Assembly: GCF_901933205.1 (NCBI RefSeq)
Contig: NC_044571.1
Coordinates: forward strand, 9,401,420 to 9,465,419
Origin: Camarhynchus parvulus
Taxonomy: Eukaryota; Chordata; Aves; Passeriformes; Thraupidae
DNA length: 64,000 nt
Direction of reading: 5' to 3'
Program-made: the position numbers and the translations under genes
Notes under the pieces: generated by a model
Databases searched by the model: none
Seen by the model: the letters and a program-made list of their open reading frames with translations, nothing else
What the model was told of the DNA's origin: nothing
In this document: in pieces, positions 1-64,000 of the stretch
Layout of the letters: every line of letters begins with the position of its first letter
Position numbering within the stretch: position 1 is the stretch's first letter

Positions 1-315
1 AGTTTCTGGTAGCCTAAGCTGTATTTCCAGCACCTGCCTGTTTGTCTTGAGCATTTCTTCATCCACATCACCCTGACAAACTGAGTCTAATTCAGTGGGG
101 GCAAAAACAAAGCTTGGAGGCTCTTCTGGTTGCTTGATTATTGTGAAGGGCTCTGCTGGATCACAAGAGTGCACTGGAGGAGCTGCTGGCATGGCCCAGC
201 AAGATGATCCTGGCACCATCCATCCATCCATCCATCCACCCAGTAGGAGGTTCAGGCTCCTGTGCCCTTCCATATTGTGGATTCATTGTCACATTAAGGA
301 AAGGCAGCGAGCATT
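1..315 (-). CDS. Unrecognised coding-like open frame, partial at window edge
   Basis: On the minus strand a frame stays open from a TAA near 316 down to base 1, about 104 codons, and runs off the window. Its last 60 or so codons read like real protein: mixed, charged and without low-complexity bias, with pieces such as EPFTIIKQPEEPPSFVFAP and DVDEEMLKTNRQVLEIQLRL. The stretch is richer in GC than the flanking DNA. The upstream part of the frame crosses an (ATCC)n microsatellite and is probably not coding. A pyrimidine-rich AG near base 167 on the minus strand could be a splice acceptor. I do not recognise the family. It could be an exon of a gene antisense to CFAP47, or a retrocopy. Without the sequence beyond base 1 this stays uncertain. 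Confidence 0.33.
217..238. repeat. (ATCC)n microsatellite
   Basis: About five and a half perfect CATC units. It lies inside the minus-strand open frame that starts near 315. Confidence 0.9.
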
Positions 316-333
316 ATAAACAAAACAACTCAC

Positions 334-393
334 CTCTTTATTAAATGCTACAAAGCCAAATAAGATTGATAGCAGGGTTTGCCACTCGCTCAT
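334..393 (-). other. Possible small first exon (20 codons plus donor)
   Basis: On the minus strand an ATG is followed by 19 more codons (MSEWQTLLSILFGFVAFNKE) and then by a good splice-donor sequence, GAG|GTGAGT, in phase 0. It lies just upstream of the coding-like frame at 1-315 on the same strand. However, the better acceptors there would need a different phase, and a phase-0 join would leave an intron of only about 60 bp. The pairing is therefore unproven, and this may be a chance match. Confidence 0.15.
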
Positions 394-429
394 TTCTCCT
401 TGGTATGAGTCTTAAAGCTTATTCTCATT

Positions 430-3400
430 TTTTGTTGTAGGGAGCAATTCATTTAATCGTAGTATACCAACAAGTAGGATTTACAGAAACTCCTTAGGAT
501 TTATATGTCTTATCACAGAAATTTCCCTAGGAAAATAAAGATGATAAAGTTTTGTAGTAACCTACAGTAAATAGCCTTTTTTTTTTGTCAATAGAAAAAC
601 TACAACAAGAAAAAATTGATCAAATAGCTACATAAATTACACTCATCTTGTTAAATTATCTTATCTCTTTTGTGGAACTTTTCTGTGACAGCAACTGTAC
701 ACAGATTTCATTGGCCAGAAAAAACCAGGAAAAATAAAAACCCCTCCTCCCCCTCCCAAGACCTTACTAAGTTCACATGGGTATAATTAAACCACAAGCC
801 AAATGTTTCTATATCTTTTCAGATTTGTGTGATGAATTCTGTGGCCATATAGCCTTCTGGGTTAGGTTTTTTTTCCAGTTAAAATATTTGGATATTGTGG
901 ACTTTTGTCATCTCTCCACAGCAGGAAGTAATCATGCACACTATGTATCTTTCAAATATTCCATTTAAGCTATACAGAGGAAAGCATTGAGCACTTCTTG
1001 CTTTCATAATTGTATTCATGGATACAGGGGGTGTGTAGTATACAGCCAATGAGTCAGTCTAACATGGGGTGCTGTAGTTACAATTTTATTGAGAAATAAA
1101 ACAGCCTGCCTCCTTTTAAAGGGATGCTTCTTCTATGAAGCAATAGAAAGCAAAGCTTTGGTATTAATATTTGGACTGTAGTTGTATAAAATGTTTCAAC
1201 ACCGGCTAGTAAAGCTAGAAAACGTGCAAGGATGTTTTGACCAAGGAAGCTCTTAAATCGGTGATGTGTCAGCAAAAATACAACCCCCTCAATTTTTGTA
1301 AAATTATTAATTTTCAGTAGAATTATAGAAATACTTGTATTATTGCTTTTACTATTTTAGGATCACATATGCAAGTTTAGTATCCTATATGTACGCAAAA
1401 GGATAGCTAAGAAGTCCTGTTTTCTAAAACAGATGATGATGGCATAATTCTATGGCTGGTTGAATCAGTAGGAATTTTATCTCTGGGATGCAGGTGAAAT
1501 CTGGTTTGGTCTTGAATGTATGCTTTAAAAAGTGTCAGCCATGATATTTTGACAAGTTACACTGTTATGTGATGTGTGACAGAGAAGTCAGAACTGAGCA
1601 ACTGGATACAAAAAACCCCAAAACCAAAACACCCAAACACTGAGGACTGTTTTGCATGAAAAGATTTTAATTTATCAGTTGTTTTGTAGCACCAATATTG
1701 AAAAGTGAGATGCACTAAGTAAAAGTTCTGTAAGATGACTATGCATTCACAGCCAGAAGACCAGAACTTTGTGTCAAAGCTCTTTAAAAGCAGAGGAGCC
1801 AAGCTCAGCAGAACCACATGAAAAATGTAAAATTGCTTTTTGTATTTATTTGAAATCTGTCATTTTTGATGCAGCATTACTGCACATTTCCAATGTATTA
1901 TTTATGACCTCAGAGAGCACAAAGTACTTTTTATTACTCTTCATTGTATAAAATTCTATTTCCCATCCTGCAAAATATCTCTTGACAGGAATATTTTTGT
2001 AGCCCATAATTTGAATAAATTAATATATTTATGTATCATCTGCTATCTTAGGATCCAGTAAGGGTCAGTGGATTGCACCATTTACTCCCAAACCAGCAGA
2101 GCATTCTAATTAGGAATACTCCTAGGAAAATGTTCTGCCTTAATTTATAGACTCAAGTCATGCAGATCATACTGTCTTCACTGATAAGGATTCTGCATTT
2201 TAGATTTGACATGGAATTAATACACTTTTTTCTTTTGTTATTTGCAGTTCTTGCCAGCAATGATTTCCTTTTATTTTCCTCTAATAAAATATTCAAAGAG
2301 CTTTGAGCCAGTAGTAGATACTTTGGTGCCCATGAAAATTAAGAAAGACAATTTATGAATATTTTAAGATTAAGCAGATAAACTGAGCTACAAAATGTAT
2401 ACCATTTGTACTAAAACTCATTATTTTTTCTAGAAATACTTTGACAGATTTAATTGAGAGCCTTGCAGAGATCTGTATTCACCACATCAATTCATTCACC
2501 TTTATCGATCAAGATTATAACCTCATTGTTATTAACTCTGTTTGTTTGAGCTCTGGTTTTCATGAAATAGGAAAATGGAGTGTCAGCAGTTTTTCTGCAA
2601 TTCTTCACTGATTTTTTGATCATGCAATTGGTGGATTATCAGCACAGTGGTTTAGCAATTCAAGTAGTTTTCAGTTACCATAGTTCCTCTCATAGCTCTT
2701 GAAATATTCTTGAGCAGTAGGAATGTATTCTTCTGGAACTTTTCAAGCATTCCAATATTTGCTGCAAATAAAAATTAATTATTCAAGTGCTTCAGCAAAT
2801 TATTTTGATGCTTTTGAGGCCACATTTCGTGCAGAGAACAAAACCCACTCTTTGTTTTATCATCTCATTACTTAAATTGCTCCTGTTCTGTCCCTCTTTC
2901 TCCCACACTCACATATGGATAATTTGTGATTCTGAGATACAGAAAATCGGTAAAGAAAATTCTCCTTGGTCACTGGAAGGAAGAACTACAAGGAAAAATT
3001 ACTAAAATTTTAAAATTAAGTGCAACCAAATATTCTTTACTGTAAGAATTTGGTAGAATTTATGAATGTATTGATTAGCATTTAGCCAAGACTTTTTGAT
3101 CAACTTCAAACTATAATTTTGCATATTTTTACTAATTTTATTCTAATTGTTGATAACTTTTAAGCATACTGATGGCAAGGATTGATATTTAAAATTAATG
3201 AATTCTCTCCTATGCTTTGCTTCTCCCTAATATTGTGATTCAATAGACCAAAATAATACTAGGATTTTATATTGAGACAAAATCAGATTAATTAGCCAGA
3301 ATTCTGTGGTCATTAGTTATTAATTAGTCATTTATCCTATGATCCATTACCTATTAGTGCCATTTCATGTGTTCTTTTCATCATGATTTATATACCTTGA

Positions 3401-3933
3401 TCATTTTCTTCAGTCTTCATTATCCTTTCCATAATGGTTTTATTTTTTTATCCTTGCACATGGATCTTATTTTTAAGATTAAAAAAGAAAAAAATCAGTA
3501 ATTTCCTGAAATTGCAGTCACTCCTCTTCGTCTTTGGAGCCAAGTTCTGACTTAATTACTGTAATTTTAGTAGTTTTTAAAACACTTTCATTTGAAATGA
3601 ATGAAATGAAAATTTCGTTCTTTAGGTTTGTTTTTAATTAGTTTAGTTTATTTGTATTTAAGTAGAGTTTTTTTAATGAAAGAAAATTCAGGATTCTAAT
3701 TTTTTTTAAGTTTGAAGTTATATTTTTCCTCTGGATTGAAACCTATTTCCTTTTTTGTGATTTTGTTTTTAACTTAAGTGTTTTATACCTGTGCTTCTCC
3801 AGTTGCTGTCTCTCAAAAAAAAAAGATTCTTCCTTATAATTATTTAATGTAATCCTTTTTAGTAGGAATAGTTTGTCAGTGTTTGTCATGTCACACCTCT
3901 GCCCCACTCAAAGCTGCAGAAACAAAGGATACC
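430..3933. other. AT-rich stretch with no recognised gene
   Basis: No exon with paired splice signals, RNA gene or recognisable transposon was found. It is either an upstream CFAP47 intron or the space before the gene. Only short chance open frames occur. Confidence 0.6.
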
Positions 3934-3939
3934 ATTAGA
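3934..3939. repeat. Target-site duplication, left copy
   Basis: ATTAGA directly precedes the left LTR and is repeated at 5261-5266 directly after the right LTR. Six bases is the duplication size expected for alpha- and betaretrovirus-like integrases. Confidence 0.85.
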
Positions 3940-4221
3940 TGTTACCTTATATATTAGGACAGTGCACGGCAACAGTTCTATTATCTTTATGCTGCAAGGA
4001 TCCCATAGCTTCTAAGCTTCAAACCTTCTTAATGCTTCTTGTAGAGCAGCTCCTCTGAGCAGCGACACCTCTGGATCCTTGCAGCAGCCATCTGACTCCT
4101 CTCCTTGCTACACCCTTTTATGGCACTTGTTCTCATTAGTTACAGGTGTTCTTAATCTCTAGTAATTGATCCCAGCTGCAACTCATAGAGGGGTAAGATT
4201 ACATTCTACTGCCCTCCTACA
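3940..4221 (-). repeat. 3' LTR of the miniature retroviral element
   Basis: About 93% identical by eye to 4979-5260. On the minus strand it starts TGTAGGAGGGCAG and ends GGTAACA, so it keeps canonical TG...CA termini. It abuts the polypurine tract on one side and the target duplication on the other. Confidence 0.9.
4114..4123 (-). promoter_or_regulatory. TATA-like / CArG-type box in the 3' LTR
   Basis: The minus strand reads CCATAAAAGG. This fits a TATA box for the LTR promoter and also exactly fits the SRF CArG consensus CC(A/T)6GG. It is unchanged in the other LTR (5153-5162) although the LTRs have diverged about 7%. Confidence 0.5.
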
Positions 4222-4238
4222 ATTCCCCCTTTTCTTTT
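4222..4238 (-). other. Polypurine tract
   Basis: The minus strand reads AAAAGAAAAGGGGGAAT directly before the TG that opens the 3' LTR. This is the position and composition of a plus-strand priming tract. The G-run followed by AAT and TGTAG resembles the avian leukosis virus junction. Confidence 0.85.
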
Positions 4239-4959
4239 AACCACAGAGCTGCAGCTTTTCCAGAAGTATATATTAATATTATGTCATATTTATAGATTTC
4301 ATATAGAGCTATTGGTTATACAAAAGCTCAAGCAGCATATTATCTCAATCTTAATCTTTAGTAACTATTATGTCACATTTATACTTTTCATATAGAGTTA
4401 TGTATAAATATATTTTGAAACAGCAGATTATACTAATTCTTTATGTCACAGCATATGTCACAGTTGAGACTACCACCATACAATTTTAGAAGGCTTTAAA
4501 CATTTACCCAGAGTTTACACTATACCTCATCTGAAGGTTTCAAGCATCTGCCCATACAGAGTAACATCATTGCATTTCACTGGGGATAACATTATATTTG
4601 AAGGTTGAATTTTTTTTTTCCAATAAATTAGTTCTATACCAATACATTTTCCTAATCATATTTCCCAGAATCCACGGGTTTATATAGTCAAATTCAGTAG
4701 TCCAATCCAGTAGTCAAATCCAGCTTCACAATCAGTAAACTATGATGTGCACTTTGTCATTCAATAAAGCTTTCCACGTGGCCAAAATAGTCAGCTATTT
4801 TCCCAGTCGCTCACCTCAAATTAGATGACTGGATTAAGTCCGGACTTCTGCAGCATCTCTGCTGCTTTCAGTCATTATTTAGGGTACCCTTTTCTTTTTT
4901 TCCCTTTTTTTTTTTTTTTTTTTCTTTTTTTTCCTTTTTTATTTTTACCACCTGTTGTA
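4239..4959 (-). other. Interior of the miniature element, no coding capacity
   Basis: Read on the minus strand, the PBS is followed by an A-rich tract (plus-strand T run, about 4890-4947), a short ATG frame of about 13 codons, and a good splice-donor sequence GAG|GTGAGC (GT at 4813-4814) about 145 bases after the PBS. The rest is stop-rich. An imperfect short repeat (about 14 bp, core AGTAGTCAAATCC) occupies 4686-4722. No gag, pol or env similarity was seen. Confidence 0.6.
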
Positions 4960-4977
4960 ATCACGCCGGGGTCACCA
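4960..4977 (-). other. Primer-binding site, tRNA-Trp type
   Basis: The minus strand reads TGGTGACCCCGGCGTGAT. From memory of the avian leukosis/sarcoma group this differs by one base from the PBS complementary to the 3' end of tRNA-Trp. It sits one or two bases after the end of the 5' LTR, as expected. Confidence 0.87.
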
Positions 4978-4978
4978 T

Positions 4979-5260
4979 TCATAGCCTTATATATTAGAAC
5001 AGTGCACAGCAACAGTTCTATTATCATTAAGCTGCAAGGATCCCTTAGCTTCTAAGCTTCATACCTTCTTAATGCTTCTCATGGAGCAGCTCCTCTGAGC
5101 AGTAACACCTCTAGATCCTTGCAGTGGCCATCTGACTCCCCTCTTGCTATACCCTTTTATGGCACTTGTTCTCATTAGTTACAGGTGTTCTTAATTTCTA
5201 GTAATTGATCCCAGCTGCAACTCATGGAGGGGTAAGATTACATTCTACTGCCCCCCTACA
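4979..5260 (-). repeat. 5' LTR of the miniature retroviral element
   Basis: Partner of 3940-4221 with the same length, 282 bp. Its outer end is canonical (TGTAG on the minus strand). The inner end has drifted, so the expected CA is not intact. It would carry the promoter driving minus-strand transcription. Confidence 0.9.
5153..5162 (-). promoter_or_regulatory. TATA-like / CArG-type box in the 5' LTR
   Basis: The same CCATAAAAGG as at 4114-4123. If the element was ever transcribed, this is the likely core promoter. Confidence 0.5.
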
Positions 5261-5266
5261 ATTAGA
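5261..5266. repeat. Target-site duplication, right copy
   Basis: ATTAGA, identical to 3934-3939. Confidence 0.85.
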
Positions 5267-6291
5267 TGTAGGTATTTTCAAATCAAATTGTTCTGGGACT
5301 CTCATAAGAATTCCCCATTTCAAATTTTAAAAGTTCCATTAATTATAGTTTTTCCAAGTCCTCGGTAAGACACAATGAACAAATTCTCTTTTGGAGATGT
5401 TTCACACAAGTTCTAATAATCGCAATGAGAATATTTCTTACTATATAATAGCATAAAATGTCACCTCCTCAGATTTTATATGGAGCAAGAATTAAACCTG
5501 CAAAATGTATTTATTTTGGCTTAGAAACTCTCAAAATATATTAAAACATTGAAGGAAAATAATGCAGGTAGAATGCTATTTGGTATTTCCAAAAGTTTCT
5601 GTAGATTTAAAATTCTTAGACAGAGGCAAGAAATGGAAGAAATGAAAAGATGCTAATGGAAGCCAGTATATAAAATCTTCCAGAATAACATTAATATTAT
5701 TTAAAGGCACCCTGTACATACTAGATTTTATGTTATTAAATAGAGATCTGGCAATTTATAAATCTGGGGTTTATAGTCTCTGTATTTTATCTTCTTGTCA
5801 CATTTGATTACAATTTAACATGCAATACAAAAATGTATCACAGGAATATTTTAACTATTAGAGTTAATCTCTTATATCACTAGAATGAGACACTGTGATT
5901 TAAAAAGAAATAACAGAAACAATCAAGATTGTGCACAGAAAATTGAGCTGGGAAAAAGATACAATTAGTGATCACCAGATTTTGTAACTTTTATGAAGTC
6001 CTTGTTTGTATTGTGTTTCATACTACTGATCTTTTACAGGTGCCCATTATGGATCTTTTCAGCCAAGTAGAAGAGCTTTTTGGGGACAAAAATTGGTTAA
6101 TTTCCTTGCACTTACTCAAGAGATATTTTTTTAATATCATAAATTCTAATTGGATGGCTGACACCTGGAATGGAAGTTGTACTTCATTTTGTATTAGTTT
6201 TGAACAGAGGAAATACTTGTGCATGTCTGGCAGTCTGTTTTTGTGAAGCTAATTCCTGGGTAATACAACACCTGGTATCTATTTGTTTTAG
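5267..6291. other. Intron-like DNA upstream of the first recognised exon
   Basis: AT-rich. The only point of note is a strong acceptor-like sequence ending at 6040 (CTTTTACAG), followed by an open frame to 6246. No donor in it gives the phase needed to join 6292-6429, so it was not called an exon. Confidence 0.5.
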
Positions 6292-6429
6292 GTGTAATTT
6301 CATTTGTTGCTGAAGATGAAGACCAGCAGCAGCCTCAAGGCAGCAGCTCAACACAGAGGACAGGTGGCAAAGGGGCCCTTCAGAAACTGCCAGCCAGGAC
6401 TTCACCAGCTCCTGATGCAGCTGACATTG
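6292..6429 (+). CDS. CFAP47: CFAP47 exon A (138 bp), linker region
   Basis: The acceptor TTTGTTTTAG precedes and the donor G|GTATGT follows. Only one frame is open: 2 nt of a split codon, 45 codons, then 1 nt (phase 1 to phase 1). The product begins VISFVAEDEDQQQPQGSS and ends SPAPDAADI. It is a polar segment rich in Gln, Ser and Pro, so probably a flexible linker rather than a folded domain. The final G joins GA at 24545 to make Gly, keeping the frame open into a clearly ASH-like exon. On its own this exon would not be identifiable. The call rests on the splice signals and on phase agreement with the next exon. Earlier exons were not found between 1 and 6291. Confidence 0.6.
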
Positions 6430-8043
6430 GTATGTTTGTTATTATGGATGCATTCATTGTCCATTTTCATAAAATTATATCATAATGTGGTTTAAAATTA
6501 AATGAATATTTAGTATGCACAGCCTACAAAAAGTGTGTGAAATCCTTTTGTGCTTTCTGAAACATTTTAATGAATTGTTAAGCTGAGTTTTTTCTTTTCA
6601 TTTTTCCCCCCTCTTTTTACATCAGTGACTGTTGCTTGTTGCTGGAGAGGGACAGAATGTTTTTAATGCTTTCTTTGTAACTCTCCAATAATGCTGTTAG
6701 TGCTGATGTCAAAGCAGGCCTTTTCTGAAATTCATATTGCTTTACTTCTTTCCACTATGGAAAAGACTTTCTAATAACAGTAAGACATAGGTACTCCTTT
6801 GGTACAATAAAATCAAAAAGAAAAGATTCCAGAATACCAATTTACTTTCATATTGTCACCACCTGCTTTATTCTAAGCAGTATCTGCATTAGTTTTGAGA
6901 TTTCAAGTGTTCCAGAAGAACCCTTTTGTGGTTACACCAAATAGACAAAGCCAGGTTTTTGTTTTTAGATTAATTTCTTCACCTTCCTATTTATATTTGC
7001 AAGTATAGCTTTGCCTAGAGAACCTTGTTCTTTATGCTTTTAATGTCTAATTTTGTATATATTTAAATTATCAAGTATTTTTTAAATTTTTTAAAGAATA
7101 TTTCTTGCAAGAAAGGCTATCAAGGAAAGTTTTAAACTAAAAAAGTTGGTTTAGTCAATATTGAGTTTTTAGGAAATTAGGAAGGGCTTTCAGATTGGAG
7201 ATATCTTTGTCTTTATAACTGTATTTTCTAGATAAATTAAAATCAGAATTTATCAAGCTCTAAAAAGAATTAGAAGCTAATTTTATCAATAAATTAGAAA
7301 TAACTTGAGTCAAGTCCATGTGAATATCAGAAAGTCTGTTCTTTTATAGTCTATTAATAATCTGTACAACAACATGGAAGTTGGTTAACATTAAAACTCA
7401 CGCAACACCTCGTTGGAACTTTACAGAAGAAGAATTTTAAGAAGGATTAAATTAAGATGATATATGCAGATTGCATAGTAGAGACAAGAATTATAAATTT
7501 TCCAGATATTAAGTGGAATTAATGATAAAAACAATATAAAGGGCAATGCCAGGTAAATGGGAGATAATATTAAAATCTCTACTGAAAGCCTGAGAATATT
7601 AATGAATTTTGTTAATCTTTAATTTCCCAAATGAAACATTTTTTTCTTATGAGATATTTGCAAATTTAGGAATTACAAGTCCAAAACTAGTAAAGGCTGT
7701 AACTGAAAGTAACTGAACATAGAAGGTTAAGCAAGAAAATAGTTCAGGAGAGTGGATGTCTCAGTACTGACCCTGTCACTGATGTGAATGGAGGGTTTTG
7801 TTTTCAGGTAGAAAATCCAATGTAACTTCATGATTTGCTATTATCATTACTGTAATACTTCTGCTTCATGTAATTCCCTAATGACAGGGTGAGACTGATT
7901 GGTCTATTTACGCATTTAAATTTTCAAACATGTTTGACACATTAAAAGACAATAAATAATACCATAAAATATCAGTCTCATAACTTGCTGAGAGGAGCCA
8001 GGTAATCAGCCCCGAATCTGCTCTTTTGCTGCCACTAATTTAC
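6430..8043 (+). other. Start of the first recognised CFAP47 intron
   Basis: AT-rich sequence, first part of an intron of about 18.1 kb (6430-24544). No exon, repeat or RNA gene recognised. Confidence 0.6.
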
Positions 8044-8589
8044 ATGGAAATAATTACTCCCACACAGAAAATCCCATTGCTAATTGAAGCAGTCTGCACA
8101 CCTAATTCCTATATGGCTGCCTCGAGTTACTTCATCTTCTCTTTCAGTTGCCATTTTTTGCTATTTTTGTGCAACTCTAGTGTTTTATCTTTGTCTTATG
8201 GTGACCTGCATGTTTCTAGTAAGCTACTGACTCAAGCTGCAGGACTGCTGGCAGTGTTTAGGGCATCATTAGGATTATCCCCCTCTCCTCTTCAGCATCC
8301 CTCCCACTCTGTCCAGCAGCAGGGCTCAGCACAGACCTGGCACTTCAGTCCCAGCTTTCAGTGTTCTGCCAGCAGTGATATCCCTCAGTGTTTGTTTGTA
8401 CAAGACTCTGGGGAATTTTGCATGGGCTGTTGTCTTATGGTGGCTGCCCTAAGCATTGCCTTTATCCAAAGATTTTACTTCCCACTTTGTTCGTCTTATG
8501 GAGCGCATTTAGGTTTTTATGGCACTGCCAAGTTTTTGAATTTCCTTCTACTTGAAAGGCTAAACATTAGAAAGATACACTACTTGTAA
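8044..8589 (+). other. 181-codon open frame inside an intron, unexplained
   Basis: The frame is open from about 8026 (a TTG) and the first ATG is at 8044. It encodes about 181 residues with two hydrophobic stretches, near the N-terminus (FIFSFSCHFLLFLC) and in the middle (CCLMVAALSIAFI), plus a Ser/Gln/His-rich segment between them. No known family is recognised. The segment is C+T-rich, which lowers the number of stop codons and may account for the length. An acceptor-like CTTCTCTTTCAG lies within it near 8147. It may be chance, an old retrocopy, or an exon of an unannotated transcript. Confidence 0.2.
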
Positions 8590-8636
8590 ATAGGCCATGA
8601 TGGAAAGGGGGGGCCAAGTCAGACATTCATTTTGGC

Positions 8637-8689
8637 AAAGCCTGGTTTAATTGTCTTCTTAAAGCTAATTAATGCTTCAACCAGGCTTT
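8637..8689. repeat. Hairpin-like inverted repeat
   Basis: Two perfect 11-base arms, AAAGCCTGGTT (8637-8647) and AACCAGGCTTT (8679-8689), flank a 31-base loop that contains AGCTAATTAATGCT, itself nearly palindromic. The sequence could fold as a stem-loop in RNA, or serve as paired protein-binding sites around a TAATTA homeodomain-type core. Confidence 0.75.
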
Positions 8690-11600
8690 CAATGGCAGGC
8701 AATGTTTTCTAGCCTAAGTTGTCATTGTAGTTCTTATGAGATGTCTCTGAGTTAAGTGTCTTTCCTGTTGAGTTTAAAAACTGCTTCTGTGTGATTCTTT
8801 GAGCACCTGATGCCTTTGGAAGGTAAAGGTGCTTGCACATGTGATTCTCCTGGACTTCCAGGCTTGAAATCAATCCCTCAGGGCTGAACATCTGTGGGAG
8901 CACTGTGGGGTATTCATATAAGGAAGATGTCTTTATATAAGGATAATATCTTTGTTCTGTTGAAATGATTAACAGGTAAACCATACTCAGGATGGCAAAA
9001 AATATAAAAAAGTTTAGCATTTGTTCATTATAATTTTTTGAAAAGATCATAAGACCTGAGGATGCAATGGTAAATGATAGGATTTATTCAGTATTAATGC
9101 AGTAAGGTGTTTCACATACTTTTAATATATTAAAATATACTTGATACATCTCACGTGTATATTTATTTCTTGAATTAATGTCTTTTTAAGAGGACTGTCC
9201 TATAAAATCACTTTAAGTTACCAGCCCATAAATTTTGATTGGGTAGTTAAGCTATTTTTCAGTCCAATCTACATTCTGTATGTTCATGCATGGTATGCTC
9301 CAGCTTCAGATTAGTTTAAGTCTCCCTCTTCAGGGAAGAAATAAAGACCTATGCAGAGAAAATAATCCCCATGTAAATTGCATGCATATTTGCAAATTTA
9401 CAATACCAACCGCAGCTTAGTTTGTTTGTGGGCTTTTTGTTAGTTTTATTTTTGTTTTGGTTTTTTGTTTGTTTGTTTTTCTGTGATTTTTAATAGCATT
9501 TTCACATTTGCAGCTATACTTATGCCAAGGCATACAAGCTTTGGGGAATGGTATAGCATATGTAGAACATTAAGTATTAGACTGTTTTATGCCTTCTTCC
9601 TTTGTCAAAAAGATTGTTCAATTACTGCTCGCTTTCTCAGTAGGTGCCCTTCTGCAGTACTGCAGCCTGCTGGATGTTACGAATTTTCCTGTGCCCTTCT
9701 GAGACTCAGAACAGCTTGATCCCCCCAGTAAAATAACATGTTGTTTTGAAACAATTCTGAAATAGCAATGCTTAAAGGACCTATGGCCCACATGGAATTT
9801 TGTGGGGCATGGTAGTGTGTGCAATTAAAAATCTGTGCAAACAATGCATGGTAGCCCATTTAAAATTAGTACAGAGAGCAATCTGTAATTGCTCACAGAA
9901 TAAGGCTGCTGCTGAACTTCAGGTTGCATCACCCTTCCTGCAGGAGGTGTTGGAATATTATTGTGCTGAGAAAGCAGGTAATGCTGCATCTGCACTAACC
10001 ACAAATTAGTCACTCCTCTTGTGAACTTGTACATCTGCATATTTTTGGATATCAGAGCATGTAGGATTGCATTTGCATATAAAGAGATTAAATTTTATTA
10101 CCCAATTTAAATATCTGTGATGTGCATTATGCTTGTTTTGAAAGTCTGTATAGGCTGTAAACTGTATTACTGAGAAATACATCATTCTGTTATGTCTGGC
10201 AGACCTCAAATGTGTATGTATGGAATTTTGTCAATTAATAGCCCATTTAATAAAAAAAAGTATTCTGAGAAACAAAATCCTTAGCAGAAATAATGAGAGG
10301 GGCTCACATGACAGGTCCAGGTGTAAGCCCTTACTTGTTGTCTGTGACAGAAAACATTCAGAGTGATATAAAAAAAACAACATTTTTGAAACTTAAGAGG
10401 AAATGAGCAACAGAGCAGCAGTCTCCCTGCAGCCAGTGCCCTTGTTGTTATGCTGGAGTGTTTGACATGCTCTTTCTAGGTCATCATTTTGCCTTTCCTA
10501 CCTTGTCATGCTTACAAACAATTATTATTTTACCCTTTAGCAAGTACTGAATTATGAACACACAGAGAGTACATAATGGTAATGAAAAAGAGCATAATAT
10601 TTACCAGTTCCTCACAGTCCTGTAAGCATGTCTGGGGCTGGAGATAATGAGGTGAGGAGAGGATAGAGGGAAGGTCCCCATCAGTCTCCTCTATCATCCT
10701 GTTTCAATTGCTGTGACCTGTGAAAGTGTTCACTGAGCCAGAAAACAGGAAAAAGTCAGACTTTATGGCCTAATAGATGGGACAGTTCATAGGAAGTGGA
10801 GTTCAAATCAAATATGGGATTTTTTATGAAGTCTTACAGTGTGGAGTTTTTCTAGCTGAATAATGACTTGAATCTTTTACATTAATCTAAATATTATGAA
10901 ACATTCAAATTAATCTTTCACAAAAAAACCATGTAATTCTCCCCAAGATATTTGACATTCAAATTACTGCAACATCAATAATATTGTTTAAGGGTGAGAA
11001 CAGCTTCCTTCAAGGTTTATGTTCAGTCCCTCAAGCAGAGGAAATAATTGAATAAACATTCTCAGAGCCTGTTTGGAAAATACAACAGTTAATTTATAAA
11101 CAGATTTACAAATCCAGAGGAAAATTTATATATATATATATATTAATAATAATGTACATATTTATTTCTTTCAAATTTCTGAAAAATATGCAATTCAGAA
11201 ATATCAATTAAAGGATTAGATTGAGTCCAAATTACATTTTTAAGATGACAGGGAGTATAATTTCCAACAGGAGAAGAAAATAAAGCACATTTCTCCTTCC
11301 AATCTAATTTCTTCTTCTTCTTCCTATTGCTGTTATTAATATTATTAGAAGTAGTGCTAGACTTTGGTAACTAGATGAGCTTGCACCATGTACTGCTGCC
11401 ATTGTCTGCTTCTGAAGCTAGAAATAGATTATTCCTGAAGACTGTTTGTGGTTGGGCCATTATAGTTGTGATAGTAATTTTTTTTCTTGGTAAAAGTCTC
11501 AGTTCATTTCAATGTTTCTCATGGATGAGTTTCATGCCCATCTCTTGTCCTGTCAGTATCCTGCTGCTGGAATTCATGAGTTTTATTTCTGTAGCAGCTG

Positions 11601-13283
11601 CAAAATAAATTTCCAACTCAAAATTCTGGCTTTTAATTTATCCAGACACTGGGCACTTCCTGCATTCTGACACATTCAGTTGTGGGGTAGGTTTGCTGAA
11701 CTAACCAGCAAAGGACCACTCATATTTTTACAGAGCAGGTAATAGATATTTCTTGTGCATTGCAGTGCTTTATTTGTTATGGTCTTGGTTGTCTCTCTCA
11801 AAATATTTCTTTTGCTTTCTCTTTGGGTAGAGTCCTAATAGTTCTTGGCACAACTATGACATTTTAAGTATTAGGGAACTACTGTTTCCCACTGTGTAAA
11901 AAGACAGATGATATTTTATACACTGTCATCAGAGAGTGAGTGTATGTGTGTGCAAGAAGTTTTGTGAAATTTAGAATTAATTGTAAAAATGTGACTAGTA
12001 TTTCTGGTAATATATTAAAGTAAATTTGTGTTATTTAGGAAGAATGTATCTTTCATAATGTGATTTATACATTAATTATTATTGAATGTTTGAAAGAATT
12101 TCAGGATTGCTTTCACTAACTTCTCTGGATTTATTGGTTATCTCCACCTTATTTGCCCAGCAATATATTGAGAAATTAGTAAGAACAACCTTATAAAGTT
12201 CATCTACTGTAAATATGGCAGACAATATCCATTAAATTAACGAAGGGTTGATTTTATTAACATTAAATTACATGAGCATAAAGATCTTCTGCTTGAAAAT
12301 TAATGGAATTTTACTTCATAGTTTCTTTTTATTATTGAAGACATGAATTTCTCACACAACTCCACAATATGTTTTCTGAAATCTAATGAAAATCTGCCCA
12401 CTTCATCATTGTGCTCAGGATGCTATCTCATATAAGTGATTTTGTACTTTATGGATGTATAGAGAAATAAATGTAATTTTCCTAAAATGACCTGGGTGCT
12501 CAGCAGAAATCCTTAATACCTCTTTCAGGGAAGACATATTTTTTATTCCAGGAAAAATATTGCCTTCTCTGTGTGTGATGTCACTTTGTGTTGCCTCTTT
12601 GCCTTTCCTTAGGGGAATAAGATGAAATGCCTGCTCTGTGACAGAGTTTAGAATGGAAAGTTACTCAAATCCCAATGAACTTGAAAGGTTCATTTTAAAG
12701 TAAAAGGGTTATACTGAAAAATAGACATTTGTCAGTTTTAATGCCTTTGCATTTGCCTAGCTGTGTTCCTATGGAACCCTGCAGTAAGACTATATTAGGG
12801 TTAATAAAATGCTTTTGGTTACTTTTATATCTTTAGCAAACCCCCAGTACTTTGGAAAAAAATATTTTTGATCTGTAAATACAGAATAATTTTTTTTCTA
12901 ATAATGGCAGTCAGGAATCACTCATTGGGGTATAAAATTTGTAATTCTGGGCTCTCTTCATGCAGGAAATAGGCATTCTTACCTTCAATATTTAGCATGT
13001 TTTTAAGAAGAAACTGCCTACACTGAGCCTGTGTATGGTACGGAATTAAAAAGTGAACCCTGTCTGGAAGTGAGCTGGCTTCTCACTGAAGTCTCATGTA
13101 GGTTCATATCATAAAATCAAATTTAATTCACATTAAAGGTTCAGTTAAAAATTCATGTATATTCAAGGAAATGTTGTCAATTTAGTTTCCTGGTAGCTAG
13201 AAGGGGTAAAATCTTTGAATACTAATTACATTCTGTAATAGAAATGAAGATATGTTGTACTCAGCATTTCTGGGGTCCTCTCG

Positions 13284-13305
13284 TTTTTTTTTTTTTTTTT
13301 TTTTT
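13284..13305. repeat. Homopolymer T run
   Basis: 22 consecutive T. Confidence 0.9.
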
Positions 13306-16128
13306 GAAAGTGCTGAATTGCAAGCTGGGGGATATAAAACTTCTAGGGAAATAGTGCAATTGATTTTACAGTTGCAAGGGAGATTCTATAATTCAGTTGA
13401 TTGAATGGTATTTGGCTGTCAGGTGAAAGGCTTGTGCTCCTTGTGTGTGCTGCAACTCATAACAACAGTTATTTGCTTTTGTGACACGGCACTGGTAAAA
13501 ACTGGGTTCACTTTGTCCTCAGTGAGCTTATTTTTAATATGCTATGTTGACAATAATAAAATAAGGCTTGGAATTTCACAATAAAGACCACGAAGTATAT
13601 TTCCCCACAGCATGATACACCTGGAGAATTGTTAAGCACCTTTAACAGGTCTTTGCTGCTAAGACTTAAAATTAAAAAGCCTTTGCAGTAACTAAGTGCC
13701 ATATTTTGAGCAGACTTCTGCAACTGGAGAATACCTGCTGCTTTTCTGCTGTCTTTTTGTATTTTTTGATTGTTAGCCTTGTCACAGTTCATTGTGTTTA
13801 ACTAATATACTCTTTATGTAATCTATGTTTCACCAATATACAATCATATTTAGCTCAATAACTTGTATACGACTGAAACAAAAGTTGAAAACAAGAATTA
13901 ATTACACATTGGTATGGGGTTTTTTTCAGCAGAAGATTTTTACCACTTCTAAAGTCATGCTAATTGAATATTTGGTTTTTTTCTGGCTGCGGTTTTTTGA
14001 TGTCAAATGTTCTATTTTAAAGAGTTCTTGACAGACAAAATGTTAAATTTATGAAGGTATTTTATGTAGTAATACATCACATATTAAAAAATGAAAAAAA
14101 TTAAATAACCCCAGACTCTAAGCAATTATGTTTTCTCTGAAGAAATAAAACTATTAAATGCATACATTTATAAGCTATTTATCATGTTTTGTTTTCATTG
14201 TGATGTGAACAGGAAAACACTTCATTTTAAGGAATTTCCTGACTCAGAAAATGATCTGAGTATAACTTAACCTACTGTGCCAAGGGTGTATCAGCTGTGA
14301 CTGTGCGTACGTGACTTCTGAGCTGGCTTTTGCCTTTTCAGACATGTTGAAATATTTGTGTGACACAGCTGCCCAAGCTGTTCACCTGGCAAGTGAATTC
14401 CTCACATAAGTCACAGTTTACACACTCTTAAAATGTGCAGCTCTATGCAAAACCTGGCCAGTGAATGCTGTTTCTGCCAAGAGGCAGAATAAAAAGTTCT
14501 TTTACCATTTACTTTTTAATTTTTTTTCAAGCAACTGGTATTGTGGGGTCTTCTGACACAAGATGTTTTCCCCTTCTATTCTCTTTGCCCTTCTTTTCCT
14601 TTTATGTGCTTTATATTGTGTTTGTGTCCATCCTTCCATATTACTGATGATTTTCCCAACCTTCCAGAGACCCTACAGGGAAATTTAAGATTCTTTTGTC
14701 CATGATCACCCTTAGCTTTATATGCCAGCATAATAGGAATGAGCAATACCTTTTCTGTTTCTTATCTGAGACCTTAAAAGTTGATAGCCAGAAACAAGGT
14801 TCCCTTTGGATCTTTCTGTTACCTTTAGATTTTTTCCAAAGTTAAGACATAGGCAAAAATAGAAAAAAGGTGTCAGTAGAAATAAAGAAAGATATGGCAA
14901 ATGGAGAAAAAACAGTAGTCCTTTGGGAAAAGGCAGTAGTCCTTGGGCAAAAATAACCTCTCAATTTAAGTAATTTAAAAGTTGTGTGAAGTAAGAAGAA
15001 TCAGAGAGGGTTAGTACATAATTTGGGGTCATTAGTTTAACACAGCCCTGATTGTGTTTGTTAACAAATTTTCACAATTCAATTTATGTGAGCTATATGC
15101 CTGGGAATGAGGGTGTTTTGAGACATTTTGTGGAATATGAGAGTGTGTTAGCTAGGTATAACTTGGTAGAAGTAACTTGCTTCCTTGTGGATTTTGATAA
15201 CCATTCCTCTAGGATATTCTTCAAAGTTACTGACTAACTTCTTCTCCACCCTCACCACTCTAAGGTTCCAGTGATACTTTTTGCATTCTCTGAAGTCCAC
15301 CATTTGTTACTCTCTCCATCAGAGAGGTCACTCCAACCAGCAACCTTTTGTGCATATGAAAATTGTGAGCATTGTCTTTCCTCAAAAATCTTCTCTAAGG
15401 AAAATAAAGTAAAATAATTTATTAAACAATATTTGCTTTCTGAACTTCAAATTCTTATTGGTTGTACAAGTTTTTCTGTGGTTTTGTGTCTTTTCATAGT
15501 TGCCTAACAATCAGCCACTTTGTGGGTTTTTTTAAACTTTGCTTCTTGAGTTATTCTTGTCTCTTTGCCCTTTGGAATTATTTCCTTATTCAACTCTTAG
15601 ACTAGATTATTCTAAGTATCTTCTCCACTTAATCTCAGCTTCTTTCTTTGCTAGGTCTTTGAATGAAGGTAATTATAATAACCAAATAACTGTGAATCTT
15701 AAAGCAAATATCACTTATCTTCACATTAGAAGTTAAACAGCACTTTAAAAGTGTTAGTATTCTAAACAATCACTTCACTATATAACCTCCAATTATAGAA
15801 ATTTATGCTGAGTGAAAAGTTCTAGTTCTTTGCTATTCAAATTTCTAAAACTGTAGTGCAGTAACTGAAAAGTATCATCTTCCTGTAAATTACCATGAAG
15901 ATTCTGCTTGTGATGGCAGTCTGATTTTGAGGTAACTACATGAGACATGTTAATCATCTCTAAGAATAGAGAGAATTAATGAAGCCAGGCAATCAAAAGA
16001 CAAAAGAATGCCTTAGAGAGAGAGTTTTGAGAACTCCATGTGACATAATATGTGTGAGATACAGGTCATTCCCAACACATAGACCATTGCACTTGAAACC
16101 TACCAACTTTATTTTCAGTGATGTATTC

Positions 16129-16170
16129 ATGGCAGATTCCTTATGTGGCAGATTCCTTATGTGGCAGATT
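16129..16170. repeat. 16-bp tandem repeat, about 2.6 copies
   Basis: The unit TGGCAGATTCCTTATG is repeated without mismatch and ends in a partial third copy (TGGCAGATT). An acceptor-like TTTTCAG just precedes it, but the open stretch has no resemblance to the neighbouring protein. Confidence 0.85.
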
Positions 16171-19100
16171 GTTAAATGTCCCTGCCATCCCACCTCTTCA
16201 GCAAGTATTCAGTGGCTTGTTATGAAAGTCTGGGGTTCTTCTCAGTGTGTGGTCTTAGTAAGAAATGTAATTGAGACGTTGGATCTACATTGGTAAGGTT
16301 TGTGACGATCCTTTGAATTCATTTCCCCAGAATTTATTCCTCAAATTTTTACTAAGGCAGAATATTTCCTCCCTGTTCCCCTACCCCACTTCCCCCCACT
16401 TCCTCCCAAAACCACCAAAACAGTGAAGTTTTGGCGCTTGTATTGCTAAAACTTGCTGGATTTCTTTTCAGCATTTGAGTTTTTCTTACTCTTTGCATAC
16501 TTTGTGTTCACATATGTCATACTGCCTGCAGAGCTCAAAAAGGTGAGGGGAGATGAATTCTAATGCCCAATATATTACCTGTGTTCTTGTTGATTTTTTA
16601 TCTTTTGTTTTAGATCTGTATTTACTAATGTCACAAGTGCATGGATGACATACTGTCATGTGCCCTGGGTTTATTCCCATGCCATGATTTAATCAGAGAG
16701 AGTTTAACACGTTTATAAGATCAGATCCTGATTTCTATCTCTGTGTGTACCAGCAGATAGATATTCTGTCACCACTAGACAGGCTAGGCTAAATGTCATG
16801 AAGGATAAGTGTAGGACACAACCCAAATGGAGAGTGGAAAAAGGCCCTATAAATGGTGAATAACCATATTTGCCTTATATACATTTTCATCACTCAACTA
16901 CAAGGGAGAAGGGAGAGCTGTGACATCATCATTTAAGGTACTGAGAGTTTATGAAGGACATCAAGAATATTCTGAGGTAATGAAATATTTTCCATCTTTC
17001 ACATCCCACAGACATAGCAGATCTGCTGGGTGATTTTTTTGAAGTTGTTACCTGGGAGATGGAGATGAGAAAGTGTCTATGGAGTAAAGGTGTCTGACTG
17101 AAAAATGGTGTTAGAACATCCTGCTGTGGTGGTATGAATAGTATGGAAGACTGAGCTTCAAAAATGGAAGATACCAATGGTGTTAGTCATCCATTTCCTT
17201 GAAATAAGCTGTCTAGTGTTAAAATTCTCTCTTCTTCTTACAGTTTGGAAGAAGTTTGGGGAAAAGAGATGTCTTTCATGGGCTAGTGGTATCTCAGTTT
17301 CCACCATAAGGTGGTGATGTTCATTTGAAAAGATGGATTTGAAGCCAGAATTTAAAAAAGAGAGGTTCTGGATTTCTGCCTTTTAAAAGGTCAGACACTT
17401 TTTCAGGGCTTTGTGTTTTATTATTCACAGATAATTCCAAGGGCCAAAACAAGGTTTTGATTTTGCATTTTAAAAAATTGTTCTAATTTCCATTTCCAAA
17501 TTTTCCTGAGTGAAAAAGGCTCTGGAGATACAGTCCTTGCCTGGTCTAGGACAAGTCTTGAAGAAAAGGAACCTTAATCTATCTTGCAGATTTTCCTTTT
17601 GCAGAATACCCCTCTTCACCAAGCCTGCCTATAGGTACTATATTAACTTGAAAATTCTGAATTAATTTAATATTAAGTACATATTTACACATGAAAGCAT
17701 CATAGTTTAATTTTGAATTACAGCACTTCAAAGGGATCACTTTCATACATCAATTCCAATTTACATGTGCCAACTAATGCAATCTTCCATCCTCAGTCAC
17801 TTTAAGGACCTGGACTTAGGACATGACTTTGGCTGGATACAGAATGTAAGGCACACTCTTAATTTATGGAAGTTGCTCTTGGGGAGTTATAACATCATAT
17901 CCTTTAAGAACAAGATTAATGACTGATGAATATTGAAATATTTTTCCAAGTAGTGTTATATGGAATACATGACATGAATATTCATTTAAATGTTCGGGTT
18001 TCTCAGATATGTTCATGTACATAAAATGGCAGCTGAGAGCAAAGTTTCTCTTGCCGTGTTATGCAAAAACATTTTTAAAAGCTGTACATATTGATCACTT
18101 TTATTGAAAAAGTATAACCCTTAGGTGAGAAAACCCATGAGCTCAAGCCTAAAGGTAAGACCCCTAAACTAATAACCTCCCTGGAAAAGTGTAGAAGTGT
18201 TTAGAACTTAGCCTTTTCAAAGATAAGTTAATCCTCATGTAGTAAAAATGAATACAAATGTCTGACTTTTTGCATAATTTTGAACTCTTAATGTAATAGG
18301 GTTGTAATATTTTATTAATGAGTTAATGTTTTACAGCTTTCCCCCATAAATCAAGTGAGGATTTTGAATACTTGGAAAGTAAAAGTGAAGAGAGGTATCT
18401 AGAGCCAGTTAAAACAAGATTTAACTTCTTTTCCAGTGGAGTTATGGGTCTACCTATATAGAAAAAATTGCAGGTTTGTCCTTCAGCATTAGGACAAACC
18501 TGCATTAGATTTACCTAGTGACACTGTCAAAAGTATCCAAAACATTTTTCTAATAGGTTTACATGTCTTATGACTGATTATTGCAATTAGTTTTGTATCT
18601 GGAATAAACTTGGAGGCTTATGGTGAGTCTGAAGTAATCCCCTAAAATTCTGTAAAAAATAATTATTTTTTTTTATAATTTAGCATTTTAGGGAAACTAA
18701 AATTGTCAGTAAAAGTTAGCAAAAGAAATGTCAGATCTTTTAATAGTAATTCTTAGATGGTTAAAGCAAGTCCAGTTAGAAAAATAAGGAATGTAAATAA
18801 TCATGGGCTTAACAGCTAGTCTGTTTCACATTATTTATATGAAAAATATTTATTCGAAATCAAAAAGGTTTAAATTTTGTTTTTTTTCTGCATGAACTCT
18901 TTACATATTAAAAGCAGTTACATTTTTATATATTGTAGGAAACTAGGCAAAATGTAATTTTTAATTTATGTCTTACATTTAGTAAAGTACACCAATATAC
19001 CTATGAGGACAACATTAAGGCTTTTACTCTGAGAATGTTCATAACTCCCAGCCTAGGACGTTTTCTTGAGAATTAAGAAATCATGCTGTATTATTTCTCT

Positions 19101-22100
19101 GCCCACTATTCCAAAATAAACCCATACCCTTAAACATCCCTATCTAAGAGTGTTTTATTTAAAAATGGAATTGAATGTAATTTATTAATTTTTATTACTA
19201 TATAAACTCGGCAAACATTAGGTAAAAATTCTGTAGAAAGAACTCACATTAAATTTTAATATATCACTTAAATTCAGCTTTTTCCTTAAATAATCATATT
19301 TCTGATGCCAATACAAGAAGTCAGTAAAATTAGGATGAAGTTTCTCAAATAAATCAATATATTTAGCAGTACAATTCAAGTTTCCCCATTGTGTCCCTAT
19401 CACACATACACCCTTCTCCCAGAGACCCTGGAATTTTACAATTTTCAGGACCAAGGCAAATCTTCCTTCATCATCAGTGATGTGTCATTCAGAGCTGATG
19501 GACAGCTCTGTCTCCATCAGGAGAGAAGGATCTTTTCTTTTTATAACTGACAGCACATTTAATGGCTGGTGTAGCAGACACAGGATGGATGAAAAGTAAA
19601 TTTAAGGAAAGGGGACAGAGAGATGAGAAATTTCAGCTTGTGGCAGACATGGTATTCTCATGCCAGTGATAGAGAGGAGCATCTTGTGAGTAGAAGGAAG
19701 AGGATTTCAGAATTGATAACTCTTCAGGACGTGATACAAAGTAGAAGATTAAAAGTGTATGGCTAAAAATACTGATATGCTAAGAAAGATTTAATGACAT
19801 TTTCTAAAATTGCACAATCAATGAAGAGATCAGGCAAAGGAGAAACAGTTTATTTGTATCACTGAAGAGAAGTAGGACAAGGCACCAGACTGATTTGATA
19901 ACAAAAGAATATTCAGCTCAGGAAGAAAAACCAATAATTTTGTTATATCTTACAAGCTGGAATGAGGTTTAGAAGGGAAGTTTGAGGTTTCATCCTAATT
20001 TTACTGACTTCTTGTAAATTGTAATTTTGTAATTCTGTGTTTTAAATACAGAACTGTCTGTTCACAAATGCAATTACTGTAGATAAATACTAGTTGAAGA
20101 AATTGACTTGTTATTAACAAATGGATACAGAAATAATGCCAAAAATTTTTGATTTTGTTGTTCCCCCAGCTCAGGTCAACTACATGAAACAGGAATTACA
20201 CGCCTTTCTATGTTTCCAGTGATTCCATAATAAAACGAAATATTACAAAATAATTGGGGAAAGTTCTAAAACCTTAAAATTAGGAAGCTCTTTTACAGTG
20301 GTGCTAACTGAATATGCAGCAGCTGACACATGGAAGGTGCTGGTTTGCACAAACCATTAGTGACAGATGCTTGACCCTGACTAGTCAGGGTGAAAGCCTG
20401 CTGACCAAAGGAGAGACTAAAAGAGAAGGTGGTGGAGATTAAATATTGAAGTAGATGCATTTTTATGTTCAGAAGATTTGTCCTCGCTCCTCTCTAGTGG
20501 TGATTTCCATCTGAAGCACTGACTGCAATTTGTTTTGTTTATTTCATGAGATCTGACAAGATCATGACCTGGTGGTTGCATAAAGCAGGCTGAGGATTTT
20601 TATTTGTCATCAAAGGGCCAGAGTGAGGAGATAAGAGACCCAAGCCTAAAGTCAAATGAAGTTTATCTCACAAGAAATCAAAGTGCAGTGCTCAGGCCCT
20701 AAGAAAAGACTTAAAATGCATTAAAAATGTCAATGGAGGTTTAGAAAAGTAGAGGGAAAAGGAAGAGTGCATACTTTTTTTTTTGGCCTGCTTTTGAAAT
20801 GTATGCAGAAAACAGAGAAATATAACCTTGTCCCTTGAGAGGGAGCTATCTAGGAGTTTCAGCCTGAGTATATTGAGTTTATCTCCATTGCCCCTGATCA
20901 CTGAGCCTTTCTCAGCAGCTACTTCCTGGCAAAGTAAAACTCTTTGAAAAACTCTAACAAAAAATGGTGAAAGAAATCCCCTAACTCCTGACCTTCTGCT
21001 CTGTATATTAGAAAATGAATTTCTAATACTACACTTCAGCCATGTAGGTTGTTTTTTGAGTTTGAATGCTGAGATAGAACTAAAGGAAATTCCAAAAGCC
21101 TTTGCTGTTATTTTGATGTGTTTATAGTATTTTATTTTTTCCAGGGAACTTAAGCTTTATAGCTTTGGAAGTGACTTCTGAGTATTCTTGAGAGGAAGAA
21201 CTAGTTTCTGACTTGTGGGTTGCCTTAGGAAGAGAATAAATTTGGAGCAAAATTAGTCTATAATTACTTGGAGATGAGGATACTTGAAATAAATTGGCCT
21301 TGATGTAGCCTGTTCAAATAGATTATATGGGTAAGGACATGAGCAGGGACTCACCTTTAAAGTCACTATTTGATATCAGGTTTTCAGCTAAGTGAGGATA
21401 AAGCCCTCTGTTTTATGTTTTTAACAATGCAAGTGGGCAGCAAACAACAATTCAGCTTTGTTTTCACTGAGTAAAAGTTGACAGAACATCAAAGTTTATA
21501 CAACTTCAAGGCTTAATACTAAGCAAAAATTGCAGAAACTTTCAGTCAAGGGTTAAGCTGCAAAAATAAAAATATACTCTTTCAGCAGAGAATTGCCAGG
21601 TTCATACCATGCATTAAGAAAACTGTTTCCATTAAAGTATTTAAAAATATTTAGGGACATATCAAGTGTTATGCAAATAATATTATAATTGAAAATATCT
21701 AAATGCATGTAGTATGACTGAAAAATACATACAAGGTATTCCCTCCCAGACATGATTGCTCTTTCCCAGAAAGGTGATCTGTAAGTACTGAAGTTTATTT
21801 TAAAAAAAGATTTGATTTTTCAAAACGGAGAAAAAATTTAAAGAGAAATTAATCTACGCATTCAAATGCATAAAATGTATAAAAAAAAAAGAAATAAAGA
21901 ATTTTTAACATAGAAAAAGGTTTTAATAGCTCAAAATACTTGAAGTCAAAACTAAAAAGACAGTAACTTGACCTGAAAGCTTTGCTTTTGAGAAAGATCA
22001 GAAATTTTAGAGTATTTTTTAAACAAATTGAATAGAATAAATGACTTTGTATATTAAAGGGAGAAGAAAGAATGGAAGTAGACAATAAGTTTTATATTAC

Positions 22101-22549
22101 TGCAGTTATGAAGAACAGAAATGTGATTCAGGAAAGTTATGAATACCAAGGAGAAATGTGTGGTCAGAGGGAAAATGAAGGCTCTAAGTGTGTATGGAAA
22201 AGTAACTTGGTTGCAGTATATAGGAATTGCTGGAAGGTCTAATATTGTAATGACAATGCAGGGTACCATATAAACCACATTTCTCTTATTCACACAGCTG
22301 CTGATTTTGTCAAAAAATTCAAATAGTTTTGTGTGATGTGGCTTCCTTCCCTTATTGTGATGCTTAATGATTTTCTTTGGAATATATAAACAAATATCTG
22401 TAATTTCAGAATTTATGCAGGAGACCTGTCTAAAAATTGGCAACACATTCTCTGCCTTTTCATTTCTTCATATCCCAAGCTGACTTAAGCAAGGAGCCAC
22501 ATGCTGGTTTGCACCACCACAATTTAATACATGAGATCCTTTGGAATTC

Positions 22550-22645
22550 ACAGACTTGCAGAATCCTAGAGTGGTTTGGGTTAGAAGGGACCTTAAAGGT
22601 TTCTATTTCCAGCCCCCCTGGCATGGATAGGGATATCTTTCATTA
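22550..22645 (-). mobile_element. CR1 LINE fragment, 3' end
   Basis: The sequence CACAGACTTGCAGAATCCTA followed by TTTGGGTTAGAAGGGACCTTAAAGG is the reverse complement of the CR1 3' end, so the element lies on the minus strand. It is short and diverged. The inner limit is uncertain because similarity fades after the GGGATATCTTTCATTAAACC part. Confidence 0.75.
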
Positions 22646-24544
22646 AACCACAATTTTTGGGCAGACACTCTCTTACAAAGGTGATTTGTTACTTTCTTTT
22701 TTATCAGTCTGCTCAGAAACCTTTTCTGCTGAAACCTCAGTTTGGAAGAGTCTCTCTGACCATTCCCCTCAAAACAAGCTCTAGAGTTTAGAAAGTCCCT
22801 GAACTCCACTGTAATGAACACTCCTGCAAAGAATTAATTTAGATTTTCTGCTGCAGCCTTATCTTCCTTGAGCAATCCTTCTCCACCCTGATCATCTCTC
22901 AGCCCTTCTGAGTTTGTCAAGCTACCAGCTTCAGCTGTGTTTGAAAAGGTTGTGCTACTGCTTTTTTAAATCCTTAGCAAGTTGTCACTTGAGCGTGGAG
23001 CTTTTTTGGTATGAGTGTTCTTGGAGGTTTGAGGAGAGGGTGGCAGCCTTGTTAATTTTTTGTTTAAATAGCAGCTTATGCTCTTTTCTGTTTTCCTTAA
23101 CCTTACAGGCTTTCATTCGTGAATGTGTCGCTGTACTTTAATAAATCCCTTTGTCCTGCACTTTAATCACATATCCTTGGTAAAAGGAACTTTGCTGTTC
23201 ATGCTTTCCTCTTTTGTTTCCTACCTGAATTTCAGAGCTTTTTCTACAGTTTGATTGCATTCTTGAAGAATGTGATGTCCCAAGCTATGAGTAGTCTTTA
23301 ATTTTCTTTTGGTCTTTTTATTAAGAACTTTTATTTCAGTTTCCAAGGCAGTATGTTCTGTTTTGGTGTAAGGTGATCCTCCCTTTTTTCACAAGTTACC
23401 TCTTCTGAATATTGTTGGTTTTTTTTTTACCTTTTGTAATTGATTAAACTCAGGGTCCTGTACATGCCACAATCCTTTAATGGACGTTCAGAAGATCTCT
23501 TTAGCTCAATGATGCTAATTTTTATAGATTCTAAGACACTGAGGCTATTCCAGACAGTATAAGCCTGGAATTCTGGTATTAAAACCCTGTAAATTGTATG
23601 CATATCAAATTAGCCCAAAGAAAATGGGTAAGTGAATACAGAATGTACATGGTGGAAATTGTAAGAAAAGAATGCAAATAAATCCTGTCAGAAACAGTCT
23701 TATTGGAAACAGGGTTTGGAAATAAAATCATATATGTGGCATAAGGAGCTGTAACAAGGAAAATGGTGACTGTGAGATGAGCTGGGGTCACAGCACAAGA
23801 GAAAACCAGGAGGAGCTCCCAAGGCTAATGCTGGGGTGGAACAGGAGTGCTAATGGAGATCTCTAGTGTATAATTCAGGAAAGTGTGAGTAGGAAGATTA
23901 AGGCTATTTTCATCTCATACAATGTACTGACAAACAGGAATAGTGCAAGTAATTCTTGGGCATGCATTATTAAAAGGTGCTGAACAGCTCTTTATATATG
24001 AAAAGATCCTACCACATGAAATATTTGTGCTGTGAAAATCAGGCCTTATGGTAGAGATTTCAGGCTTAGTTTGTTTCATCTACCTGAATGAGATTGTTGA
24101 GATAATTTAATTAACATTCCTGACTGCATTCTAAACCCAGGAAAATGCTAGATACAAAAACTATTGTGTGAGAGGAACTAATTTTGATTTCCTGATATAA
24201 AATTGCAAAAGTACTGTCAGTTTGCTCTGAAGTTTTAGTTACAAAGCAATGATATTTAAAACCCAGAGACAATGTGGTAGTCTAGGAAGCTAATTTGCCG
24301 AAGTGCTATTTCCATTCCATTTTTTGTATATATTGATTTTGTTACTACTTTGAATCCTGACAAGAAGGGATTAGATAATACAGTATGTTGACACTGATTA
24401 AATCAGTTCAGGATTTGCTTTGTCTCAGTATGAACAGTGACTGGCATTTCTGCTAAAAGTTCAAAGTTCTCATTGGTTTGAAGGCTGCTAGGATTGATCA
24501 GCTCATAGGATAATTTGTAAGGCATTTTGGTTTTTCTAACATAG
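22646..24544 (+). other. CFAP47 intron, last part before exon B
   Basis: Nothing recognised. Parts near 22700-23150 are somewhat GC-richer and could be an old, unrecognised repeat. Confidence 0.5.
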
Positions 24545-24642
24545 GAGGAAGTTCTACAAATTGCAAAGTGTGGTTCTCCTTGAAGATTTTCAGTGCACCT
24601 GCAGCAGCAGAAAGGACAATAGATGTGGACTGCAAAGCTCTG
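24545..24642 (+). CDS. CFAP47: CFAP47 exon B (98 bp)
   Basis: The pyrimidine-rich acceptor TTTTTCTAACATAG precedes it and the consensus donor CTG|GTAAGA follows. It starts with 2 nt that complete a Gly codon with the last base of exon A, continues for 32 codons and ends in phase 0. The peptide contains CKVWFSLKIFSAP and then ERTIDVDCKAL, an alternating hydrophobic pattern typical of beta strands. It runs straight into exon C (DTVGINIPITNPT). Together these form the start of an ASH-type fold. An internal AG at 24593 would give a shorter 49-bp exon, but that would start in the wrong phase for exon A, so the longer form was chosen. Confidence 0.75.
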
Positions 24643-26544
24643 GTAAGATTACTCTAAATGTCTCATTTTGTTCTACTGCATTAGAGGAAAAATTTAATTT
24701 TTGTTGTTGTTCTGGCTGCTATCGCAGAGGATTAATCAATTTTATTAAGTGACCACACAATCATTTTTTGAGTAATAAAATTCAATACTTATTAAGATCT
24801 CATTTAAGCTCAGTGATATGAACTAAAATAAATGCTTGAATAAAAGTGTCTTCTTTATCCTGTTGGAAAAATTACACTTTTATTCTTCTGACATCTACTT
24901 TTAATTTTGGATCTCAAATAAGCCTGAATTCTGAAAAAACTTCAGTGTATCTTTTGTCCACAACTGAATTTGTCCCTTTTGGTACTTTACTTCTTCATGC
25001 ATGCCAAATTATTACTGCCATTTCAATTTCTTTAATCATTGAGATATATTTAATCATGTTTGTATTACTAAATGAATACATACTGTCACTCTTAAAAAAA
25101 TTAAATTATATTAGTCATACTACAAGAACAATTACATAATATTAAATAAGTATGCTTCAAGTCACTTAATTATGTAAAGATAAAATAATTTTTAGTATGT
25201 TTGCTTAAAAAATAAATAGCGTTTTTGTTTCCCACTGATTTGTAATTTTATTTGTCTTTGAATTATCATTTGTAAGGTGTTTGTTTTCAGAGCTACTATT
25301 TCTCCTATCTTCTGTAAATGGATTTTTGCTTTATTGTCTATACATCCTGCTTTCTGCATGCATTGTAATAATGGGTGCTGGTAACAGGTTGTATGAGTAG
25401 AAATTACTGGTATGGGTTTTTCCTGCAGGAACATTTTTGCAAATAAAAAGATGTGATGGAGGTGCTAAGGGAATACCTTTTCCAGTCACAAATACTGGGA
25501 AGGGAGAAGAGTCTCCTCAGTTGATTTTACATGTGTTCAAATGGGGGGTAAAAATCCAAACCAGTAAGCACATGTTAAAATTAAATATCATTGTCCATAT
25601 ATGACTTCAGGTTTGCTCTTCTTTCCTTGAAGTTCAGTGTCCTGACTGTGAACTTCTGTAGGGAAGAGAAACAGATACTGTTGTTTTCAAAGTCTTGGTG
25701 TTGGATGAGTATTCTGGGAGGTGTCTGCTGCTAGTAAGGAACATTAAAGCTGGACTAAAAGAGTTTGTGATTTCAGACCTTGAGAAGAGCAGTGCAGATT
25801 TTTCTCCCACAGGATCATGCATTGCCTTGTATCATTTTCTGATCTGAAAATTCTTTGAAGCAGTTAAAGGGAAAGCTGGATTTGAAGTACACTATTGACT
25901 CCTATTGTATGAGAAATTCTCAAGGTGCATTTGAACTATTCCTATAAATTTTAATCAAATTCAGTGTGAAAGCTTGAAAAAACACTGTAGTGTTTTTAAA
26001 GTACAAAATACTTCTGCAGTGTTCAGGGCACTGAAGTGATTGGGCTTAAATTTTGGATAATTCCTTTAAAGAACAATGAAGGAGGTAAAGAAGTAGCTAT
26101 GTCTCTTTTTCAGATCTCTATGGAAAATGTAAAAATTTTTTTCTTATTGATGAGTTTGGAAGATGACATGAATATTTCTGACTAGCAAATAAAAACACGT
26201 GGTTACTGTTATGGAATTGTGATTGCTGAATTTACTGGTTACATGCCAGGCACTCAGTTTTGGAGTGTGGGAGCTTTCTGTGTCTAATGTAAGGGAATGG
26301 GATTATCCTATTAATTTCTCCATAGAACTGTCAGTGTGACCCCAGGAAAGAGAACCAGTGCAGTCCTTGACTGCTGAAGAATGGTCAGACATGAACAGAA
26401 AGCAAATCATGCTGCTGGTACTGCTATTAGAATGTGCACGTCTGGTTGTTGAAGGTTAAAAATGATTTTAAAATGCTGGAAGAAAATCAAAGAAATCTCC
26501 TAGAAGCATAGGGGACTGGAAAAGCAAGCCTTGTCATATGAATG
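24643..26544 (+). other. CFAP47 intron, no recognised feature
   Basis: First part of an intron of about 19.5 kb (24643-44130). AT-rich with no transposon or exon signals. Confidence 0.6.
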
Positions 26545-26728
26545 TTAAATAGCTCTATCAACTTAGTTTGCCAAAGCAAAAATGGAGAAGAAATGTGATC
26601 ATTTACTAAAGAATATTTAGTGATGATATCTCAGTTTTAAATAGCTCTATCAACTTAGTTTGCCAAAGAAAAAATGGAGAAGAAATGTGACCATTTGCTA
26701 AAGAATATTTAGTGATGATGTCTCAGTT
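26545..26728. repeat. 92-bp tandem duplication
   Basis: 26545-26636 and 26637-26728 are the same 92-base unit in tandem, with about four substitutions between copies. The junction falls within TTAAATAGCTCTATC. It has the look of a simple segmental duplication rather than a transposon. Confidence 0.95.
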
Positions 26729-28530
26729 TTGCTGACCAACATGCATCAAGAGCTAATGGCCAAAAATTTACATCTGAGATTTATTTAATCTTGCATGGAC
26801 TGTCCCAGTAATGAAAACAATAAAACATTGGAAGATCTTACTAGTGAAAAGCATAGACAGAGTCTTGTGAAGGTGAGAACTTGAAATTGCTTCAAAATCT
26901 TATAAATATTTAAAAAGCGTAGATACCTGGTACATCTGCTATATCAGTGAGTCAGATTTAATGAATACATTGATCTCTTTTTGACCTTAGAGTCTTCTTC
27001 CGTCCTGGCCCTTGGAACGAAGAGAATTAGCAACATTTAATTTACAATACTAATAACACTGCTTTTGTATGGTAGTTGTAGCTGAATCTCATCATCAAAT
27101 GCAATACAAATTTATCTTCAGCACATCAAAAGTAATGTTCTGTCTTACACAAGTGTTCAGACTTCTGGAACATCTAAAATTTGCTACAGCAGAGGTAAAG
27201 TTGGCAGGATGGAGATGTTAAATGAGCCAGGTGTAGCATCTTGCTGTTCTTGGTGGTGGCCACGGTGACCATCAGCCTGCAGGCAGCGAGGGAGGGCCCA
27301 GGGAGCTGAGGGCTGGGGGGCACCCCAGGAGCTGTGGACAGTGTGGGATCATTTGGCACATGTCCTGTTATTGTTGATGAGTATATTTGCTTGCAGATTC
27401 CAGTTTTGCGTCTGAGGTCTGGAAATGCTTTAGGTGACTCAGCCTTTTGCGCTTCATTCATGGGTGTCTGTCTGAAATGCGGTGCCTGTGGCAGGGTGAC
27501 AGCTCCCACCACATGGAAAGGGGAGGTGAGAGGCGTCAGGATTGAGGCCAAATTTCTGACTCTGTGCAAGTTCTGACCCTGATAGATGGCCTGAGGCACT
27601 GGCCATCAGCTGATGCTCCTTCTCTCTTGAAGAGTGCAGAGAACTGAAGAAACAAGAAGTTCTATGGCAGCACCATGCAATTGTCTGTAGCTTACATCTT
27701 GGTGTCAGCACAGAGTTGCTCTCTTCTGTTTTCAGTACATAAAATCAGCTAAAAAGAAATACCTGCCTAAATGTTAGGTCTGTACTGCCCCCACCCCAAA
27801 CTCATGCATCGTGTCCCCATGCTCATTTAATTTGCTCAGAATTTTCTGTGGTAAATTATTGCATGTGCTTTCATCTATCTTTTGCCTAATGCTTAATTCT
27901 GATTAGATCGGTGTCTTGATTTGGAACAACACAGGATTTTCCAGTTACATTTACCTTTAGTTTGCTTTGTTATTTCCATGTCTTGATATCCTTAAAGGTG
28001 AAAAATTTCAATATGAAAGCATATCTGCAGATATGTATCTGAAAGTCTTAGAGATAATTGGGTTTAACTCAAGTTTTTAAAAAAGATATTTTAAGTTTAC
28101 CTTTCTACATTGTTGAGACCCATCTCACAACATATTGTTTCTGGATGTGTTTTTTCTCTCAACCTAAAATTCAAAGTGGAGATTGATTAGTTAAATTAAT
28201 CAAGCCAAGTTTTGTGCTGCCCAAGTTTTCTTAAAATTCTTTTGACATGTTATAGCTGAAATCATTTAAGCTTGTACTTTGCTATTAACTAGATTATGAT
28301 TACGTTGTTTATGGAAATAAAAAAATTGAGTAAGTCAATATTTAAAGCCATAAGCCATATTGAAAAAGTCATTCATGTTAAACTCTAGTCCAATTTCAAT
28401 TATTTTAATCACTGTATATCAGTAAAAGAAATACCCATGTTTGAATAGGAGAAGTTATCTAACTGGAAATTTAGAGTCAAATCCTATTGTAGTCCTTACT
28501 CCTCAGTAGTCATTGTGGGTTTCTGGTTGG
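26729..28530 (+). other. CFAP47 intron with a GC-rich island
   Basis: Mostly AT-rich. Between about 27230 and 27711 the base composition jumps to GC-rich and two overlapping open frames occur on the minus strand (27174-27599, 141 codons, and 27454-27711, 85 codons). Their products are Pro/Ser/Thr-rich and match no family I know. An unrecognised repeat, a retrocopy remnant or a regulatory island are all possible. Confidence 0.4.
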
Positions 28531-28695
28531 GCACTGGAACAGGCTCCCCAGGGCAGTGGTCACAGCACCAGCCTGGCAGAGCTCAGGAAGTTTGGACAAT
28601 GCTCTCAGGCATGTGGGGTGACTCTTGGGGTGTCCTGTGCAGGGCCAGGAGTTGAACTCGATGTTCCTTTCCATGAAGGATCCTATGAAATGGAT
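28531..28695 (+). mobile_element. CR1 LINE fragment, 3' end
   Basis: Starts at CACTGGAACAGGCTCCCCAG and runs through GTTGAACTCGATGTTCCTTTCC, both hallmarks of the plus-strand CR1 3' region. Truncated at the 5' side. The terminal ATTCT repeat has decayed. Confidence 0.85.
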
Positions 28696-30579
28696 TTGAA
28701 ATTAAAATGTAATAGTTTCTTCCTAATTTTTACATAGAAGCACAGTAGTTCCCCCAGTTTGAGGCACATCTGTCTCTAAATTGAATAAGATTCAATTGTT
28801 TTGGTCCATGTGGTCAATAGAATGCCCACCACAAGTTGTTTGGTATAATACAATGCTTTAAAGGTCAATACAATGTTTGAATAAGAAAAATATTGTAATC
28901 TCATTTTCTGTGTGTAGAAAACTATAGTAAAAAAGGAAAAAATGCCACAAACTTGGCTTTTAATAGTGCTAGTACTGTTTAATATTTTTATGTTTAGAAG
29001 GTTTGGGATAGAGAAGCAGTTTCACTTTTGACCTTTTCTCCCTGGTCATTAGTACTCATGGTATCTCCTGTGTTGGATAAATGCTTGGTGCCATTACTTT
29101 GCAAACAGCAGAATAAAATATTGATTTGAACTTTCTTTGTGATAATTCCACATGCTTCTATTTCCAAGAAAGGAATGGATGACAGCTTGTTTTTCAGTGT
29201 TCAGTTAAACTTCTTGAAGATAGATTTATTTCTCATTTTCTTCTCCAGGTTTTTTGGGGGGTTTGTGTTTCTGTTTTGTTTTTGTTGTTGTGGTTTGGTG
29301 GTGGTGTTTAGTGGTGGTGGTTTGTTTTTTTGGATTAAAGGGGGGAAGGCTGGGTGTTCTCATGTTTGGCTGGGTGTTGTTTTCCAACTTGGACAGATTG
29401 GTACACGATTTCTGATTTTCATTTAAAATGAATGATTTTTTTAAAGCCTATATCCTCCTGATCTGGATATTTTTTCCTAATCCAAGCCTTGAATGCTCTG
29501 AAATCCAGTGCTCAACCATTGCAGAAATAAGAAAAACCCCACTGAAATGGAAGACAGTATCCAGCTGCAGGTTTTCTTTCTAGGTTCTGTGTATATTAAG
29601 AAAAAATAGATAATTAGTGAAGCCTTGAAAGGTTGTAAGGATGCATTCCAGCTGTGAAGGATTGCTAAAGCTTTGTAAACAGGGGGACCCTTACAAGTGT
29701 GACAAGGATAAAACCAGTATTTCAGAGGAGGGATATTATCAAGTGTTGGTAAGACTGAAATAATCCAGTCAGTCCTAGTGCTGCTTATAATGAACACCTC
29801 CAACTTTACCTGCCCAGATTCAACCTCCTTTTTTGCCAGCTGTCATAACGAAAGAAACCAATCTAAATTCTAAGAATTTTTTGTCTTTTCTTGGTGTCCT
29901 CTGTCTTTCAGTCTACCTGGATAACCAGTGTGGGCAATTGGAATTGCTGGCCTGTGGAGACCATTTCCCCACAGTCATTAAATACTCCATTAGTTTTGCT
30001 ACAAGTAAAAACATTTCCATAGCACTGTCCTGGAATTAATTCCAGTAAAGAAATTTCAGATTTGTGAGCTGTCATTTCTGTTCTATCATCTTAGAAAATC
30101 ATTCTGTTTTGAGCTGCATGATGTAAGGGAGAATGATGTTGGAGACTTCTCAGCTTTGGCTTTCTTTCTACCAATGCAAATTTCAGGTTTCATTTCACCC
30201 TGACAAAGATCATCAACTCTATTAAAAGAGATCAGCTGAAAAGTAGTTCAGGGAAAAAGGGAGAAAGTATGCACTGTGATCACAGCCTGCTCAGGAATTT
30301 ATTCATTTTTCTCTTATGAAAGTAATAACATATTTTTATTTAATTTTGTCTTGTCTAGACCAGCCTGTGGCAGTCTAATAAATCACAAAAGCAAAGGAAG
30401 AAACTTGTAAGAGTGCAAGTGGTATAGGATGCAGAAGTGTATTTTCAAATGTATATTTTACTTTTAAAAAATCCTGAAGTTCTGTGGGTTTTACTCTGTT
30501 ACTGACGTCTAGATAGCACAAGCTAGATCAGACTGTTGTTCATTAGTAGCTGACAGCTTTTCAAATTCATGATGAATTC
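28696..30579 (+). other. CFAP47 intron, T/G-rich simple tract
   Basis: 29250-29345 is a T- and G-rich low-complexity stretch with GTT and GGT motifs. Otherwise nothing recognised. Confidence 0.55.
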
Positions 30580-31305
30580 TAAGAATTGCCTGCACAAACC
30601 TCATCGAGTTCAAAAGGCCAAGAGCAAGGTCTTGTACTGGGCTCAGGGCAATCCCAAGCACAAATACAGGTTGGGCAGATCATGGACTGAGAGCAGCTCT
30701 GAGGAGAAGACTCGGTGGTGTTGATGTATCAGACCCAGCTTGTGAGCATTTGCAGCCCACAAAGCCAAACCTGTCCTGGGCTGCACTAAGAGCAGTGTGG
30801 GAGGGAATTCAGCTCCTCTGCTCTGGTGAGACCCCACCTGCAGTGCTGGGTCCAGCTCTGAGATCCACAAATCAGGAAGGATATGAACGTGTTGCAAAGT
30901 CCACAGAAGGCCATGAAGGTCATCCAAGGCTGGAGCACCTCCACTGTGAGGACAGAGAGAGTTGGAGCTCAAGCAGCTTTCCAGTACCTAAAGGAGATAC
31001 AAGAGAGCTGGAGAGGGACTGATGACAGGGCATGTAGTGATTAGTCAAGGGGTAATGACTGCAAACTGAGAGGGAGTAGGTTTAGATGAGATGTAAGGAA
31101 AAGATCCTTTCCTATGACAGTGGTGAGGCCCTGGCAGAGGTTGCCATGAGAAGCTGTGGCTGCCCCATTCCAAGAATTGGCCAAGGCTGGGCTGGATGGG
31201 GTTTTGAAAAACCTGGTGTGGTGGAAGATATCCTTGCCCATGGCAGGGAGGTTGGAATGAGATGCTCTTTAATGTTTTGTCCAACCCAAACAATTCTGTG
31301 ATACT
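30580..31305 (+). mobile_element. CR1 LINE, 5'-truncated (about 725 bp)
   Basis: Contains the end of the reverse transcriptase frame (CACAAACCTCATCGAGTTCA, GGGCAATCCCAAGCACAAAT), then GAGACCCCACCTGCAGTGCT, and the 3' end TTTTGTCCAACCCAAACAAT followed by TCTGTGATA. All open frames here on both strands belong to this dead element. Confidence 0.92.
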
Positions 31306-34300
31306 CCTCAAATTCTTCTCATGCAGAAACGATTTTGCTTTCTAATGGATTTGTAAGTTGTAGATCAGAAACATCACCCTTGCCAACTCTTTGGTGTGTT
31401 TCTTCTCATAGGATTTATTGGCTCAGGGAATAGTTCCCCACAAAAGCCTTGGCAGATCTTTAGAACCTGGGAATCATGCTTTGGGGACTGCAGAAGTAGA
31501 ACCCATCATGGGAGATGGCATTCTGTTTTAAACTTATAGTTGTTTTACAGAGAGGCACAACAGTAAGAAATCTCAGAAAATATGTGTTAATTTTCCCCAG
31601 GCCATGCCTCTTTCCAGCATCTTTCCTTTTTCTGTTTAGTTACTTGAAGGGAACTCACAAGAAATATTCATTGCTGTTAAACTCTCAGTACACAGAAATA
31701 GTGTTTTTAGTCTCTCTGCTGATTGCCGTCACTTACTGCTCCTTCATCTGTATCACACAGCAGTCCTGGAGTGGATGAAATCCACCTGTTTGGGTGTAAT
31801 TTAACTGGAGAATATCTTCCATGTGCTCATTTAATGTTCTTCAACCACTGGTGGAAGTTCAACTTCATGGGAGTGTAACAGCCACTGATAAGCAAAACAC
31901 TGATGGCATTGCACAGTGTGGAGGCTGAGCCCTCACACTGCTCTGCTCTGTCTCCTCCTCCTGTGTCTCACTGCCAGCTGATATGGACAGGTCACAGCAC
32001 CAAATCTGTGTAACCCATCCTGTCATAAAACACTGCAGTGTGGTTATTCTAGCAGGAGTTTGTATTTGGTGGTAACTGCATTAGGTCAATTCACAGATAT
32101 AATGCAGAGATGTTGTTACAAGTGTCACTGGTGTTAGAGAAAAACCAACTTAGAATCTAAATTATGTGTCAATGTCTCCCTTATTATGTTTTTCATTATT
32201 TATTTAAAAGTAAAAAGTGTATAATTAAGAATGTTTTGTAATTATGTAACTTGGCAGTTGAAGACCGTAACACACTGTTTTCATAGCTGTGGTACATTAA
32301 TTATTCATAAATGCTAAGCAAAACTGTAGTCTGAATATTGTCATATATGGCTGAACCTTGGATCATGTTCTCAGAAATTGAGTAACCTGAAGTTGTGAAT
32401 CATGCCTTAAGATTTTTTTTTAATTTCTATCATATGCTTTCATGACAGTTGGTAGTATAAAAAGAACCATGGCAACATGGTTGGTGGGAGGGAAAACAAA
32501 TTTGAGAAGGTAGTAATTATTAATCACTCTAACTAAAAGCAGTTAGGCAAATAATTCAGACCAGAGCATATTTGTATAGCTCATAAAAAAATAAATAAAA
32601 AAAACAAAGGATAATTATTAGAAGTATAAAAATGTGAGTGATTTTTTTTTGATAAATATTTAGCAGCTGCCAACCCCCCCCTCTTGTTCCTACAGATGAA
32701 TAATCAGTTCTCTGATATAAGAGCAGGGAGCTAATGTAGATCACAAAATGACATCTGAGCTGTCACTAACTGCCATGGAACAAAAATGCGAGGTTAGATC
32801 TAAACCAAATAATTAGAGGGGATATTTCATCTGGACAAGTGGTCATATCTATGAAAAATAACGGTTATGTGAAGAAAGTAGGTGGCCCTGAATAAGGAAA
32901 CTACCAATTCCCTAGCCCACAACTGCTGTTGCTCCCCTGGGGCTTAGCAATCAAAACAAGAGCGTTTTTTTCCTCAACCATTACACACAGCAAGTCCGTG
33001 GAAAAAGTTCTTTTTAAGAAAAATTTGCTCACTGATGGCCTGGAGTGCAGATTGAAGTAGGTAGTAAAGTAACATTATTGAAAAGAAAATGTAATGTTTG
33101 AACTCTGTTCCCTGTCATTCTGTCAAGGCTAGGAACTTATACTAGGTTTTTGGCTCAAGACAAAACATGGTTGTATGTACACTCTTAGATTTGGGTGGGG
33201 TTTTTTATATTTCTGTTTGAATTTACTTTTTGATGGTTTTGTCATTTGTTTTTTTGGGGTTTTTTGTTTGTTTTTATTTTTAATAAATAAAAGTGAGAGG
33301 AATGTGAAAGAGAACAGTGTGAATTCGTCTAAAAGATGTAGTTAAGTGTAAATTTTCCGACTATGTTTGGAGGCTCTTAAAAGTAACCTTCTGTGATTTT
33401 TTCTGCAGAAGTCTAACCTTTAAACCTGTCCTGCCATTTTTTAGAGCTGCCAAGAAAACTGGTGCTACTGCACTGTTTTCCCCCCCAGTGATTAATGTGA
33501 CTTGGTGAGAAATCTCTGTTTTCCTTGTGTAAGATGAAGGAAGAGGAGGAAGGGATCTTTATTATTTGTTCAATTCCTATGAAGGTTGTCCATCTGTATA
33601 ACAGAAAGCTCTGTGTTTAAGAGTGTTTTGGCAGGGGTACCACTGCTACCAAAAAATGTACCAATATCCCTGCTTCTCTAAAATAGTATTGCTGTGTTCC
33701 CATGGTCGGAATACTATTTAAAAATTCTGGAGTGAAAGTCAAATAAAATTTTATAATAGCAAATAATATCAAATATTTTTTTATTCAAATCAAATAACAT
33801 TTTAACTAAATTTTTCTGCATGTTAAAGCAGCTAGTTGTTCTTTTCTGCTGGATTTCTATGGACAGTATGCACAGCTTCTGAAACAGCCAGTGATAATTA
33901 AATTAGATCATTGCAATGAGCAACAAGTTAATGCACACATACAAATATTCATAACATCTGAATCAGGAACTTCAAGTAGGTACATAAAGCTAGTTGAGTA
34001 AAGATTTGATTTGAAAACAGGTGCTGTGTTGAAGTTTGAAAAATGCCATTAACTCAGGAATTACTTGGTTTAAATTATGACGTTTTACTGGATGTTTTGA
34101 CTTTAGGCTATAGCTCTACCTATTTTAGATGGTTTGGCCTTCTGAAAAAGTAATCGAGATTTTTCCTCTTCTATTTAAATCAGCATAAGGAGTGACTGTG
34201 TAAATGTGACAATCTCTGACACTTGCTCAAGTCATCAACCTCAGTAGGATGAGGGCCCAGTGTCTGTTACAGTCTGAAGACTTTTCTCCAGCCTTGTAAA

Positions 34301-37300
34301 AATGAATTTGCTTCTTGATTTGAATTCGTGGTGTAAAGGGAGATGAAAATCATTCTAACTGAAATCTTAGAAGACTAAAGAAAAGCTAAAATCTCAGTGA
34401 TCATAGAGACTACCTCAGCTGAATCTGCAGACCTATTTGTATAAAACTAACTAACCTGAAGGCTATAAAATTCATTCCCTGCAGCAAATATTTCTACTGA
34501 AAAAATTCCAGCTAAAGCTGTTTGAGAGAAATGGGGAGTAAAAATTAATGCTACTCATTTTACATGGAAGGAGGTAGTGAATACTTACTCAGTAATAATT
34601 TATATATTTCTCTGGGATTTAGAAAGGATAATTTATAAAGAATTTTAACTGATCAAAGGAACCATCTGTGAAAGCAGGAAATTTTGAGTCAAAGGAAAAT
34701 TAATTTAATGTTCATTATTCATTTATTAAATAACAGTTTCAGTTATTATGATTCATTTGTGCATTGGCACATATTTTTAGTTCTAAATGCAGAGAAAACA
34801 ACCATATTTATAATTTTAATTTTATCAATTTTTTCAATTTTATAAATTGATAATTATTAGTATCTTCAACCATTTAAACATTGTAAATTTTCAATTAAAA
34901 CTTTTGTTACTGTATTTTACTTTGCTGTTTACTTTTATTTCCTAGGTTGTAACGGTGTTACAGAGGTGTAACTTAGGTTGATAAATTCAGGTCCATTATC
35001 TCAAATTGTTTAGAAAAATGAACTGCAATAGCTACTTCGCCTTGCAAATATTCTAATGGATTTATTCAGGTTGAATGTAGAGTTCAAGACAGAAGGCGAT
35101 TCTTAAATTTTGACGTAAAGTGTCTAAAAGGCTGTTATTGCTTTAAGCACTTACTCATTAGCAGTTGTCTATTTCATGGAGAAAATTCTAAGTGTACCGC
35201 ACTGGTTCACTGTGTCAAGAGACTTTTTAATCCATCCATGTACTTGAAAAGTAGTATTTTCTGTCTGGAGAGGAAATATCTAATAAGTGAGCTCCAAGCA
35301 GGATCTGTACAGCGTGAGATAAGCCAGAGGGGAAGGTCTGTTTCGAACAGTCAATTATTAGTTTCTGCTTTAATAAAACCAAAGCCTGCAAGGGATTGAG
35401 TTTGGTTTCCTCATAAGTGTGGAGACAATAGTTTTGTCTTTGCCAAATCTGTTTTTTTTCTTTCTCTCAGGTCCTTTAGAACCACATGGGTACCCCAAAG
35501 TTGGTAATGTATCTCTGAAATATGTTGCCCACCCACACTTCTACAAGATTTGTTCTTGTGAGCTGAAACTTGTGCTGCTGTTGCTGGTTGTGAAGGCTCC
35601 CAGACCACTCACACACTGCTTCTGAGCCTTTTGTGGTGCTCTTAAAAAGTCACTGGCACAGTGTTACTGTTTACATGCAGATCTAAGCAGAGGCAGGGTA
35701 TTACCATTACTGGTTCCAACCTTCAAATCTTCTTGGTTTTGGCAGCCTCGAAAAATGAATGCAGCAGATCTGTTCTGTGTAAGCCCTACACAGCAGAATG
35801 TGACTTTAGGATGAATATAACAATTGAAAAGCACTTCATCGATACTTACCCGTGTTTTGAAGCTGCAACCTCAGGAGATAGCTTTTACTGTAGAAAAGTT
35901 AAAGGATGAAATAATGGCTCATGTCCAAATATGTGGATGTGCCAAAATAAAAGTATTATGTCAGGAGATTGTAGTAGCAATACTTTCTCTCACAAACTGA
36001 TCTGCCAGGTGGTCAAAACTGAGCAGAAAGAAGTGTGGAGAAATCTGTATTTAAAGGGCTTTATACTCTAACTCCGTGATTAATGATTTCACAATTATCT
36101 AATAAACACTTTCAACATCTTCCCCATAGAAACAGGGAGGCTTCTTTCTGATTGACATCAGGAGTAGTCAGACTGCACAGACCCAGGGAAATTCAAGTAT
36201 AGGCCTTGCTTCAGACTGCTTTTTCAGAGGTTCTAGTAACAGATACCATCAGTAAGAATATATATATAGATGTTACTGTTATTAATAAACATTGCTTGTG
36301 ATATACTGAGTTTGCATTACTTTAGTAGAGTAACTGCTAAAGGAATGTGTGGGACAGAGTGCAGATACCTCTAGCATTGAGGTCAATATTTATAATTCAG
36401 TATTTATTGTTTCATGTGAGACAGTAATCTATGAGCCAACCTCAAGGGTTTAAAAGTTAACTTATTCTGGAGCAACAACTAGCAATGAGGCTGTTTTCAA
36501 AGTTTATCTGATCTTGCGAGTCATAGTAAGGAACAGAAAATGAGATAACTCTTACAGAGATTGTTCCTTTTCATTTATATATAATTCTTTTTACAGAAAA
36601 ACTATGAACATTTAAGAAATTCTCTCCCTATTATAACACTTTCTGGCTCCTGAGACTGCAGAGATATGCCAAAAATTAAAGTTGGATTAAAAAAAACCCA
36701 CGTGGCTAGAATATAGGAGAGAAATATTTTTATCAGAGGAATTTTACGTCTAGAAATTCAGGAGAAAAAGTTTTTCTCAGCAGAAACCCTGACAATTTCA
36801 GCTTTCTATTAAAATTATCTCTACATGTTTTGTCCAAGTAATAATTATGGTATCAGCCTTTTAAATTGTGAAGAAATGCTTCCTTAAAAATCTATCTTTA
36901 GACCTACAGAATGAGAAAGTCACAGTAGGTGCAAGATCTAAGACAGTGAAATTAATTAGCATTTACCTCCACTGATTGATTAACTTGATGGTAGGTGGTG
37001 TAGCTGAGATGTAAATTACCTCATTAGTATGGTCATAAAAATTCAGTAAAATTAGATATTATTGGAGTTAGTTACTACTTTTAAAGTAAAGAAGTACTTT
37101 TAGTTAGCTCATAACAGCATGAACTATGAGTAGAGGCACATAGTAGAATATTTTCTTCCACATTTTGCAAGAGTCTTTAAAGTTTTGAGTTCTGATAGGT
37201 GGTTGTAAGTTTATTTTTACCAAGTATTTCTGTAAGACTTGAAACCACTGGAACATTGCTGGTCATTGCCTTTTCCAGGTCAGTTCTGAGTGAGCTGATA

Positions 37301-38588
37301 TTCAGCATTTCACTGATAAAGACTTTGTTGTGTTTGTAGTTACATGTCAGAGATTTCTAACCTCATCACATCAAATTTTCAATCCAGGGCAGTTGGATCT
37401 AAATATTAATCCAGTATTAAACTAATAGAGTAATTAAATTAGAGTAAATTCCTGGAAGCAATTCTGTGGTTTCAGTTACTGACTTCTTTATAAAAATGCA
37501 GAAATCATCAGCACTCACCAAGCCTTCCAAAGTCTGTTCTAGTCTATTGGATTTGTGAATTTATGGCATTATTTTGACTTTATGTAGCACTTGAAAGCAA
37601 ATCAGTGAGACCAGCAGAAAATAATTACAGCTAGATGTTGTAGCATTATATGGGCAGATACAATTAGTTCAGGAACTAAACCTTGAAGTGCTGTACACAG
37701 CAGAGTCCAGGGATAATAGTGCAGTTCTGTGGTAAATAAGGAACACAGATTTACTTAAACATTTAACCTGAATTACATTCAGAGATCTCTGAGAATTAGA
37801 TTTAGTCTAGATCTGAGAGGAATGATTGAAAAAGACAGGTTTTGCAAACTGTCTACCTGATATATAGGAGGCTATTTGGAAATTGAAAGTATCCTAAATT
37901 TTGCATCTCCTTAACTTGTCTGAAAGAAAGAGTCACAAATGCTGATTTTCATTATTTTGAGGCTGATTTTGGATAGGTGTGATGACATGTTTGCAAAAGG
38001 GTTTGCATATTACAACTCCATGAGACATAACTAACTTTGAAAATGCAGTAGTCATTCATATCTCTCTTGACTTCATGCTCTAAGAGCAGTGCATTTCTCA
38101 CTTGGAAATGTTGCACTTTTTAGTGATTTTTATTGAGTGATACTGACCCTAATTATTTTGTTCTGCTGTTGTGGATATGACAGTCTCTGAAGGAGAAAGG
38201 ATTATCTGAAAAAAAGGAGAAATGTCTGTTTTTGAGAGACGCAGCCTGGATTTACATCACACAAATAGTCCTATCACCCAAGGAGTGTAAATACACCTAT
38301 TGATTTGATTCAAACTGTTTTCTATCATTGGCACCTCATATATTGTGTGCATGCATCTGCACAGCAAAGTGACCCATAAAAATGATGAATAGGAGCTGTA
38401 TGGAAATCTGTCACTTGCTGAGTCACGCTTTCCAAAAATATTGATGACAAAGTAGGTGTAAATGATTTTCCTGTAAAATCCTCTGAAGATTAATTTGGTC
38501 CTTTGTTACATTAATTCAGTGTCAGATATCAGAAGCAGCCCATCTTTCTGCAGTCAAACTCAGTCAATTTCAGAATGCCAAATGTGTT
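31306..38588 (+). other. CFAP47 intron, no gene recognised
   Basis: Contains T/G-rich simple tracts (33190-33290), a partial RFX-like X-box next to a TATA-like sequence (32457-32476), and short open frames such as 35419-35625. None of the latter has the phase and donor needed to be an exon in the chain. Confidence 0.5.
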
Positions 38589-39158
38589 CTTGGCTGCATC
38601 AGTTGCAACGTGGGCAGCAGGTGAGGGGGGGGATTCTGTTCCTCTGCTCTGCTCTGGTGAGACCCCACCTGCAGGGCTGAGTCCAGCTCTGGGGTCCCCA
38701 GCACAGGAAGGACAGGGACCTCTGGGAAATAAATGTCACCAGGATGATTAGAGGGAGCATCTCTCCTATGAGGAAAAAGTGAGAGAATTGGGATTGCTCA
38801 ACCTGGAAAAGAGAAGGCTGCAGGGTGATCTGATTGTGGCCTTCCAGTGCCTTAAAGGAGCCTCCAGGGAAGACAGAGAGAAAGACAAGAGCATGCAGTG
38901 ACAGGACAAGAGAGAATGGACTCAAACTGACAGAGAGTAGATTTAGATTGGATATTAGGGGAAGTTTCTTACTGTGGGGGTGGTGAGGTCCTGGCACAGG
39001 TTCCCTGGAGAAGTTGTGGATGCCCCAACCCTGGGAGTGTTCAAGGCCAGGATGGATGGAGCTCTGAGCAACCTGATCCAGTGGTAGGTGTCCCTGCCCA
39101 TGGAATGAGATGATCTTTAGGGTCTCTTCCAAACCCGAACAGTTCTATAAGTCTCTGA
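38589..39158 (+). mobile_element. CR1 LINE, 5'-truncated (about 570 bp)
   Basis: Starts near CTTGGCTGCATCAGTTGCAA, passes through GAGACCCCACCTGCAGGGCT, and ends GGTCTCTTCCAAACCCGAAC followed by AGTTCTATAAG. A 177-codon minus-strand frame here is only the antisense of CR1. Confidence 0.92.
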
Positions 39159-42100
39159 TCTTCTTCTCCATTGATTCTGCTAATGTAAAAGATTGACTTC
39201 TACATTTTTTAGTAGGGTTGTGAAACTCAACTGGGCTTTGATAAGCCAGCTTACTGTATGAAGTGATTTAGGCAACTGAGCTGCTCACTGGAAGTGCCAA
39301 TCTTCAGTATAGACATTGGGAAGAAATAGCTGTAATTGGTAATTTCTTCTAACACTGCTGAATCTGAGAAGGAAATCTTCCTCAGGATTTGGCTCTCAGG
39401 AGTATGGAGAGTTGCTGAGCTTCAGTCTCCATGGATGCAGAGGTGCCCTTGATTTCAAATTCAAAAAAGTATTCATTAAGATGTGAGCATAGTTATTACT
39501 TTCTCAGTTGTGGGAATTTGGGATGTTAATTTTACTTTGACTCAGTCTGTATCCCCCTCTCAGGTATACTTCTTCTAATTATCTTAAAATAGCACTTCAC
39601 TTAGCATTCCACTCATCTTTGATGAGTTTTGAAAACTCAGCTTTTTACATCTATTTTTACATGTAAATCCAAATATGGGCATATTATTTAGTTCATTAGT
39701 TTTCCTTTATGTGTATAAATTAGTGCAATATCAGTTTGGTATGGGTTGTGGCATATTTTGGTGGAGCTGAGGACATCATAGATCCATTCAGTCGTTAAAT
39801 GTAATGCTTTTTCAGTCTATTCCTTTCCTTCCATTTCAGAAAAATAATTTTTGTAATTGCCTCTTGCAAAACATTGTTTTCCCAGTTTGTTTTCTTGGTA
39901 CAATATGTAGTCCCCGTTAAGAGGTTAACAGTGTGGTAATTTTTAGTCAGGGAACTTAGAATTATTGTAATAACTTATGAACTAATTGTTGCTGTATTCT
40001 GTTCCAGGGCATTATGACTTAGACACTAATGCATATTTCAGCTGAAAGAAATTCAATTCAGTGTGATTTTCCTATGTAAATTTATATGTAAATTTAAACC
40101 TGAAACTCACTGCCCTTTTAGCTTCTGATATTAAATGTTCTGTGCAAATTTTTCCCTTCTAGTTAATTTCCTGTACTGCAATAAGAATGGATTCCTTGCT
40201 AAGCAGGTTTTACAAATATATAATTTGCTTAAGGTGTTTAGTCCTAAATTTCAAGCAGCTCAATCTGCTGTTCTGATAGACTTCACTGCTGATGAACAGT
40301 TGGTGCCTTTTTGAGAGCTGATATTTTATAAGGCAAAATATGCCAAGTAAAATGGGAAAAAAACAGTATCAAGATAATAACAATGCTGTGGTTCTCTAGC
40401 CTCATAACCCGACATGGAAAGGAGAGGATTATCTTGGAAATTCATTTACATCTCAGAGAGAAAAAAAAAAAAAAAAAAGGCAAAAAAAAAAGGAGATTAA
40501 GGAGCTTGTACAGTGAGGGAGATGGTTCACTCCACAAAGATCTCCATTGATTTAGGAGTGAATAGGAAGCCTGAAGGACTCAGTCCCTCAGGACAGGGGT
40601 GTTGTGAATGATGAGTGCCAGAAAGGCCCAGCTGAGCGTGGGCATGCGTGTCTGGGTTGGGGGTGTGTGGGGAAAAAGGTGGTGAGGCGTGACCTGCTGA
40701 CACTTTGCATCAGGCACTTCAAGAGCCAGAACTGATTTCTAGAAGTAGTTTGACCAAACTGGGCTGAGCTCTGTTGAACATGGCCCTGAAACTGTTCTCA
40801 ATTGCTGCTGCTCAATTCACTGGAACCTCTTTTGTTCCAAGAAGCAGAAACGAGTTAATAATGAGAATACAGCAGGAGACTCTAACTCCTGCTACTGACA
40901 TGTAGACACTGATGGGGATCTTGAAAGCTCTGGTCATTTTAAGCCTATGGAAGAGAGAAGCCAAGATCTGTTTTTTCAACAATACTGCCACCATTCCAAG
41001 TTCAGTCCTTGTGCGAGCAACATTCCTGCTTGTCAGGTACAGCACAGAGAAAGAAGGCCCTTGATACTTGTCCATCTAGAAGAACCATGATTTGGACAAG
41101 GACCCACAAAGGGAAGATTTTCTGCTGCATTATCTCACTAGGCCTATAAAAACAACTTTCCTGCTGCTTACTCAACTTGAAAATTTGCTTCTATAGTCAC
41201 AACCTGGCAAACTCGGGAGCAAATCCAAATGCTTTCACCTCAAGGTCTATGGATTTGAAAAAGCTTCAAACAATGTGGAATGAATGCCATCTCCTTAATG
41301 AAATTTAATTTTAATTTAAAACAATTCTTCTAAATAATAAAAATTGTAGTCAGTCTCTTAGACACTTTGGCCAGGCAGGGTTTTTATTGACACCTGCTGA
41401 TGGTGAGAATAGGATTATTATTGAAGATGGAACCCAGAGAATTGTTATGCACAGTAACTGTAGAATGTGTCCATCTTCCTGCAAATTACCTTGTTGAACT
41501 TAGAAGAGGATTAGTTGATATTTCAATGCAGTGTATACATTAATAAAAGTAAAATTCCATATTATGGACTTAAATAAATTAGATCCAATTGCTCAAAGAA
41601 GGAAATAGAGAAAGGAATGGTGAGAAAGTTTAGGCAAAAAATATGTCAGGAAAATATTTCAACAAACTAGTATAATATCACAAATGATCAATTGAGCATC
41701 TTTTGAAACAAGAGTCTGGTTTACAAAGTATCAAACCTATGCATAGACTTAGGCTGTTAATGTAGGATCGAGTGTTAGCAGTCCATTGTTTTTTCAATTT
41801 CCATAGAGAATAAATGTTAGCTCCTATTTACATTTCATTTTATTTAATTTTAACTCTGGTGAGATTATTTTAAATAACCTGAACTGTACAAGAATTGGGT
41901 AATTGAAAGTTCTAAAGGAATAATAGCATGACATATAGTACAAAAGTGCCTCTATTTTGGTCACTGGCAGCCTTGATATAAGAAATGTTTGAGGAAAGAG
42001 ATTAATTTCCTTCTTTTCTCAACTTTCACATTTCTCCTCTATCAAAATGTTTATAAAATACTCAGCACTGAAATGTGGAACTAAATTAATGACTATAAAT

Positions 42101-44130
42101 GTGTTTGGAAATTGCCTGTGATGTTCCTCTTACATTCGGTCTGATAAAATGGCACTTTCAAGAAAAATAAGAAAAATAATACTCTTAGCAATTGCATGGG
42201 CATTTTGTTATTTATCCTAGTTCTATGCCTCCATAACAATCCAATAAGGCCTAGAAATGTAAAAAGTTTTTTATATATATATATATATATATATATTTTG
42301 CTGATAAATATCCATCTGCTCTTATTACCATCTATGAATTAGCAGGTCACTGAAATGTGTAGGGCAATTCCAGGCAAATTTCCTGCGAAATTCCAGGGAA
42401 ATACATAACCTTAAGCATTCATTTTATACTGGCAAGAGAAAATTGTTTTATGATAATACTGGCAATGTAAAATTTCTTTTGTGTACAATATTAAAAAGAT
42501 TTCTTTCATAGTTGCTGCTTTTTCCAAATCAGCTGTCTCATATTTCCTTTTTACTGTAAAAGTATTTTTTTAACACAGCATGTAGATGTTTTACTATAAA
42601 ATTGTTATGAAGCCTTTGGCAATAAAATGGTAGATAGATTTAGAAACTTGTTTACACCAGTAAAAACTATTAATCTGAGCTTTAAAATATTTTATGGCAA
42701 ATTTAAATCCCATTTTACTCATGCAAGGCACTTAAATGATTTAAATTGTTGGTGTAATCTTGCCATCTGTAGAACATTAAATGTGTTTTATGTATATTCC
42801 AGTAGTCATTGTCTATAAATGGAAATGTATAGAAATTTACCAAATCATAGGCAGGCTGAAATCAGTAGGAGGCAGCTCTGTGTGGGGTCATAAAAGTATT
42901 TCATATTCATTTTTAGTGTGTTATTAATTTTAATAGGCATTTTATATTTTTCTCCTTTCATATTGCAACTTGAATTATTTACTTTAAAAAAAAACCTATG
43001 TGGAATAATTTTGCTGTGAGAAACAAATCACTGTATGTTAAAAAAAGCCAAACATGGATTTTGAAATAAACTGCTTGGTTAGAGCAAAGAAAAGAGACCA
43101 CATAAGAGTAGACACAAATATAGGTACAGAGAAATAAATACATATCCTTATTTTTGGATTTTGTGTATTTTCTATGGATAAATATATATAAATAGAACAT
43201 ATATATTTTAAACTGCAGATGTGCCTCCTGGATTATCACAGTGCGCTGCCTTCATAAGTAAATTCCTTCTGGTCTATTCAAAGTGCTTTATTTCATGAAT
43301 TGTATTGATACAGGGCACACAGGGTGAATTTACACCATTTCTAACTCATAGCAAAAGGAACTCTTCTAAAATGTAGCAGCTGTGCAGAGTGAGCTGTTTC
43401 TGCCCAATTCCTGCTCATCCTGAAGGTGCTCCACGTGTAAAATATGCAGATTTATCTAATGAGACCATATTTTGGCTCTGTTTTATTACAATAACTGGAG
43501 TTTTTATGCGCTTTTAACTGTATCAATGTTTTCCAGGTGGTCAAGGGACGATGGTCCTTCCCTTAGACTTTAAAGAAAGATACAGAGATCTCTAGTGTGG
43601 GAAATGGCCTAAAGGAATAAGAGAGGGAACATTTATTGTGGTGGTGTTGTTTTAATGTCAGGTATTATGATGTAACTTATAAATTAAGGGACCAGATCCA
43701 GCAGAATTCAGCCTAATAATTTGCCAGCTTGCAAAGTGGATATTTCCAGTTGTCTGTGCTTGGCTGTTGGGAGACAGCTTGGAGATTTTACCTGCTTGGG
43801 ATTACAGCAGATGGGCTTGAAAAGTGTATTTTGGGATGCCTTGGTCATATCTTGGAAGGTGAAGTGGGCTGTTAGAATGCAGACCAGCCAGGAAGATTTG
43901 AACTTTTATGTATTTATGGAATTAAAGAGTTTACAATTTGAAGGTTGTCTGAAATGTTTCTTGCTGCAGCTTGGCTTTTTATGGGTAGTTCACACATCAA
44001 ACAAAGGTGCAGCCTGAGTTTGCATTAGTGTGGACAATGAGTAAGTATCTTACACTTGTTTGAGAAATATCTTTTAAGTGTAATTGCTCATAATTAATTT
44101 TGTGATTTTGAATTTTTTAATTCTTTCTAG
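39159..44130 (+). other. CFAP47 intron, last part before exon C
   Basis: Has an A run (40461-40478, resuming 40482-40491) and a (TA)n microsatellite (42272-42296). No exon or transposon recognised. Confidence 0.55.
42272..42296. repeat. (TA)n microsatellite
   Basis: About 12 uninterrupted TA units. Confidence 0.95.
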
Positions 44131-44306
44131 GATACTGTTGGAATTAATATTCCCATCACTAATCCTACCAATAAAGTTCTCAAGATGAGTGTGCTGCTGG
44201 ATCATCCATCCCTATTTGGAGAAAACTCTTTCATTCTCAAGCCCAAACAAACATTTTCATATCACCTAACGTTTTCTGCAGCTGCTGTTGGCGCTTTTGC
44301 TGGAAG
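44131..44306 (+). CDS. CFAP47: CFAP47 exon C (176 bp), ASH domain
   Basis: Acceptor TTCTTTCTAG, donor AG|GTATGG. It starts in phase 0, encodes 58 residues and ends with 2 nt. The peptide opens DTVGINIPITNPTNKVLKMS and continues with FILKPKQTFSYHLTFSAAAVG. This is the classical layout of an ASH/MSP-like Ig fold: a strand with an N-P-T turn, then a 'LKPK' strand, then a hydrophobic 'YHLTF' strand. Such domains build the microtubule-associated proteins of the ciliary central apparatus. Among ASH proteins (hydin, CFAP65, CFAP47, ASPM) the pattern and the exons that follow agree best with CFAP47. Confidence 0.82.
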
Positions 44307-46618
44307 GTATGGTGTTGAGTTTTGACACTTGTAATTGTGGCTGTTTTACTAATAAATTGATTACTTTCATTGAAACCTAAGTCCCTTGATGAAAATATTG
44401 CCCTAAAAACTCCCACAAAGGTTATTAAACGGAATTAAGAAAATTTCCAGCTTTAAATGTATTGTGTCCCTAACAGTAGCTTTCCTCTTGAGGGAAAAGC
44501 ATTATTGACAGGCAATAGAATAACTCCTTGCTACTCTAGTTCACTACAATTTAGTGAACAATGTTTTAGAAACTTACTTAATGTTAGAAGCCCCCCCTTG
44601 AAAACTTCTGAATAGTTGTTTTGTTTTTTTTTTAATTTTTAAGTTCTGTAAAGGGAATAGCACAATTTCATTTTCTTCTGAGAAGAAATGAAATTGTAAA
44701 AACAAACTGGAGAATGTGGAGAGCAATGTGGAGAACCCTTTAACTGTCTTCACTTAAATCCATTTACCTTCAAGATCCTCTATTACTTAACCATGATCCA
44801 CTAAATGAATATGGAGAGGTTTTAAATTAAATTTTTTTCATTACATTGGAAATCCCAGTGAAAACCTGCAGGTATCTTAATTAGCAATAAAAACACAGAT
44901 GACCTCTTGGTCTTAGTTTCAACTAAAGCAGTTCAGCAAGTAATTGAACAGTGTAGAATTGCAAAGATTACTTTCCTGGAATTTGGTTACCAAAGCATTA
45001 TTTAGTCTAAAGGCTGATTGAAAAACAGTTTGTTTTTCAGTTATCTCTACTGACTGGCAAAAATATGGGGATGGGGTGGAGGTTGGGGTGGTCATTTACG
45101 AGGAGGGGAGAGACATCTGTCCAGTTTTGAAAGAATATTTACAAAGTCAAAATCCATTCAGAGATTTATTCAATTTGCTTATATTGATTTTTCCAAAGAC
45201 CAGAATAATGTCAGATATCATTGAGTGATACAGATTCAAATAACACTGTTTTATAAAAGTGAGTACTTTTATAACTCTAGTAAGTATCTTTATTTTGTCG
45301 AAATTATGCTATCGTAAACTGAAGATGAGAATAGAGCTCACCTTTTGTTTTTCATACCAGATATTATTTCTGGTATGAAAATATTTTTTCGATATTTTTC
45401 AAGGGCAGAATTTCCAAATAATAAGATAAATGTTTATTTTAACAGGAAAAAATTTTGGGCTCAGCTTTGGTGGGCTGGGGCTTAGGGGATATATGCAGTG
45501 GTGAAATAAAGCACATGTGGACATTCTCCAAATGGTTTTGCAGTTTGTTCCAGAAGTGTGTAATAGCTCTTTTAAATTGCAGTAGCTCCCACAGGCTGCA
45601 GTTACAGCTGGACGGAGGTACTTGCACATTACATCCACGCTGTTAACTTCTTTTTCTGAAGCCATGCTCTGTTTCCTTTGCTATGTTAGCAGCTGGGAAG
45701 AACTGTTGGAAAAAGGGATTGTGGCAGGTGTACCTTTTCAAATGGTTGATTCTTTCCTAGAGCTGTTTTATGCTCACTTTAAAAGCTCTGTTGGCACAGG
45801 GGATGGTCTGGAACCATAAAGTCATGGAATAGACATAGTTATCTATAATTTAGAAAAAGAACTCATCCTTAGAGGGCCATGGGTTTGTGCAGTGCATTTC
45901 TTCTAAGTTTTTATATGCTTCCAATGCTCTGGTTTAATGTTATTATGACTCAGCTACTCAAAAATCCTCAAGAAATAGAAAAGAAATTCTGCAGCAGGAA
46001 AGGACTGTATTAGAGTGTCTGTAACTGAAATATATTGCTGTACATATCTCACCCAGCAGGACACAATTTTCAGTCATGACAATCCCTGATTGTATATCAA
46101 AATAATATATTGAATATTCCTTGAAGTGTATCTCTTTGCCATGCTCATAGGAATGTGTCTATATCTATTTCTCACTTTATCACTAGATTTGAAAAAAAAT
46201 TTACTTTTTAAATTAGTGTGTAGTACTTCTGTTACTTTGCCCTTCAAAATGACTAAAAAGAAAATACTGTGTTATTGAAATGAAATGAAAGCTTATTCTT
46301 ACAAGCTGAAACATGTTTGGGTTGTATTTTTGATAAAAGCAAGCTAACAGACAAAAAAATAAAAGTAACAAATGAATTTTATTGGTAGAATTTAAGAAAG
46401 ATGAAGAAGAGATTTTGTTGCATCAGTAATTCTAAACAGTAGCTACACTTGGTAGCTGAATTCAGATACCAGCGAGAAGTGTTAGAAGAAAAATATGATC
46501 TAATTAAAGAAATCACTGTGCTGAAATCATTGGGTTTCTTCTGAATTTTAATCTGTTTGGGTTTTTTAAAGATCTGAAAAAACCAGCTGTCATGTTAAGC
46601 TTCTGTATCTGTTTTTAG
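44307..46618 (+). other. CFAP47 intron between exons C and D
   Basis: 2.3 kb, AT-rich. No repeat or RNA gene recognised. Confidence 0.6.
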
Positions 46619-46726
46619 TGTCATGTTCCGGTCAGATGTGGTTGGAGAATTTTGGTACGCCCTGAAGTTCAATGTGGAGAAGCCATCACCAGCTGCACTG
46701 CCTGATATAGGATGTGAGCTTGGAAA
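46619..46726 (+). CDS. CFAP47: CFAP47 exon D (108 bp), end of an ASH domain
   Basis: The acceptor CTGTTTTTAG and strong donor AAA|GTGAGT bound it. One base completes Ser with exon C, 35 codons follow, and 2 nt remain. The peptide includes SVMFRSDVVGEFWYALKF, then PSPAALPDIGCELGK. The 'SDVVGEFWY' core is the most distinctive piece in the window and is what I associate with CFAP47. The end 'ALPDIGCELGK' is a linker into the next ASH unit, which begins in exon E. Confidence 0.85.
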
Positions 46727-49700
46727 GTGAGTAGTTCGTGGTGCTGGACTGGGTCTCTGCTTTTAGGTATCATGGATAACATATGAAGAGTTGAAACTCA
46801 GAATAGTGCTCTATGGCTGCTGTAGTAGATTGCAGAATATTTTTTAGATATATTTGAAGGTAGGTGAAATACTCTTTACAGAAAAATAATTGAAATGAAA
46901 TTTTAGCCTCTATGTAAACTTCCTCTGAATCATTTTTGTAGAAATCATTCTAACAATACTGCAGAATGTAAGTACCCAGATCCATTGTACAGAGCTCTGT
47001 AGGTTTGCTTTATTTTCTGTTTCTTTCCTTCTCTCTAAACTAGGAATTTACTGATAATCCTGCTTTACAAATGCTTGTATACCAGTTAGCAGTGTCTTTT
47101 AACCTCTCAATAAATGGCAAAATAATGCAACTTCTGTCCTGCAGGCCCTGGTTGTAGACATAGTTGAAACACTGCAAGTGTTAAGAAAATGGATGCCTTA
47201 GAGAAATTAACCCAATTATTACCATCCTTCAACAAAATTTCAATGTGCATTTTGACAGCATAATGTTCAGTTCAGTTCTAACTTTCAAGACATAAACTAA
47301 AAATTTGAAGAGAAGACTTTGAAGAATGCCAAAACTTCAGCAGTGCTTTTCCTCATATTACCTCCACTTCCTAATAGTTTCTGTGGACACACTGCTCTTC
47401 TGCATGCTAAATTCCACTTCATTGTATCTTTGACTAAATCTGTAGTGACTATACATTACAGACTGAGCAGAAATGTTATTAGAGAGCACAACATGAAATT
47501 TTACCTGATTAAATTTTTGTGAGTGAGCAGAATATATGCTGCTGTTCAAATATGATGCACAGACTGAAGATAACTGACAATGCCTTTCTTATTATGTTCC
47601 AAAGGAAAAAAGTGCTATTTCCTGGCTTTTACTTTAAAATTCTGGGCTGACTGGAGTAAAAACCATAATTTTTCTCTACTATGTAGGCTCTTGCTATTAG
47701 GAATTAGGAATTACTTAAAACCTTTTTATTCAGACTTTCTGGCACTCATAATTTTCTCTGACATGCACTGCCTGAAAACTACATGCACAAATGGTCTAGT
47801 GGAAAATGGCAAGTCATCCTCTCCTACTGCAAGTAAAATGGATGTGGGAAAAGATTAGTTCCATTAACTACAACTCTTCCTGTTAAAACTCCTGTCTAAA
47901 ACTCCTCAAAGCCCATGCTTTATTTTTGTCAGTTGAGATTTCCTTTCCCTTTACAAGTACTGCATGCTGTAGTTCCTATGCATTTGTAAATATGTGGGGG
48001 AACACTGTGTCCAGTTCTGGACAGTTTTGGGCTCCATGGTACAAGAAAGTCAAGGAGCTACTGGAGAAGGTCCAGCAGAGGCCACAGGAATGAGGAGCAG
48101 TCTGGAGCATCTCTCTTATGAGGAGAGACTGTGAGAGCTGTGCCTCTTTAGGCTGGAGAGGAGAAGGCTGGGAGGGCATCTCATCAACACATATAAATAG
48201 CACAAAGTGGGTGTCAAGAGAATGGTGCCAGGCTCTTTTTGGTGGTGTCCAGCAGTGTCAGCATAATGTCATCAGCACTCTTGTTGAAGTGCAAAGTGTT
48301 GGACAATGGCAGTCAGTGATGCCATTGAGGTTACTGGGAATTTCTCTGCCTCATGAAAAGTGAGACAGTCCAAGTAAATTGGCTGCATTAATGTATGTTG
48401 AATATATAAAGGCAGTGCAGCTTGACATCTGTGTATTGCCTAAGAAAGATATCAGTCTGGGAGTCTTTTGAATGGATGTACTTCTTTGCTATGTATCCAG
48501 TGATGTGAACTGTAAACATCATCAAATGTTTGAAGCATTTCTGGTTTGGTGAAGATTTGTATTTTTTAACAGATTTACTGTTGTTCTACCCCTTTTTCCC
48601 TGAATGCAGAAGAAACATTAGCATATGAATATAAGAATAATGTTTTTCATTGTGTCCTCACTGTATTCTTTCTTCTATTGATCTGAAAAAATTCGGTATT
48701 TGTGTCCTTAAAACATTACCTGGAATTGGATTAGGGCCAAGATCCCACTGATAACTTAGAATCAATTTCTAACTAATTCTTGAGAGAAAAAAAAAAAGGC
48801 AGCAATTTATCCTTTAGTCCTTCTTCATATTCCCTAAAATTCTGGGGCTATCACAGTCAGATCTGCCTTTTGTTTCTGTCAAGGTAGATTTAACACATCC
48901 CTTAGCATATGTCTCTAGGGAGGGAAACCTTCTCCCTGATATTTTTCATCTTTCCTTATCCATCCTGTTATGGGCTCCACAGTGGAGTCATTGAAGATGA
49001 GTCAGTTGAATGATGCTCACAGTGATCTGGAATTTACTGCCACATGCAACAATTTTTCCAGCATAGCCATCGTAGTCAGTCTGTGTGGGGTGGCAGGATT
49101 TTGATGAGCTGAAGAATCTCTAACAGTCGAGTAATTCCTGAAATTTCAGATATTCCAACTTAGTTTTCCCTTTGGCAAAGTATTACATATGAAGGAGACC
49201 AGGCAAAAAAAAAAAAGTAGAGAGGGTAAATGTGAAAAATGGGAATTATCAAGTGAGTCTGAAGTTCCTGTGTGAAAGTTCCATAATATTTCTTTACTCT
49301 CAGGTTTTGAGACTCAATGATACAATGCTCTGACAGTGTTAGAATCAATTCTGGTGCTCACTGCTGGGGATTTGTGCCACTGCATGGGTTGGAAGGAATC
49401 CACCTGTGAACAGGTTTTAGGGGCTGAAGTTACAGTCATGAAGCTGGACTGAAATATCTACTGAATGTTGCTTTTTATATTTTCTTTTTCCTTACTGATT
49501 TAGCTATGATTAACAGACTAATTTTTTCCAGATGATAAATATGTGCAGCAATCTGGCAGTTGACCTGCCACTCCTTTCACTAGAGAGAATATCCATTAGG
49601 AGATAAATTACAGCAAAACCAATATATGTATCTCATTTTTCAAAATTTTCTTATTTACTGTTTTCACTTATTCACCTTGAACCTCTTCTCTGTGTCCCTT

Positions 49701-50267
49701 GGTATTACAACAAGAATGTGATTTATGGCCATATAACTTTGCTGAAAACAAAAAATGTAGTATTTTGACCAGAATAGAGGAAATTTTGGGAGTCTTATGA
49801 ATTATTTTAAGAGTTTTCTCCCTATTGAAATTATCTCATGAATGTTCTTTAACTGGAAAACAAAGAAGGAAAGTCTGTAAAATAGAGGGCCAGCTGATTT
49901 CAGCAATCAGCATACTCCAATCTTTTTGCTGGGAGGATCACTATTCTCATTAGAAAATATAATCTACATATGGAACATAATGATTCTATGATTATGCTGT
50001 AATAAAAAACACAACAAATTAACAAAGTGAAACATTGAATGAATTCAGGATTTATTGTTATTAATAATGATTATTAATAATAATTTAAGTTACTAAATAT
50101 ATTTCCACACTAGTGGGGAAAAGCCAATGCAATAAAACTTAATTATTATATTTAAAATAAAAAAAAATTCCAGAACTTTTCAGGAATTAGAAAACCCCTT
50201 ATGCATAATGACATATAATGCAAGGAGCTTTGTAATAAATCATCATTGTGTATATGATTTTTTCCAG
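46727..50267 (+). other. CFAP47 intron between exons D and E
   Basis: 3.5 kb containing one CR1 fragment (47990-48330). The rest is plain AT-rich DNA. Confidence 0.65.
47990..48330 (+). mobile_element. CR1 LINE fragment, internal
   Basis: Plus-strand CR1 body: GTGTCCAGTTCTGGACAGTT, then GAAGGTCCAGCAGAGGCCAC, then GGCTGGAGAGGAGAAGGCTG. Both ends are lost. The 3' end is diverged and stops before the terminal repeat. Confidence 0.87.
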
Positions 50268-50379
50268 ATGGACCCTTACACACCTACCTCTTACTAATCC
50301 TACTAATGACACTCTGATGCTACAAGTGGTTAACAGTGATCCCTGCCATTTTGCAGTTGAGACTGACTCAACACAACTT
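50268..50379 (+). CDS. CFAP47: CFAP47 exon E (112 bp), start of a second ASH domain
   Basis: Acceptor TTTTTTCCAG, perfect donor CTT|GTAAGT. One base completes Lys with exon D, then 37 codons follow, ending in phase 0. The peptide is WTLTHLPLTNPTNDTLMLQV followed by VNSDPCHFAVETDSTQL. The NPTNDTL motif repeats the NPTNKVL of exon C in the same position of the fold, so this is a fresh ASH unit. Confidence 0.84.
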
Positions 50380-51272
50380 GTAAGTAAGATTTCTGTGTTT
50401 TCACAAAAAAGATAAAAGAGAGCCTTCTTTTTAAAACAAATTGAATTATGTATTGTACTGTGGGTTCAGAATATACAATCTTTTAGACATTTTAAGTACA
50501 TATTTTAGAGATTTTATAGCCAGAGGAAGAAAACAATTAAACTTGAAAAGCAACTCAAGCTGAAGTACAGATATTTTTTTCTTTCCTGGAATGGTTTTGA
50601 GCAAGACTGCAGTGTAGGTTGTAAATAATTCAGGAGATATTAGAAGGAGAAGTTGTAAACAAAGCAGCTGGGTAGAAGATTCATAAGTATCAAATAATCA
50701 ACAGAATAACTAGGTAAATATTTAGGTTAGTAGATAAAATATTAATGGAAGAATACAGGAATATCTAATATTATAACTAACTTGCAAGGAATATGAATAA
50801 TAATTTGATCAATATAGCTGCAAAGAAGCTTCAAGCAAATACCTAGAATTGTTTCATTGTGCAAATTCAGTTACCTTGAGAGTGATTTCTCTTAACCCTC
50901 TCATTTTCACGTACTCCACTTTTTCCTTCTCCATCACAGTAGCCCTTTGATCTTGCTGCCTAACATTTATGTCCTTTCTAGGAATAACAATGGTGTAGAT
51001 TGGCTCAGCTTTTGTATGTTCATTGAGATTTGCTAGAGTTCTAGGTGGTCAGGGTTCTGAAAAATATTTCTTATTGACCACTGAATACTAGTTGATAGTA
51101 CAGGCCCCATGAGCAATTCTTTATTATTAAGGTGATTCTATGAAATATGTGACCTTTTTATGATGGGGACATGAGAAAAGGGGAGGGCAGATGTATGTAA
51201 ACTCTGCATCTGAATGAGTGGCATTGAGTGCCTCTATCACAGCCTCTTAGGATATGAATTCAGAACCTTTAC

Positions 51273-51400
51273 CACAAAAAAAAACCAAACAAAAAACTAC
51301 CACCACCAAAAAAAACCCAAAAAACCAAACCAAAAATCCCAACCAACCAACCAAATGAACAAACAAAAACAAAACAAAACAAAAAAAAAGAAGAAATAAA
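51273..51400. repeat. A/C-rich simple repeat
   Basis: Runs of A broken by C, with CCAA and CAAA units. The open frames across it on both strands are low-complexity artefacts. Confidence 0.9.
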
Positions 51401-51477
51401 TGTGTGCTGGACAGGAAAGAAATAGTGAAATGGTGCCTTTTCTAGATATGAATAAGGTAATCCAGGGAAAATACCAA

Positions 51478-51530
51478 ATTTGGTTGGTCCCTTCCAAAGC
51501 GAACTATTCCACAATTTTATGATTCTATTC
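51478..51530 (+). mobile_element. CR1 LINE fragment, 3' terminus only
   Basis: TTTGGTTGGTCCCTTCCAAA, then TTTTATGATTCTATTC, the terminal CR1 motif with the ATTCTATG-type ending. Only about 50 bp are recognisable. Confidence 0.75.
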
Positions 51531-52436
51531 CCACAAAATGGTTTAAGAGTCAGGGAGAGGAATATTGTAATAAAATAAAGCTAAGAAGATACAAAAGACC
51601 ATATGTAGAAAATAGAGGAATGATACATAGTCATTATAGGTTCAGTTTTCAGAAACTGAACAGCTTTCAGCCTCAAATGTAGCAGTACAGCCAGACCAAG
51701 TGTTCCTAAAAGGCGTTCTGATGGCAACAGCTAAAGGAGACCAAACTTATTTACTCAGCTTCCCTAAATATTGCTATGTAGGATTCCAATTAATTAAAAG
51801 TATAAAAGTATAAATTAGGTTTTTTCTAGTCTGTCTTTTCTGTCATGCACAATAACACATCTTTATACACTATGGTAAACCTTGACAAGTGCTATTACTA
51901 ATTATTTAATGAATTGGTATTTGAATAGGGCCTTACAAACAAAATGGATGCAAACTATATTAATTGTCTGGGAGTATTATAGATGTATTATGTTTGGGTC
52001 ATTGCCACAGAAGTGGGTTAGATTTAACTATAGTGACTTTTGGCTGCTGCAGATTGCATATTACCTTGTGCAGGAAATTAACAAGAAAAAAAATCTCTCT
52101 GCTCTCATAATTTATCATCAGAGATTCTCACATCAACAATAGCTACATTACATTGTGTCGGAAAAGACACATTCAACACTAACTGTAGTAATTTTCTCTC
52201 GCCTTTTTATTATAATCCTCAGTCCTGTATATCATTATGAATTGAATTCTGAAATGTTCCTAGTTAATTGCAGTAGTTCTTTCAGTTACAGGATAGCTTT
52301 GTTTGCTAAATGCAACTACTTAATATTTGCTTCATGTAACTGTCCCTTTTTGAACCTATTTCTTCCATTACAGACCCATGTTTGGAGAGGTTATGTAATT
52401 TCATTCAGTTTTGGTGACAAAGTCAGAGGGTGGCAT

Positions 52437-52975
52437 TTATCACAGAATCACAGAATGATTGGGGTGGAGACTATCTAATCCAACCCCTTGGTGAAGCAGG
52501 TTCAGCCAGAGAAGGTTGCACAGGATCACCTCCGGGCAGGTTTTGAATATCTCCAGAGATGGAGACTCCACAGCTTCTCTGGGCAGCCTGTTCCAGTGCT
52601 CGGTCACCCTCACAGGAAAGAAGTTTTTCTCCATACTGAGATAGAACTTCCTGTCACTGGGCAACACTTGAAGGAGTTTGGCATTTGCCCTTATGATACT
52701 TGTACACGTTGATGAGGTGCCCTCTCAGTTGTCTCTTGTCCAGACTGAACAGGCCCAGCTCCCGCTGTTTCTCCTCATTAGAGATGCTCCAGACCCATAA
52801 TCTCTTTTGTGGCCTCTGCTGGACCCTCTCCAGCAATTCCTTGTCTTTCTTGGACTGGGGAGCTCAGAATTGGACACAGCACTCCACATGTTTTTGCTTC
52901 TCCTGAATAGTTTGCATGCTAGGCTTAGTACCTCCACACAACACTGCATTCAGTTTCCAGAAGATTACTGCTTAT
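52437..52975 (-). mobile_element. CR1 LINE, 5'-truncated (about 540 bp)
   Basis: Begins with the reversed terminal repeat (TCACAGAATCACAGAATGAT), then CAGCCTGTTCCAGTGCTCGG and TGGCCTCTGCTGGACCCTCT. The order is that of a minus-strand CR1. It is the best-preserved CR1 copy in the window. Confidence 0.95.
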
Positions 52976-55789
52976 AAACCATATTTTGTGTTCCAGGTAT
53001 TGGTTTATATTAATACCCATTTCAAAGCCTTTGCTACGTGTGGAAGAAGTTTCCCATCTTAATCATTCAAGTTTCTGTTTTCTTTAAAGCAAGAAAATAA
53101 TGCTTCCTTGTCAGCAGAAAGATTACCATTTGTGCAACCCTCAGATAAAAGGCAGCAGAAAAGAGCAAATTATTCAAACAATACATTGAAGATGGGATTG
53201 GGCAATGAAAATACATTATATTTGAAGACAGTAGAGTCAGGTCAATAACTGATATTTCATGTATATTTCCATATTTGTTTTTATGTCATCTAAGATGTAG
53301 GACTTTTGAATATACTGGGTTGTCGATCAGAAAATGTCTCAAATCGATTTCTTCAATCCCTGACTTACGTTAGATAAACCAGATAATATAGTGGTATCAA
53401 AGATTTTTTTTTCTTCTCTTGAGATATTTGCCTAAAATTAATAACCAAAATATTGACCAATATTTTGGAATTTAAAAAAAATCCAATATTATTATCACTT
53501 CCATGTGTGTGGAAGTTTGTTTGTTCCAGTTTCAGTTTGAAACAAAGGGCATTACTGAAATATCACAAAGGATTATTTTCTTTAGATCTGATTCAACTTC
53601 AAGTATGGACATCATTAATAACACGCTTTCCTGAGGTCCAATTGGATTAGGCTCAAGTATTCCTGAACTTCAGTGTGCATAATGAAGTCTAAATGAAATT
53701 CAAAGGCTTTAAATCCTTCGTCAGCTTCATGTCAATTGGAAGCAGCTCTGTTACCCTTTGTAAACTGATAAAAATGAGAAAAGACTGCATATCTTACTGG
53801 TGGCTTTGCAATTGTAGCCTAAGTCAGTTTAAATGGAATATAACATCTTGGATTTCTTTCAAAAATTTGGTAAAAGCTTTCAAGGATTCCCTTTAATGGG
53901 ATTTGGATTTTTTCTTTTAACAACCTATGTTAAATTTTTGTTTCCCTTCTTGTAAACTTTAACTAACTTATCTTTATAAATGCTGACAAATTATCTAAAA
54001 GCCAAAATGAAAGTGAATTTTCATAAGTTTACTGTAAAACTCCAACTTGTTTTTCATTAGTATATTGGATATTAGGGGTGTCTGGGAAAAAAGTCATTGG
54101 GATGTTGAGTTTTGTGTTTCTGTCCTGACTGCGGCTTTCTTTGTCTTTAGCAGAAAAAGATTCAGGTTCAGCATTTAACAGCTGAAAACTTTCAATCATC
54201 GATAATGTGTCCCCCAATTTACTGCTTTTCCTTTATATAAATATATTGATATATTTCACATATTTGTGTATTATATTGGCATACACGTATATTTACAATG
54301 TACAAAAAAGTCTTACAAATAGGATCATCTCCATGGCTAAAAAGAAACATGCTTTCACTGTAACTCTTCAATTTGCTATTCTCCTGGTTTGAAGTAGCCT
54401 AAACCTTTTCAATTAAGCTGAGTTCTTTCCTGATTGGCTTTGAAACACAACTTTTATTGAGGACAAATAACTTAATAGGAAAGTGCTGGCAGAGAGGAGT
54501 GCAATCTCTGTGTGCAAGCTTTAAGGATTTTCTTAATGACCATGAGTATTGTTTTGTACAGATTAGAGAACAAGCTTTTAGATTTAATAAAGATTTCCTC
54601 TCCTTTCTTCATTTTGTAACAGAAACAATGTATTTGTAGTTAACTGCAGACTCAGTTTCTATATTTGAACTGTTATATCTGAGATCTTATGAAGAGCAAT
54701 GATAACAGTTCCTTTTCACATGACTATTGTGGAAGGCATTTGTTTATGTAAACAAAATGAAAGGCAGGAGATGTGTTAGCATCAGCATATTTAATTGAAT
54801 TATTCCATTACCTTCTTAAAATATATTTTTTTTTGCATTATTTTCAATTCTAGTTTTAGAAACAATTTTTTTTTATTTCAGTAGAAAGTACGTAGTTTTT
54901 TTTGCCTAGCTTATCTCAAAACAAATTACTTTTTGGATTCACAGCACATCAAACTGTAAAATTAAAAATTAATTTTTAAAACCAAATCTATAGTGTAAAA
55001 ATTAACAATCCTTTCTGCTTTCAGAGCAGGCAGTCTGCTGGATTATCATAGCTCCATGTTGATTATTTTGATTCATTGTGGCAGTGGATTTTCTGAGTAA
55101 TGATAATATGTCAAGTAATACTTATAGGAAATTGAACTCCTGTCTGTTTGCATATCTGTGGAAGAGTTATTATTCTAGGTAATGTGAACGCCTTACACTG
55201 AAATTACTCAATATTTAAAAATCTTAGTGTTTATTTAATGATGTAATCTTAGTCTATGCCATCCTGTCTTTACCTAGTTTTTAATTTCATTAAAAAGTAT
55301 TTGGGAGGGGGTGTTTTCTGCTGTGGTTCTTTCTCCATTTGTAGGTCTTCATTTGATAAATGGGTCTGACTAGTAGGTAGGAGCTGGACTGCAAATGAAA
55401 GTTTAATTAACTGTTATGGCAGTAGTCTGATGAATTACTTAAAAACTTTCTCTCCCAAAAAAGAAAATAACATTTTAATTTAGGTGTGTTACTTGAGCAC
55501 ACCTGAGCTCTGTCCTCTCTTCTGCACAACCTACCTCCCACTGCTATCAGTAGGAATATCTGTTGTCAAGACACACCAACATCCCTGTCCCTCATTGAGC
55601 TGGTACTGATGACTAAAGATTTTTAGCTTTTTATATATTTTCCTATATTTGTGGCTTTGGAGACTGCTAATACATGGTTGTAACTTCTAGTAATTTTCTA
55701 CCCTTTTATCCCTACATTTTAGAACAATAAGCTAACCTAAAACATTCCTGAAATGCTGTTTAGTTTTTTTCTCAAGAAGAGAACCTACA

Positions 55790-56640
55790 AAGATGTTTTG
55801 TTTTCCAACCAGAATCTGAGAAGACACAAGAAATGGGGCAAAGAAGCCCCTGGACTAATTCCAATGGGGCAGTACCTGGGGTAAAATTACCTAACCAACT
55901 GCTCTTCTAATTGGACAATATTTGATAGCTATACTAACCAAATAACCTTATAAAAATTGTAGAACTACTGTATTATGCCATATGGTGCACCCCGAAGGCC
56001 TTTCAGTTGAAGATTTACTTTTATATGCTATCATTTTAACAGTGTTTGGAAGGATGGGTGTTTTATTCCAGGTAACTCTACCTTATAAATACACCCAGGG
56101 GATGACTGGCAAGGGCAGGAACAGCGTGGCTCCTGCCTGGGCCCAGCTGTGGGATGGCAGGGAAAGCCATGGGGCAGTGAGGAAAAGCAGCAAAGGCTTG
56201 GATGATGGATGGGATTCATCCATCTCAACAGAGACTGGATGACATCAATGTCCCAAGACAAAGCCCCTGTGCGGGGGCTGGGGACGGGCCAGGCCTTGCT
56301 TTGTGTGGGAACAGTGACCCCAGACCCCCCAGCCTGACTGAGCTGTCAGTCAATCAATCAGTCAATCAACCAATCACATACCGGGGTCATGCTAACCTGG
56401 CCTCTCATTGGCAGTGTTACTTATCAATCACACATTGGGGCAGTGCTAATTGGACTCTGATTGGCCAAGTGACTGGAAGGCCCACCTGGGAACGGGCCAG
56501 TGAAGGCCATGGAACTTAAGAGATGGCGCACACTTGGACAGTGCCTTCTGCTGGAGTTTCTGTTTCAGTCATGCTGAGCACCAGGAGTTGGTAGTTTTAT
56601 GTGTGTTTTGTCAGTTCCAGCTGTTGTAGGGTGTTGCTTT
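55790..56640. other. Possible LTR or regulatory segment with CCAAT cluster
   Basis: A stretch unlike its surroundings: TATA-like sequences (CTTATAAAAA near 55948, CTTATAAATA near 56083), then GC-rich DNA, then five CCAAT/ATTGG pentamers in about 95 bp (56370, 56407, 56434, 56449, 56460) next to a (CAAT)n-like run (56350-56375). Retroviral LTR promoters often look like this. No paired LTR, PBS or clean TG...CA ends with a duplication could be found, so it is not called an element. Confidence 0.3.
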
Positions 56641-57413
56641 GACTTTCATTTATTGCAAATTATATTCATTTTATGAAACATAGGTTAACTGCTCATGATA
56701 TCAATCGGTTACCTTTTTATCTCTTCTTACGTGCAAATGTTATTTATACATATATAATATTAAAAGACTAAGACCTGGGTTTTTTTAAAGAAATAGTCCT
56801 AGTAATTGTGTATTCAGTGATTCTGGCTGATCACACTCTAAATGCATTGGCATTTTTAGTCTTCATGATTCAATTAATTTACTGGTTATCTGCTTCTTGA
56901 AAACAGATATTAATCCGTTGTAGTCAGCTCCTCTGCTTTTGCCTATGCAATTGAGTCTCAAGTAGAATACTTGAGGTGAAGAGAAAACCTGCAAAATTAT
57001 TTAGTGTTGATTTTGCTAAAGGTAAGCAGAAGAGAGACAAAGCACTGGTTTATTAAAACCTGGCATGTACTTCCTTTCTGAGGCAGTTTGTGTCCGTGGG
57101 GGTCACTGTGATAACCCTTCAGTGCCATCACGCCACAGTGCTGTTGGAATTGTTTTTGAGATCTGCTGCCCGTGTCCTTGGAGCAATTCTAGCCTCAGCC
57201 CTGGAGCTGCTGGGCAGTGGACGTGCAGGGACTGCCCCTGGCATTGTTTGCTGCGGTAACTCGCTGGCTGAGAGGGGGAAATGCTTCTGGTGGAACACAT
57301 TAATCACATACACATCAGCACTGTTGATACAAAGCGCAAAACAGAGACTCAAAAAAATTGATTTCCCCTCCCTTACCCGTCCTTTCTTTTACTTCTTTCT
57401 TGTGTTTGTGCAG

Positions 57414-57518
57414 CTGGCTATTCCTCCTCATTCCACCAGTCAGCTGCCTGTGAGATTCTGTCCCTCTGCCCTTGGAAGACGCAATCACAAGGCAACAATA
57501 ACCTTGAAATGCTCGCAG
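57414..57518 (+). CDS. CFAP47: CFAP47 exon F (105 bp)
   Basis: Strong acceptor TTCTTGTGTTTGTGCAG, donor CAG|GTATGA. Exactly 35 codons, phase 0 to phase 0. The peptide starts LAIPPHSTSQLPVRFCPSAL and ends NHKATITLKCSQ. 'PPHST..LPV.F.PSALG' is the usual closing strand pair of an ASH fold, so exon F completes the domain begun in exon E. The open frame continues upstream of the acceptor to 57090 without a stop, so intron retention there would not introduce a stop within about 320 bp. Confidence 0.83.
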
Positions 57519-59105
57519 GTATGATAATGTGCTTGTACCCACAACACTTGGGATTCAGATTAGGTACTATTTATGATAGGCAAGGTAGTAAAAGATTCAG
57601 CCTGTAGGTCAAGGTGAACTTTAGTGACTGGATGCCCAATGAAAGAGTAAATGCAATGATGTTAAAAACTGATAATTTGTTTTATCCTTAGTTTTACACA
57701 GAAATTGTTCTGTTTACAGTATTAAAATGTGGCATAATGGCCTAGGAGCTAGAACAGGTAATGAATAATTTTAGCTTGCTCAGTAGTGAGTTCTGCTAGT
57801 TTTAACACTTGAAGACTGACACTTCTTAGGTGTCACCTCTGAAATTAAATTTCTTGGTGTTATTCCCAACCTCCCCAAAATTAAATGGTTTCAGTTTTTT
57901 TATCCAATCTGAATTTTAGAAGATCACTCACTTGATAAAGTGAATTCTTCCTTTCATTTTATCTGAAAATGTTTTTTACTTTGAACACCTTAGAATTGTT
58001 GACTTCTTTTTTTTCTGTGAATTTTCCTGAAGTTGAATGAGAAACTAGTAAATAAAGAGACATGAGTCATCAACATGACCTACTAAGTGTTATTAAATTA
58101 CACTGGAATAAAAAAGCTGGAATAAAAAAGAAAAACTGATAGTACAATGTAAATGGTAATATTTCATCATGCAAGATGTGGTTAAATGAAGCCTTTGCTT
58201 TCTGTGCAATTTCTTCTCTGTATTTTTTTTTTTTGAGTTTCAGATATCCTAAAACACTGCTGACCTGTGAATTATTCCAGTTGAGTGCTACCAGCAGTTT
58301 TCAGTAGTGTTTTAAGCGATACTAAAAAAGCAAATATTCTTTTATATGAAGAAAACAAATACTGAAGGAAGTCATGTGGCAATTTTTTGTCCTGAAAAAG
58401 TATGTTGAAAAGACAGGCTATTTGCAGGTGTTGTTGGCATAGCATTTATTTTCAGAATCTCTCTTAAATATTTAGTAAGGATAAAAAAAAGGAGACAGCA
58501 ATTTTAATATGAATAGTTTATATCCAAGGTCAGTTCAAGAGGACACAATGTCTTTCTCTGAAACCTGATGGTCCACAGAAATTTTAGATCTACTATTTCT
58601 TTCCAATATCCTTGATTTTTCTGTGTCTAAAGGTTAATGTTCATTATTATCTTTGGAGTAACACTTTTAGCTTGTTGTGTGATTCTACTGCTGTCCCACC
58701 AAATAATTATTTTCTTTCTTCCTTTGTCTTCTGAAGAGAACTTCTCACTGTATCTGCTTTCAGGTTTTAATACATGTGCTTTGAATTCTGCTTTTGGAAC
58801 TAACTACATCTTTCCATTCCCTACACTGAAAGCTCTGAGCAGCTGATGGAAGTTAAATACTGTGTGCTTGAGGTAGTACAGAAATTAAACACAAAAAGGA
58901 GATGTGAACATCTCCTAGAATGAAAGTATTGATGTCCAGATAGCAATACTTAGAGTAACAACAGCTTGAAGAAAGAAAAAAGAAAGCAAAATTTAAAGTT
59001 CACTTAGAGAAGATACACAAAACAGCGGAAGAAAGTAGGCAAAATACTTGAAAACATTTAGCTCTGCCTCATTAAATAATAAACAATGGCACTTTCCATT
59101 CACAG
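57519..59105 (+). other. CFAP47 intron between exons F and G
   Basis: 1.6 kb, AT-rich, nothing recognised. Confidence 0.65.
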
Positions 59106-59262
59106 TTTGGAGAGAGGATATTTCACCTGACGGGGTCTGGAGTTCCTCCTGAGCGCATGGAAACCACCACCACCAGTGCCTGCATTGGAGAGTACTCCTC
59201 TGCCATCATATCCTTCAGAAATCCCACTGCTGAGAATGTGGTGGTAGATATCGTGCTGGCAG
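59106..59262 (+). CDS. CFAP47: CFAP47 exon G (157 bp), third ASH unit begins
   Basis: Acceptor TTTCCATTCACAG, donor G|GTACAG. Starts in phase 0, 52 codons, ends with 1 nt. The peptide starts FGERIFHLTGSGVPPERMET, where 'LTGSGV' closes the previous domain, and ends IISFRNPTAENVVVDIVLA. The 'FRNPT' turn is the third copy of the motif seen in exons C and E. The next exon must begin with 2 nt. The minus-strand frame at 59123-59476 is a shadow of this exon. Confidence 0.85.
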
Positions 59263-61424
59263 GTACAGGGCTTTGGAATTTTTTTTTTTTTTTGAGCGGG
59301 GGAAGGAATTTCAGCTCTTTGGGTTGCATTAGAAGTGTGAAAAGGATGTGATTAAATTTTTCTCGTTCCATTTGTTGGCAATAGAGTTCTTGTGTATAGT
59401 CCACACCCACCCCGAAAACTCCGTAGAGTGTGCTGTGGGAGATAGGGAAGAACACAAACCTGTAACAGCTGTGCACAGGAGAACGCTTCGGTCATGCAGC
59501 CTCATGTGGATGTGCAGCTGCTGGCTGGCTGTGTACTGCACTGTAGCACTTTGGCAACAGGAGACTCTGGGATGTGTTTTGGTAGCTGTGCCTAAGCCAC
59601 ATAACTAATGCTTTGCTTTTGTTCCTCAATTAACTTCAAGTATTTTATATTACTTGGTCAGATTCTGGATAACTAAAGGAGTTAGTAAGACAGCAAGGAC
59701 AAAACATTTTTAAGGTTTTCTTTGGGATCTTTTGGGGTTTTTTTTCTGATGATCTTCCAAGCAAGTAGGTTTCATCAATATTTTCAAACATGCTTTAAAG
59801 GATAATCTGAGATCCAGAATTGCCAGAGATTGACAAGTAACTGTCCATATTGGGATTTCACAAATGCTGTAGGAACTCAGGTTCTAAATCCCACATTCTC
59901 ACTGATGACTAAAATTTACTCAGTCAAAAAGGAAATTTCACTTCGAGTGCATCAGAAGGCTTCAAAAGGTTCTGTGAATCTCTACCTACTCAAACATAAC
60001 ATGTAGGTAGCATCAGAAAACAGGTGCCAAAGCATGTCCTGGCATCTGCAAATAACAAAAATTGAAGATAAATGTTCCAGTTTTATCTTCATAAGTAAAT
60101 AAATGTAAGAGAAATAGCAACTAAACCATAAGAGAATAGTAAAATCAAGCCTGTTCAAAGGTAAGTTTTAAGCCATATTTACACACTCATGCTGTGATTC
60201 AGGGTTTGAGACACATAGAATAAGTGAAGAAATGTGATTTTAAAAAGCTGTAGATTCATGTTTTTTTGTTGCATTAAACTCACACTTTTTGATCCTCTTT
60301 CTGAATATGAATTAGAAATAATGAAATACAGCTTTGTCCACATACACGGTTCATATGTGGGGGATCTTGGAAATATGTTTACCTAAAAGGTCAGGAGCAT
60401 CTTGGTCTCGTGACTAAACACTCTGTACTTTTGCTGACCAGGATTTTTTGTCAGACTTCAGTGCAGTTTCCTCTGTTTAACTGCTGAAATTTATGACTGT
60501 CACAAAAGAGAGTACTATTTGTAAATGACCAGTTCTCTTGTGAATTTCAGTTGATGTTCTCTTCTGGAAAAGAGAAAGAAGCAGCAGGATGCAAAATATT
60601 CAGTGCTTACAGACCAAGGGAATCATGGCCAGGATCTTGGAGACTTTACCAGAATTCAGATGCTGAGCAGGATAGCTGGCAGAGAAGGGGGGAGCCTGGA
60701 ATTGAGAGAAGCAGAATCTTGTCCAGCTTCCTACTTACCTGGCATCTGGCTGTCCTTAAGTGACAAGGAGCGCTGTGCACTGGCTCTGCACTCAGAGACA
60801 GGGCAGCTGCTGCAGCAGGTGGCATTCAGTGCATGTACACAAGGCTCCAAAGTTAGCAAGGCTTCTCACAGTTAGAAAAGGGGGGTAAATGTTGACTGCA
60901 CACCACAGGAGCTGCTCTTGAGCAGTCATTCTGATTGTGCAGCCATTGCTTCTGTAATCCAGATGGAAGCTGGGAGGGTGGAAGCTGCAGCTCTGGTCTG
61001 AGGCAGTCAGGAATTGTGGAGGTGTCTCCCTGGCACTGCAGTGTGAATGGCAGGAGCCTCACCAGCTGGATGAATGCTGTGGTAGGTGACCTTCGTGTTT
61101 GGAGGGGGAAATGGGCAGCCTGTAGGGGAGTGACAGGCTGTGGATTTAGAGCAGCTGGAGGTATTCAGATCCAGAAATCCAGGTGAAATTTGCAATGTAA
61201 TAAAACAGTTGGCCAATATGATTGTGAGACTGTTGTTTTCTGTGAAAGTTCATGTTGATCAGGAGATTTTTCTGTTGACTGGGAAAAGGCTTTGTTGTTT
61301 CTTCCTTTGAAAAGTGATAGAAGGAAGACTGGAGGAGCACTGGAATGATCAGCCTCACCTGAACCTCTGGTGGGGTCATTGGACACTACTGCAGTCTGTG
61401 TAGCCCATAATTTGCATGTTCTCT
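59263..61424 (+). other. CFAP47 intron after exon G
   Basis: Nothing firmly recognised. 60550-61180 is somewhat GC-richer and may be an old repeat. An acceptor-like TGAATTTCAG at 60541-60550 opens a frame in the right phase, but it lacks a usable donor before a stop. Confidence 0.5.
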
Positions 61425-61930
61425 TACAGTCCATGTCCAAGCCCATGAAGGTTGAGAGGGTAATCAGGAGTAGTCAAATGGATTTCTCAAGTGCAAATCA
61501 TGATTGACAAATGTGATTGCCTTCTGTATGGAAATGAGTGATTATGCAAATAGAGGAGGAGCAGTGAATGTAATACACTATGATTTAGTAAGACTTTGTC
61601 ATTGTATCCTGTAACATTCTTGTTTGGAAGCTAAGGGAGTCTAGGCCTGATGAACAGACTGCTGAGTGGATTGGAAGCTTGGCTGAACTGTTGGTCTCAG
61701 ATGATGGTGATCAACATCTTGGCATTCAGCTGCTGGCTGGTAATGATCATTGCACCCCAGGGTCAGCCTTGGGGCCTGTGTTATTCAAGACCTTTATTAA
61801 TGACATGCATGATGATAGAGATTGCAATGTAAATTAGGGAGAGGAACTGACATGATGGATGGTAGAGCTTCAATGCAGAGGTACCTTGATAAATTGTTGG
61901 TGTACCTCAGTTTTGAATTGCTTTGTTCAT
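61425..61930 (+). mobile_element. CR1 LINE fragment from the reverse transcriptase region
   Basis: Diverged plus-strand CR1 coding sequence: AAATCATGATTGACAAATGT, then GCACCCCAGGGTCAGCCTTG, then TTCAAGACCTTTATTAATGA (the LFKTFIND-type RT motif region). Frameshifted and dead, and lacking the 3' tail. Confidence 0.8.
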
Positions 61931-62224
61931 CAGCACATCATTCCTGGAACAGCTGAAGACAAAGTGAACTTTTACATTATTAGTAATGCAATTTTCATGC
62001 TAAAATGTTAACCCTCTGTAATTTTCCCTTGCTCCATCTACCCTCTGTGCTTATCTTAGCCCAGACTGTGTGAATTAGAAGTGCTGTGAATTACTAGCGG
62101 TGTAATCCACCCCGTTTGACCAGGAAATAACTGATCATATAAACTTTTGAAGTGTAGGAGTGTATTTCATCTGTTGTATGAAGATTCCTGTTGCATCTCA
62201 TAAATGCAGGATGCTTTATTCTAG
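61931..62224 (+). other. CFAP47 intron before a candidate exon
   Basis: Just under 300 bp of plain sequence, nothing recognised. Confidence 0.6.
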
Positions 62225-62346
62225 TGGAAAGTGCAAGCTGGGATTCTGATTTGTACAACAAGAGCAGTTCAGAGATGCAAACTGCTTGTCTTATTGAGAA
62301 TAAATCTAGTGCCAGACAGCTCAGTTTAGTATTCCAATACTTTGAG
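62225..62346 (+). CDS. CFAP47: Candidate CFAP47 exon H (122 bp)
   Basis: The acceptor GCTTTATTCTAG and donor GAG|GTATAA bound an open frame of 2 nt plus 40 codons ending in phase 0. The 2-nt start is exactly what exon G needs, and joins as Val. The peptide starts ESASWDSDLYNKSSSEMQTA and ends with the strand-like RQLSLVFQYFE. The phase fit and length favour a real exon. The donor is weak and the peptide is not obviously ASH-like, so chance cannot be excluded. Confidence 0.4.
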
Positions 62347-64000
62347 GTATAATTTGTAAGAATACTAATCCAGTGTGCTGTTCACAAAATAATGGAGAAG
62401 AATAATCAAACTTATCTGTGATGCAACTTAATTAAAAAAAAAGTATTTATGGAGCTTAAATATTGTAACTAAAGCATAGTAGATTGTGAAATTCTGAGAA
62501 ACAGGAGAAACTGCACTGTTTAATTGTTTTAGTGATAACAGTCATCTTTCTAGCTGTTGAGCATAAACTTGTCCCAGGGAGTTGTTCAGAAATAGTGACA
62601 GAGACAGAAGTATCTGGCTTAGACAGTGAAGGACAAATGTTTGTTTTTATGCATTAGAAGTTTTCAGTCTTCATTTTTCTTTACCCATCAGTAGACCTGA
62701 TATCATGATGATCTAATGTTTCTCTGATCTGTAGAATTACAAAAGGTCATCTTTGAAAAAAATAAATTATATACTGCAATTCTTATGAAAGGATAATTAT
62801 ACCTGTCCTTTGAAGTCTATCTTGAATTTTTTAAATCAGATTAATTGTAATGTTAATTTTTGTAATTCAGTTGCTCTTGGTGACCTGTACATAAAATTTG
62901 TTTTGTTTTTATTACGACAAGATAGTTGATTTATGCATTCAAGCTGCATTTTTAGATATTCATTCTGTGATTTGCTTTGTATAGGAATACTTGCCTGGAA
63001 TTCTTATTTCCTTCTTTCCAGAGGAAGAGAAATCTAGTTTTTTAAGCAAAATTTTGGATGCACAAGTTCAGTTTAGCATTTCTGGCCCTTACATATCCTG
63101 AGAACTGTGTCAGGCTTGCTGCTGATGTTAGTGGAGGCCAGAAAGAGGGTGCAATGGGGAAATGAACAGAAGGCAGCAACTCAGAAATCAGTGATGTGCT
63201 TGATTGGTCTAGATCTTTAGAAATTGTCTTTTAGACCATGTGCCCCTTCTTACGAGAATTCAGTGTGTCAACATTGAAAATAGGGCATTTCAATTAAGGT
63301 GTAACAGCAATAAGCATCAACATTTATATATTTACTTCATGCTTTAAAGAAAATTACCAAAGTTCTCTCTTATTTTCAAGTAACATTCCACAGGCAGTGT
63401 CTGCTCTATATAGGTGTGAAATTATGTTTAGAACGGCAGAGTTCAGGAATTAAAATTGACATTAATTGGGAATTGTCCTATCCGGACCATTTCGGAAGCT
63501 TTCATTTGCATTTCTGAGGCTTTGTCAAACCCAAGAGCATTATTCCTCAGAAATGTTTCTTTCTGTGAATTTTGACTGCTGTTGTAGCACAAACAGTCCT
63601 CTATTTGGGATAATTATAGAGCAAGTAAAACTACTGATACTACCACCCTGGGCCTCTTTAAACTAAGTATTTTCTTATTGAATTTAACACTATTAAGTTT
63701 TCTTCCCAGGATTTAGAGCCTTCAATGCTTAAATGTGCAGCCCTATTCCACATTGGCATTCACAGCTATATTAAGAGTAGTGATGTAAGTAATGTTTATT
63801 TAACAGCAGGTGATTTTCCCCAAACTGAGCCAGTGACCAGAACTACAGAGTATGCAAACTCTTGTCACAGATGGTTTAGCAACCTGCACTAGTTCAGCTG
63901 TTTTAGGTTGAATGAGATTGCTTTTCTCTAAATACCACTGTATAGTTTTTCTACTAAAGGGTTTTTTGGAAGCAACAAAAACAATATAAATAATTGAAAC
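62347..64000 (+). other. Rest of the window, intron-like
   Basis: AT-rich. No exon, transposon or RNA gene recognised up to the window end. Confidence 0.55.

Follow-up and report, generated by a model that had tools for sequence, protein, structure and literature searches.

A 64,000-nucleotide stretch of the Camarhynchus parvulus genome (hereafter the window, located on contig C1) contains a gene-less LTR element that very probably belongs to a small non-autonomous, TRIM-like family of LTR retroelements, now dead or dormant. The family was presumably mobilised by a helper, and the interior of the window's subfamily apparently gained sequence from contig C4.

Structure and coding content of the element

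The element reads in the sense of the minus strand and spans positions 5260 down to 3940 of the window (1321 bp). It comprises the following parts:

5261..5266 (no strand): target-site duplication, right copy, ATTAGA
4978..5260 (minus): 5' LTR, 283 bp, TGTAGG start
4960..4977 (minus): primer binding site (PBS) of what we take to be the tRNA-Trp type, abutting the 5' LTR
4222..4238 (minus): polypurine tract (PPT) AAAAGAAAAGGGGGAAT, abutting the 3' LTR
3940..4221 (minus): 3' LTR, 282 bp, ending in ...GGTAACA
3934..3939 (no strand): target-site duplication, left copy, ATTAGA

A 280-bp repeat inside the window was far above chance (E ~6e-117), and the structure of the element was seen again elsewhere in the host genome. 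The two LTRs were identical at 260 of 281 aligned bases, with 3 gap columns (K2P 0.080), and 16 of the 21 differences were transitions. With neutral rates assumed at four values from 1.2e-9 to 4e-9 per site per year, which we take to be the range for birds, this divergence amounts to 33 to 10 million years. The PBS agreed at 17 of 18 bases with the 18-mer that we take to be the tRNA-Trp reference, and copy L004 agreed at 18 of 18. A stretch of 9 bp (ACATCTAAT in sense) occurs at both flanks, in part within the end of the 3' LTR, so that the window copy alone allows a duplication of 5 or 6 bp; a length of 6 bp agrees with the other loci. A TATA-like CATAAAAGG was noted by eye in the LTR.

The Pfam scan covered 10 of the 12 listed stop-to-stop stretches of the interior (32–75 aa) and gave no match above a family's curated cut-off, the two weak hits (E 0.019 and 0.075) being at the level of chance; the sole coding remnant in the interior is a 33-bp scrap of gag. 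Scanning the window with Rfam at gathering scores and for tRNA genes gave 0 matches, as did exact patterns for the LTR, the PBS and the PPT junction in the viral contig collection (0 each) and the exact-pattern scan of the genome contig collection. The first-pass annotation had described a pair of 282-bp LTRs around a gene-free interior of 757 bp. The pairing and the absence of Pfam matches in the stretches scanned hold, but the LTRs measure 283 bp (5') and 282 bp (3') and the interior 756 bp. The tRNA-Trp-type PBS, the PPT and the 6-bp duplication that it had listed were all found in place.

Elsewhere in the window, a 94-bp unit is repeated in tandem at 26545-26730 (two copies, 96% identical), two 0.55-kb stretches (30791-31320 and 38616-39168) are 65% alike and probably represent an old dispersed repeat, and an inverted repeat pair (48022-48188 and 52708-52872) shows 77% identity over 167 bp. 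At 52439-52456 there is a CR1-like tail, assigned by a motif that we take to be characteristic of CR1; this tail and the size of the genome are in keeping with a bird.

Copies with the same interior

The genome searched comprised 1.05 Gb in 1343 contigs. The whole element as query gave 1018 first-look candidates, of which the best 40 were scored, by a ranking that favours query-like copies; this gave at least 44 matches, and 30 loci were fetched. Five of those 30 carried a related interior between two LTRs:

L001, contig C1: the window element, two LTRs
L002, contig C3: two-LTR copy
L003, contig C14: two-LTR copy, 3' LTR cut
L004, contig C1105 (a 5.4-kb contig): two-LTR copy
L027, contig C1 at 2.78 Mb: two-LTR copy, more diverged

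LTR sequence alone was present at 23 of the 30 fetched loci. L005 and L030 (C5:195522-196197) are one rearranged place, where two partial copies lie head to head and are joined within the interior. At L025 (C2:83.918 Mb) a partial LTR directly precedes a full LTR, and a duplication, CTAATA, encloses both.

When the 5' half of the interior served as query, with 11 of 11 candidates scored, it was complete or nearly complete in L001-L004 and L027 only, in L027 as two blocks (1-180 and 198-253 of 290). Five further loci contained the leader alone, together with gag-like frames. The first-pass annotation had proposed this genome search with the interior, and had left open a TRIM-like mobile family or a private deletion, looking to a unique interior as evidence against the former. 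At least four copies share the interior, and L001-L004 have the same internal junction within unrelated flanks. The mobile family agrees with this and with the separate target duplications of the copies whose ends are readable; the private deletion conflicts with the finding of the same interior and internal junction at three sites besides the window.

Independent insertion and age of the copies

Of 27 loci with readable ends, 24 had target duplications of at least 5 of 6 bases (19 exact), whereas 5000 flank shuffles gave 1.0 such loci on average and never more than 7; this count leaves out L003, whose 3' LTR is cut, and the rearranged L005/L030. By kind, the duplication was present in 4 of 4 two-LTR copies (exact in L001, L004 and L027, where it reads TGAAGC, and 5 of 6 in L002) and at 20 of 23 single-LTR loci. 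The three misses were L006 and L026, with 4 of 6 bases each, and L008, with 3 of 6 in register and, by eye, a CCCTG repeat shifted by one base. For the five two-LTR copies, 1 kb of flanking DNA gave no between-copy blastn match at E 1e-5; the two flanks of L003 matched one another.

K2P distances in L001-L004 were 0.074-0.102 for the interior between copies and 0.062-0.087 for the LTRs within a copy. Since the two ranges are close, these four copies appear to be of about one age and to derive from one short template. The interior of L027 was much further away from the other copies (0.226-0.255), with its own LTR pair at 0.069, measured with LTR ends some 9 bp off. A divergent interior between similar LTRs suggests that gene-less lineages had split well before these insertions, barring very error-prone reverse transcription. 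The LTR tree was star-like: good support was reached by 3 of its 29 inner branches, and the bootstrap had not settled. Short copies were not set apart from single LTRs in it (185 of 500 shuffles were as low), so that the tree is silent on the former interior of the single LTRs.

Composition of the interior and related short elements

Between PBS and 3' LTR, the interior is made up of several parts (all on the minus strand):

4817-4810 (minus): splice-donor-like GAGGTGAG, by eye
4798..4916 (minus): leader homologous to the pre-gag leader of loci L066-L070, 78-82%
4760..4792 (minus): gag scrap, 33 bp, matching codons near the gag start of L067, L068 and L070
4642..4693 (minus): short core, partly common to the L027 and group B interiors
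4572..4648 (minus): segment matching C4:36994840-36994916 (minus), 88% identical, with a 3-nt overlap (TGC) with the neighbouring segment
4444..4579 (minus): final ~136 bp of the group C LTR family, stopping at the terminal CA
4396..4574 (minus): segment matching C4:37006220-37006397 (minus), 90% identical; it comprises the end of another LTR family and ~48 bp beyond
4277..4401 (minus): two degenerate copies of an ~89-bp unit, with 36-bp cores (4277-4312 and 4366-4401) 89% identical
4222..4343 (minus): 3' module, 122 bp, present whole or in part in E copies, L027 (103 bp of the module) and group B

In L069 a 43-bp match overlaps the 33-bp gag scrap; the gag ATG is absent from the element.

Searching with the 3' half of the interior, for which the best 40 of 183 candidates were scored, also gave matches to a second set of short elements among the scored candidates (group B: L037-L039, L041, L043, L046, L049). 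Their interiors are 336-488 bp long at the five places with both ends visible; at L041 just the 3' end is visible. The group B PBS has 2-3 mismatches to the 18-mer taken as reference, the PPT is similar, and the LTRs are ~67-75% like the window LTR, some loci having one LTR cut short. What group B and the window element have in common is a core within 4693-4642 and, of the 122 bp that precede the 3' LTR, the greater part. L038 and L039 (C5:4.168-4.170 Mb) form one group B tandem array with three LTRs and two interiors of ~490 bp, at a spacing of 833 bp. Group C (L040, L042, L044, L045, L047, L048 and L050-L060) is another LTR family, of ~380-400 bp, with the form TGTAGGCACACAG...TGACA and mostly present as single LTRs; at L059 a PPT directly precedes the LTR.

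An 18-mer across the PPT/LTR junction (at most 1 mismatch) occurred at 66 places in the genome, 34 of them exact, while its reversed control occurred at 11, so several LTR families here seem to use the same end. An open frame that extends through the PPT into the LTR (ending in ..GEL, or ..GGL in L004) was rejected as a gene and taken as a by-product of the PPT; it stays open for 23-33 codons in the E-type rows (L001-L005), 32 codons in L027 and just 1-6 codons in the group B rows.

Apparent host sequence in the interior

Two adjoining parts of the interior match one locus on contig C4. Element positions 613-689 correspond to C4:36994840-36994916 (88%) and positions 687-865 to C4:37006220-37006397 (90%), both on the minus strand and 11.3 kb apart. 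By our own estimate, the chance that both places fall at random within 11.4 kb in this genome is ~2e-5. The group C LTR is nearly whole at the C4 locus, whereas the element has its tail alone, which makes C4 the donor side. The two pieces stand in the element in an order reversed relative to C4 on either strand, and they overlap by TGC, a 3-nt microhomology. In L002, L003 and L004, too, the alignment runs unbroken across the junction, with small deletions elsewhere; in L027 and group B there was no match spanning both pieces.

From these matches, ~250 bp of the interior were apparently captured from one C4 locus. Template switching of the reverse transcriptase (RT) onto cellular RNA would be the simplest account; a rearrangement of the C4 locus itself, explaining the swapped order, is possible.

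Gene-bearing proviruses that share the leader

The leader, about 95-120 bp, is common to five loci (L066-L070). It is homologous in all five, at most over element positions 345-463, and collinear towards the gag start; four of them have a gag frame starting MGNNLS or MGNLS and match the 33-43 bp gag scrap, which points to a class II derivation; at L066 the visible gag frame begins later. The five loci are alike across 0.9-2 kb of the gag region. L070 has a PBS with one mismatch, and none was found within 5 mismatches in the other four. A Pfam scan of gag regions, covering pieces of L066, L069 and L070, identified Gag_p24 in L066 (E 2e-12) and, below the cut-off, Gag_p10 in L070; a second piece of the L066 gag region gave no Pfam match, and a gag piece gave no match in PDB at E 0.01. 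At L069:308-829, ~0.8 kb upstream of the gag start, a stop-to-stop frame matches Pfam Avian_gp85 (E 8e-14) and is probably the env of another element.

The 3' ends were seen for two of these proviruses, both with the PPT/LTR junction (2 mismatches on C8 and 1 on C894). On C8 a 3' LTR lies 6-7 kb downstream, preceded by GAAAGGGGGAATTGTAAG, and is like the 5' LTR at 305 of 348 aligned bases (K2P 0.137). On C894 the leader and the junction AAAAGGGGGAATTGTGGG are ~6.6 kb apart, the junction being downstream, which gives a provirus of ~7.4 kb as judged from the positions. In Pfam, the pieces matched in one of the five proviruses were Gag_p24, RVT_1, RVT_thumb, RNase_H, Integrase_Zn and IN_DBD_C; the RT, RT thumb, RNase H and integrase domains are those of C894, in broken frames. 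Among the best 60 of 200 matches, the RT piece of C894 was closest to 7sr6 (188 bits), presumably the HERV-K RT, followed by HIV (77 bits), and no alpharetroviral RT was listed among those 60; its integrase piece scored 58 bits with 3jca/7usf, presumably the MMTV integrase, against 37 bits with RSV integrase. By these nearest matches the leader relatives look betaretrovirus-like, and L066-L070 look like class II ERVs of this kind, with the pol evidence coming from one provirus. The alpharetroviral affiliation proposed in the first-pass annotation is not borne out by these gag-bearing relatives, which were the object of the comparison because the element itself is gene-less.

No blastn match (E up to 5) was found between the window LTR and the 600-bp stretch upstream of and reaching the leader in L066-L070. 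The sole dated partner copy, on C8, is older than the insertions of the short element. Given its age and the dissimilar LTRs, no provirus found here need be the actual helper. The RNAalifold fold of the leader had 17 pairs, 0 of them changed on both sides, and therefore neither supports nor excludes a packaging structure.

Proposed origin and alternative explanations

We propose that a master element lost all genes but kept the LTR pair, the PBS, the 3' end with the PPT and, from a betaretrovirus-like class II ERV, the leader as far as the start of gag. Its RNA would have been transcribed from the LTR, packaged via the leader and primed by tRNA-Trp, with Gag and Pol supplied in trans by a betaretrovirus-like ERV for packaging, reverse transcription and integration. 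The window subfamily may then have gained its ~250 bp from C4 when RT switched template onto a co-packaged cellular RNA, and the C4-carrying master produced several insertions in quick succession, as the divergences show. Single-LTR loci with their own duplication would be two-LTR insertions reduced by LTR-LTR recombination, the usual explanation. Against a family speaks that close two-LTR copies are few, with four found. We also consider, tentatively, a more specific version: a TRIM-size parasite of a betaretrovirus-like ERV, with an LTR body unrelated to that of its helper, gene-less subfamilies (E, L027 and group B) and, in one of these, capture from a host locus. Mobilisation would then need nothing beyond the PBS, a short leader and the PPT/LTR ends. 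One C4 piece consists of an LTR tail with its flank and the other lies downstream, as might be expected from an LTR-started read-through RNA, and the swapped order would fit if synthesis, on reaching the 5' end of that RNA, jumped to a site further downstream.

That a single provirus lost its interior at the window locus seems extremely improbable: internally deleted ERVs are common in general, and the leader and gag scrap do reveal a gene-bearing ERV ancestry, but the same interior and junction lie at three further sites within other flanks, and L002 (5/6), L004 (6/6) and the diverged L027 (exact TGAAGC) have duplications of their own. There is hardly more room for segmental duplications of one deleted provirus spreading without independent retrotransposition. 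Full copies are indeed few, L005/L030 on C5 consists of rearranged head-to-head partial copies and L003 lacks a readable duplication; between copies, however, the flanks gave no match, and each of the four copies readable at both ends has a duplication different from the others'.

A long provirus family with the window LTR, lost or unseen, might have made most of the insertions and left the short form as a minor by-product, which we regard as unlikely. It would suit the excess of single LTRs over two-LTR copies (23 to 5 in the 30 fetched loci, two of which are rearranged), the single LTRs that retain no trace of their interior, and the LTR tree, in which short copies do not stand apart; moreover, with the best 40 of 1018 candidates scored and query-like copies favoured, a long provirus with this LTR may be missed. 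Yet among the 44 listed matches no same-strand pair lay less than 20 kb apart except the L027 pieces (touching or overlapping LTR pieces of L025 are left out of this count), and the breakpoints are identical in four insertions, so the short form itself served as template; a long parent could have made some of the single LTRs. Derivation from an avian alpharetrovirus is, in our view, very unlikely. The tRNA-Trp PBS, the TGTAG start and the 6-bp duplication are alpharetroviral features, all of them present in the element, and the Avian_gp85-like frame near L069, probably another element's, could be added to them; but the leader homologues have Gag_p24 and a sub-threshold Gag_p10, and the nearest matches given above, of the integrase and, among the best 60 of 200, of the RT, lie on the betaretroviral side.

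Comparison with known elements

Mouse ETn (with MusD) and VL30 are non-autonomous ERVs mobilised in trans, and by their general description they resemble the element as gene-less or gene-poor ERV relatives leaning on a related ERV. ETn is class II, several kb long, and has LTRs in common with MusD; unlike this pair, the element is 1.3 kb long and the body of its LTR is unrelated to that of the candidate partner. With L066-L070 the element has in common the leader (all five), the gag scrap (four), the PBS type (L070) and the PPT/LTR junction (C8 and C894), but these loci have gag and pol pieces and a dissimilar LTR sequence.

The TRIMs of plants, an ant and taeniid worms likewise consist of a short LTR pair, PBS and PPT without genes, with their own 4-6 bp target duplications and single LTRs, and the family trait of multiple copies with a shared interior is found here, though full copies are few. 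At 1,321 bp the element lies above the limit of <1,000 bp in the available part of PMC4717578 and below that of <4 kb in the available part of PMC4558846. The tandem TRIMs described in the former part resemble the group B array with three LTRs and two interiors. According to the part available of PMC4558846 (2015), a mobilising candidate had been identified for no TRIM. Unlike TRIMs, the element has a retroviral leader and a likely partner that can be named.

In chicken, ART-CH (~3 kb) is set apart from the element, by description, through its ties to the EAV/alpharetroviral group. It agrees with EAV-HP at 97% in R and U5 but has a distinct U3, in the part available of PMC4607243, so that by this description it is, like the element, an avian LTR element of mosaic history. 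The available parts of further bird ERV sources mention a large proportion of duck ERV sequences of <4,000 bp (PMC11067759) and solo LTRs as most copies of a finch ERV (PMC6523648). A miniature gene-less ERV family in birds is not described in the available parts of PMC5006616, PMC4607243, PMC1224870, PMC11067759, PMC6523648, PMC11009239 and PMC4992247, and no title on a bird TRIM appeared among the 12-20 rows shown per literature listing, often out of hundreds or thousands of papers; the LTR may already be named in Repbase/Dfam.

The kind of element looks known (TRIM-like), and the window element looks to add a bird family with a probable partner and apparently captured host DNA. Miniature LTR elements have been reported mostly from plants and from few animals. 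With partner candidates in the same genome and little beyond cis signals in common, the minimum that a class II ERV requires for mobilising an RNA in trans becomes testable, and the shared C4 capture may preserve, in datable form, an RNA template switch in a bird germ line.
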